Shown: positions 1 to 64,000 of the stretch, one piece after another
Position numbering within the stretch: the first letter of the stretch is position 1
Layout of the letters: each line of letters opens with the position of its first letter
Source of the DNA: Owenia fusiformis
Taxonomy: Eukaryota > Annelida > Polychaeta > Sabellida > Oweniidae
Direction of reading: 5' to 3'
Assembly (NCBI GenBank): GCA_903813345.2
Contig: CAIIXF020000005.1
Span: 1,796,001-1,860,000, forward strand
DNA: 64,000 nt
Made by a program: the position numbers and the translations under genes
Notes under the pieces: model-generated
Database searches by the model: none
Told to the model about the DNA's origin: nothing
The model's input: only the letters and a program-made list of their open reading frames with translations

Positions 1-999
1 TTAGAATCCAAACAAACCAACGCTCTCCAGTTGTTCGTAAAACTCTAGGGAGACATGCTTCCAAGCTGATTTAACGAAATGTTATTTCTCATTCTGACAC
101 CGAATGTTGTTTTACGCAGCGAGCTTGTTTATTGCATAGAGTCGACCTATTAACTGAAGTGCCAAAGAAGTTCATCAGAGAATTAGCTGAGATAAAGAAG
201 ATTTTCTCCAAAATCTCAAGTGAACACAGATTTTTCTTGGCTTTTGGCTTCATGTTATTTCCTCATAAACTTGCCAAACGATGAAACAAATAAACCACTT
301 CATTAACTTGCGTGCCAATCTTCAATTTTTGTAAAAAGTATTTTCTTGTTCCTAATCCAGGTATGGCTTAGGTCAATATGATTTAACGATTCAATCAAGA
401 GATGAAACTGGGCCGAGGATGCGATATTAAGAGTTAGTCTCCGGGTGTACGTCTTTGAGTTGTGGTCAATGCAGTCAAAACATTTTTGAGGTATTTAAGT
501 GTATAATGGGAACTCCAGTTGTGAACTAATAGGAACCTTTTTGCTGAATCAATGTAATTTGACATACAGTACAGCGAAAGGATTCTGTCTGACATATCAT
601 GAACTACTGGTGCACTTTTCCATACTAGTATCTATGTGACTGAACCACCAAGCTTTTGGAATTTACATAAACTATGGTAGATACAATATGGATATGCTTC
701 GTAGGGAATCATCTCACAACCAGGTAAAAACGACTCTGTGTGGTATCGCGTATCAAATTATCAATTTCAGTTTCGTGTCAAGTGATTCATGAGTACATTC
801 ACATTCGTGATCGGTATCTTCTTTATTAGTTTTCTGATCAGTTTACTTTCGCATTTTACTTCCCACCAATGTTTTCACTTTCACTTTTCAGGAAGGGGCT
901 TTTTAGTTTGGTTAGATGTTTCAAAGAGGTTGTTTAACGTACCACTTGCAGCGTTCGGTTTTTGTGCTACTATTTTGTCATGATAATCTATGGTAGTGA
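1..999. other. AT-rich non-genic DNA
   Basis: I see no coding region that can be supported here. The longest open frame (789-983, +) has a hydrophobic start but no recognisable family, no supporting splice sites and no neighbouring exons, so I treat it as chance. Confidence 0.5.
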
Positions 1000-1212
1000 C
1001 ATACTATTACGAAGCCCCTGTATTGTGACATAGCATAACAAAGCCCCTGTGTTGTGACAGGCAGCTGTGTTGTGACTAGCCCCTATGTTGTGACATAGCC
1101 TTACAAAGTTCCTGTGTTGTGACAGGCAGCTGTGTTGTGACATAGCCTTACAAGGCCCCTGAGATGTGACATAGCCTTGTAAGTCCCTATGTCACCGTGG
1201 CTGTGTTGTGCT
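1000..1212. repeat. minisatellite, TGTTGTGACATAGCC-type units
   Basis: Imperfect tandem units built from 'cctgtgttgtgaca' and 'gacatagccttacaaag' recur about seven times, with variants such as 'gacaggcagctgtgttgtga'. No coding role is visible; an antisense open frame across it is a by-product of the repeat. Confidence 0.7.
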
Positions 1213-1767
1213 TTATCAGTCGTCTCATTGCTACAGAATATTGAAGTATTACCACAACTAATACCGATAGTGATGTCATTAAACATCGCGAGTCTAATCC
1301 ATCAATCAGAAATGTCATAGGAGAAACCTATAGGCTTATATGCCATTGATACAATTCCAAAGAGTAATCTTTAAATATAATAGATTCAATTTACCATGAT
1401 GGCGTTTTTATGTTCGAAAAAATAAGTTTTGCATATCCATTATGCTAGTGAATCGGGAGTGTAAAATGCGTCAGGTAATAAATCTATGAGTTCATCTATC
1501 ATTAGTTTTAATTAATAAATTAACAATAGAGTGGTTGGATTACCAATATAATTAAGATGCCACATAGCACGACGGCCTTATTGTTTAAACCATTATGCAA
1601 ACGAATCGTAGATGCTGCTCTGCTACTCTGGATTCGTTTGATTTCGCTTCTTAAAAGAGAGCGTCATCTACATTAGTTGATTCTGCTTTCAGGGTGATGT
1701 ACTTCTTTACAACAAAGACGAAAATGACTAAATAGTTATCTCAAAAGACTCTTGTAAGAGTGACATC

Positions 1768-2072
1768 CAAGGAGGATTGGCTCCCAGGATCGAAACTCGA
1801 TATTTTCCACCAATGAAAACGTCGAAATGTCGTTATTTTCTGAAATTAAAACCGACTATAAATTCAAAATAAACAGTTCAAAAGATTCGAACCAATATCT
1901 CGATCATTTCTTGTGAGTTTTGGAATTTTTCGTTTGGAAATAAGACCAAAATTCACGATTTAAATGTTGAAGTGAACAAAATGGCGGCTGTTTGAATTCG
2001 AATTTTGTATTACGACATACCCATATATGGGACAGAATATCGGTGGTGCACTCTGGGAGCCAATCCTCCTTG
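1768..2072. mobile_element. 305-bp non-autonomous TIR element (MULE-like MITE)
   Basis: The element begins CAAGGAGGATTGGCTCCCAG and ends with the inverse, CTGGGAGCCAATCCTCCTTG, giving 20-bp perfect terminal inverted repeats. It is flanked by a perfect 9-bp direct repeat, AGTGACATC (1759-1767 and 2073-2081), which reads as the target-site duplication. A 9-bp duplication is typical of the Mutator-like superfamily; the superfamily assignment is inferred from that length alone. No transposase is encoded. Confidence 0.85.
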
Positions 2073-2081
2073 AGTGACATC

Positions 2082-5000
2082 ATATATATAATTCCAATAT
2101 CTGTCGTCGGATTTCTAATCACATATGAAGCTGTTTAATATACTACCTGAACATGACACTTGCTAAAAGTTTAATTAGACAAGTGATACTTTCTTGTATA
2201 TGAAACCTCTTCATTATTTCCATTTAACGTGCTTTCATTACTAGGTTTCTGATATCGAAATCATGATTCTCAAAACTCAAACATGATCTAGTGTCTCATT
2301 AGCTTCGTTTATAATCTCCGTTTATAACAAGGAGATGGTTTATGGAAGATTCAGTAGCCTCCTGATGGAATGCCTTGGGTGTGTTCAATCTTGATTGTCT
2401 ATCTCGTACCGAGGTGTATGTATAGTGCTTCATATTCATCATAGAGTTTATGGGTTGTTCTATCTGGTTTACTATCTCACGAAATTAAACCAATATTTAT
2501 TTGGTGCTCCCTGGGGTCTGCTTGGCTCCTACAATTTGAGCTCACGACAGGGAAGCACAAAAGGCGATATCATAGTTACAATATAATATGTAATTATGAG
2601 CATCTTTGCTTGTTGTATTGTATTCCCTCTGAGCCCATCTGAGTTTGGCGTAACATTAACAACTGGTATTGAAACTGTGGTCGTTATAACTCTTAGATAA
2701 GATGCTAATACGACTATTTTTGCTGTTTCTGCGTTGGTAATCAGTTGAGTTTTAAATACTGTGTTCAGAGATTCGCCCAACAGGATGTTCTATTTACTAG
2801 GGAATAGAATCTGCAGTTTTTGTGCTGTTTTAGCTCATTTTTTGGAATATAACACAATCGAAAAGCTTCATGATAATAAAATGTCTTCGCGTTTCTTCTC
2901 AGTTGCTAGTTAAAGAGCAATATGTGATGACAATCAGAAAGGTCGAAATTTGATTAGCGTTGCATCCATTCTGATACTCATCACATTTCTGTTTTCAATA
3001 TCAATATTCTTCTAGAAAGGAATTCATAGAAATATGCACCTCTCACGATCATATTGGCCTGTTTTGTACTGTGTTTCACAACCAAAGGCGAAGTATCTTA
3101 AATGCGAATCCTGTTGACCGTCTCGCAGCAGAATTGTCCCCCGATATTGTCAGAAGATGATGCTTCACTTGGGATTGAGACAATGCGTATTCATAGAGTT
3201 TCGGAATTATTTGCGAAACAACAGGCCTGATTATGTCGAAACTGATTGTCCACATTTTATTTAATTTCCTGTTCATGGGAATAGAAATTGTTTTATTCGT
3301 GACGTGTCTGGATAATGTCAGTCCTCCTGTATAATGAAATGCTACATTCCATTAAATGTTTACACTTGAACCAACGTGGCTTGTTTTTCGTATTCTGATG
3401 GTCAGAGTCTTGTACATTGTAGATGAAGTTCTCTTTTAAAGAAGAAAAATCATCAAACATATTGGAAAGGAAAAAATTATGAAAATTGAAATATACTCAC
3501 GGTAAGAAAACAACTAGAAATGACATTTCATCAGAGAAAACTGGTCACTCTATTACATCTTCACATATATTCTCTAGAGTTATCAATTAGATAAACCAAT
3601 GCTTGATAAGATTTTTGTCTGTCCCGATAAACAATGGAGGTCAATATGGTCCATCATTTGATGAGCTCAAAAAGGCTCACGTCGAATTAGATCACGTATT
3701 GACGAGCGTGGTATTCTGGGAAGAGACATCTACTTCCATTTTCTGTTTAATATGTATTTTATTTTATTTCAATTGCAAATGTGTAGGGTTAATTGAATTA
3801 AAAGTCATTCCCCCTGGATGTTCTGACCAAAAATCAAGAAGGAACCGATATCTTTCTCAGTCAAGTGATGTACCCGTAACATTTGATTCTTGTTTGTTAA
3901 TACATGCATGCAGATATTTTTGTTGAATATATTATAAATGCATATGAGGAGAAAGGAATTGATTGGACTTTTTGCTGACTCACAATAATGGACCCGTGTC
4001 TTCTCATTTGGCGTGTGGCTGACCGCGATATGGCTTGTATTGTCGTTCAGTTTAACATGGGGTGCAGCACCTACTCGTGGTTCATCAGTTTTCATCATCA
4101 TGGTATCACCATCTTTAGTACTCTAAATTGCAGTGTGAGCTATGTTATACCTTTCCACCCATGTTATGATTCTCGATGTGTCATTTACCATATCAGCCAG
4201 GGATTCATTTGACATGAACCCATGTAAACAGTGTAAAACGCCAGTGACAAATGCAATAAGTAATGTAAAAGCAATCCAGTCAAAAGTAAAGCATTCCCAG
4301 CAATATAGAACTAGCTTGGCTCGTGTGACAAGAACAAATTACTGTAATTTCCAAGTCTAATGATTTAATGATACATTATTTTTATTCCAATCATTAAAGC
4401 AATAGAACAAAATCGACGCAAAATTGTCTGTAATTAGCGTTGATAATTTTGACTATCTAGTAAGTGCCTAGAATATTTGAATTCAAGGCCATTGATAAGA
4501 TATTAATGAAAATGGATCAAAGCCAATCTATAAAACTGCATTCAAACTTGAGATCTATCGAGTACAAAGTGAATGCACCATTTGAAATGCAAGTACAAGA
4601 AGTTAGAGAAAGACTTGATGCGAGATTTGTCATCAAGATAATACAAACGTTTTTTATCTATCGGCGCAGAGTTTGCACTCTCAGAAAGGTCATCCTATTG
4701 ATTTATTGAAAACCCTTTGATTCTGCATCTTTAAAAGAGGGCTTCATGTCTCTAATGTACTAGGCTCTGGCCCTCTGCGTAATAGATCACGAAATGGGAC
4801 AAACTTCACTGGAAAGTGGTGCAGAGATGATATAGAATTGTCATTCATGGATCAAAGAACTCCTAGTGTGCCACTGTACAAATTAAAATAAATTTTTCTG
4901 CTAGTATTTCCTTCAGAGCAACCGTGTTTCATTCCCTCTATAAGCAGTGTAGCACTGAACGAAACTTGGCGTATCAAAAGACATCTCAAAATATATTAAT

Positions 5001-8000
5001 CACTGAATCACTGAGGGTTGTGGGTTTGAACAGATCACAGAGGATATCTGTGGATATAAGTTTGCACCCTCACTATATAATGATCATTACTTGGTAGTTA
5101 GTTGCCTGCAGACATACATACATCAAAGCATATTACCAATAACCTATAGAAGTTCTCTTAATCAGCACAGCGTTAAAAACTATATTTGCACATCAAATGT
5201 GATTCCAAAGCTTTCAATTTCCAAGCAATGCTATGAATATTGTCTGGAGGCAATTACTGGAGACTGGTCACTGCGGCAAAGGAAGAGTTGTTGATATAGA
5301 GTTTTGATGTATGAGGACGAAGGGACATTCAATGTAATATAACTGTGAGTTATGGTGTACTACTTATTCAAAAATTAACTAGGAAATATGTAAGCCAACC
5401 CCAGTGTCTATTTTCATGTCACCACCACAAGTTGTGACATATTATATGGTGTCAGCTTGGTGTTCGGCGGTCTGTAACAAATGGTAGGTGGTGACATTTT
5501 GCATGTTAATGTTGAATTGTTTGTAATATCAGCATTGTCTCCCGAAAGAAAACAATCTCATGCATGAACAAACTCCTTTCTAACTTATCATCCTCCATGA
5601 AATGGTGATGTCTTTTAATGGAATATTCTTCTTTGACTTTGTTCACACTCAAATGAATTCTTGGGGTCAACGGACAAATAATTACAAAAAAACATTTCAG
5701 AGCATTGATCCCTAAGAATTCCCTCGTACCAATCCATTTTATCATACTTTTATTGGCTGACAGAAGTATGGACGTTTGACTATGGAATTGTGGGACATCG
5801 TCTCCCTTTTCTCCATCTCCTACCTAAATTAGATTTCGCATTCATCAAAACTATTGAGTTTCTTTTATACTGCCAATGAGGGTCATAGAGTTATGAAGAA
5901 ATAATATTTTGATGAGAGCTATTGGAAAGTATTATTCATCCGTCGTTTTTCAGCTTCACAAGAAATATGAAGAATGGAGAGCAGAGTAGTAAATGAAAAG
6001 TAGATCTTTCATTTTTATCTGAACCACTTTCATAACAGACCGACTTTTACTACACATTTCATAAATATTAATTTTGACTTTTATCCCTTGGTGCTGCTAT
6101 AGGCCTGTCTATTCTTTGAAGTCGGACATAAATACTGTACCAATCTGTGGAATAATTGATCAAATTTACTACTTAGAACGATAGTGGTTAGGGTTGTTAC
6201 GGAACAAATACTAATCACAAAAAGCATTCTGGTTGGTTTTAACCAGTGTTTCATATCTAAAAAAGAGAAAATAGCATTTTCATTGTGTGCATTTCAATGC
6301 ATCTCTGTAACGCATTAAGTTATACTTTAGTTGATCGTGAATGACAAAGATGAATTGCAATTGCAAAATATAAAACAAAATGGATTCACCCCGCATCAAA
6401 CATTTTTGTTCAATGGCTTATGTCCAATGGGACAACTCATTTCATTTCTAGCTCTGTGAAGGTATGTCATTGCCTTACTGAATATAATGGGGGTTGAACC
6501 GAGATTATATCTTTGGGGAAATAATTGAACAAGTAACGAATATGGCAACAATCCACAACAGCTCAGTTGAAGTATCGGTAACAAATACTGTCGGAAATCT
6601 CTTTGAGACAAAATAATTGATATTGATGTCATTGTTTAATAAGTAATTAGCGTTGTCAAGGATATACATTTTTGCTTCATCCGTGATTGTGGTGAAAAAT
6701 CATTTTGTACACTACTTGCTCCACGCCATGTCATAAGGACTTACCAGCAATATAGAAACGAGGCTTTGGTAAATCAGTACTCTTTGCAAGTATTTTATAA
6801 CTAGATGCGCCGGGTAGTTAATCAGATGATTGCTCCATCTTACGACTCTTACCATCGTACCATTGTAGAGCACAGTGCCCTCTATATTGGCCTGGTGAGA
6901 CCAAGATGATATAGTTTGATACCCAACATTGGGCATATGGGCAACCCAGACCCCAGGATGTGACAACATGATTCGCAGTAGCTTCTCATTAAGACATACT
7001 TAAGTTTCGTGTTTTGAAAACATCCTATTTGAGGAAATTTCATCCCGACCATATACCGTTTTACAATTTATGGAGACAGGGTGGGATGTTTTGAAAATTA
7101 CTGAATTTGACGTGACTTTAAGGATTAATTGGGCTTAACTTAAACAGCTTATTCCATAAGGTATTTCATAGCATTTTTGGGGATCTGAGCCATCGTTGTT
7201 TTTATCATTATTTTGTTTGAGATTGTCATGGTTGATACATCAAAGCACAATTAAGGTATACTTTAAGAAACATCAAAATGGAATTTCAATACTAACAGAA
7301 AACATAAATGAAAGGAGGCACGCAACCTTCATCAGAAAGTAATTAGCGATCGTGATATTGTAAAATTTATGACATAATTTCCCTTTCCCTGGACTAAGTA
7401 TAAAATCTGATACAATTTGCGAGTTCTGCCATAAACGATCTTTGAGCATAAAATCTGGTGATTAGCGGTATTATGATTCTGGCCTCGGTCATAGTTTGTG
7501 TCCCCATTAAGGATACAATTTATGGAATATAAAGCAAATCCAAATCCGATCAATCATTAACATGTAATGGAAAAGGGTCTCCATTCCAACGTAACGGTAA
7601 TTCAAATGAAAATGGAAACTATTAAATCAAAAAATGTTCCACTACTTCAAGTCTGTCAGATTTAATTAATGGATTTAATTACCCAATATTATATTATCAG
7701 GAGAATATAGGTTTTATCGCTTCCTTTAGAGGTGTAATCCGTGTTAAGTATCGGCTTTAAGAGCAAGGTAAACACTTGGGCAAGAAAGTGAACAACGTTC
7801 AGTGGAGAGTTCAAGAAAGTAGACCTCTCCCGCTTCTGAAACATGTCAGACGAGATACATTACATGCTATCAGAAACAATCAGAAACAATTCATCGAAGA
7901 CATACCCTAAAGTGTAAGTGATATTCAACAACTGAATGAACCGTACTATATGTAACTATTTGTTACTAAATGTAGTATTGTTTCATCCTGTATATTAAAA

Positions 8001-9467
8001 GAAGTTGCATAACCATTTCTTCTGGTTTGTGATAACTTGAAGTTGATTTGTCTTGGATATTTGTCTTTTGTTCGTTACGATGGAACAAGCATATCTCTAC
8101 ATGTATGAATTGGTAAAAGTTTTCTGTCCTTCAAAATATAGTCTTTAGATCAGAGAAAGGCAAAATTAACCGTAAATGGGATATAGAGCTTCGGGTAACG
8201 AGAGTAATATGCGAATTATCAACCGTAACCGTTCTATCATATCAACCGGAGACAAGAGCCTTACTTCCCCATCTTAAAGCTAAGATATCCGTTCCTTTGA
8301 GCAAAATCAATTTAAGAAGTTATAAATTCATTTTAGTTGATTAGAGCGCTTATCATTGGAGAATTCAATAATGAAGGCTTATTCTTGGTCCAGTGATATC
8401 TCACAATTGGATTTAGCTTGACAATCGTTTGACAATGATCCCTCCATTGGAAATGCCCTCAGCAAATTATCCTATTAAGCCTTGAAAGCTATTCACCTAT
8501 CTCTCCCTTGATCGCATTAGTCTCTGTAAGACACGATAGATGCGTCATTAGGTAAGAAAATAGAATAGTAGTATGCGGTGTGGAGGAATATTCGTAAATC
8601 AAAATAATCAAAATGATTGTCAACCTCGGCCCCAGAACGAGAAAGATAGATTCAATTAAAATGTATGCTCAATTAAAATATCTCTTGTTTTTAAAGTCTT
8701 TAAAAATCGTTCCTTTTGAAATACCTGGTTTGTATTTGCATGGCATAGTGAAATACAATGGCAAACAACATCTAGTTGTTTCGGAATTTGTTTTTTCACT
8801 CTTTTTATGAAGATAAGTATTTGCCCTGTTTTTTATCAGAATAAATGAAATCGCTGCACATTTTCTGCATATACATATAATCTGACATTTATTGAACAGT
8901 AAAACTACCATGAAATATCCATTTGAGATCATTATGCCCCAAAAACTGCAAAACCAATCGTAACATTTAGAAGGTTGTGTAGCTGGCCGATTATCATTGG
9001 GGATTCTAGTTGAATTGAATTTATACCAGAGGTAGGTAGGTAGGCATCATATCAACCTATCTTGGAAATGGAGAATTCCGCATGTATGCTGCTGACAGGG
9101 AGCAAGGTTTATCTTTTAATGAGTCTACCTTGCCGTTTATTCCTCACTGGTGTTAATGATGCTTCTAATGACGGTTTAGATAAGTTACCGATGTTCAGAG
9201 GGGATCGTCTCGTCCCTTGGTAAACTTTTGCACAGACTTGAAGTTTGTAGATTGGTAGGGTTGTGGTTACCTCTCTTTCTTGTGTGTATCATTTTATAAA
9301 CTATACCATCCCATGGATGTGCTTTTAGAGCATTTGTGTGCTCAGAAATAATCAAATACACACATTATGTAGATGAAGAGGCGTTCTTATATGTTGAATA
9401 AAACATAAAGTGCTCAAAGTCTCACTGATATTTCTAGCTAGTTGTTTGTGGGAATATACGTTATAAT
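2082..9467. other. non-genic stretch
   Basis: About 7.4 kb of AT-rich DNA without a coding region I can support. The open frames in it are short, differ in composition from conserved proteins and lack consistent splice signals. It contains a short copy of a palindrome-headed dispersed repeat at about 5415-5520. Confidence 0.5.
5415..5520. repeat. dispersed repeat, short copy (TGTCACCACC palindrome)
   Basis: This copy starts with the imperfect palindrome TGTCACCACCACAAGTTGTG and ends with GGTGGTGACATTTTGCATGT. Both ends match the ends of the longer repeat at 15773-16235, so this looks like an internally deleted member of the same family. Confidence 0.55.
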
Positions 9468-10357
9468 GACGTGTCGCAAAAAGGTGGCGCATTCGTTTTT
9501 TAAGGGTATCGCGTGAATGTAACTTTGATTCCCCGGATTATAATATAATATTCTAATTAAAGTTATATATCATTTTAAAGCAGTTTCGATGAAGTTTCTA
9601 GATCAACTATACTCCGTTAACGATTCTTGCGCGTTCTCTTTTAAAAAAGAGTTTTTTACCAAAACATCTGGCAAATATCCCCTGTTGACACGTTACATTT
9701 TGAATTATTTTTCGTCTTTAAACGCTCGTAACTCAAACAATATATGACTACTATTATACTTATCTTTCGTCTTGATGAAGGTGATGGAAGTTTTATTTCA
9801 AAGGATGAATTTTAGTAAGCGTCCCATATTGTGACGTCATAGAGTTTGAAAAATAGAATCTGTTGACAGCGACCTTTTTTGCTCATTTTTTGTTACCTTC
9901 AAATTTTCAGGTGTACATTAAACAAAAAATACGAGATCAATTTTTAATAAATCATACATGATTATTTTGCTCTTAAACTCAAGTTTATTAATAAATAGTT
10001 GATCTTGTTCGCAAAAGTATGTGTTTTCTGTTGTATGTGGAAAAGTGGAGGACGAAAGGTTTTCAAAATTCATTAAAATAGGGCTAATTTACGCCATTCG
10101 CCTATTTTCAAGCACAGCAACACGTATATTTATTTCACCTAAAATATCAATTGATTCGTGTTTTATGATGTTCCTATCCCATTGTTAATACATATACGAT
10201 ATCAGAGTTATTCGCCTTAAATATTTTGAGATATAGAGGCAAATGTGGAGGACGAAAGGATTTCAATATATGTACATTTTTCAAAAAACGTCACATTTTG
10301 TGGTGTTAAAAAGCGAAAATGTGTAACAATGCGTGCGCGACCTTTTTGCGACACGTC
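9468..10357. mobile_element. 890-bp non-autonomous DNA transposon with TIRs
   Basis: The left end GACGTGTCGCAAAAAGGT is matched by the right end ACCTTTTTGCGACACGTC in inverse orientation, and the similarity continues into GGCGCA/TGCGCG. The interior has no transposase; it carries two copies of 'gtggaggacgaaagg' (near 10046 and 10246). Target-site duplication is unclear because both flanks are TA-rich (TATAAT / TATATA). Superfamily not assigned. Confidence 0.75.
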
Positions 10358-13300
10358 TATATATGAACATTTTCTATGCCTAATATACGTTAATTAATGA
10401 GGTAACTAAATAATTTTTTTTAATAGTTGACATAAGTATGATATGCATGCCTTGGCTGTTTTGTTTAATTGGGGCTTTCTCTGTTTTGTCTACGGTATTA
10501 CCAATCAAAACCAACAAGTTCTCACTGTGAGGATTTTTGCGTTATTTTGTTTTTTTCACGTCGCCTTTTGTTCCTTCCACCAATCCAATTGAATAATTAT
10601 CACGGAATAAGATATCAGTTGAAACCTTTAGTCGAGAACTAAAAAATAAAACCATGTGTCCATATACCTCTTAAAGTTGCAAAATTGCTATATTAGTCGG
10701 TAACTCGCGCTTTCATAAAAATAAACATCTTCCTCAACATCAGAAATATTAGAATCCATATCCAACTACTGCACCTGTAGAGACCTCTTTAATTGCTGAT
10801 TAACCTATCTGATGTGTGCTTTATTTTTAAACATGATGAGCCATTTGATTTGCATTTTCTTTGACGAGAATAGTGGAAAGCTGATTTTTTAATTTCCGAT
10901 GTTGAATCTTATCGGTGTGCTGAACACGTTTCCTCCTGTTTTTCACCCAGTATTATCTGCCTGGTTTTCTCGGGCAACGAGGGAATATATCAATCATATT
11001 GATTGTTCTTCGAAAAGTAAATCAAATCCCCATAAAACATGTTAATTAGGCAATGAATTCATTCTCGAGGAAAGTAGTGCATTTGTTTTTAGCGCTGGTA
11101 TGCATATTATTCAAACTGTCATCGCCAGTCCTCATTTACAACACTTCCTATTCTGTTGTAACATATCGAAGTACATCTAGGATTATGATTTGCAATTGTT
11201 AGTTATGTTTATCTATATTATTCTTGAATACGTAATTTAGACTCATAAGAATTCATAATTTGATATTCATGAAATATTTCCGTTCCAATTAACCGTTCAT
11301 AACATATCATTGCTGGTACACATCGACTAATCAGATAAATTAGAAATTGTTAAATAAATATTACCCAATTACCAAATCGTTTATATATATATCGACCTAT
11401 GAACTGATGCTTTATTTGGCATCATGTATTAAGTTTTAAAGTAAGTTCGACTGATCCCAATCAGTTGCGAGTGTGTCGAACGTCATGAGAAGTAAGTAGT
11501 GTCAGAAATGAGACTTCTAAGTCTGTAGTGGAGGTATGACCCCCTGTGCTTGTGGAGGGTCCAGGGGGAGTGTGTGCGAACTAAAATAAACTTTATAATA
11601 ATATTATCCAAAAGATTAAGGATACTTATTTACCATTTCAAGATAATATTTTTATCAATATATGATCAATGAAGATAATATTTTGATTAATGTGATCAGC
11701 GAAAAAAACTATTCCCGTGATACCTGATCTATGCGGCCAATAAACATACATATGCCTGATATTACAGGATGCTCTGTTATTGTGAAAAAGAATCCTATAA
11801 TTTTGCAAATTGTTTCCACATGGGATTAGTGTGGATTATTTGCCCTTTATTCACTGTCATTTTGGCCACAGAACAGATCTCTTTTCCCCTTCTAATATTT
11901 TATTTTTGAGATAACATTACTACAGCCATTGCCAATTGGAGTTTAATACCTCTAAATATACATTGTTTCCAAATTTAACTTTACCTTCTTCATTTGAATT
12001 ATGATTCAAAGTTGTTATATCTATATTTATCTAGCTTATTTATTTATCGACAACCAAGAAATAAATGGTTTTCCAACATCCAACTTTAGTTACACGTTTG
12101 TTTCTGAATTAAACGATAATGACTGCCGGCAAATTCGACTAATGGTTAGAATGTCTGGTTTCACTAAATCACTGAATTCTAAAAAGGATATGGACATTAG
12201 TAGCAATCAATGACAACAAATTGTAATGATTGAATTATTATTCGTTTTGTATCTATGTTCAATTATTCGTGATTTAGTTGGATTAAACACTGTGTAATTG
12301 CTACTTCTTTAGATGGTTGTCCCAGACTAAGTAAGTAAATCGATCAGCTGAGAGATACAGATAGGGACATGAATAACAATGGAACGCCAAATGAATACTA
12401 ATTAAGAGTTCTTAGTACTATTTGAAGTAATAGGGGACTTAAAGAACATTCCGTTAGACAATGCCATCACCACGTAACTTGAGTAGTTATCTTCTAGAAA
12501 ATGTTATTGGAGTCAGAAGTCATAGAAGCTGGATTTCAACTAACGCTATGATTCGCTCTGAGATGAAAGTTCCAAAGTTCTAAAGTTCAAAGTTCCAAAG
12601 TTCTAACGATAATCGCCTCTTGTTTTGATATTTTGACTATAGATGGACGAGAATCTGTTAGACTAGAACAACGTTCGCAAAAACGTAATTATCTATAGAT
12701 GAAATACTGAATTCCAGGTCTCATCATAAAAGGATACCCTGGGACGAGACCAGCTATGACAAGGAATTTTTTCCAAGAACAAAAAAACGTTTTGACTTCT
12801 TTCTTAAGTATAGGCTACGTACATACTCAGTGATTAAAAAACGGTCAAGCTGAGCTCAGAGTTCCCAGTATATGTCCCATCAGGTTGTTTTATTGGGTTT
12901 CTTAAAAACATATTTTTAAATATAGTTGTTTCATGTGCGAAATATCAATGCTTACATTGGTTCATAGGTCTGTGTCATTCTAGCCCTCATAATTCAAGAA
13001 TTCCCATTTTACACTATTTCTGAATGACATTTCCCAGAAGGATATGAACTCAGTAATATTAAAGACGGCACTTTCCAGGAGCAATCCAAACTGTTCACTG
13101 TCTTTTTAGACAAGTCATAATTTTAGAATGGCATATTTCATCAGCGAAATATCATTTATGAAGGATGACCATCCTTGATACTTATTTGATAATTAAGGCA
13201 AAATCCAACCATAAGATTTCATTTTAACCGGTGTATTATTTTTGCACGTTTGGGAGACCAAAAAATGGTGAACCAATAGAGTTATTCTTGGACTCTGGTA

Positions 13301-13690
13301 TAATGTATCATTACCTTGGTGAACTTTTGTTATACCTTCTAGTCTAGTTTATATTTCAATAAAATGAATCAATGTTTCTCATAAGCTGCCTTGTCTGTTT
13401 CTAAGAATTTAGAGATAACAGTTTACATATTTGCCACAAACACGTCCAAGTGTGTCTGTTGGAATGCGGTTCTATGTTTAAAGTTATTAAGAATCTAATA
13501 CACTTTGTCCAAATATGGAATACGATTCATGAGATCAATTTGAGACTGCATTGCTCCACTTTTAGGAATAAATGTTTGTGTTGATGTTTACTTATTTTTA
13601 TGTTGAGTATTTGTGAACAGATTCATAGTACTACCGTATTATGAAATGTTATTCCCTCAATGATCTGTGTGGAATATATTATGGAAAACT

Positions 13691-13724
13691 ATCTAAGCAC
13701 AAGTGCCAAAGGGAGAGGACCAAA
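13691..13724. repeat. 34-bp dispersed motif, copy 1
   Basis: A sequence starting TATCTAAGCACAAGTGCC and ending AGGGAGAGGACCAA is repeated without mismatch near 21846-21879. The flanks of the two copies are unrelated. It may be the conserved core of a short interspersed element. Confidence 0.5.
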
Positions 13725-15772
13725 AAATGTAAATAATTTTTTTTAAATGATAGACAATACTCATAACATCAAAAATAGTTGCAGATACCAGAATTCATAA
13801 AAGACAGGGCATTTAGTCTCAAAATAAATGATGTGGGATAGACAAGATCCAGTCTCGAAGTCGTCCATTTGCAATTCAAGGGTAAAAAGCCTAAAATCGT
13901 TAAAATATTATTTTGAGGATTGATTCTATAGGATGCTTTGGATGTCTTTGTTTTTCTAGTGTTTCATATATAACATTTCTCTTTTAAGTTATCAGTTTGA
14001 CGTTTATTGTCAGAGGTCAAGAGATGCCGTTTGAGTATTTTGGAAAGAGATATCAGGAGCTCTCCCACCGACTATGTAGTAAGAATGTTAACGCTTTCCT
14101 GTTTTTCATATTTTCTGTATATTATAAATACCCTCAAGTTGTGTAACTGTATCATAGTTACCTAATTAAACCAATTTTCAGTTGCTACCATTTTGTCAGA
14201 CCATCTATCATGATGTAAGGGCACAGTCACTTCATACCTCATAACAGAGCGTGAATTCTCAAAGATTACATTAGCTTGTTCAACAAGGGGATTAAACAGT
14301 CAGAATGGCGTTTGGTATGATAGTTATTCTAGTATTGTTATGTAGGGTTTACATTGGTTGAATACCATTGGGTCAGAGATGCCACAAAATGTAATTCATA
14401 TATACCAGTTAGGGAGAAAGAATGTATAACGTTATTCCAGAACTAAATCAGCATGCATATCCCGTAATTCAATAACAATTGACTTGTTCAAATTCCCAAA
14501 AGTCATTCTTTCTCATTTGAAGTTGACTCAGTTTACGCTTGTTGATTTTTCGTTGAAGCCAATTTAGAATATACTTTTTATTTGAAACTTCACACACATT
14601 TCATTTCTCGTGCAAAAGTAATAAACAGATATATAATTCCAGCTGTTCACTTTCAATTTAAGTATTTTGTTTTGTGTCTATATTAAGATGGATGGCCTCA
14701 CATCCGACTGAAACTACATTCTGCAATCACTGAAATGTGTAGATAAGTCCCACCTTCTCCGCCAGGGTTTATTCCAATCATCGTAATGTGCGAATACGTC
14801 CACCTCTGCGTGGCTGTATTGATAATTAAATTCATTAATGGGTGCCAGCTTGTAAAACACCTCACTTACCTCACTTACCTCACGTTTAAATTGTTCAGCT
14901 TTTATACTTTCGTTGTGCAATGTTTTGTTTTGACTATCTCTAGAATATCTTTATTTTCCTGCTTCTTGGTTTGTTTCTATTCTTTCAGATTAAAGTTATT
15001 AAGACCAACATAGGTCATTGTTGTCCAATGTAAATATATCTGGTAACTTGATATTAGATACATGTTCATTGATTTATGACTTTAATGGAATGTCTGGATT
15101 TATATCTCTAGATTGTCATATACGTTTATTGTTAATTAATTTTTGTATACTACGCTTTGTTTAGTTATTTTTAATAAAGCATGTAATGTGATTTCTGAAA
15201 GAATAAGCGAAACGCTTAAACAATCTCTATGCATGTATGTAAGTAATATGACATGTGTGTCATGAATGTTTTAACCTGCATATTTAAAGTCTAATAATTC
15301 CCTTTTAGGCAACGTCTACTGGTTACTAATTGCACACTGGGCAACCATTGCCTATTTGTCATCACCATTATGAAAACCAGAGGGAAATGCAGAGACAGCA
15401 AACAAATTATTGTGAAACATTCTTACAATGAATTTACATCAAAAATGAGTTTAACACTGGAATGTACTTTAATCTATTACTTTCAAATTTCACATCTTTG
15501 CTTACTAGATAAATTGAAGACGTGGTAATTTAGCAACTATTTATTCATTTAAGCTACCTTTAATTTATGGTTGGATGTTGATTAACCAACTATTTCCTCA
15601 TTTACTGTTTCCTCGTGAACATTTATCGGAATTCCATTTTAAACTAAGTGCATGTTTAACACAGTTGGCTCTCTCGTTTAGCCATTACTCATATAAAGAT
15701 GTGACGTGGGCTGAGTCCCATTTTGGTATTCATATTCTCTGTTACATTATTGTGGTAAACTTCACCTGAATA

Positions 15773-16235
15773 TGTCACCACCAGAAGTGGTGACAAATTG
15801 TTATAGTTTTTCAACAACTTTTTTGTGGACGGTGTTCTGTGTTCTGTGGTTGGTAGTCGGCGTCTGTAAAAATTCTTACAGTTTCCAATAACTTAACAAG
15901 TTATGTTTACACTGACTTCAAATTTTTACTGTTAATATATAATAAACATGGTATTGTTCCAATACATTTTCAATATCTGTTTTCATGGCAACAAATAAAT
16001 GGACATTGAACATCAAAAAGGAATTTGTCAACTTGCTTCAAATTTACAAATTATCTCAGAAGTTCAAATCTTAATTTAAATTTGAGATTTGACATTTGAT
16101 TGACCTTCAATGACCTTAAAAAGGTCAAAAAGTTTATTTTTCAAATTTGAATTTTGGAGCTAAATTTATATCAGCTGACTACCTTCTTTGTTAACCATTA
16201 GCAAGTGACATTTTGCTATGTTAATCCCATGTTAA
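15773..16235. repeat. dispersed repeat, long copy (TGTCACCACC palindrome)
   Basis: It opens with the hairpin TGTCACCACCAGAAGTGGTG and closes around 'gtgacattttgctatgttaat', matching the ends of the short copy at 5415-5520. The interior is AT-rich and has no open frame. Boundaries are approximate. Confidence 0.5.
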
Positions 16236-16448
16236 TTATTTGTGGAATAATTCACACTTTACTAGATTCACAAATATGTAAGCACAAATCCCAAAAAGCA
16301 GACAAAAAATACATTAAAAGTTTCAAAAACTTGATATTGTGTAGATTGTAATAGTTTCATTACAATTTTACCCTCATTTGCTTAACTGGCCCAGGTCAGT
16401 GTGGCCCTCATAATTGCTCACAAAGCCGTCAAACGTTGAAGTTACTCC

Positions 16449-18079
16449 AGAAGCTAAATGGTGGCTCCCAGAAGCTGAATGGTGGCCTCCGGTAGCCACA
16501 GAAGCTATACAGGAGCTCCCAGTGGCCCCAAGAAGCTATTAGGTGGCCCCCAGAAGCTATACAGGGACACCTAGTAACCCCCAGAAGCTATATGGTAGCC
16601 CCCAGAAGCTATACAGGGGCTCCAAATGGCCCCTAGAAGCTATATGGTGACCCTCAGAAGATATATAGGGGCCCCCAGAAGCTATATAGGGGCTCCAAAT
16701 GGTCCCTAGAAGCTATATAGTGGCCCCCAGAAGCTATACAGGGGCCCCCAAAAACTATACAGGGCACACAGTGGCCCCTAGAAGCTGTTCGATGGCCCCG
16801 TAAAGCTATATGATGGCCCCCAGAAGCATATACAGGGGCCCCTAGTAGCCCCCAGAAGCTATATGGTGGCCCCCAGTTGCTCCAAATAGCTTTACGGTGG
16901 CCCCAAAAGCTATACAGGGGCTCCTAGTGGCCCCAAGAAGCTATATGGTAGGTCCAAGAAGCTATATGATGGCACCCAGAAGCTATACGGTGGCCCCCAG
17001 AAGCTATAGGATGGCATCCAGTGTCCCCCAGAAGCTATATGGTGGCCCCCAGTGGCTCCAAGAAGCTTCACAGTGGCCCCCAAAAGCTATACAGGGGCTC
17101 ATAGTGGCCCCAAGAAGCTATATGGTAGGCCCCAGAAGCTATATGATGGCACCCAAAAGCTATACGGTGGCATCCAGTGTCCCCCAGAAGCTATATGGTG
17201 GCCCCCAGTGGCTCGAAGAAGCTTCACAGTAGCCCCAAAAGGCTATCTGGTTGGCCCAAGAAGTGAGATGATGGCACCCAGAAGCTATACGGTGGCCCCC
17301 AATAGCCGCCAGAAGCTATAGGATGGCATCCAGTGGCCCCCAGAGGCTATATTGTAGCCTCCAGAAGCTGTATGGTGGCCCCGATGGCCCAAAGAAACTA
17401 TACAGGGGCCCCCAGAAGCTATACGGTGACCCCCAGAAGCTATATGTTGGCCCCCACAATAACTATATGGTGGCCCCCCAGTGTCCCAAAGAAGCTATAC
17501 AGGAGCCACTAAAAGCTATACAGGGGCCTCTAGTGGCCCCAAGAAGCTAAATGGTAGGCCCCAGAAGCTATATGATGGCACCCAGAAGCTATATGATGGC
17601 CTCCAGTAGCCGCCAGAAACTATAGGATGGCATCCAGTGGCCCCCAGAAGCTATATGGTAGCCCCCAGAAGCTGCACGGTGGCCCCCAGAAGCTATACGG
17701 TGGCTCCAAAAAGCTATATGGTAGGCCCCAGAAGCTATATGATGGCACCCAGAAGCTATATGATGGCCTCCAGTAGCCGCCAGAAGCTATAGGATGGCAT
17801 CCAGTGGCCCCCAGGCCAGAAGCTATATGGTAGCCTCCAGAAGCTGCACGGTGGCCCCCAGAAGCTATACGGTGGCTCCCATGCGCTATATATTGCCCCC
17901 TAAAAGCTATATGTTGGCCCCAAAAACTATATGGTGGCCCCCCAGTGTCCCAAAGAAGCTATACATTATCCCAAGAGGCCAAAAAAGCTATATGGTGGCC
18001 TCAGAAGCTATACAGGTGCCCCCAGTTGCCCCCAGAAACCATACGAGGCGAGGACCCCCAGTGGCCCCCCAGAAGTAAG
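16449..18079. repeat. 1.6-kb minisatellite of about 21-bp units
   Basis: Dozens of degenerate units of the form AGAAGCTATAYGGTGGCCCC plus C run almost without interruption. Because 21 bp is seven codons, several frames stay open and translate as degenerate heptapeptides such as KLYGGPQ, but nothing (start context, splice sites, homology) supports a protein. The array is strikingly GC-richer than its surroundings. A detached remnant lies at 18209-18258. Confidence 0.9.
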
Positions 18080-18208
18080 CCCAACGTTTCACTGACAAAA
18101 ATTCATGATGTTGTCAATCTGAAATGTTTCATAACCATTAAATTTCACTTTTAGAGAAAATATCCAATTGAATTCAATGTTAAATCAAATATTCACAGTG
18201 CCTTTAAA

Positions 18209-18258
18209 AGCTATACGTTGGTCCCCAGTGGCCCCAAGAAGCTATACAGGGTCCCCCA
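18209..18258. repeat. detached remnant of the 21-bp minisatellite
   Basis: Three degenerate units (aaagctatacgttggtcccc, agtggccccaagaagctata and a partial) lie about 130 bp beyond the main array, separated by unique AT-rich sequence. Confidence 0.75.
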
Positions 18259-18400
18259 GTATCTGATTGCTCAGATGAGGAAAGCCATTGCTTATGAAAT
18301 TTAGACATTAAGCCAAAATCTAGACTATGCCAACCTCTCTATTAAATGATTACATTAGATTTCATTATGATGCATGTTCTAAATGCCAAAATCTATACTA

Positions 18401-18990
18401 CAGGGTGTCAGATAAGTCCCGCCCCCCCCCCCTCTACAGCCAAAACCAAGATATTTGGTACCAAGTGTGATATATCATTGGAAAGGTCTTCCAAAGTTAC
18501 ATTGATTGGCATATATCTGACACATGTCAATCAATCTCACAAATTTTTACATTGTATCAATTGAGGTGACCATATGCCTAGAAACCTGGCAATTTGGCAT
18601 ATTTGGCAGGATTTTAAGAATCAGGTATAAGGAAGGTCAAAGGGACCAAAAGATGACTAAATATGTTTATGGTGACGAATTTAACCAATTTAAGGATAGG
18701 ATTAGATGTGTAGAAAATAGAGGTGCAAGGAAAGTGGTGAAAGCCTTTTTGTAACAAGTGGAATGCGAAAAAGATTAACTTTTTGACGTATTTCTGAGGT
18801 CATATCCTTGTCATTTTGACGCAAAAAAGCTACTCAAAGGAGGGCACGTTAACTATGAAAGACATCATAAAAATATAGGTAAATTTCATCCAAAATACTT
18901 GAGAGTTGGTGAGTTAACATAACTTTGGATTATCTTTCCAATGGTATATCACACTATGTACCGTCTGTTAAGGACTTATTTGACACCCTG
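18401..18990. mobile_element. 590-bp Tc1/mariner-type MITE
   Basis: The left end CAGGGTGTCAGATAAGTCC and the right end GGACTTATTTGACACCCTG are inverse complements with one mismatch, and both are flanked by TA (18399-18400 and 18991-18992), the hallmark insertion site of the IS630-Tc1-mariner group. A C homopolymer follows the left terminus. Short open frames inside do not resemble a transposase, so the element is non-autonomous. Confidence 0.85.
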
Positions 18991-20602
18991 TATATGCCAA
19001 CCTCACCACTGTATGGATTCATTAGATTTCATTTGATATACATGTACAAGTATATACCAAATATAAAATATGCAGTGTTCTATATACTATTGTAATACTA
19101 TATACTAGTTTAAGAATCAAGAATATGAAAAAATGTTGAAAATCAGCAAAATAATGCATCTCTACGGTAACAAATAGTGTTCTGTTACTGTTGCTATAGC
19201 AACGGATTAAGATTTTTTCTTGATTTTTGTCACACATGTCAAGCATCATACTAAAACGAATTCTTGAAAATTTCAACTTAATATATATATTATCATCTGA
19301 GATATGAGGGTGTCTTATAGTACCCCCTGTATATTTTATCAGGGGGGGGGTATAAGAAATGCTCTGTAGAGAGTTGCCCAAGGGTGCCGCTCCGGCATCC
19401 GGTGGTTTTGAGGTCCTAATTCTATAATCATGTTGATAAGTTAAAAAAACATTGTAATCCGAAGAAAACGATTGAATGTCAAAATACCCTATATTTCTGC
19501 CAGACTAATTAGTTGATATATTTATTATATATTCAGCGAGACAACAGCAACGCCAAAGCGTAGCAAATCCCATCGAACAGCCATGGCTAGCATATTCAAA
19601 TGAATTATCAGCATGATTATAAGAACATTCACATTTTCAGTGCGATCATTTTGGTGCAAATATCATTAAAATTGAATAAAAAACAAGCAAAATATGTTCA
19701 AAAAGGTGTTAATTAACTCTAATTTTAGGGTTGCTATGGAAACAGGCATTCAACAATTTTTGGCTCAAAATTTTGCAACTTAGGTAAAAGTGATTTTGGA
19801 AAGATTCCATCATAAGGTTTATTTTAACTATTTTAACATATTATTCATAACATACATATTAAATAATGCAAATAGTTGGTTTATCAGCCTCCTTTTCCAT
19901 TGCAAACAGAACACATTTTTAATATGATATGGAACTCATTGTTAACATGCACATCTTGCTTTCCAAAGATACACTGTACCAAAACATTTCTGACATTGGC
20001 ATGGAACAGAAAGGTCAAATTAGACCATAAGTTCTCGATCTGATGTTCATTTCAGACTGTTGCTAGGTAGTTGCTATGGTAAAATATGACATCACAATAT
20101 TTTTAAAGAGTATATAATTAGTACCTAGTCTTGTGGTTAGGTTTTTATTATTCTTAGTCAAATATCCTAGAAAAATACTGTTGAACATGAACATACCTTA
20201 AAACCTCAAAAGAGTAAAATGGCATTTATGATAAAATGGTAACCATAGCAACAGACGCATCTAATTTAAAAGGTATACCACAATTTTATATTAGGACAAG
20301 CAGAACTTGAAAGCCTGGATTCTCAGCTTTAATTTGGTACCAAACATGATGCGTTGTGGTGAGTGTACAATAAAAGTTATTTTTACCCCCAGTTCCCTCT
20401 AGCCTATATTGTTTTTCATGAACCGGTCTTTTTTCTCATACATTGTTTAGAATAACTTATACATTATACCCGATTGGTTTAATTGGGCTTAGGGCAGAGT
20501 TCTTTTCTGCTTATTATCACCTTTAAGCTTGGTTGATTCTTGGCTCATCCTGATATTTGATAAGTCTCCGATACCATAGACTGACTTTACGTTAATTTAA
20601 AG
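18991..20602. other. non-genic stretch
   Basis: No supported gene. It contains a G homopolymer near 19341 and, at 19541-19580, a sequence (GCAACGCCAAAGCGTAGC followed by AAATCCCATCGAACAG) that matches the left end of the element at 56913. Confidence 0.5.
19541..19580. repeat. solo copy of the 'CAACGCCAAAGCGTAGC' terminal module
   Basis: This 40-bp segment is nearly identical to 56913-56952, the left boundary of the satellite-cored element inside a helicase intron. Here it is not followed by the satellite, so it is a fragment or a deleted relative of that family. Confidence 0.65.
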
Positions 20603-20935
20603 TTATTTTCCACTGTGTTGAGCACCTAAGCACCATGTACAAGAACAACCAGTTCTGTCTGCATAAAATCTATTGCCCATCTCATAAATGTCATCCATAT
20701 AATGTACAAATCCCATGCCCATTTCTCTTACAATTTGAATCAATCGTGCAAATTCAATGCGTTCGTCAACCGAAAGTGCTAACTGTACGTCTATTGAAAT
20801 AATCACCATCCACAACCCATTTTGCATTTCAACCGACCCCCTAGAAGGCATTAGAAACCCTGGGTAAAATGGAATTGAGTATTGATCTGGATGGTTATCA
20901 CTGATTTGAACGGACTTAGCCTTCCTATCACACAT
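20603..20935 (-). CDS. hypothetical 110-residue ORF
   Basis: I do not recognise this protein. It begins with ATG, has an in-frame stop a few codons upstream, and runs to a C-terminal segment with two cysteine pairs (CSCTWC). Composition is more protein-like than most frames in this AT-rich region: Met, Asp, Arg, Tyr and Trp are well represented and there is no low complexity. No flanking exons or polyadenylation signal could be tied to it. It may be a single-exon gene, an isolated exon or a decayed retrocopy. Confidence 0.25.
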   Translation of the reverse strand: MCDRKAKSVQISDNHPDQYSIPFYPGFLMPSRGSVEMQNGLWMVIISIDVQLALSVDERIEFARLIQIVREMGMGFVHYMDDIYEMGNRFYADRTGCSCTWCLGAQHSGK

Positions 20936-23900
20936 GTCAACTACTCCTCATCTTGCTTTTTGTATCAATCGACTCTTCAAACATGAAAATAATATGAATC
21001 AATAAAATAACGGATCGCAATTATACAAACATAGTTTACTTTTGGGAAGTCTGTTTGAGTAATATATGGATTAACTTGCTCAATAAATAAAGAAGTGATT
21101 TAACTTTGATGATCATTGATTCCCTCGAAGAAATTCTTCTCCATTGTATTTGCGACAATAGATTGGAACAGAGATTTATTTGAGATATTCCCATCAAGAG
21201 ATCTAGCTGGGTTATCTCACTTGATCTATATGCTTTTTTAATTGAACTAGACTCGTGGTGTATTTTGAGAGGTTACTATCAAGATCGGGCTTCACTCCTA
21301 TAGCAGCTATAGAAAGTTTTGAGACCCTTGGACCAAGGATGCGGAGTTAGGATTGCTGACTGTATTGAATGTATATTACTTAAAGGGTTTATTTTATGTA
21401 TTATAACTTACTTGCGCTTCAGCTAGATGTCTTGCCATTCAGAGCTAGACTTAAATCAAATGTATCGTATGTGTAACATTTTATTTTATAAAACTACAAC
21501 ATTAAAACATGGAATAGACACCCTAAAGGCGTTAAAGGATTTAACAAATATTTCAACATGCGGCTCTATCGTGACTGTATGTGTGAGATGAAATTCGTAC
21601 AGGTATTCAGGAAATATACCAGTGTTTATTGTTTATACATGATCCATTTCCCCAGACCCACTTAAACTGTATCTGCCAGTATAATGTTACCATAGCAACT
21701 ACTTCCAAACTTCACCATCTTTTCTCGTAAATCTTTTCTGTGTATACGTGGAGGCTGTATTACGAAAGTAGATTTCCAGATGTACCATTATAACTAAAAA
21801 TGTCCGGCTATTATAGATTATTGAAACTTCAAACTTTGTTAAATATCTAAGCACAAGTGCCAAAGGGAGAGGACCAAGAAACCTAGCAAGAAAAGTAAAC
21901 TTTAAGTGTAAACCAGTCAAGAAAGAACACAAAAACACGCAATAAAACTAAACTGGCTAGATTTTAATAGATTTTGTTTCTGGAAGACCATTTATGTATT
22001 GATGACACTTAGGTAGTATATCAATATAGATTACAAAGTGGACATTTGGACACTTCGATTATTACTAAATCATCACTAAAGACCATACTATGTAATTGCT
22101 ACGGGGATTAATAATCATTAGCTTCTAACTACTTTATCCTCTAAGAAGCAAGATGAATTCATTTTTTGAACATTAGTCCGCCATTAAATTTATATACGAC
22201 CACATGGGGTATTTCATGAAAAATTACCTCGCGAATAAATTTTTCTTTATTAGTCTATGAAGACCATCAAAGCCTAAAATGCAAATCCAGTTCCAGGGAA
22301 ATATGAGTTTTCTTTGTGGGATCATTATGGTTATGACCCAAGATATTTGGAAATTTTCTAAAAATTGGTAGTCTTATTGACAAGGGGATATAAGCAATTT
22401 TGATTTATCATCATTACTGATCAAAAAGACTCATTTGCAATTATTCTATTATTTGCAATTACACTATTTGCAATAATGAAATTGATGAGTACCGATGATT
22501 TAAAAGGTTCGGGTTGTTTGTTTTTGCCATTACTTATAATTTATGTTGTGTGACTAGCTGATAAAGGTTCTCCTCTAAAGCATTATTCCCAACCTCCCAT
22601 ACTGCGCACGATTGTGGGTATTTTATCATACTTATGCTTGGTTACCATAACCTTTAAATCATCCATTGTGGGAATACCATACTCTAAATCATTATCAGTC
22701 ATAGACAATAATCCTTCTTGTGGTGCATATTTTAAAGAACCCCAAAATAAATTATTAAATCACATTGGAATTAAATGATAGTATTGTGTAAGAATAAGTT
22801 GAACTAATCCCATTTGACCTCGTTTTGTAACATATCTACATTCTTCGGTAAAGTAAGTACAAATAAAACAGAGTATATATTCTGAATCGAATTCATACTT
22901 TCTCAAAGCACAACACAACAAAAATCTAAACCAGAATCTTATATTGCTCATCGTGAGTTTCCTAGCAAACTATAAAAATGAGAATCACCATGAGACATGG
23001 GGATAAACAACGATTTACTTTAAGAACTCAATCAACAGTGACATGCCAGGAAACTCCTGGAAAAGCCGAGTTGGATGCCCACTAAGCCAAGAACTTGCGT
23101 CTGACAATAATAAATGAGGAAATGATGATCACACCTTATCCCCTTAACTTCTTTTACAAGAGGAGATTTCCAATACCGTCCATATCCGTGGCGTTCAGGT
23201 TTAGATAGAAATGAATTACCCAGCTGTAATGATCTAAAAATTACCGCCCTATTACTTTGTGTTCACTGCGGATTGATTGAATTAAGGCTACCCAAAGCAC
23301 TTCAGCAACATGATTCTGTTATAGAGAAAATGTATGTGACTGCATCAATAACAACAGTGAATAACAATACCATGGTAAAGGTCCCTCGATAATACCTTGT
23401 CGTCCATTTCTCCATTGGGCAAATTTGTGTTTTTACATATTTATAACAACAAATCAATCCGGAATCCTATTGTTTAAACATTACAAGTCTGAAGACAAGG
23501 AAAACACGATGAAAGCAATCCAATTATGGCTCAAGGGAAGTCCAAAGGCATTTCAAAACAAGAATCGGCATTCCTAGTCCATCGATCTTTTTCATAATGA
23601 GAATCCTTATACGACACATAATATTGAAAGTCAAACATTTTTGTCCCTCTAGAATGTTGTAGAATATCCCCAAGAACCCCCGCCCGCCAGCATTATTCAA
23701 TAACATGCCACCGCGCTTGAATGCTAATTTTACTAACTACTCACGATAAATACATTTTCTACAGTACATCATTATTACACCGTATCATTCACTTAATATT
23801 GTTTATATTAAGAGCACATATTTTTATGGTAGCAAATGGCTAAAACCTCAGATACGTGCAAGTCTATTTGTTATATCACATTTCAAAGATTTAAATAGGG

Positions 23901-24486
23901 TTAAGTTGGGGAGTGAAGATATAAGAGACACTGCTCAGAAGCTCATCCCTCCAGAATGTGATGGCTAAATGCAGTTTGTAGCAAGATTACTAGGAATCCA
24001 CTCAGTGTCAAGACTAATCATTTTTATAAAAGAAATGGTACATATATCCCAATAAGAGTGCAAACCTTTCCAATGTGATGTCGCATTCAATTATCAGGGC
24101 AGTAATATCTCATTTTACGTTTTTCTTTGTCATTGCATCGTCAATATGGAAAGTTCGTTGCCACTGATGTTTGAATGTTAAAGAAAGCAACCAAAAACAT
24201 GCATTTACTTGAATTGAAAAAAATCTTACTAAAAATTTGCCGAGAGTGTATTTCCATATACTGTGTGTAAATAAAAGATTTTAATAAGTTAAAATAGATC
24301 CATGAAATTGCAGTACTGACATAAAAAAGTCTGTCTAATAGATGTCACAACCTTATAGATCTAGTATTAAAATCGGATGGATAATTTTGAATTGGCTTGC
24401 ATCTCAACCTGAGACCCAATCTTCTATATTTTGACATTAACATTTGTTTTTGACGATTTCTCATGATGGGCGTTTTGTGTTTTCAG
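20936..24486. other. non-genic stretch upstream of the Cys-rich gene
   Basis: No exon could be assigned. The first exon of the gene at 24487-26230 must lie somewhere upstream, but I found no ATG plus hydrophobic leader ending in a phase-1 donor that I could defend. A second copy of the dispersed motif found at 13691 lies near 21846. Confidence 0.4.
21846..21879. repeat. 34-bp dispersed motif, copy 2
   Basis: Matches the motif at 13691-13724 (TATCTAAGCACAAGTGCC to AGGACCAA) without mismatch. It lies within an antisense open frame that I regard as fortuitous. Confidence 0.5.
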
Positions 24487-26230
24487 GTGTGCTAATACTC
24501 ACAGAGGCAGCATGCCCTAAAAACAATAAAGATACCATGAAGAAGGTCCAACAATGTATGCGTCTCCTCAATAGGCATGGCAATCCTGACATGGGGCTGA
24601 CGGGACTATCGACAATGAGCGGGAAACAATGGGAACAGCGCTGCAGGTAAGCGTCACTAGTCCCTTTAAAATCACAAGTTCCAAATTCATCCGTTCGCAG
24701 GGCTACAGCTCTAGCCCTCACTTGCTCTCTTTCCTCATCTACACGTTTCTGGTCAATGGTTTTTTCCGTACCTTGGATCTTGGAAAGTGTACTGGCATGT
24801 GATTGAAGAATGGCATGTACAGCGTTAACCAAAAATATTTTTCAATCATTCTCTACAACTTTAATGGACAACATTAAATTATAGAAATTATTAGACAGAT
24901 TGGATTTAAAAATCCAATGCGAAACTAAAAATCATTGTTAAATTCTATTTTTCAACTTTGGCGATTTTATACATGTAAGAATAAAGATTCGGATTTTGTA
25001 TTGTGCTTTTCAATCTTGAAACTGTCCTTTAATGTAACTATTTTTTTTATTTTCAGTGACTATGATGCCACAATATCGTGTATAACCAACATAGTTCGAG
25101 ACTGTCCTCCTCGCGTTAGGGAAACTACAGTAGGACTCAAAGCTTTACAAGAGGGAATTGGGCAAATATGTCATGATACAACTATGCTCCGTCGTAAGTA
25201 TGCTATTATCAAAATTGAATTTAGTCCGAGTTATGATTCATGGTTTATAGTGTAAAACATCACAAGGACGTCTAGGTTCCAGGAGGTCATTAACAGAAAA
25301 TCATGAATATACTAATATGTCAGATAAAAATAACATACCTTTATCATACTCTCGTCCTTCTTTAAAGGACTTCATTTATGTATCAAATGCTATAGACCCT
25401 TGCTGCAAGGATGCATATTCTCTTTTAATGCCCCCCCCCCCATCCACCATATTATACTTATTTTGATTCATTAAATATACAATCTTGGTCAAAAGTTTGT
25501 AATAAATCAATTTTCTATTTTCAGGATACAATGAGCATGTTGTTTGTTACAGACGACATGAGAAACAAACAACCCAGTGCCTAAACAAATTCCAAGACGA
25601 TTTAAAATTACAAATAGATGAGTTAAACATGACACCTATTTGTATGTAAGTGCACTTATTATCTAAAAACATTTAAAAATAATCATAGGTGGCGCTTTGT
25701 CAACGTTGCAATTCAATATTTACATCTTAATAAAAAAAATTGTACAAACATTTTTTTAAATTCTATAGTTTAGACCTATAAAAGCAATAATATACACAAT
25801 AAAACAGAAGGTCAAACAGAACAATTATTTTTTGCAGCCCTTTCTTTTAAAAAATGATTTCGTTTGTTTCAGAAGTTTATATGAAAATTGAAATGATGAA
25901 ATGTAGTTAAAATAGATACATTAATGATGATAATTCTCATATTATTGAATATATTTTTTTTATTTCAGATCATTTGACACTTCAATGTTTTGTGTGAGCC
26001 AACATATACAAGAATGTGGTAGTAGTGCGGTGAAATTATTCACAGACTTAGTGAAGAAAATATTGCCAAAGGAAATCTCGGACTCGTGTGAAATTCGTGA
26101 ATACCACAGAGCATACGAGGTTTCATCACATACTTCCACAATCTCCTCACATACCAATCAAAAACTGGCGTTTATTATGTCATGTGTTGCAGTCATCATT
26201 TCTAAACAAATGTTTACACTTTCTCTATAG
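24487..26230 (+). CDS. secreted or GPI-anchored cysteine-rich protein, 3' four exons
   Basis: Four exons are joined by canonical sites: 24487-24646, 25057-25193, 25525-25645 and 25969-26230 (TAG). Polypyrimidine-AG acceptors precede each and GTAAG donors end the first three; intron phases are 2, 1 and 2, and the first exon begins in phase 1, so at least one upstream exon (probably the signal peptide) is missing. The visible 226 residues contain three cysteines in each exon plus one in a hydrophobic C-terminal tail (KLAFIMSCVAVII), which suggests a disulphide-rich ectodomain with a tail resembling a GPI-attachment signal. The spacing recalls small extracellular families of unknown function in invertebrates, but I cannot assign one. 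AATAAA lies at 26415-26420. Confidence 0.75.
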
Positions 26231-27315
26231 CATTTTTATACAAATTGGATGTTTAAGATATCTAGCATTAATTCAGAAGAGGTATTTCATTTTAGGCCCG
26301 AAATTGAATTCCATTTGTCCATTTGTGCATTTGTCTTATATTCTGGGATTTGTTAGAGATGATGGCTAATGAAAACATACATTTATGAAAAGTGTAACAG
26401 AGCACCAGATCCAAAATAAAACAATAAGAAGATCAAAAATCGTGGACGTAGTTAGCTATGAGGCAGGCGAGGCTTCAACGGAAAAACATTAGATTTTTGC
26501 CTCGCCTAATCAAATTTGCCTCATCTACTTTTGAATGCTAGTTACTCCTCCGGTGACGTAGTACAGTATAACATGGTATATCTTCCTTTTGGTCTCTGTA
26601 TAGAAGATAACATTTCTAAATGAGTTGCGAATTTATACTGACAACTCTACCAAACCGGAGATGACTTGCGATCTTCGTAAGTGATACACATCATTTATGT
26701 GATTTTGTTGACTTTGTGATTTGTGTAATTTTAAAATACTGTATAGAAAGATGATTATACTTTAAGTATCATTTCTAAATCGTATGCTTGTTACAAGTGT
26801 GTGGGTTCTATCATATAAGTGTAATGTCGCCATGCCAACTGTGTACTTATGTTAATGAGTCAAAACTCTAGTCATTATCATTATTAGCAATTAATATATA
26901 CCATATTGATTAATATATTTGTTAATGCACCAAAGTTGTACAATTAATATTTAAATGGTGCTCCATAACGTAGGGATTTTATAGAGTTCTTTTCAAGAAT
27001 AGATGAACTTGTAGAGTCTGAACATGAACTATTTTGACATTGTCTTGACATCATTTTGGAAGCATTGGTTGAACTGTATATAATAAGATGGACTGTGAAC
27101 AGCTGGATGGATTTTAGTTCATAAAATGAAAAAGTTATAATATAACCACTTGTCGGGATTGAAATTCAATTAAGCTAAGAAATTTTGAATTTGTACCTAT
27201 AGTTAAGCGCGTAGAGAGAACGTATAACGTGTCATACTTTATATATTCTCTATTTCATTTTCCAAAGGATATACTTTTGACTGTATGTTTTAATGTAAAT
27301 GTTAGAAAATGTCCG

Positions 27316-27403
27316 AGTATGCTGAGCTTGTTCAATAAGTTTTGACTAAGCGTGTAATATGAAGTATGCTGAGCTTGTTCAATAAGTTTTGACTAAGCGT
27401 GTA
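27316..27403. repeat. two-copy tandem duplication, 47-bp period
   Basis: A 41-bp segment starting AGTATGCTGAGCTTGTTC and ending GACTAAGCGTGTA occurs twice without mismatch, separated by six bases. Confidence 0.85.
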
Positions 27404-27504
27404 CTGTGAATCATGGAGATGAAGTACTCACTGCATGTGATGCACTCAACTTGTATCTTGCCGCATGGGGTCAACTATTGAGAGTAGTGATAGACAACAC
27501 GGTG

Positions 27505-27638
27505 GACAGGGGATGAAGAAAAGATACTAAGTCACGTGGACCAATCAGATTGTAGGGAATTTCACCATCATGGAATAAACCCTTATACTCAACACTGAAT
27601 GATCGATACTGATTTGGTAATTTTCTTCATCCCCTGTC
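27505..27638. repeat. 134-bp inverted-repeat element
   Basis: GACAGGGGATGAAGAAAA at 27505-27522 is the exact inverse of TTTTCTTCATCCCCTGTC at 27621-27638. This could be a very small MITE; no clear target-site duplication was seen. Confidence 0.6.
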
Positions 27639-28230
27639 ATCAGAGACATATAAAACATTATATGTCTTTGCTGTGATAGACCAATTTGTATACTTGTATT
27701 TGATTATGGATTCCATTGTTTGTAATCAGATCAGGCTGTATGTAATATGCTATATCATAAAGGTGTAAATAATTGAAATATAAACATTTTTATACTACAA
27801 CGTCATTGTTGGATTATTGTATCTGACATTATTTACAAAAACAAATCATCCACTGGTATACATGGTATACATTTGTTTAAATGAGATAACCCGTCTGTAT
27901 GATCTTTAAGGGTCGATTAGCCAATATCTCCTTTCGTTTAAAGATATGGAGATGAATTGATTGCATTGTCATATTTTTTATTGAGCATTATTTTTATCAC
28001 TCGTTGTAGCCTATGAATGAATATATATTATATCATCTGGGATTATTATATACCCCATATGTATTCTAGATGCTCATTGGCTTATTCATGGTCACATTAT
28101 ATGGCAGTCACTAGTTGTTTAATGTTTGATCACATGTGCTGTTAACAACGCAAAACCTATATCAAGCTTCATCACATTGATGAAGCTTTAAAAAGTCATG
28201 GCCCGAGGAAAAACGTTTATTATTAATCAA

Positions 28231-29755
28231 TTATGGTTTTTGAAACACCCATACAGTATCAGTGTCTGGATTGTTTGTCGGATATGTTATTTTATCTACG
28301 ACATTCCAGTTTGCTGCCATGAACTTGAGTCTCTCGCGTCCATATACTCTATGAGCGTTCCAGAATGTATGGCTAGAGTTGTCCTTGGACGTAGGCACGT
28401 TGAGAAAGAACAACCCACCGGGTTTGATGATACACCAGGCGCAGGCCATTGTCTTGAGATCGCCACAAGGATCTAATGGATCCCCATACCGACCAAGCCC
28501 AGAATGTTCAAGAGATGAGTAAGTAAACCCAAAGTCAAATTGTGACAGAGCTTTTTCTTGAAATCTCTTAGAGAGTTCAACTGGAGTGAGGGTTGAAATT
28601 TTGGAATGATCGGACTTGATGGAGCCGTACTCTAAAGTTGTAACATGTTTTGCATTTGCATTAAGAAGATGAGCCTCTAACCACGGTCGTTCACTGCCTA
28701 TAACTATTCCATGTTTCTCGTCTATATTGTCTCTAAACTTTTCTAAAGTTTTTTTGATGAGTCTGTCTGATTCAACTTCATATGAACTGATCACTTCATC
28801 TGACTTTGTTTTACTTTGCAACTGTTTTATAGATGTCTCTGTCCAATGTGGATCGATGTTGTTACTCTTTCCGAGATTTTTCTCCTGCGCCCGAGAGAAG
28901 TACCACATCCGCTGTATGGGCATGAGCCCGTTCATGGTGAACTCAAAGAATTGATCTTCTGGTGGAAATCTGGGTGGGGGCCATTCTGTTTCGTCTTGTT
29001 CCTCCCCCATCTCACTTAACATCTCTGGACAGTCCCAGTGTCTTCTGATTACCGGGAAATATATCCCCGGGGATTCTGATTCCCGGGAGTAACATTGCTT
29101 GTTGAAGTCTCCGGAGTAATTCACTTCAGCCACTGTAATATTGATAACATTAAGTTTACTGGTTAATAGATGGGTAAAACTAGAAAAAAGAAATAAAAAG
29201 TACGTACAATTTGTAAACCGAGCAGAAGACTTGACTAGAATTAATGTTGTTGCATTGATAATATTGAGACATATTGATGTTAATCCCTTCGAGGAAGAAT
29301 AGAATTATGTAACATGTGTAAAGAAAGTTCGTCTTGCACCAAATCTATGACACTCTCCAACACATATGGAGATGAGGCCGCTTGAAACAAGACTATTAAG
29401 TCTTTAATTAGTTTTAAAAGGGATGTTTTCTGCTTGTCTGGTTTCCCCATCTTCTTGCACCTTTCTATCGACCAAGTACCTATGATTATTGAATTTTATT
29501 CTGCGTTATCTTATAGCAAAATGATGGTGTTCATTCCATAAAACCAGTGCGTATAAAACAACCAATCTGCGACCTACTGCCATCTATACAAATATCGAAA
29601 CCAACTCCAGTCATATTTTTGCCATGCTCTAAAATGTACGATAGAATATAATATGTCATGAGTTATCAAAATATAAATAACAAAATTGACGAACCTGTTG
29701 TAGCCAAATAGTTGAAAATGGCGATTAACAAACATATATTGACTCCAGTTTCCAT
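28231..29755 (-). CDS. secreted DUF268 family protein (methyltransferase-like fold)
   Basis: Two exons: 29695-29755 starts at ATG and encodes 20 residues with a hydrophobic core (ICLLIAIFNYL); 28231-29132 follows after a TATTACAG acceptor in phase 1. The join gives a 320-residue protein with a signal peptide; the second exon alone would have no ATG start. Residues about 160-310 carry the DUF268 signature: GSERPWLEA, TLEYG, then EHSGLGRYGDPLDPCGD and a C-terminal HRVYGRERL. DUF268 is best known from nematode proteins of unknown function. The order of motifs (glycine loop, acidic strand, PGG turn in KPGGLFFLNVP) looks like a degenerate SAM-methyltransferase fold; that is inference. AATAAA lies immediately downstream (complement of 28216-28221). 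Residues about 60-130 are charged and unassigned. Confidence 0.88.
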
Positions 29756-30703
29756 GTCCTTGATCATTCCAACTGTATACTACTGAGTAAATGAAATCGT
29801 TTTGCTACTAATGATTTTGATATTAAAATTGAATCCAATATAGGTTTTATCGTCCATAGTGAGATCCCTTCGGGCTAAACTATTGTTTTAATATGACTTT
29901 TGATTGTAATTAAAGCATAGTGGCTATAATCAAAATAAAATACTGGTGTATGAAACCGTTTGTTACATATAAGCAGTAGGACAAATGATAAAAAACGAAT
30001 CATTGCCTATTGAATAAAAATTTGCAAGAATATATGTGCACACACTCCTTGCTATAACCTCAAATCTCTTTTAATTTCATGATTTTAAGACGTCGAGAAG
30101 TCGTGCAATTTGGTTATACATTTTATTCTATCACTAACTTATATAATTTTGATCAGTAAAATTTCCACAAAACAAGCCCTCTGGCACTTTTTATATTGGA
30201 TTTCAGAAGGACATATTAGTAAATTGTAAATGTTGCTGTCAAAACACTCAGATTCTATGGCGGTTTCAATCCTAGATCTATTCAACATCAACTAGGCTAA
30301 TACCGAAAAAACAAAACCATCATTTATATGCGCATTCACGTAGTGAGCAACAAAACATGTTTTGACTTTCCTCTAATCAAAAAGTATTTTATAATGATGA
30401 GATTAATTACAATGTTATCGTTGTAGAACAGACTCTCTGGTTTCTTTATTCAAGAGTGGTTTGTGAGAAGGCTAATAGAGACTAATATAAGAATTGATCT
30501 CGAAGCCTTTAGGTTCATCAGTTACCATTATTACTTAATCGTGACTTTATGAACTGTTCCATGTTCTTTGCTGAGTTCACGCGCGCCCTTGTAAAACACA
30601 AATATCAACCGGGCAACTGCTAAATACTTGCTCTTGAAACATGCTATTTTCTAAGAGACACAACAAACACAACAGTCAAAATACATGTTATATTAATATA
30701 TAA
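29756..30703. other. intergenic DNA
   Basis: Between the DUF268 start and the 3' end of the next minus-strand gene. It should contain the DUF268 promoter, but I see no TATA or other element I would defend. Confidence 0.4.
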
Positions 30704-30709
30704 TTTATT
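30704..30709 (-). terminator. polyadenylation signal AATAAA
   Basis: The complement reads AATAAA, 85 bases downstream of the TAA stop of the 466-residue gene, a fitting distance for its 3' UTR. Confidence 0.55.
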
Positions 30710-30793
30710 ATGGTTGTCGCTCTACATCTGCCAGTACTCCAACCCACTTTTGACTTTCACGGCATATAGAAATATTTCAAAATCCACCAATCC

Positions 30794-32194
30794 TTAACTT
30801 GTTTCCACTTTAACCTTCTCGAATCTCACTCTCTTATCACTTGAGTTACCCTCTTGAGTTTTCCGTCCATTCTCCAACGGAGGCAGACGATATAAATTCA
30901 CATTGTCAGTGCCAGAATTTTTTCCATTTGAAATTGAAGTACCTTTATGGAGTTTCAAACCTTTGGAAGAATCTTTCGAAATTGTTATTTCATTTTTATT
31001 TCGGTTTTTGTCCGATGTTTTTGGAGTTAGCGTTTGTTGGAGGTTTGTGAAACTGTTTTGGGCTTTACAGCCTTTATATCGTAAGCTAGGCGTCTGTGCT
31101 GCTTTGATATGTCTCATTGCACTCAGTTCAATCTCTTTGTCAATTTCGCATCGCTCCTTCTTGTCATTGATATACCCGTCCAGCGAATATGTTCGGGGTT
31201 TTTGAAAACCAAATTCAGTGTTGATTAAATCAGTTGTTTTTACATATTTGGGTTTCTTAGTCGTAGAATTTTCTGAATTTGATTTTCGAAGTGTATCAGA
31301 GTGTCTAGGAGTGAGATTGCTTGTTGTAGGGTTGAACGTGACCATACCTTCAGTGTCTGTGTTTTGAACAGTCATTGTATTGAGAATCATGTTTGATGTA
31401 CTAAGATCGAATTCCAAGTATTTGTTTTTCTTGTGTAGGGGTTCCGATTGCGGTCTACGATAATTCCGTCGTAGTCCATCTTCTGGAAACGTCAAATTAG
31501 ATGTTCCATCAATCGTTTGTTTCCTTGATGTCATCGTTTTGGGTTTGATGTTTACTGCAATATTTGGAGAAGTTCGTTCACCAATCATTGATTCGTCTTT
31601 TTTATTCCCCGATTCTACAGTGATACCCTTTTCATCAGCTACGAGAGCGTTATCTCCACGTGAGTCAGACGTCTTCTTATGGTTAGATTGTTTGAACATG
31701 GGGGTAACTGTTATCTCTGCCGGTAGTTCCCTTGGCATTGGTATCCCTAGTTTCCGAGCCATTATCCTATTATGACGGAATAAATAATTGAACTTTTCTT
31801 CCAATTGTGGATTATCTTTAATAAAATCCTTAAAAACCTCTATTTGATCTGCTTCAATCTTGGCTGTATTGTCAACTAATATCCTATCTAATCTGGTAAT
31901 GATCGTTATCAAACGTCTCTGATGGCCTCTGTTATGACTCTTTGCCCTGGTTAGTGACTTACTTGGCCCTGAGGAACTTGGTTTTAATCCACGTAATAAA
32001 ACATCAGCGACCCTTTCAGGTTTATGGTCTGTATATTGGTTAAGTTCCAAATCGCCTTTACTCTTATAGACACCGTATAAACTCTGTTTTGTCCTGGGAC
32101 TCAAAGTCCGCTTTGTTGACATTACATCAATAGCCCGTTCATTTAAAGTTCGCCCAATAGTATTACTCTTGGTATTGTTTGTCACTAAATCCAT
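30794..32194 (-). CDS. intronless 466-residue disordered protein, unrecognised
   Basis: A single uninterrupted frame from ATG (32194) to TAA, with AATAAA 85 bases downstream. I do not recognise the family. The product is basic and rich in Ser, Thr, Asn and Lys, with many SP/TP sites (TLSPRTK, FNPTTSN, TLTPKT), so most of it is probably disordered and may be phosphorylated. The one region that looks folded is about residues 92-152, an amphipathic helix-rich stretch (LDRILVDNTAKIE...QLEEKFNYLFRHNRIMARKLG). No signal peptide or membrane segment is seen. An intronless frame in a neighbourhood of intron-rich genes could mean a retrogene or a young lineage-specific gene. The length and lack of any stop make chance very unlikely. 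Confidence 0.75.
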   Translation of the reverse strand: MDLVTNNTKSNTIGRTLNERAIDVMSTKRTLSPRTKQSLYGVYKSKGDLELNQYTDHKPERVADVLLRGLKPSSSGPSKSLTRAKSHNRGHQRRLITIITRLDRILVDNTAKIEADQIEVFKDFIKDNPQLEEKFNYLFRHNRIMARKLGIPMPRELPAEITVTPMFKQSNHKKTSDSRGDNALVADEKGITVESGNKKDESMIGERTSPNIAVNIKPKTMTSRKQTIDGTSNLTFPEDGLRRNYRRPQSEPLHKKNKYLEFDLSTSNMILNTMTVQNTDTEGMVTFNPTTSNLTPRHSDTLRKSNSENSTTKKPKYVKTTDLINTEFGFQKPRTYSLDGYINDKKERCEIDKEIELSAMRHIKAAQTPSLRYKGCKAQNSFTNLQQTLTPKTSDKNRNKNEITISKDSSKGLKLHKGTSISNGKNSGTDNVNLYRLPPLENGRKTQEGNSSDKRVRFEKVKVETS

Positions 32195-35100
32195 TTTTAA
32201 AGTCTTTATTCGTCTTTACTGCGGCTTTGGCACTTTATGCCCTGTGTAAACTTGCACAATTCAACTCAGCTGTAGATCAAGCAAACAAATGAATTTTCAA
32301 TAAGGAATAGGTAAATATTTTTTCAACCTCAAATGAACAATATAATTCTAATAATCTCGCTTGATATATCCAATTGTCATTATACAGTTAGAAAGTCGTA
32401 TTCTTACAGAACACATTTTTCATGAGAGAATAACGAAGGTCGCCTAAGACACTCAGAAGCCTTTAGATTTCAATTTAAACTGAAGTATATCCATAGCAAT
32501 TAATAATGTAGTCTAGCGTGAGGCAATAGCTAGTGAATCAAATCATGATAATGTACTCAAGAAGTGTCTGATTGGTTTTCTTGAATAAACCCAGGGGTAG
32601 TGTCATAATTTCAAGTCACTAAAACAAAGAACAAATTAACACGAACCCTACTAAATAAAATAGAGAATACATGTGAGAAATAAAAAGGGGATAGCTTATG
32701 ATTTATGAGTGACATGATTTTTATCTATAAATGAATATATATATGATATGTGCAAGACGAGCATATCCAAGAGTGAATAAAAATCATACCATGAGTAAAT
32801 TATAAACTATTCGCGTTCCTAACATCCAATTATCCACAAGGTATACTGAACAAATAATTTCTCGACATGTAAAATATGTATAATATATAAGCTTTGGGCT
32901 TAAAAGTGAACCTTATCTTGATCTCGTTTTCAAAATAGATGTTGTTTTGTTGTCTTGGCAATTTCAAGGTTCGCCCCTAGTAAGCTCCCATCAAATCAAG
33001 CTCGCCATGTTTTGAGATGTCCCCTTGTTATCTACTACATGGAGTGTCTACCCTTGAGTGTAACTGAGTTATTAAAATATTTCATAAATATACACTCACA
33101 TTCTACAGGTTTGAGGTCAAGACTCTTCAAGTCTCACTTTCAATATTACATCACAGATAAACAAAACATGAGAGTGACATGCAATTTCCGCAAAATAATT
33201 TAAGCATCTAATCTGATATTGCGCTATTTGAATAAGCCACTATTTCTTTGTGTTTTGTAATAACAGTAAATGTTGCCTAGAATTAGAACATTAATGTCTG
33301 CTTTCTGATGATAGCTAGACTAAATCCTTAATGAAATGAAACAAAAACGTTAGCAAAGAATAGTATATTACAGACTCTATATGCTGTTCTTCATTAGATG
33401 ACACTGAGTGAGATTACACCACTCTCAGTGGCACAAGTAAGTTTAACCACTTTTACAAAAATGATCATTATTTTGGAATTATGAGCATGATGTGGCAATC
33501 CCCTTATACAATATATCCTATGATACACCGTGTTGTACATTTCTGTACACATTTTGAATGTTCCTCTTGACATGTGTTACAAGCAACTGAAATTGAAAAA
33601 TTACATATTTCGTGGTTGTGGGTTAAATGTTCTTGAGGTTTAAAAGTTGGATCACATGATATATTTTTACCACATACAAGACAGTAACCTGAACATACCC
33701 TCGATAAAATAAACAATGAACAACTTTTTAAGAAAAATGTTCAGAGGCCAAGAATTGTTTAAGTTCCAACACTCAACCAAGCAAGTAAAGAAAGGTTGCT
33801 TTAAATCTGGAATCAATAGTGAATTGGTTTCTTCCTATACCAATCTAATCCCAGTTCATGACTTAAGAAATTACGGTCAATTAGGAGAGATTATGACCGA
33901 GTGGGGTAATAATCCTACCCTGATCCTCATTGTCTAGTTATACTTCACTCTGAGGATAATACATGATTTTACAGTGCTGATGGTGATAATATCTTAATGA
34001 TTCAATATACATCTTTCATGGCCTTCCATTGGAGTTTAAGTGTGAAACGAAGGACGGCTAGCCACTTTTAGGCAGAAACTGTGGTGGCATGATTTTCTGT
34101 CCACATTTTCTGATTGGACAGAGGCTAGATCAATTAATCATCATTCATATAAAGAGTGCAGATTAAGTCCAGCTCTTGCACAGGGTTTAACTCCCTCATA
34201 GTGCAAAACAACATTGCATGCTTGTTGCCCTGACAATCTTTCCCACCCTTGGTTGCTAGGCACAGTTGCTACCAACAAACACATCCATTAATAATAACTC
34301 ATGTTCTTGCTTTAATCATGACATTTGGTTGCCATGACATGGAATAAATCTATTTGATGATGGATTTTTTCTCGACAAATGTCAAGATTGGTTCTGTCAA
34401 TTAATTAGGATAACATTTCAAAGCAAAGCATTTGCATTCTACGAGGAATGAATTGTAATAAAAAACATTTTATATAAATATTTTTTGATTCATTTATTTA
34501 CATTGTGCAAATTAAAATACTTTTAAAACATATCATGTAGTTCTCAGTTTAAGCATTTTGAATCAGGATATGACACAATTGATAGTTGGAATGGAAAATA
34601 TTTCCATATCTAGTAAAGAAAATAACCATAAATGGTTTATTTTTTTGAAATGGCAACTTAAATACAAATAGTTTTACACAAGGTGCATGAATGAATTGAT
34701 TTTGTCTTTGAATGCAATCAATCTCAATAAAATATATCTAAACACATGAAACGGAGCGAATAGTTATTTTGGTCCACCCTGTACATAACCTAAAAATATC
34801 ACACATCCAAAACCTGTTGTACGAACTATATTGCACCATATTATTATTTGTTGATGCAAAAATCAGAAAAAGTTTGTTTTTCAGTTCTTTTTTTCTTAGT
34901 CATGTATTGTATTTCTCCGAGGGATTCTTTCTCCATTTTTTATCAAAACTTTAATTCCCACAATCAAAGAACATAGACTTAACGATGTAAACTGATTCTA
35001 AATTAACACATAGATATGACATATCACATTTGGGCCAATCAGTTTCATAATTTCTAGTAGGCAGTTCACTGAAAACCTATAAATAGTATCATATAGAATA

Positions 35101-36020
35101 GTCAAGTAATAATTTCATTTTTTGGTGAAACTGTACAAAATATTTTGCCACGTGTGAAAAGAATCTAAGTAATGGGTGATTTAATGTTATCATTTCTCAT
35201 ATGCTAGTCTTTGAATTCAGGCTCCCACTCACATTCTCATTCAAAGTCTTGATGCATTACCCTCGTGCTTAAAATAATCCACAATTCATTGAACCCTGGG
35301 CTTAAATCCTTAAGCAATTTATCCATCTAATTATGCTCAATTGAAAAATTCAATATGCAGTCATTCTTGTTATCATAGATAGTATGTAAATTTGCATCAT
35401 ATCTGTGTAAATTCTCTTAAGTAGTTCTCTAGATTTAATATTCATGTAAGTGTACACTTACTAAGATGCATATATATTAATTGTCCTATATGTCATGTAA
35501 AGTAAATGTAATGCTTTTTAACATAAAATGATACTGTGATCTCAAATCATCTTATGTATATTATGCATCATTATTTTAGAAATATTTTGTGTTACATCAT
35601 AGTTACCATAGTTACCAGAAAAGTTACATCTCAATTTATTATATCTATTAAATTCAGAAGATCACTATACATATTCAGCACAAATTATATTTGTATATTT
35701 GCACAGTATCTTATTTGATGCCAGTTAAATTCAACCAAATATATTATAACTGCGATTTCAGTTTTAGTCAACATCATGACATCATAAATGAGCAGAATAA
35801 TTATAAAATGTACACTACTGGCATAATTACAAAATGCTATGAGAAAAGCCACCATCAATAATTAATACTTCGAACATCACTTGTGCTTTGAAAACAACAC
35901 TTCCTTCAAAGTGCTACGAGCCTCACTTGGTTGTGCAATTACAAGAATCACTTTAAAAAGTGACATTTAAAATATACCACTTCAAAGTGCTAATGACATC
36001 ATTTCATTGTGCTAATGACA
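32195..36020. other. intergenic DNA, one weak Cys-rich ORF
   Basis: About 3.8 kb between the orphan gene and the MTMR14 stop codon. Apart from a weak cysteine-rich ORF (33504-33716) and repeats in the MTMR14 3' region, no coding sequence is supported. 'tggtccaccctgta' at about 34771-34785 resembles a Tc1/mariner terminus, but I could not find its partner. Confidence 0.45.
33504..33716 (-). CDS. weak cysteine/histidine-rich ORF
   Basis: A 70-residue frame with ten cysteines and paired histidines (CLVCGKNISC, HLTHNHEIC, CNTCQEEHSKC, CVQKC). The pattern could bind zinc or form disulphides. A possible acceptor (TGTTCAG, then GTTACTG) suggests it might be a terminal exon rather than start at its own ATG. 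No partner exon was found and no family is recognised, so it may be chance. Confidence 0.2.
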   Translation of the reverse strand: MFILSRVCSGYCLVCGKNISCDPTFKPQEHLTHNHEICNFSISVACNTCQEEHSKCVQKCTTRCIIGYIV

Positions 36021-36042
36021 TCATTTCATTGTGCTATTGGTA
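35880..36042. repeat. short tandem repeats at the MTMR14 3' end
   Basis: Units such as 'gtgctaatgacatcatttcatt' occur in direct tandem (about 35990-36040), preceded by degenerate 'cttcaaagtgcta' copies. The last copies overlap the end of the MTMR14 coding region and its stop. Confidence 0.55.
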
Positions 36043-39000
36043 AACAATGAGCTTTTAGTCCTAATGCCGACCTTTTCAGCAAACATATCTAGTAGACTTG
36101 AAGAAACACTTTCTTGTCCTAGCTTTGTTCTATGTACCACACTATACACATTCAGAAATGTCTTCCGTAATAATTCCAAACGTTGTTTCCGCTGTGAATC
36201 CTCATTGGATGGTTCAGATGTCTCACAGTATGAACTATTGCGACTTTTATATGAGGCACTAGACCCTGAGTGACTCTCTGATCCGCTGGAGCGAGGAGAC
36301 TCATGTGATGCCATGCTACCTCGATAACTCCCAGCCCCGGATATAATCTGCCAGCTTCCAAAGCCGGGAGAATTGGCACCTAAGGATTGTTTATTATCTG
36401 GGTTCAGTCTATGAGCATTACTAGGGACTGCCATCGGGGAGCTAGATGCACTATGTTGTGCGTTAGGTGTATGTCTATCAGTACTATGTCTGTGGTAAGA
36501 CAATTCTCTTGGATCACTAGTATGCCTATGGTCTCTATGGTCTGTGCCTGAGTACCTGTGACTGTCTCTGCTTTCTAAATGACTAGGTTTGAAGTGTAAC
36601 GGTGACCTCCTGTGGCCAGAAATGGAGTTTCTGAAAAGCAAGATTCAGTAAAATGAACAGATACCATGAAAAAATAATACAATATTGTCCAGTCATGAAG
36701 TGAATATTGTTTCTAACCTATGATAATAGTGATATATTTTGTAATGAAGTCCTTATCCTTAATGATCTTCTTGCCAATTACTGCAATAAATTACAATGTT
36801 TCCCATTCATTACTGATTTGTTCGCAAAATTCAAGATATCCACAAATATGATGTGTATTACAGTCACATAACCAAGTTTTGAAAGTTGTGCATGAAGTTG
36901 TCAAATGTGCTTTTCTAGAAACCTAATGCTCAAACATGTGACATTTGATATAATTATACAGGGTGGGCCAAAAAAAACCAATACCCAACTTTAAATCAGA
37001 CTGAAAATAGCTATGTTCAATATGATACATTGATTTATATATCATTTTAAAGGTAATCAATTTTCGAACAATTTGGTATATAACACTTTGTCATGAAATC
37101 AATATTAAAGTTTTATTATGCTTATTTGCGAGGCCGGGTCAGTATTTAAGGTATCCAGATTTTAGGGAGAAAATAGTAAATCTGTGGAATAATGTTAATT
37201 TTTTATTTATAGAATATCATTTTGTTAGGTGAATAAATGCTTGTATATTTGCATATTGTGTGACTAAACAATATTGTTTATGAATTTTAGTGTTTATTAT
37301 CAATAAGTACTCAAAAGGGGTCTGTTAAAAGACATTAAACGTATATGTGACGAGGATTTTATTTTCCTACAAGACATTGCCTCGTACCATAGATCTCAGG
37401 AGACATTGGCATTCCTTGGCAAACAAGGTGTAAATTTGATTGATCTCGATGCTTGGCCACCCAACAGCCCCGATGGTACATGTAATGTGTTTGATTACCA
37501 TACATGGAGCCATCTCGAGGAAATGGTACAATCAAAAGCATCCGATAAACAGCTTTGATGAGTTGAAACAGAATCCTAAAGTGCTGAAATGAATTGCAAC
37601 ACAAATCTCTCAAAAAGGCTATTGATAGATTGCGCTACCACTTGAAGCTTATTGTTGATGCAGAGGGGAGGGGGTGGGGGTATATTGAGCAATTGTGAAA
37701 ATTGTTTAAATAAATAAAGTGTAAAATGTTATTAAACAACACTGAAATTCATAAACAATAAATTTAGTCACACAATGATGCAAATATTAATATCCAAGCA
37801 TGTATTCACCTAACAAATGAATGATATTCTATAAATAAAAAATTAACATAATTCCGCAGATTTACTATTTTCTCCCTTAAATCTGGAGACCATAAATAGC
37901 AACCCAACCTCCCAAATAAGTATAATAAAACTTTACTATTGATTTCATGACATAGTGTTATATACCAAATTGTTTGAAATTGTATAACCTTTAAAATGAT
38001 ATGTAAGTCAATGTACCATATTGAATGTAACTATTTTTATCCTGATTTGAAGTTGGGTATTGGTTTTTTTTGGCCCACCCTGTACATAATATATCAAATC
38101 GTAATATACCCATTCAATGCTTGGTCCTCTTCCTGACTAGCACTGAAGACCAGGGGTGCGTCAACACTGCTCCGGTTGCTGGTGACGCTACAAGAACTAT
38201 TAAGACTGGTATTACTGCCTCGGTTGCTTAGTTTACTGTAGTGGCTCTCATAATCTACAATGCAAAGTTAATGGTTTAGTTAATGAAACATTTGAGTTAG
38301 AAAGGTTTTGAAATTTTGTGGATATTTCTGAGAAAGATACCTTGCTGACCCCATAGCAGGTAAATCTACCACTGACATCCAGTAGAGTCAAAAGTGAATA
38401 AATGTACATTGGAATCGAAACTTACCTAACAAGACGCCATCTATGTTAATATCGGAGTCATTCCTCCCAACTCCAGTCTTACTGACTTTCCTGGCAGAGA
38501 ACTCATCACCAGTGATGTACTTGACAAAGTGGAAGCAGAAAAACAGGATCTAAAACAATGAATGGCACTTATTTATATTGAGTAAGTAAACAATTGTAGA
38601 GAGGTCAGCAATAGGCTATTTTATATATTTGATCTTGGAAGCAATTTTGAATATATTGTTCTATAAATATTGTTTTTCTACTATTGTACCTAATACCCCT
38701 GATTGTGTGATGGTTTAATAATTCAATTGAAATTCAACTTATTGCGTATTTGAATTGATGATTTTATGTATCACCCCAATTTCTTAGACAAACAGTCCAC
38801 AGTCTCTTAATTTAGAACATGAATTTTTCCATTATCATTAATTCTATATTAAAAAAAAGAAAACTGATTCTTGCACTGTTCAAGACTTATACTCACCTCT
38901 TCCCCTTTTCCCATTCTATCAGGAAGATTGTGCCTGAAACAATATAAATACATAGTTAGGGATGCTTTGTCACTTTTAAGCCAATCAGAGCTCAGTTTTA

Positions 39001-42000
39001 CCATGCTATATCAAGTCTCTGACAACATGTAGCAAAAAGGAAAAAAATCTTTTGATTTCTGATTGATGGTATTTCTATCTGCAAAGCGGGATATTAAAGC
39101 ATGAAGTCTGTAAGGTCGGAAATTTGACCTAAATAGCGAACCACAAAACATTGTTTTCGTGAAAATTACTTACTTCAAAAATAATATCAACAGTACAATT
39201 GCAACCTGTTCAACTTGTGAACTGTAAAGTTTTTTTTTATCCAATGCCTTAACATTTAATGGAAATATTAGCTTTGAAAAAATAATGTAAGCCATTTAAT
39301 AAATGGTTTTAAGTAGGTTGTCAAAAATGAATCTTCCGATTTATCTCATGACTGATTGTGGAGTAAATGATATATGATCACATACTTACCCAAACAAGTA
39401 CCAGTCATATGCTAATGTGAGGTAGAGGAGTTCTGCAGCATTAAGCGAAGCATGGATGAGACCATCTGCCCAGAGAGATATCCTCACGAGAGACACAAAT
39501 AATGGGGTCCTATCCCAGCCTGAGATACAGTGGATTAGAAGGCCTGCATCACCTAGGGAACGTCAAACACCGGGTGATGTAATTTCATAGAACATTACAA
39601 AATAAATGTACAGTACTTCAATTATAGAATTTAAAGATTCATTGTCTTTGATTTTTCAAACAATCTGATTAGTTACTTGTAATACTTGAGTCTGTTCATG
39701 GAGGTACATAACCTGGAGACCTTACAGAGTGAAACTGGCTTTCGATTGGCTGAGAGAGGGAATTTCCTGCCTGAACTACATTCGATGTTTGTTTTGATCA
39801 TGTGATAGGGAAATCTAACATGGCGCCATTGGGACCACTTAAAAAAGCATTGAAACTCAATGCCCATACTGTTTCTAGCTTCCCTTTTGAGGGTGATACA
39901 AACACTATTTCCTTGTGTTTTGTGTATCTCTTGTTGAAACATTTGACATATGACAGTCATGAAATGTAGATTCAGAGACAATTTAAATCAAAATGAATTA
40001 TAAATATATGTGAATAACTTACTTTCTTTTATATGGTCCAATACCAGTCGTAGGTAGTTCTGTGTCAGCTTCACCAGATCCCATTTCTACGAATTAAAAA
40101 GTATTTTTTACAAAAAAACAGTTACGCAATTAAAATTATTTTGGACATTAAAATCTTGAATCAACATTTTCAGATATCATTAATGTATTCACCTGGTAAT
40201 GTTTCCAGTCAATAGGAAGCTGGGATGTGACATTATCTAGGGGTATATCTAGGATAGAGTCTACAAAGTTCTGGTCCCAGTCGTACACCATACCCTCTGC
40301 ATAGTAAGAGTTCTGCTGCCAGTCATGGAAAAATTCACAACCTAACGCAACAAAAATGTGGCATGGCATACTTTGATTAAGGTTGCGTGAACATTATGCT
40401 TTGTGAGCCACATTCTTTGGTAGACATTTAATGCTTTGTGAGAAATTAGGAACAAAATGTAATCATAATTTTTTTGTGAGAAATGTAACACTCATCATTT
40501 GGGTTCTTTATGAGACATCAGAATGGCGATATTGTGACAAACATTATTCTTAATGTATATTTTCAGAGAAACATTATAAACTTTATGGTTTTTTAGTTCA
40601 TTGTATTTAAAGATTATATGATAAGACATACCTGGGTAAGGCATTGAAAATATAGTGAAATCTGCATAGCGCTGTTCTTTATCAACTTTTTCAGAACTCG
40701 TAACACTGAAACAAACAGATTATGAGTATGAGTGTCTTCAATCATACATTTTCGATTATTGCATAAGTAGCGAAATTCCTGTTTATGAATAAAAATAGAA
40801 ATTCTGGACAGTATGATACCAAAAGTATATGTTTTTTAAAAATCTCTAAAATAACTTTTAAAATCATGAAAAATAGAAAATAAATGATATTTTCAAACTT
40901 GAGAGGGGGCCTTTAATTAAAGTTTATATTATGGAGATTATTATTTCTGAAGACAGTCAACTTACTTCATTCCAAATTTGACTTTCTTTTTCTCCACCAT
41001 TAGGTCAATGATGTACTTCACTGACCATGTCTTTAATAGTTTGATATCCTGCCCCCTGATTCTGTTGAAGAGTTGCCAGTCTGGCTGGCTAAAATAGAGG
41101 AAACAAACATATATGATGTGTCTTGATACCATTTCCTTTGATCCTGTTAACTAGTTGCCATTCTGGTTAAGTAAAATATAAATTGAGTAAATGACAAAAA
41201 ATGTTTACTTTGTGAGAGTGAAACAAAATCAGTAATTCTTCAGAGAGTATTTTTTCTATAACATATGGTGACTAAAGACAAAGGAGGTATACCTGTTGCT
41301 GGCCTCCAGGGAAACTTCTTCTGGGACACTCTCACCTCCTGTGAAGAAGAAATCAAAACTTGTCCTTCCATAAAGCTCAGCACCTCCAGACAGTGTGGCT
41401 GATCTACAGATGTGCTGAAACACATAGCAATGAAGGGCTGTAGGAACCACAATGCATCAGTATCATAATGCAATGCCACCTTATGAATGATTTTATATAT
41501 AATAAGTGCTGAATGAATCACTTAAATTAAATATGGGAAAATGTCAATTTTAAATTCTTTTGGAGAGACAGAGATTTGTGATTAGATATTTTGGCACAAT
41601 TCAATATGCTAAGAAACAAAAATTTATTTATCATAAAAAAACATCCAAAATTTAGTGTTAAAAGATGCTTTATATTTCATTTCAATTTTGAAAACTTACA
41701 TGTAAAGGCTTATGTATTAATATTCAATATTAATCATTCGATCTTAAAGTGTTCTCACCTTTCCGTTTATGAGTATAACAGGAACAACAAACCTAGCTCT
41801 ACATCTGGCAAACCTTGCTTTGGTGAATAGCTCCTTGAGACGAGGTAGATCATATAGTGACTCAACCCTAAAATTATGGAACAGGGTCATCATTTACTTT
41901 GCACATAGTGAAACACAGTGTACCTAAAATAAAGCAGTATGGAACACCTAGTTATCACGTTGGTGATGATGCGCCTTTTTTAATAGATCTCATACCTTAG

Positions 42001-44874
42001 AGGGGTATCAGTTCAAAAAAAATACTAGATGACCTAACATATTTAACCATGAACTGCGCCTATTCATTTGGCAATTCAGTTGTAAATTTTCTCTTGAAAA
42101 AATAAATCTTCCAAATTTGTTGAGTTTTCTTGCAGAAATCGCCTAATCCCCCCCTCCATCATTTTTGTACGATCACCGGGAGTGATTTAAGCCTGTCTTG
42201 CTCAAAGCCTCTGAATATCCCAAGCACCCTTTTGGTTTTCAGACTATCCAGTGACTATCCAGAGAGTCTTCATCATGGAGCCACTATATATGACTGTGAT
42301 TGAGCCTACCTTTCATTGTTCTGGCATGTGGAAGCATACTCCAGCAGTACTATTTTTGCAGGGTAGTGACTACACAGCTCCCCATTGATATTGTCAATGA
42401 CCTAAAACATGCAACATATTTTTTCAGAACATACAGGATCACTAAATATTCTGCTGATGATCACTGTATATGAATTAATTTTCTGAGTGTCTCCTGGTTT
42501 TGATTTCTGGTAGGCTTAGTGATATATAAAATCTGGTTTATTTTATACAAATTGATCTTTGAAACAGGCAACCCGATTTATGACTGTTAAAATTGAAGAA
42601 AGAAACACTAATTTCAAAATATAGACCAGATCCAAATCATTCTTTGGATATACCAGCAGGAGATGGACAAATTATTTGTATCATTAATACCCTCCATGAA
42701 TCTACATTGTATACAGAGTGAGTCATTAGATCATGCCACAATGGAAAATGTATTTTCTCAGTGGTTGATGGTTGATGTTACATGTGAAAGTTTGCAACAT
42801 TAAACACTTTACCAACATAAAGAATCACGAAAATCCCATTACAACTGATATAGTTGTTCCAGAAATGGAGCGTTGCATATTTTTGGTCAACCTGGACAGT
42901 AGACATGTACATTCTTCATTTAGAAAGGTATGTCATTAATTCAATTAATAATATCTAAAACTCATATAAATTGGTTTTCTCAACCTGCAGCTATACAAGT
43001 TCAGTAGAGTGAAACAGATGGCACATTTCTGATTAGATGATATGTCCAAATACATTGATTGATTATTTAATTCAATTGATTCTTTTATAAGGTGTAAATG
43101 ACTATTTTACATGACCTTATAATAAATTACACAAACTTACCGAGTATTTGTAGTCCTTCCCAAAGAGTTTGAGGCAGTTATCTATGAAGACGTCTGACTG
43201 AAATGACAAAAGAAAGAGATTATTCAGTTTCTTTGTATATACTAGAGGTGTCATGGTTTAACGATATTGGACCTTACACGTACTTTGGTCAAGACATTTC
43301 AGTTTGGGACATGGGACAGAAAGGTTTAATATGGCGACGGTATCAAGACATTAATTTCTCAACTAAAAATGCATAAAAACATGTATGGCGAGAAACATCT
43401 CTGGATTTGTTCTGAAAAAATCAAAGTATTTTAGTTGACTTCGTACCTTGATTACACTTCTTAGCAATGCAGTTATCAATGCTGAATACATGTAGCTTTT
43501 TTAGCACATCCTTCAACTTTCACTCAAAATTTTGTACAGAATTTCTAAAAGGCTCCAGAGCTACAGTTCATAGATGAAACTGGTACACTTTACGAGATAA
43601 AAATTAATCTTCTGCATGATGGACTTTGTTTGGACTTTGGTCAGGACTATTTTTCTTATAAGTGCCTTTGACTCACCGGATGTGAAACTAATCAACCATC
43701 TGGAGGAATCACTTAGAGAAAAAAGCACTTAAACTCACTAACTGCTCTCCAACGGAGAAATGGACAGCTGAATAATAGTGGCCTTTGAAACACGAGTTTG
43801 TCCGGGGCTTACTTTTGTTCTCTAACTATGACATACATCATTATCATCCTGAGCGCTGAAGTACTTCTTTTTCGATCAAGACTTGTAATTGTTAGTCGAT
43901 TGAATGTTTTTTTCTACCAAATTCCAATATGGCGTTTTCTGCTCGGACATTTTCGTAAATCTCCGGAGGTTGTCCAAACCTGACTCATTCTCAAAAACTC
44001 ATTTCGTTCGTTGCGTATCTCGCTCCTAGCAAACCGCCATATTGGAAATGGGTTGAAAAAACATTCACTCGATGAACAATTTACAAGTCTTGATCGAAAA
44101 AGAAGTATTTCAGCGCTCCAATACTTGCACGGATTGATGATACTGATGTAAGACACAGTTAGTGACCTAAAGTAAGACGCCGATCTCATTATTCGTGTTT
44201 CAAAAGTCACTATTATTCTGCTGTCCAAGTGCGCTGTGGGAAAGCTATTATATCAAAATCCACATAGCTTTCCCAGGAAGTAAACTGAAACAAGATATAA
44301 ATCAATTCAAGAATGGAATTGATAAGCACCTGATGAGACAGAAATTTCTTCACCACAACTAACCCATGTCCAGTGAGCAAATAAACAACGCCCCCCTTTA
44401 CATGATATGAAAATAATACATAATAAAAAGATCTGGATTATACAGGACTATCCTTCTTCCAGAATTATAGATATACATGTAGATATAGAAGTTCTACAGT
44501 TCGGGACATAAATAAATGACAGGTGGATTTGCTGAAGTGAGAATTTCCCATGTTAAAAATAAGAGAATTTTCAAGAGGCCATACATCAGTGGATGAGATT
44601 ATACAAAATGTGAAATATACAAATTTTAAGGGATATGTGTCTTGACAATATTGGAAATTATGGGCTTTCAGACGACCATAATTAGGAAATGGTGATCGAA
44701 AATCGACCTGTCATTTATTTTTGTCCCCAACTGTATGTTTGGAGTTTTTTCATTTGTGGATCTTACCTTTTTATCATCTTTGGCTTTGTAAGATTGCTTT
44801 GAGAAACTGTCCAGCAGAAAGTGGATGTCTTCAATCTTTATATCCCCATCACCATTTATTTGTGACTTAGCCAT
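36021..44874 (-). CDS. MTMR14: myotubularin-related protein 14 (phosphoinositide 3-phosphatase), complete 14-exon gene
   Basis: Exons, 5' to 3': 44767-44874, 43141-43197, 42310-42401, 41759-41867, 41293-41414, 40966-41088, 40632-40705, 40193-40341, 40023-40086, 39390-39552, 38897-38933, 38426-38549, 38110-38254, 36021-36630. All junctions are GT-AG with consistent phases, giving 658 residues against about 650 in vertebrate MTMR14. Exon 10 encodes the phosphatase CX5R loop HCISGWDRTP, with catalytic Cys about residue 308 and Arg 314, followed by SLWADGLIHASL and AYDWYLFGH. Earlier family blocks include HICRSATLSG, KVDKEQRYADF and WDQNFVDS. The Ser-rich tail ends in the family's FGSWQIISGAGS and a helical C-terminus. 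MTMR14 (Jumpy) removes the 3-phosphate from PI3P and PI(3,5)P2 and dampens autophagy. Intron 13 holds a mariner remnant; intron 1 holds a long palindrome. Confidence 0.96.
36959..38082. mobile_element. 1124-bp mariner-like element with long TIRs, in MTMR14 intron 13
   Basis: Both ends read CAGGGTGGGCCAAAAAAAAC inward and are flanked by TA (36957-36958 and 38083-38084). The inverted similarity continues for about 340 bp on each side (to about 37300 and from about 37735), far longer than usual mariner termini. The centre holds a decayed transposase fragment. It lies entirely within one intron and does not disturb the MTMR14 splice sites. Confidence 0.88.
37331..37699 (+). pseudogene. degenerate mariner/IS630-type transposase C-terminal fragment
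   Basis: The plus strand translates as a Tc1/mariner catalytic C-terminus: FLQDIASYHRS (equivalent of the family's QQDNAPxH block), WPPNSPD, then HTWSHLEEMV, a stop, and in a shifted frame FDELKQNPKVLK and AIDRLRYHL. At least one frameshift and internal stops disable it, and the N-terminal DNA-binding half is absent. Confidence 0.85.
43761..44227. repeat. 467-bp palindrome (foldback element) in MTMR14 intron 1
   Basis: The left arm starts TGGACAGCTGAATAATAGTG and the right arm is its imperfect inverse, ending CACTATTATTCTGCTGTCCA. Pairing continues through CGATCAAGACTTGTAA to CAATATGGCG / CGCCATATTG, leaving a loop of about 100 bp. The right arm has about a dozen extra bases. No target-site duplication was evident. 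Antisense and sense open frames across the arms mirror each other and are not genes. Confidence 0.85.
44248..44276. repeat. short hairpin
   Basis: GGGAAAGCTAT and ATAGCTTTCCC form an inverted pair just outside the 467-bp palindrome. Confidence 0.5.
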
Positions 44875-45115
44875 TGAATACTAACGGTAAGTCAGAGATT
44901 TTGTAGCAAAATCTGGGATAAATTCACGAAAATTATTACATCCTTATTTAGAGGGCTTGCCGAGCTATAATGTCACAACATATCTGATTGGTCAAGAATG
45001 CAGAATGTTGTGATGATTAACCAATCAAATACTTTGTTACAAAAGATATTTCAGAGACCGTAGTTCTCAGGAATCCCCTGTAGGTGGCAGCACTTAATTT
45101 AGGGGAAACACCAAC
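44875..45115. promoter_or_regulatory. bidirectional promoter between MTMR14 and ATP23
   Basis: Only 241 bases separate the two divergent start codons. The segment carries two CCAAT boxes in opposite orientation, ATTGG at 44987-44991 and CCAAT at 45021-45025, about 30 bp apart, the arrangement often bound by NF-Y in divergent housekeeping promoters. There is no obvious TATA box. Shared regulation is inferred from spacing and motifs. Confidence 0.7.
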
Positions 45116-48100
45116 ATGGCGGACGGAGTTGAAAAATCTTCAAATCAAAATTCTGAAACAAAATCGTCTGAATCTGCGCCACCAAGGGAAAAAACCCTTT
45201 ATGAAGAGACAGACAAGGAAGACTATGGCTATTACTTCTACCCCGACCGAAAAGGAGGTCAGGAAACATCTACGTGGAGACAAATTTTAGAAGGACGAGG
45301 AGCTGCAAGAAAACTGAAATGTGAACGAAATGTCATGTGGTGCATGGATAAACGTATGTCACTTTTCTTTTCGTCCTTTGGTGTTTTAAAGTATGACTGT
45401 TGCTAAAATATGTAGGCAAACGATAACGATTTGAAACCACATCCAACTTTCAGATGTAAATCAACAATGAGGACAATTGTTGCATCAGCTCTCTGCACCC
45501 CCATAAATCATTTTTCAAATCACCCCCACTACTACCGGTGTATTGAAAACTTGGGGTTGAAAAACTGTGTCAGTAGTAGACACAAAGCTGAATTTTATCT
45601 TATTAACCACTAATCCAGCTTATTTCAACAAATATATCAATACAGAAGCAGTTACGGGGGTGATTTGAAAAATCAACCCCACATTTACAGGGATAGCTCC
45701 CTAGGTCTATAATCTGCTAAAGGTGTTTCTATTATTGTCAATTATCTGCCACATTATCAAGGAAAATTGGTTTCAATTGATCAAGAATTTACCTTGGTTT
45801 ATGAATACATAGCATAGAAGTTAAACCTACATGTACATGTAGTCCTGGCCCAAGAAATTTCAGATTGATAAATTAATCCAATTGGGCTCAACTTGTTCAT
45901 GTATGGATAAGTTCGGGAAAGTTTTCAGATCTATTTTGGAAAATCCTCAGGGAATTTGTAATTTACAATTATTTGACTTTTGTAAGTATTCCTATTTGGA
46001 TGTCAGTGCTATACCAAGACCCAAGACTTACGGTAAGTAGAACACATGAATCTGAAATGCTTATTTCCAGATCTCAATGATAAAAGTTGAGCTCAGTCCT
46101 GACTCACCAAATTAAATAGCCGCCAATATTTGAAATTGAGCAAATCCACCAAATTAAGTAGCGTCAAATTTAGTGCATCTACAGTAAACTAAGCTACATG
46201 TATTTCTGATCAATTGTTCTTGCAATTTTCAGATCCTATGGTTCGTCTTATGGCAGGAGCCTTAAAAGCACATGGATGGTAAGTATTGTGCCATAATGCA
46301 ACAGACTGAATTTGTATAGAATAATTGCATGGTGTTTGGATCTACATAATCATCATTTGATACCAATTATGTTATTTATGATAAAATGAAGTTATTTGAA
46401 AAATACATGTATTACCATGTAGCTTATTATAAATGTGAAAATTTACATCACCATACAGTAAAATTATCAAATGGTTTTCATGAATCTAACATGTCTGAAT
46501 GTAATCTGATATTATATTTTTTCAGTCCAGTGAATTTGAAGAGGCATGTATCATGTGAAAAGTGCAAGTCAAAAGTAAATGGAGGTTTTGACCCCAAAAA
46601 TAATCAGGTAGGGAGATATAATTATGCTTATAATCTTAGATTAAAAAATGTTTTTAAAAAAGTGTCACTAGATGGATAAAGTTTTGTTGTTCAGCAAAAT
46701 AAATGTTTGATACTTGTCAGTTCATTTTCAAATCTAAAATCCAAAGATATGTTAGGCAAGGATTTGAAACTAAACACATATTGGTTTTCCAATGACTCAT
46801 TCAACCATCTCAATACAGTTCATATCTTAAGTCACATTCATGCAATATTTTTGTATGTAATATTCTAGGTTGTAGTATGCCACAATAACTCCACAGCTCT
46901 TGGTGTTTGCTGCAGTGTACTTGCCCATGAACTGACTCATGCGTTTGACCAGTGTAGAGCCAAGGCAAACTTTGAGGATGTGAGACATTTAGCATGTACT
47001 GAGGTATGTTGACTGGTAAATTACAGTGTACTTGCCCATGAACTGACTTATGCATTTGACCAGTGCAGAGCCAAGGTAAACTTTGAGGATGTGAGACATT
47101 TAGCATGTACTGAGGTATGTTGACTGGTAAATTACTGTGTACTTGCCCATGAACTGACTCATGCATTTGACCAGTTCAGAGCCAAGGCAAACTTTGAGGA
47201 TGTGAGACATTTAGCATGTACTGAGGTATGTTGACTGGTAAATTACAGTGTACTTGCCCATGAACTGACTTATGCATTTGATCAGTGTAGAGCCAAGGCT
47301 AACTTTGAGGATGTAAGACATTTAGCACGTACTGAGGTATGTTGACTGGTTAATTACAGTGTACTTGCCCATGAACTGACTTATGCATTTGATCAGTGTA
47401 GAGCCAAGGCAAACTTTGAGGATGTAAGACATTTAGCATGTACTGAGGTATGTTGACTGGTAAATTACAGTGTACTTGCCCATGAACTGACTTATGCATT
47501 TGATCAGTGTAGAGCCAAGGCAAACTTTGAGGATGTAAGACATTTAGCATGTACTGAGGTATGTTGACTGGTAAATTACAGTGTACTTGCCCATGAACTG
47601 ACTCATGCATTTGATCAGTGTAGAGCCAAGGCTAACTTTGAGGATGTAAGACATTTAGCATGTACTGAGGTATGTTGACTGGTTTATTGCCACTTTTTTA
47701 GTCTTCATCAATATTATATTTTCTAAATGCTGGAACTCCTTGCTAAAGCTTCTTCAAAATTATTGCAGAATGAAACTTACTTCAATCATGGCTTACAATG
47801 TTTTGGTGGACTCCAATGTGACATATAAATTAGCAAAAGTTTTTAATAAAATAGTTAAAAATTAAACTATCAAAAAGAAAGAGTTTATTTTAGTTTTGAT
47901 GATTTTCTATAGTTTAGATAGATATTTCTTACGTCAATCCATATTTCTCAGACTACAATGTTCTTTACTTTCAGATTCGAGCTGCCAACTTCAACCACTG
48001 TTCATTTAGTGCTGCGTGGGCAGAGGGGGATGCTGCAATGTTTGGGGAGAGATTGAAAGCAGCACATCAGGTAAACCTAGATGGACTGAAGATATATCCA

Positions 48101-49565
48101 AGGATAATGACATAAACATTACATAATATACTAAAATATTTTTTTATGTACATGTACAAAATATCGTTTAAAAATATCTGTACATCTGCCTGGTGGGTAT
48201 GTTTCTCATGAAATTACAGCATATTCCAGTAACTAGCAACAGTAATATCTACCGTTTAATAACATGGTGCATTTGTGTCTTATACATTCTTTTTTTACTG
48301 AAGTTATATAACAATATATAGGGTGTCTCAAAAAATGTACAAAAAAGTATATCAACGCCATAGACAAACCAATCAATATTTTCAGACATTTTTGGCATTG
48401 TCTTGTAGATAAAAGATGAAAGTTTTTTCTCCTATAATTTTAATTCAGCTTTGCCTTTTGATGCTTTAACCTGTTACCTTTTACGCCACATATTCAATGT
48501 TACCTAATATTTCGATGACAGTCTGCATCCTTACTACTACATTGTTCATCACATTTGATATATCTGGTGGAATGTTTTGATTTCTGTTCGGATGCTGGTC
48601 TTAAGTTGTTCTAGGTCTCTTAGCTTGGGTTTAGCATAAAAATGGTCCTTCAAATAGCCTCAGAGAAAAAAGTATGGGCCGTCAAATATGGTGAATAGGA
48701 AGGCCCTCACAATGTCTTATAGCCCCCTTATACAGAGAGGTCAGAGGTTCAAGAAACTGCATTGCTTGGGATTCTAGTGTAGCTTTTGTTTGTGTATCAA
48801 TTTGAGACCACTGTGTTTTCATTTGGATATGATTTGGTCTCCATGCTAGCCTGCCTAACTCTGGAAGGTAACTCCTGAATCATTTGCCAAGAATTGACCT
48901 GATTATCTGTGTTTTTTCTGCCATCGTCATCCTCAAACATCTTTCTCTGTGGCTATTTGAAGGAGTGTTTTAATGCTCATTCCAAGCAAAAAGACCTAGA
49001 ACAACTTAAGGGCAACGTCCAAAGAGAAATCCAAAACATTCCGCCGGAATTATTATCAAATGTGATGAACAATGTAGCAGTAATGATACAGGCTGTCATC
49101 GAAATATGAGGTTACATTGATTATGTGGTGTATAAGATAAAGGGTTAAAGCATCAAAAAGACAAGACTGAAATAAAAATGGTGTATTGGGGAGAAAACTT
49201 TCATGTTTTGGCAACATGACCATGCAAAAAATATTGATTGGTTTATCTGTGCTCTTGATATACTTTTGGGTACATTTTTTTGAGACACCCTGTATAACTT
49301 CATTAAAAAAGTTATTATATTACTACTACTACTGCTCTTCAGTCTATATTTCTTGATTTACTTTCAGACATGTGTCAAGAGGAAGGCTCTATCATCTGTA
49401 GTGCTAGTCAGAAATATCCCCGTAGAAGAAGCCTCAAAAATAGTGGACAGTGTATTTGATAAATGCTATAATGACTTAGAACCTGTTGGCAGAATACCCA
49501 GGAAGGGCTCCAAGGACCCTGTTAGAGCTTTAAATGAAGGATATATGTATGGATACAGAAGTTGA
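45116..49565 (+). CDS. ATP23: ATP23 mitochondrial inner-membrane metalloprotease, complete six-exon gene
   Basis: Exons: 45116-45353, 46233-46278, 46526-46607, 46869-47003, 47975-48070, 49368-49565. All introns are GT-AG and phases agree, giving 264 residues (vertebrate ATP23 about 246). The zinc-protease motif HELTH (residues about 142-146, preceded by VLA and followed by AFDQCRA) is in exon 4; conserved flanking blocks are HVSCEKCKSKVNGGFDP, VVCHNN, VRHLACTEIRAAN, and FDKCYNDLEPVGRIP near the C-terminus. ATP23 is an M76 metalloprotease of the intermembrane space that in yeast processes Atp6 and helps assemble the ATP synthase Fo sector; the vertebrate protein is also called XRCC6BP1. A polyadenylation signal lies at 49737-49742. 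Exon 4's 3' half and donor are copied six more times in tandem downstream. Intron 5 holds a mariner-derived foldback. Confidence 0.96.
46916..47683 (+). repeat. 7 x 111-bp tandem array of the ATP23 exon 4 3' end plus splice donor
   Basis: Units start at 46916, 47027, 47138, 47249, 47360, 47471 and 47582, exactly 111 bp apart. Each has 88 bp of exon sequence (from TGTACTTGCCC to ACTGAG), a GTATGT donor, then 17 more intron bases ending ATTACAG (ATTACTG before the third unit). The first unit is the functional exon end. Units 1, 3 and 7 keep the HELTH codons; in units 2, 4, 5 and 6 the second histidine codon is changed to tyrosine. Reading through any donor meets TGA in GTATGTTGA, and splicing copies together shifts frame, so extra copies look non-productive. 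Confidence 0.95.
48319..49292. mobile_element. 974-bp foldback of a mariner-type transposon, in ATP23 intron 5
   Basis: The right end reads inward CAGGGTGTCTCAAAAAAATG and the left end matches it with its first base changed; TA flanks both (48317-48318 and 49293-49294). Inverted arms of about 350 bp each contain the same transposase 3'-end sequence in opposite directions, so the element is two copies of one transposon end joined tail to tail around a central spacer. Confidence 0.85.
48909..49109 (+). pseudogene. mariner-type transposase C-terminal remnant
   Basis: The frame encodes LCGYLKECFNA, then LEQLKGNVQREIQNIPPEL and VMNNVAVMIQAVIE, the pattern of the C-terminus of mariner/Tc1-like transposases (LWGYLK...EIxxIPPE). 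The catalytic domain is absent. A mirror copy, more decayed, lies on the minus strand at about 48490-48670. Confidence 0.8.
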
Positions 49566-49736
49566 TGAAGGCTGGATTTAGCTGAATTAATTAGTCATTT
49601 TGAATTAGATTGGTATTGGAATAGTTCCCCTGACACCAAACATACAAATTACACAGATTAACAGATGTTATGAATCATAGATTTTGATTGGATGGGATGC
49701 TGCTTTAGAGTCAAGTTCTGAACTCGAACTGTATCA

Positions 49737-49742
49737 AATAAA
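49737..49742 (+). terminator. ATP23 polyadenylation signal AATAAA
   Basis: AATAAA, 172 bases after the stop codon, is the first such signal on this strand downstream of ATP23. Confidence 0.6.
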
Positions 49743-50757
49743 GCCAGATGTCATTTCTGGGTCCAAAATCTTGTCCAAACATTAGAAATTAGAATTTCAG
49801 ACAAGCAAACAAAACAAGTTCAAATCATTTGGTGATTTGGTACAACACAGATGGCTGTTTGATGGAACAGAGGAAATACATTGTAGATCAAACAATTATA
49901 CCAGTTTGAAATTATGTTAATAGTACATGTTATCTTTTTTAGGATTCTGTTTATACTGCAAGTTTACTTCTCCCATGACATGTATCCCTTAGCCAGTAAT
50001 CAATATGGGGGTCAGTGAAAAATCAACATAAAAAGTCTTACAAAAACAAAATTGTAAATTGTAAAGTAAACAAATAAAGTACACAAATTCAAATTAAGAT
50101 ATACACAATAGTTTTTCATTTATTTTCTTAAAAGCATATGAAGTAGGCTATATTCTTTGTTAAAATATACAGCTGCATTATCTAGTTACTACAAAATATC
50201 CTGATATAATTCAATCAGAACAGCTGAATTTGCAAAAAACAAACTTCAGGATCCAATAACTTATGTTTACATTCCCCAAAATCTGGAGACCAATTAATTG
50301 TTGAGATCATAAATAAAGTGCACCCAAAGTTTTACTAATACTTTCAGACTGATTCTGAAGTTGACATGATGATACAAAATGCAAACATAAAGCTTTCAGG
50401 CTTTAAGCATGAAATAATCTGGATTTCATATAATTTCCATTCCAAACAAATGTATAAATGGACCAAGACTCGTATTCTCCACCATCATTTCATGCACTTT
50501 CTTGGTATGATATAACTACACACACGAACATGAGTGTCTTTGTATAATCTTATAATGTGAAATGGGCAAAGTCTGCCAAAAGTGCCAAGTTTTACTTTAG
50601 TATGATATGGCATGCATTACATGATGGAGATCAAATAAATATTTTTTATGTGACAGTAGAATGACTTATCATTGTCCTTACAGGGAATCAAAACTGTTGC
50701 CTTGTCACCTAGTATATCAATACAAGGCATCAAAACTGTTGCAAAATGTTTTGTAGA
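49743..50757. other. intergenic DNA between convergent 3' ends
   Basis: About 1 kb between the polyadenylation signals of ATP23 and the helicase gene. I see nothing coding in it. Confidence 0.5.
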
Positions 50758-50763
50758 TTTATT
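50758..50763 (-). terminator. helicase gene polyadenylation signal AATAAA
   Basis: The complement reads AATAAA, about 53 bases downstream of the TAA stop at 50816. Confidence 0.6.
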
Positions 50764-50815
50764 CAAACATGAATTTAATGAAATTAGGTACATTTTGGTG
50801 CATGAAGTTGGATAA

Positions 50816-53800
50816 TTAATTTCCATATGCATCATCTTCATTAGAGGGGGCTGTGTTGGGATGACCAATCAGCTGACGTAAGCTTGGGTATTCTTCACTG
50901 ATGCATTGTGGACTTATTGGACCTCCACTCATTTCAACATCATTCATCTGGAAAGGACATAACAAAGTGTGATTATGAGTGTCAAAACAAAAATGGAAGG
51001 ATGGCAGGTCTGGATTATGGTTCACAAAGCCAATTGCTTGCAGTGTCAGTCCAATCTTGTTTACAAAAGTGTGTGTGTGCGTGCATGTGTATGTGGGTGC
51101 CAGGGGGAGGGAGTTATCAAGATAATGTAGATGACTCGCTTAAACATGAATTTCACATTTTTGTAGGATATAAGGATTTTTAAAACTCTCATACACTGAA
51201 TACAAAATGATCAACAGCATAAACATGAAACTAATTTTTCTAATTGGTCTTTCAAAATCATTTTAAAAGAATCAAGACATTTACCAATTTAACAGATTTC
51301 CTGACCAGAACCAGTGCTTGTGGCTCGAAGTCTGTCCCTGTGACAAAACAGTTCAATACATTTCCAGGGGGTTTCTTCATCTCCTTGTATGCTTCGGTAC
51401 ACATAGGATATTGGAAGTTTTCCTATAAAAAATGAACAAGCCTGTCATATCAGTATACACAATTACTGCATACAATTTGAGTAGTTTACAGTTTCGTGAA
51501 ATATACTTTTAATTTCATTTGACAAATGCATCATCTTTACAAGGCATGTAACAACAAATTGTCACCATCTAGCTGCAATTGACTAGATGCGAGTAGAAAA
51601 AATCTTGATTTACGCCATTAAATATTCAAAATCCAGTCAAATGGTCAAAGCGATGTTATATTTGAAATCTACATGTAAAATTACGTCTAGAAATATGGTT
51701 TCGAAAATTGTTTATCAAGTTTGAAAATTTAATTATTTTTGAAAGTGTGACTTCTAGTTCGGGTTGATTCTCCATAGAGCCCATGTTACAAAATCACAAA
51801 AAGTAAAATATCTTTTCTTGTATTGGTCAGATAACATTTTCATTTACTGGACATATTTTGATTTGCATAACTGTTAGATACATAAGGGTTATATGAAAAT
51901 TGAACCACTAAAACAGATGTAATTTAAGTTAAAGGGAACTTTCTACTATACCCGCCATGCTATCTGACCCGAGCGAGCCACCTGGTGGTGAAACTGGTTA
52001 CTACCTACTCGCATCTGCGTTATTGCAGGTGTATTACTACAGACGCCAAATACCAACATATACATGAAAACTTACCTTGAAGATTGTAATAATTAAAGAT
52101 ATTGTGGCCAACTTACAAATATTTAAGCCAGTGTGAAATGATAGGTATTTTAAGACATCTCATGATGTACCAAAATTGGAAATTGATGCATCAGAAATTT
52201 TCACTAAACGTTAATGTACATCATGAAAATAATATGAATATAATTAGTAAAACAAATAAGATTATAATATTGCAATAACATAACACCTAATTCAAGCATA
52301 AATAAAACATCCAGAACACCAAGATGTCCTGACAACATTTCTGGTGACCCTGTACCTACCCCAGAACGCTTCAAGACAAGATGCAATGACTGGCCACCCT
52401 GTACCTACCCCAGAATGCTTCAGGACCAGAAGCAATGACTGGGCAAACTGTACTTACCCCAGAACGCTTCAGGACCAGATGCAATGACTGGCCACCCTGT
52501 ACCTACCCCAGAACGCTTCAGGACCAGATGCAATGACTGGCCACCCTGTACCTACCCCAGAACGCTTCAGGACCAGATGCAATGACTGGTCACCCTGTAC
52601 CTACCCCAGAACACTTCAGGACCAGATGCAATGACTGGCCACCCTGTACCTACCCCAGAACGCTTCAGGACCAGATGCAATGACTGGTCACCCTGTACCT
52701 ACCCCAGAACGCTTCAGGACCATATGCAATGACTGGCCACCCTGTACCTACCCCAGCACGCTTCAGGACCAGATGCAATGACTGGCCACCCTGTACCTAC
52801 CCCAGAACGCTTCAGGACCAGATGCAATGACTGGCCACCCTGTACCTACCCCAGAACGCTTCAAGACCAGATGCAATGACCTGTTCATCTGTAAACATTT
52901 CTTTGCTCTTGTGGCTGCCACATAGAGAAGATTATTCTCATCCTGTTCACCAAGTCCATGAGGAACAATGCTGAAGTCATCTGTCAGTCTCACAGTGTTG
53001 AACTCCAACCCCTTTGACTTATGAGCTGTTGTTAATACATAGTCTAAAATATAAATATAAGTTGAACTGAATGATAGGAAAATCAAAATTTGAATGTAGG
53101 CTTACAATAAAAAAAAATCTAAAACATCTCAGATATAATGCAGCTATTTGTTAACATGCAAAATTGTCAACACCAGTATTTTGTTACAGATGCTAAACCC
53201 CCGAACAGTCGAACACATTTGTTATAGATGCTAACCACTGAATGCATTTGTAACAGACACCAAACACCATCAACAAAAAGAAAGTTGAAGGATATAACAA
53301 TACATGTATCTATGATACATGTCACCAAGGAGTGACATAAAAAGTCATTATCACACATATTTTAAACTAACCTGCCACTTCGATAATTGATGTAGCCTTC
53401 TTACGTATTTTACTAATGTGCATCGGTAGACTATGACGATACACCTTCACAATCTGAATCTTTCCTTTAAGTTCATGGTCCGTAACTTTTGTTGCATATT
53501 TTTCCAATGCATCTAATGACTGGAATCCACCTATAAACTTACTGTGTATTTTCTTATTTTCTGAAAGGCAAGCAGAGACATATTTATTCATGAGTGGCCT
53601 CTGATAAACAGAACAATAATATTATGTTTACTTTTCAAATCATTGGGCACAACTTAACTAAAATGTCACAAATATAGTATGCATTTAAGTTTCCAGATCA
53701 AAGTGATCTCATAAAAAATGTACAAATAATTCAGGTAAGTTATTATAAGGTCACTCATAATTAGAATGTAATCATTTCATACCTTTTATCCTCTCTTCGG

Positions 53801-56800
53801 GTGATAAGGTGAGGGTGTATATGTCATCTATTATGTCAAATCCAAATCCCTCTAGACCCTGAAGAAATATAATATATTTATTCTCAAATTAACAATGGTA
53901 TTATTGTTTATTCATTGAAGTTAAATGCCCCATTTATTGTTGTTAACTTTACAATGAAAGAGGAACAGGACCCAAGTTATTTATTTCATTTTTCCTTTTA
54001 CTTTTGAAAATGCAGTGTGATGAAAATTAGGTTGAGCATAATATGCTACAAGTAGGATGTGCATAGGTACCCCAACAAATGCAATCCTGATGTGCATACG
54101 TACCCCAACAAATGCAATCCTGATGTGCATACGTACCCCAACAAATGCAATCCTGATGTGCATACGTACCCCAACAAATGCAATCCTGATGTTCTCTGTG
54201 TAGCTACATAATCCAACGGCCTCCTGGAACAGTTGGAAGTTGGTACGCGTGACTATAGCTATCTGGCCATTTGACTCTCCCAGTACACTCCCTTAAAAAC
54301 AAAATAATATGTACATGTATGAGGGTTGACCCAAAAGTATAACACACATGCCAGAGTTATAAACAGAGAAAGGTTAAAGATTCACTTTCTTTAAATTGAT
54401 TTACTTCAAATGGAGAAGTTGCAAGGTTGAACGACATAGCAATAACAAGTTTACCTAGAATGTCCTAATAGTCAATCTATGTATGTACCAGAATATATAA
54501 TATTACGTACAAGACACATATTCAGTAATGCTTTTAAATTCTTACGCACATTCATACCTTACATTCATTTACATAAACTCCAACATGACCTGAAGTTTAG
54601 CGTACCTGGTATTCCATTTCCAACTAGCGTCTTTGTCTTCTCTCCTTTCAGGTGTTCCAAGATACAAGAGGCTGCAAATGCTACTTCAGGTCCAAATCTA
54701 AATGACTGGAACAAATGTATATTTATTAGAGATAAAGCCCTTTATTGAGAAAATAATGAAAAACTAAGGAGATGTTTTATAAGTAACATGTGTCCCCTTG
54801 ATTTCTTTTGGAAAAAGAAGTTCAAATCCTATTTGATTTATCTAAATAATGTGGAAGAGGTCTGGATGTGTTGCTTTAGGATGACCCTTCTGTGTAAAAA
54901 GCTAAAGGCAGATCAGGCTGGTGATACACTAGATTTACTTGTATAAGAAAGACTAGTGTATAATTGGGGTACCTGTGTCAGATAGAATATATGACTGGCT
55001 TGTACTCTCTCCATGGCATTCACTGCTCCCCTGAAGGAGTAAATTTGTTGATGTGGGTCTCCAACTAGGATCTTAGCCTGGGACTGGCGCAACATGATGT
55101 CAGTTATAGCTGAAACAAGATGTCACATAGCTGTGCATTAAAGCTGCAATATAAACTTGAAACTACATGCATGGGACATTGATCTGCAGTATCTTTTATT
55201 AGAGAGATTTCGCACATAAGTGAAAGTACAACTTATACGTATACATATAGTTTAAAGGGTCATGTCGAACTATTATATTTACTAAAATCAATTTTAAATT
55301 GTACTTAATGGAACATAACGATTCCCGTTATAGAAAAGCTCCATCAACTATGATGCATTGAGACTATGAATGCATTGTCATCTGCACGTGTAGATTATGC
55401 ACATTATATTTAAATGCTTGCTTCCGTGTCCTTGTAGTTGTAGTGTATTAAAAACATGATCCTTTAAAGGGAGTCATGATTCTTTAAAGTGAGTCATTAC
55501 ATAAACAAGTTGATTCTTTCAATGTTTTCATGATCAGTATAAGTTCAATGAACTTAAAAAACGGTATATTTACGTAGATGATAACGTATACAGTTGGATC
55601 TCCGTATAAAGATTTGCCTACATGTGTGTGGAACAATTGACCGCAAGCATTTTTAAAAATTAATTGGCTGAGTGGGAACAGTATCCAATCAAATACTTTA
55701 ACCATCAATTTGAAACACCAATCAAACCAGTAGGTTCTAGCAATTCCTGGAAACAATCCATTCAGTAGCTCATCATACGACATACAGGGTGTTTCATAAC
55801 GAGCATCTCCAAAAAGTCAATTTGAGAAGAGATGGGTCTATAACATATGTACTATATATGAGCCTATTTTATTCTAGACAAACACATTTGGATCAACTAA
55901 ACATCCTACAATTCAAGAAAGTACAAATGGCATCCCTTTGACCTGTATTTATTACAGTCTGAGAAGATCTTTCCTGACGAAAAGCTCACATTATGAAACA
56001 CCTTGTACTTTTACCTATAAGTATAAGTATACGTTATAAGTTGTACTTTCACTAGGTGCGAAATCTCTCTATTATCTGTTTTATTCCATCATATCATAAT
56101 TTAACACAATCATAGAAAATGAGAGGAACAAATCACTTATCTTACCATCAATGTTCATTTTGGAGTAAAGTAACATAGAATGTATGTGCAAAGTATGTAT
56201 GGGTGATTGAGACATATGATTTGTAGCATATATATATTACCATCTTGCGAAAATATGAGCGATTTATAAGGACTGACATTGAGAGGTGTAGTGAATGGAG
56301 AGGGCATATATCAAAGGATACTAGCTGTGGTTGAATCAAACCATGGATTTCAAGAGAAAGTTGATGTTGGCCTTAAAAATAAAATTTGGATAAATGGATT
56401 TGGTCCAGTGCCGTTTCAATACAATGTTGTTTCTTGTATTTAGCTTTGTAGCTTATAGACAATATGGTGCACTTATGGAGAAGGAATACATGTACCTGTA
56501 TATGATACATAGATAGTGTTAATGGTCACTACATACAGGAAAACTCTGTTTCTTTACCTGGTGTTAAATCCTGTGCCTCATCAATGAGTATGCAATCACA
56601 GTCCCAAATCCTTGGCTTACTCAACTGGTAAAGCTTTAGGAAACCATCAAAAGGGATGCAGATGCCCTTGTCTTTCTTATCTTTGATTCTCTCCCAGATG
56701 TATTCAGCATCTTCAGAATACCTCTGCAAAAACATACATTAAAGTTAGTAATACTAATGGTTTTATGGGTATAAACTATTAAGTTTAAGGCTCTGTAGTT

Positions 56801-59800
56801 CTTCCATATTGTTGACATTTCCATAAAGCATGTCTATTAACTTTTTCATCTTTGAAACCATGAGAATATTTACATTGGTTGTAACTGAACTTTCTATAGG
56901 TAGTAAACCAGAACAACGGCAACGCCAAAGCGTAGCGAATCCCATCGAACAGAAATGGCTGGCATTTTTACAAACGAATAGCAATAAAACAACACACCAG
57001 AAAGGCCACCATTTTCAAAATGGTTGCTCACTAGCCAAGTTGTTATTAGGAGAGATAATATGCTTTTAAGTAGCTACCTCTAAAATTTTTGAAAAATCGC
57101 ACACGTACTTGTAAAATAACACACATAAAAATGGTGGCTATTTTTCAAAATGGCCGACTACTCCCCAAAGTTTTGTTAGACAATGTGCCATGCTTAAAGT
57201 ATTCACATATCAAATATGAACAAAATCGCTCCACTACTTTTTGAGTTATAGTAAAATACGTTAAAATGGCGGCCATTTTTCAAAATGGCCACCTTCTACC
57301 AAAAGTGTCATTAGAAGTGGACAGTGTGCCATATATGCTTATAGTATTCACATACCAAATATGAACAAAATCACTCCACTACTTTTCGAGTTATAGTAAA
57401 ATATGTTAAAATGGCGGCCATTTTTCAAAGTTTTTTCAAAATGGCCGCCTTCTACCAAAAGTGGCATAGGACAGTATGCCGTGCTTATAGTATTCACATA
57501 CCAAATATGAACAAAATCGCTCCACTACTTTTCGAGTTATAGTAAAATACGTTAAAATGGGGGCCATTTTTCAAATTTTTTTTCAAAATGGCCGCCTTCT
57601 ACAAAAAATGTCATAGGACAGTGTGTCATGCTTATAGTATTCACATACCAAATATGAACAAAATCGCTCCACTACTTTTCGAGTTATAGTAAAATACGTT
57701 AGAATTTAACTTGCAAATCCAAAAGTGGCATAGGACAGTATGCCGTGCTTATAGTATTCACATACCAAATATGAACAAAATCGCTCCACTACTTTTCGAG
57801 TTATAGTAAAATACGTTAAAATGGGGGCCATTTTTCAAATTTTTTTTCAAAATGGCCGCCTTCTACCAAAAGTGTCTTTAGACAGTGTGCAATGCTTATA
57901 GTATTCACATACCAAATATGAACAAAATCGCTCCACTATTTTTTGAGTTACAGCAAAAATCGTAAAATGACGAGTAAAGGCGGCCATTTTTCAAGATGGC
58001 TGCCATGTGCTTCTTTAATATCTACATTTGTAGCATTATTAATGTCCCTTATAATTTTTTTACATTTAAAACATATTGCTATTACAGTTTTACATATTGC
58101 ACCTAAATTACTGTAAAATCGGCACTAAAATGGCCGCCATTTTGAAATGAGCGGCCATTTTGAAAATCGGCTTTCGAGCAGAACTTCTACTCCCATAGGG
58201 TATATGTGTACAAAATATGAACAAAATCGGGCCAACGGTATTTGAGTTATTGCCCGGACGGACGGACGGACGGACGGACGTACGTACGGACGTACGTACG
58301 TACGGACGGACGTACGTACGGACGGACGTACGTACGTACGGACGTACGTACGTACGGACGTACGTACGGACGGACGGACGGACGGAGGCGTTCCCTATAT
58401 CCCTCTGAACTTCGTTCGATGGGATAAAAAGTAATCAGCAAATCAAGCCTCCACTCACAAAAGAGTAATGACGTACAGTTCTACCATCATATGCTCATGT
58501 TTGCATGAGTATACACCATTTATGTATTTTAAGGTTATGGCTTACCATTCTAGCATCTTGTGGAATGGCCTTCCTCTCATTTTTATCAGTGACTTCATAC
58601 TCTGGTACATGTTGTGTTGTGATGAAGTCATCAGCAGATGCCATGAATGTCTCAAGGGTGTCCTTCACAAACTTTGCACGGGAGTAGAGATTGTCTCCCT
58701 TTCTTTGGGGCAAAATTTGTGTAATGGGATAGACCTTCAGATTGCCTATGAATTTCCCAGCTGCTCTATACCTACAGAGAGAAACCACATGTAGAACCTT
58801 AGAAATTGTGAAGGATTACAAAATTCAAAAGATGGTAAACTGAAATGAATGTGAAAAAATAGATACCAGTCATACCAAAATACCTCTTTTAGTGCTATGA
58901 AGATGTCAATATCTTCACAAGATTCATGTTTTTTTGCATCATAATAAGAATTCTTTAGATACCCATAAACAAAGCACATTTAATTTAGTTAAAAACAAAA
59001 ATAGGTGAATCACATGCGATTTACATATGTGATGCAGATATATCAGTACTTACTTGTATCCTACATATTTGTAAGCTAAAGCATGTCCAGTCATACAGTT
59101 GACATTACTGGGGAACCTACTCTTAGCATGCTCTCTCACTGACCTGAAGTGATATTACATTTCAACACATTAGGCACTTACTGGAGATACAAACTATTTT
59201 ATTATGACAAGTTGTCTTGTATTTGTGTTTTTGAAAAAAAAACATGTTCAAAAGAATCAAGATCACATGATACACTTATTATATATTATTATATTTTCCT
59301 ATTTCTATCATTTTGCTATTGTATACATGTTGTAACTTTTAAAATCTAAAATAATTTATGTACTCATCCCAAAGGTGGAAATAAAGAAACATAAACTTAT
59401 GTACATTTCACATAGTTTTGAATGTAAGATGTTGATCATGAGCCCTTAGAAGAAAAATGTTGGTCCTTCATTAGAATCCAATTACATACAGGACTATGCT
59501 TCAAGTACTTTTGTATCCTGAAATTCAATTGTATGGATGGTTAGACTTTTAAAGGGATAAGGAGTTTAATCAATCAGTGGTCCAGAAAAAAATAATCTGA
59601 TTATTATTATAGCGGGATAAATAGTGTAAAGTAATCGCCGTTTGCGGAACAAATCGTGAAACTTTCCTCAAATGATCACTGATTGCTACTCTTCAAATAA
59701 AGCAACTGTGCCAAAAAATCGCTCCATAGGAACTACCCTAATTTTACAATTCTTACCCCCCCCATGGTCACGGAGGGGGGGGGGGCTAAAAAAAATTTGA

Positions 59801-62800
59801 CACAATTTTTTTTACTAAATTATGCTCATACTTCAAATTTAATATTACCTTATCATGTTAAGAAGTCAATGTTGAAGTAAAAATATGAAATACCATTGAT
59901 TTTCGATTGCTATGTTAAAGGGTGGTGATGGGCGACGCCCACTTTTCTTGTATTGAATATTTTGCACCATATCACAGTAGCAGGAGTAAATCAAATAAGT
60001 GATATATGATTTTAAAATTACATCTATATCTAATGCTTCACATGACTATTATTTTTCACCTTTTTCACTGTTAAAGGCTTGTTTTGAGTCACACCCATCT
60101 TTTAGATATTCAGAAAAAATGGTCGAAGTGGGTAGACTTGTGGTTTTTTGGCTTCTGAGTGCAGTTAGACTCCATATATCAACTATCTATATCTGTTTCA
60201 TAGTTCCTTTAGTTTCACTTTCCACATATTTTTAAATCATAGTTTTATTAATCTTATAGAAGGATTTATACTAGTGTCTATCAGTATCATAGTTACTTTT
60301 TGGTATGTTGCAGTGTCCTTATGAAGAATAATTGCTATCACACACACATAATGCTGTACAAACAAGATTTCCTTTCAGGCACTTGCATCGTGTTGATATG
60401 CATTGGTTTTTGCAGCTACATTTATGAGAGCCTGGCAAGTGTCTGATGCTTGGGGTAAGGTTGTCCACCTTGGTATCCATTTGGTGTCTTCAAATATCCA
60501 GCCTCACTCAGCTGGGGAAGAACTTGAGGATTCGCTGTAAGTGGTTGCCCCCAAATAAATACAGCTTGGTATATGACTCTCTTCATATGCTGTAAAAAGG
60601 CATCTGATGTTGGACGAATGTGTGATATTATTGAAGTTCTCTTTGTGAACATCTCCTTCCTCGCAGTATTGATTGATGTTTCATTGCTTGTTTTAAGTTG
60701 GAGACCAGAATAATGAACAGCTCTAAAATAGGCATCAAGCAGGGTATTGGGTCATATTGAGATTTCTGTTAATGCTGTAGTCAATTCAGGGTAGGTACTC
60801 CATTGGTTCCAGGCTGATGTCTTAGACTTTCCATTAAAGCCTGATGTGGTGTCACACCCAGTCATAGCATGGAATATTGGGAAACATGGCTTTCTGAGGA
60901 GTCATCTCATGGGCAATTTCGTGGGCTGGAAGGTATCTATAGGACTTTCCCTTGCCAAAGGTGAGTCAGCTTTGAATGTTAAGTTGTACTAACTGCCAGA
61001 ACAACAATGTCTGAATCAACTGTTCTAATCGTCATTTTTGTGAAGCCTTTTTTCATTGCATCATATATGTGCAGAAAGATTCGGGAATCTGCCTCTTCAT
61101 GGGATGATGGTGAAATCTCAGAAACATGCTGCTTAGGATATGCCTCTGCAGAATTCCCAATTGTTGTAATCAGGATTTTATTCTCTGGTACTGGAATGGC
61201 TGAGACATTTGATGCAAGGATGGTAAAGAGATCACTTTTCTTGTCATCAGAGCGTAGAAATTCTGGCCAATTCCCTGGCAATTTGTTTTCTGGATAAACT
61301 ATTTGACGCTTTCCAGATCCATGCTTTTTTCTTGTTGAAGATTTGACACTATTTGGTATATATTGATCCCATACAATATTAAGTCTTTGTACTCTATTAA
61401 GTTGATCTGCAGTATACTTATTAAATAAATATGTCATTTGAGTATTGTAGGAAGGTTTTTGCTTCTTGAGTTTTCAGCAGGTGGACTATTACGGCACCAT
61501 CAAGAAACAGGGCTTCGACATCTGGTGTATTGATCTCTCTATTTGGAAGGTCTTCCATTGGTTTTAAGATATTTGCTTTGAGTCCAGTCTTGATTGTGCC
61601 ATCTTGTGAAAGGGATGGAGGGAATGCCTGGTTCTCATGTCGGAAAAGTTCATCTAAGTTGCCGTCTCTATTCTGGCACATTATGTCTAGTTGTGAAAAT
61701 AGGGCAGTGTCATTTTTCAAGCTTGCTAGCTTTGAACTTGACTTAGATTTGTTGGAAGATCTTGAAATTGTTTCTCTTGATAGGGTCTAGTGATGGCTTT
61801 TGATCTTTCAATAATTCTCTCCTTATTATATATACTTCACATTGACTTTTGCCCCTTTTCTCAATTGTGTTCAATGTGTCAACTGCACTGCTTGACATTA
61901 CATCTCTAGTATCAAGTGTTGCAATAAAGGGGTTTCCTAAATCATTGATAACTTAAGTAAGGGAATAGACATATTTGTTGAAACTGGTTTGATAACTAAC
62001 ACTGTGCTCATGGTTTGCAAGGACCATCATTATTCTTCATCTCATCCTCAAACTCAGTTAACAATCTTGCGATCTCTGGACCATCGACCATCCACTTCTG
62101 TAATGCGGTTGGATTGTCGAACAACCCCACAGCTCCACCCTCACTTTTGATCACACTATTATTTTGCTCATGGGCTTGGTCTATTGACATGGAGGAGAAG
62201 CTTTTTCTTGACTTGCTGACAGTGAAATGCCCCTTCATGAAACCATTATGAACTTCAGGTTGGGTTTCCTTGAGCTGAACCATATCACTTACATGGACAG
62301 GTACCTAGCGGGCATAATTGGTATGATCCAGGGAGACAAACCATGGCATGATTTCCATGATAGTTTCTTTGTAGAGCTTGAAGTCCCCAAGTCTCACAGC
62401 TCTAACATTTGTTAGACCCAGAACTTGTAATTGGAGTACCATGTACCAGAATTTGAATATAGGCGACCATGTTTCTTCACTCTGCTGTGTATCTATCAAA
62501 GATTCAAAATCAAGAGGCAAAATTGTATTGATTGGTAATCTACCTGAAATCTACCCAAGTAACAAGACCCCCTCCCAATACACATAACACTCATTCTTAA
62601 TTCAAAACTGCCCTTATTAGACCAACAATATCATATTTTAAAACATAACAGTTAAAGATGCATTATGCCATAGGTTTCTCCCCCAGACAATCAATGATGT
62701 CCTATTGTTATTGCTCATATAATATCTCACATACCATAGATATATCTTGAGAATAACTTTTGGGTATATCATTGCCGAAATATCGGAAATAATCAACAGA

Positions 62801-64000
62801 ACAACCAAACTCCAGAATTAAACACAATCGATTCCTCAGCTAGCGAGAGGAATCCCCATTGAGTCACACAAGTGCCCACAAGTGCCTTGAACCAGGCAGC
62901 CAATCAGGTTTATGATTAACAAATCCAATGACCAATCAGATAACAGGACAACCTTCCTGGTATATTCACACTTCAGATTGAATTAATTTCTTCGAAAATA
63001 ATTGGATCGGCCAGCACAATCGCAAATTAACACTGAAAGAGGGGGATTTGGGACTTCTTCTTTGGTAAGTAGATGGGTATATGTGTGGTGAAACTCAATA
63101 TGCAAAAAGTCCAGAGGGTTCTTGATTTTGCTATCCTATGGCATAGAGCCTCTTTATTCAAAATAAGCAGAACAACTTCTTGATTATTTTTATTAATCAT
63201 GTAGGTCAAAATCATACTTACAAAAACTGATCTAGATCCTATCACAAACGTTGATGCTCATTGTCACTTAAGCATGACCTTGTCAAAAACAAGAAGTGAT
63301 TTTGGTAGTTGTTTAAGAAAGATACACTTTTTGCTAGATTATTCTGTATTTGCATTCAAGTCACTCATCAGATGTCACATAGTTTGTCAAACTTTATTTT
63401 CAATTAAAATTACGTTGTTTATCATGTCGAAGTACATGCCACTATGGAAAAGAGATAAAAGGAATTAATTAAAGATAAGTAAATATTCATTTTGCTAAAA
63501 ATCTCACTCATTATCATGTGTATCATGGTAAAAGGTCCCAACATTGAAATTATGATACTATTTAATGATAATTATAAAATGTTATGGATGGTCATTAAGC
63601 CTACCCCTATAAACTTTAGAGGTAGGGGTAAAAATTGCGAAAAGTATATAAAAAATGGAGGAAATTTTCGGCACAGTTGCTTTTTACACCCAGGAAGGTT
63701 GTCTGGTCATATATGGAAAGTTCCACGATTTGTTCCGTTTTCGGCGCTTTCACCCTTTTTTATGTCACTATTTATCTCGCTATTATCAATTGGAAAAGGG
63801 TTGGCCTCGATTGTAAGCACTTAAATGTGGCACTAATTCATAAAGATTCACTTGTCATGTGAAATCAAGACTTACTTGTTATAAACGACTAGAAGATATT
63901 TCTCACTAGGACGGAGTTGAGTGTACTTGATGAGTGTTGTCGTCTTACCAGTACCTACATAAGCAAATGTATAAAAATTGCGATGGATTTTCTCGTCAGG
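50816..64000 (-). CDS. FBH1: FBH1-type UvrD superfamily DNA helicase, 3' twelve exons (5' truncated by window)
   Basis: Exons, 5' to 3': 63876-64000 (open at the window edge), 59054-59143, 58546-58771, 56558-56723, 54973-55109, 54606-54705, 54170-54291, 53783-53858, 53372-53560, 52850-53043, 51285-51422, 50816-50947. Phases agree across all junctions; about 564 residues are visible. Helicase motifs appear in order: [24 protein letters not shown] (Ia region); [28 protein letters not shown]; then [42 protein letters not shown]. The [12 protein letters not shown] and [12 protein letters not shown] blocks are characteristic of FBH1 (FBXO18), an F-box 3'-5' helicase that limits RAD51 recombination. 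The F-box would be upstream of the window and cannot be confirmed. The tail after motif VI is short and differs from vertebrate FBH1, so a paralogue is possible. Two exon ends carry tandem-duplicated splice donors. Confidence 0.92.
52359..52882 (-). repeat. 11 x 49-bp tandem array spanning a helicase splice donor
   Basis: CCCCAG (complement of the CTGGGG at the exon end) recurs at 52359, 52408, 52457, 52506, 52555, 52604, 52653, 52702, 52751, 52800 and 52849, exactly 49 bp apart. On the coding strand each unit ends an exon-like segment GAAGCGTTCTGG with donor GGGGTAGGT (GGGGTAAGT in the unit at 52457). The exon-proximal donor at 52850/52849 restores frame to the next exon (RSG joined to ENFQYP); using another shifts frame or meets a stop. 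Confidence 0.95.
54068..54192 (-). repeat. 4 x 33-bp in-frame tandem array spanning a helicase splice donor
   Basis: Units of 33 bp begin at 54068, 54101, 54134 and 54167 on the plus strand. On the coding strand each encodes [11 protein letters not shown] or the exon's own NIRIAFVG and ends GTTGGG followed by GT. Donors are after 54170, 54137, 54104 and 54071. Because 33 bp is 11 codons and there is no stop, each donor yields an in-frame exon. The first three are GTACGT, the last the weaker GTACCT. Confidence 0.93.
55201..56070. mobile_element. 870-bp TIR element in a helicase intron
   Basis: AGAGAGATTTCGCAC at the left is the inverse of GTGCGAAATCTCTCT at the right; the match continues through AGTGAAAGTACAACTTATA for about 45 bp with small gaps. 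No transposase is visible, and the target-site duplication is unclear (both flanks contain ATT). A second element is nested inside. Confidence 0.8.
55785..56005. mobile_element. 221-bp Tc1/mariner-type MITE nested in the 870-bp element
   Basis: CAGGGTGTTTCATAA at the left and TTATGAAACACCTTG at the right are inverse complements with one mismatch, flanked by TA on both sides (55783-55784, 56006-56007). It lies wholly within 55201-56070 and is therefore the younger insertion. Confidence 0.85.
57120..57995. repeat. tandem repeat, about six units of 120-150 bp
   Basis: The core 'gtattcacataccaaatatg' followed by 'aacaaaatcgctccactact' and 'gagttatagtaaaatacgtt' recurs near 57200, 57350, 57490, 57640, 57760 and 57900. 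Units differ mainly in the length of the intervening 'aaaatggccgcc...ttttcaaa' segments. Every unit carries palindrome-like GGCGGCCATTTT / AAAATGGCCGCC blocks. Confidence 0.85.
58255..58386. repeat. ACGG/ACGT tetranucleotide tract
   Basis: An uninterrupted 130-bp alternation of GGAC and GTAC tetramers. All frames are open, giving (RTDG)/(RTYV)-type strings that are not proteins. Blocks of ACGTACGT are self-complementary, so the tract can form cruciforms. Confidence 0.95.
59144..60421. other. helicase intron sequence
   Basis: 3'-proximal part of the long first visible helicase intron in this orientation. It includes C and G homopolymers at 59756-59786 (CCCCCCCC...GGGGGGGGGGGG). No coding sequence is supported. 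Confidence 0.5.
60422..62520 (-). pseudogene. decayed copy of a multi-copy HEEADSR / GCDTTSGF protein family
   Basis: Several minus-strand frames belong in order to one broken gene: a start-proximal piece (62305-62520), [19 protein letters not shown] and [13 protein letters not shown] (62008-62283), [13 protein letters not shown] and [15 protein letters not shown] (61421-61720), then [39 protein letters not shown] and [13 protein letters not shown] (60979-61437), [18 protein letters not shown] (about 60800-60870) and [19 protein letters not shown] (60422-60652). Frame changes and stops between the pieces show decay. This large family with a HEEADTR motif is abundant in cnidarian and lophotrochozoan genomes and behaves like a dispersed repeat; its function is unknown to me. 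It sits in a helicase intron in the same orientation. Confidence 0.8.
62521..63875. other. helicase intron sequence
   Basis: 5' part of the 4.7-kb intron between the P-loop exon and the next one. Short frames here lack family features; nothing further is seen. Confidence 0.5.

Follow-up and report, generated by a model that had tools for sequence, protein, structure and literature searches.

Seven tandem copies of a 111-bp segment (777 bp in total; positions 46914-47690, forward strand) were found at the boundary between exon 4 and intron 4 of an ATP23-like gene in the window, the 64,000-nt stretch of the Owenia fusiformis genome analysed here (C5:1796001-1860000), and they most likely represent a harmless extra piece of intron rather than a control device. 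The array is probably a near-neutral passenger minisatellite, which arose from a duplication across the end of exon 4 and is spliced out through the first of its donors; the use of this donor in the animal and the near-neutrality of the copies are both points that we infer.

The ATP23-like gene (peptidase M76; 45116-49565, forward strand) was modelled with six coding exons, whose borders come from the modelled joins (45116-45353, 46233-46278, 46526-46607, 46869-47003, 47975-48070 and 49368-49565). The joined product of 264 aa gave an uninterrupted match to Pfam PF09768 (E = 4.3e-48), with residues 68-239 aligned to positions 2-169 of the 170 in the profile, and it carries the HEXXH zinc site that marks the M76 domain as HELTH, encoded in exon 4 (46869-47003; 135 nt, phase 0-0, VVVCHNNSTALGVCCSVLAHELTHAFDQCRAKANFEDVRHLACTE), the exon that ends at donor 1 (47004). 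A PF09768 search of the 498-Mb assembly (525 contigs; the 12 queried contigs measure 32-62 Mb) located M76 genes at this locus alone, its seven matches being exon 4, five array copies and the stretch 49362-49487 of the window, and the full 135 bp of exon 4 was matched at one place in a DNA search of the whole assembly. A paralogue that would have freed the array-bearing copy to decay was ruled out by this single locus. A search of the assembly for COX1 gave no hit. Apart from the array, the gene is intact. Intron 5 holds a fold-back element (48315-49296) with nested inverted repeats and outer arms TATATAGGGTGTCTCAAAAAA and TTTTTTGAGACACCCTGTATA, which we take to resemble a degenerate mariner-type element.

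Each unit of the array combines the 3'-terminal 90 nt of exon 4 with the first 21 nt of intron 4. TRF delimited the repeat at 46913-47683, with a period of 111, 6.9 copies, 96% matches and no indels, which is far beyond chance, although tandem arrays as such (period >= 25, >= 2.5 copies) are frequent in this genome, with 15 of them, counted irrespective of exon overlap, in 160 kb sampled at 20 places. TRF and the alignment of the units bore out the first-pass annotation, which had described seven copies at a 111-bp period carrying the HEXXH end and a donor. The span that it had given, 46916-47683, needs one correction, as the duplicated segment begins at 46914 in the exon and ends at 47690 in the intron; each of the two outer breakpoints (46911-46913 and 47688-47690) shows TGC. 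The donor GTs recur at 47004 + 111k (k = 0-6) in seven identical contexts (GAG/GTATGTTG, that is GAG/GTATGT, the slash marking the splice point), and the copy junctions end at 47026 + 111k (k = 0-5) with AG in five of six; the remaining one, at the junction preceding unit 3, has changed from AG to TG (47136-47137, forward strand), in agreement with the GTATGT donors and ATTACAG-like ends, one of them mutated, that had been annotated. The annotated 23-nt gaps, the 134-nt intron obtained by joining donor n to acceptor n+2, the in-frame TGA met on read-through and the frame shift caused by 88-nt exons were likewise all correct, as was the loss of the second histidine codon of HEXXH in four of the seven copies (CAT to TAT in units 2, 4, 5 and 6). 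When donor 1 is used, intron 4 (47004-47974, forward strand) is 971 bp long; without the six extra copies it would measure 305 bp.

A tandem duplication starting within exon 4 and ending 21 nt into intron 4 would have seeded the minisatellite. Because the right end of this duplication lies beyond the donor, the native exon and donor would have stayed in place, retained in copy 1, and exon sequence could have been duplicated without harm. With donor 1 in use, all later copies would leave with the intron and the mature mRNA would be unchanged, so that the spliced-out copies would be free to grow, exchange and decay. The passenger reading is favoured by donor-1 joins that are also continuous in the neighbouring FBH1-like gene and in THOC1, both of which have such repeats; against it stand the silent-only differences between the first and last units, the location of three of three local minisatellites on donors and an excess of donor-motif pairs in the genome (2014 vs 1200), each of which is considered below.

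Units 2 to 7 differ from unit 1 at 4, 4, 7, 4, 4 and 7 positions, with units 5 and 6 identical; 13 of the 111 positions vary, and any two units differ on average by 3.9% (over 104 nt). Coding changes found in just one of units 2-7 (positions 41, 53 and 82) are all non-synonymous, as expected of neutral copies, and unit 1 has a single coding change of its own (position 30), which is silent; among the shared coding changes those at positions 36, 42, 54 and 69 are silent and that at 25 is not. Coding differences are thus synonymous in five of nine cases (binomial P between 0.02 and 0.08, according to the transition bias assumed). Units 2-6 each carry at least one amino-acid change, and the exon parts of units 1 and 7 (46914-47003 and 47580-47669) differ at positions 30, 36, 54 and 69, all synonymous, a pattern with P = 0.002-0.0065 if both units were free and P = 0.022 in a simulation with one copy constrained and one neutral.

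The last unit may formerly have been coding, and the simplest account of the silent-only differences, if not a full explanation, is an exchange between two working alleles, which is permitted by the four-gamete conflicts at position 25, themselves a sign of either exchange between units or repeated mutation. The specific version of this account, in which two working alleles that had long been separate underwent unequal exchange, one contributing units 1-3 and the other units 4-7, would leave the first and last copies differing at silent sites alone, and the synonymous positions 36 and 69 do separate units 1-3 from units 4-7. As the sites are few and come from a single haplotype, we hold it to be a real possibility, although the less probable course of events; it modifies the passenger explanation and does not replace it.

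The first-pass annotation had left the choice open between a splicing decoy and neutral expansion, and while its anatomy and frame logic stand, neutral expansion fits better. A decoy would act through extra donors that divert U1 from the first one, or through inclusion of 88-nt copies by way of donor n to acceptor n+2 joins with 134-nt introns, both routes ending in stop-containing mRNA, so that copy number would set the output of the gene. In agreement with this, misuse would yield no product in 63 of the 64 splice chains modelled (any of the seven exon-4 donors followed by any later array exons, with introns of at least 60 nt and the TG junction treated as usable): the full protein was obtained from the chain joining donor 1 to exon 5 and from none of the 63 in which one of the additional donors or an acceptor of the array takes part, and exon 4 ended at any of donors 2-7 ran into a stop after 169 residues. 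The site scores, calculated with donor and acceptor matrices built on 17 introns of this genome (five of ATP23 itself and 12 of the three EF1A copies), are divided. All seven donors, native and extra alike, scored 11.0, above each of the 210 other GTs in the ATP23 introns (99th percentile 9.2), and one junction AG, at 5.5, exceeded the two weakest of the 17 real acceptors (4.6 and 5.2; range 4.6-16.4). The other four intact junction AGs scored 3.6, lower than all of the real acceptors and a value reached or exceeded by 15 of 140 intronic AGs outside the array, and the TG junction, at -0.2, is lost. By these matrices the copies would be strong donors with poor acceptors, for which reason any leak would be expected as use of a late donor and not as inclusion of an 88-nt exon. 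In humans the choice between close donors is regulated, with SRSF1 and hnRNP A1 among the factors that govern it, and can favour the intron-proximal donor (part of PMC5585400), a choice that, if applied to ATP23, would add a stop.

Conservation of the donors and folding of the RNA gave the decoy no further support. The unchanged donor 9-mer is not conserved beyond chance (P = 0.33, with 13 of 111 sites variable), and no special fold was detected for the array RNA (z = +2.24, with 20 of 20 shuffles folding at least as well), for a single unit (z = +1.13) or for the donor region (z = +0.43), nor was any known RNA family found at gathering score in 44000-52000. Neutral expansion is favoured over a decoy, which we consider unlikely, because the junction acceptors are weak and one is mutated, the second histidine is lost in four of seven copies, the RNA folding is unremarkable, and arrays of this kind are also seen in genes unrelated to ATP23. 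An in-frame cryptic acceptor, GA[TC]CAG/TGT, that would add 17 aa per copy was discarded on its scores (-1.4 to -3.6), and a coding role of the array was rejected on the TGA present in each unit on the gene strand; within 46700-47900 no open frame is longer than an antisense one of 121 codons, which is interrupted in unit 3. With respect to the EF1A genes, two adjoining EF1A-like copies were located at C11:1900060-1926897, besides the copy on C1, and one of the C11 copies is diverged (55-73% identity per exon to the human EF1A probe).

Two further donor arrays were found in the FBH1-like gene, which lies convergent with ATP23. The first of them (54056-54192, reverse strand) consists of 4.2 copies of a 33-bp unit, made up of 18 nt of exon end and 15 nt of intron with the donor GTTGGG/GTACGT, and its donors 2-4 are in frame; the donor-1 join matched F-box DNA helicase 1 with 63 residues on either side (E = 1.9e-8). 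The other (52347-52880, reverse strand) has a 49-bp unit and 11 donors, TCTGGG/GTAGGT, with GTAAGT in one of the 11; its exon matched UvrD_C and F-box DNA helicase 1 (E = 2.5e-10), and a search for the exon that follows this array gave no confident candidate. A third set of repeats beyond them (57276-57958), complex, with periods of 117, 147 and 264 bp and rich in AAAATGGCCGCC, lies upstream, on the reverse strand, of the observed FBH1 exons, and elsewhere in the window a long irregular repeat nest was seen at 16461-17942, with reported periods of 20 to 177 bp and units such as CCAGAAGCTATATGGTGGCCC.

Pairs of donor motifs (AGGTAWGT N22-52 AGGTAWGT) were counted genome-wide, together with pairs of the reversed motif (TGWATGGA) as control. 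All 23 donor clusters hand-counted among the matches listed, which cover C1 up to 50.77 Mb, were inspected by following reading frames into the first donor, with a homology threshold of E <= 0.001. Duplicated exon ends with homology were present in five of the 23, hence in at least five places on C1 up to 50.77 Mb: BLOC1S5/Muted (E = 5.9e-15), TIMELESS (E = 1.9e-9, in a unit with only about 7 nt of exon), THOC1 (E = 2.1e-9), an NIF phosphatase (E = 4.9e-6) and liprin-alpha (E = 4.1e-4). For THOC1, the donor-1 join gave a gapless alignment over 47 residues and the second donor, read from the sequence, would lead to an in-frame TAA. A tetraspanin-like cluster was weak (Pfam E = 0.058, PDB E = 4.7); two others (L045 and L053) had an open exon that found no match in homologue searches; that of protein kinase C iota has a true exon end (E = 3e-20), with no clear duplicate at its second donor; and reading frames gave no coding evidence in the remaining 14, of which the three run against Pfam (L057, L062 and L066) had no match. 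L062 and L067 (C1:33846423 and 50261730) are near-identical copies of a dispersed repeat with two donor-like motifs.

The unit lengths that could be read were 111, 33, 49, 54, 52, 52, 25 and 33, of which four of eight are divisible by three; as the 111-bp unit moreover contains a stop, frame does not impose a strong rule, although a mild frame preference may exist. Exon-end donor arrays look like a recurrent and tolerated class; scaled up by length to the whole genome, the five verified cases correspond, as an extrapolation, to about 50 arrays with this motif and gap alone, and a total in the hundreds would be a further extrapolation. As a control for the donor arrays, pairs of acceptor motifs were counted as well: TTTYCAGG gave 4004 pairs vs 197 for its control and was swamped by a dispersed repeat, and TTTGCAGW gave 810 vs 214. 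No convincing exon start was seen in the 27 TTTGCAGW clusters inspected, out of 32 counted by eye among the matches listed for C1 up to 50.77 Mb, the five omitted looking like one dispersed element; two clusters (L081 and L083) had a short open stretch up to a donor-like site and one (L073) a long open frame within a repeat that has no stop in any of its three frames. These motifs are probably mostly not real acceptors. The dispersed repeat behind the 4004 genome-wide TTTYCAGG pairs carries TTTTCAGGTGAACCGTTTGGTAGATCAATTTCAAATTTTCAGG; it is first listed at C1 23381 and often spaced at about 162 bp.

Studies of the choice between close donors usually rely on engineered duplicates or on donors unequal in strength, whereas in several genes here the same or nearly the same donor is repeated, together with part of its exon, from 2 to more than 20 times, and because these donors are near-identical, position is the main difference between them, which makes them a natural competing-donor series. 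If the first donor always wins, this would explain how exon-end duplications survive and how introns grow harmlessly; if it does not, array length would be a heritable dial on gene output. That the class as a whole works as graded splicing rheostats, with donor number setting the productive mRNA fraction and array length varying between individuals, we regard as improbable.

A process directed at donors, for instance transcription- or splicing-linked breaks that make exon-end duplications, is suggested by the three arrays of two adjacent genes all lying on donors and by the 2014 donor-motif pairs vs 1200 control pairs, a count in which long arrays enter many times. Between 45.1 and 56.8 kb, all three minisatellites (period >= 25, >= 2.5 copies) were on donors; when a fourth array (57276), just outside this interval, is taken in, the post hoc probability of finding one of the 12 counted donors in three or more of the four is 0.0026. 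However, neither clusters (23 vs 27 for the control among the matches listed for the same C1 interval, four of the 27 being one dispersed element) nor clusters with two or more pairs (7 vs 9, hand counts among the matches listed) were enriched; the 160-kb random sample held 21 occurrences of the donor 8-mer and 17 of the control. Given 23 clusters vs 27, donors do not look like preferred targets of arrays. The 5-bp microhomology ACATC at both breakpoints of the 33-bp FBH1 array is also what ordinary slippage or end joining gives, a process with which the TGC at the ATP23 breakpoints would fit as well, and a donor-directed process is accordingly very doubtful. An assembly artefact is extremely improbable, as the copies carry distinct substitutions, the array is just 777 bp long, both DNA searches placed it at one locus on a 42-Mb contig, and similar arrays occur elsewhere.

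The array was compared with known systems. Poison exons are a form of NMD-linked control, and the ATP23 array would share with them the premature stop, since none of the modelled inclusions gave the full protein; the 88-nt copies would shift the frame if included, but most of the array acceptors score low. A literature search over titles and abstract openings found no report of the ATP23 array and no description of a genome with donors repeated many times at several conserved genes, and the multi-gene occurrence of repeated donors is the part worth following. With units that join 90 nt from exon 4 to 21 nt from intron 4, the array would belong, by its sequence, with the internal tandem repeats at exon-intron boundaries described for human segmental duplications, where 27 intron modifications are listed and copies can be retained in or spliced from the transcript (part of PMC2812944). 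Both are minisatellites at an exon-intron border; in the human case recently duplicated primate genes carry, with transcript support, units of 30 bp x 4 on average, whereas the ATP23 array has 111-bp units, lies in a single-copy conserved gene and is known from genome sequence alone. Tandem duplication is also an accepted route of intron gain (parts of the review PMC3443670, of PMC4974935 on potato and of PMC2891723 on Drosophila), and two fission-yeast genes have an intron that extends over copies of a 24-bp AGGT repeat, four in one case and two in the other (PMC4974935). Splice signals are copied in tandem in both situations, but in intron gain an exonic AGGT segment becomes a new intron, while in ATP23 an existing donor is copied and an existing intron lengthened; in our splice models the coding sequence would not be preserved upon splicing of a new intron, which sets the array apart from intron gain. 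A further likeness is with competing 5' splice sites such as those of DOK7 intron 4 (part of PMC5585400), where several donors likewise face one acceptor, the difference being that the seven donors of ATP23 are identical, in a near-identical local exon context, and differ in position.
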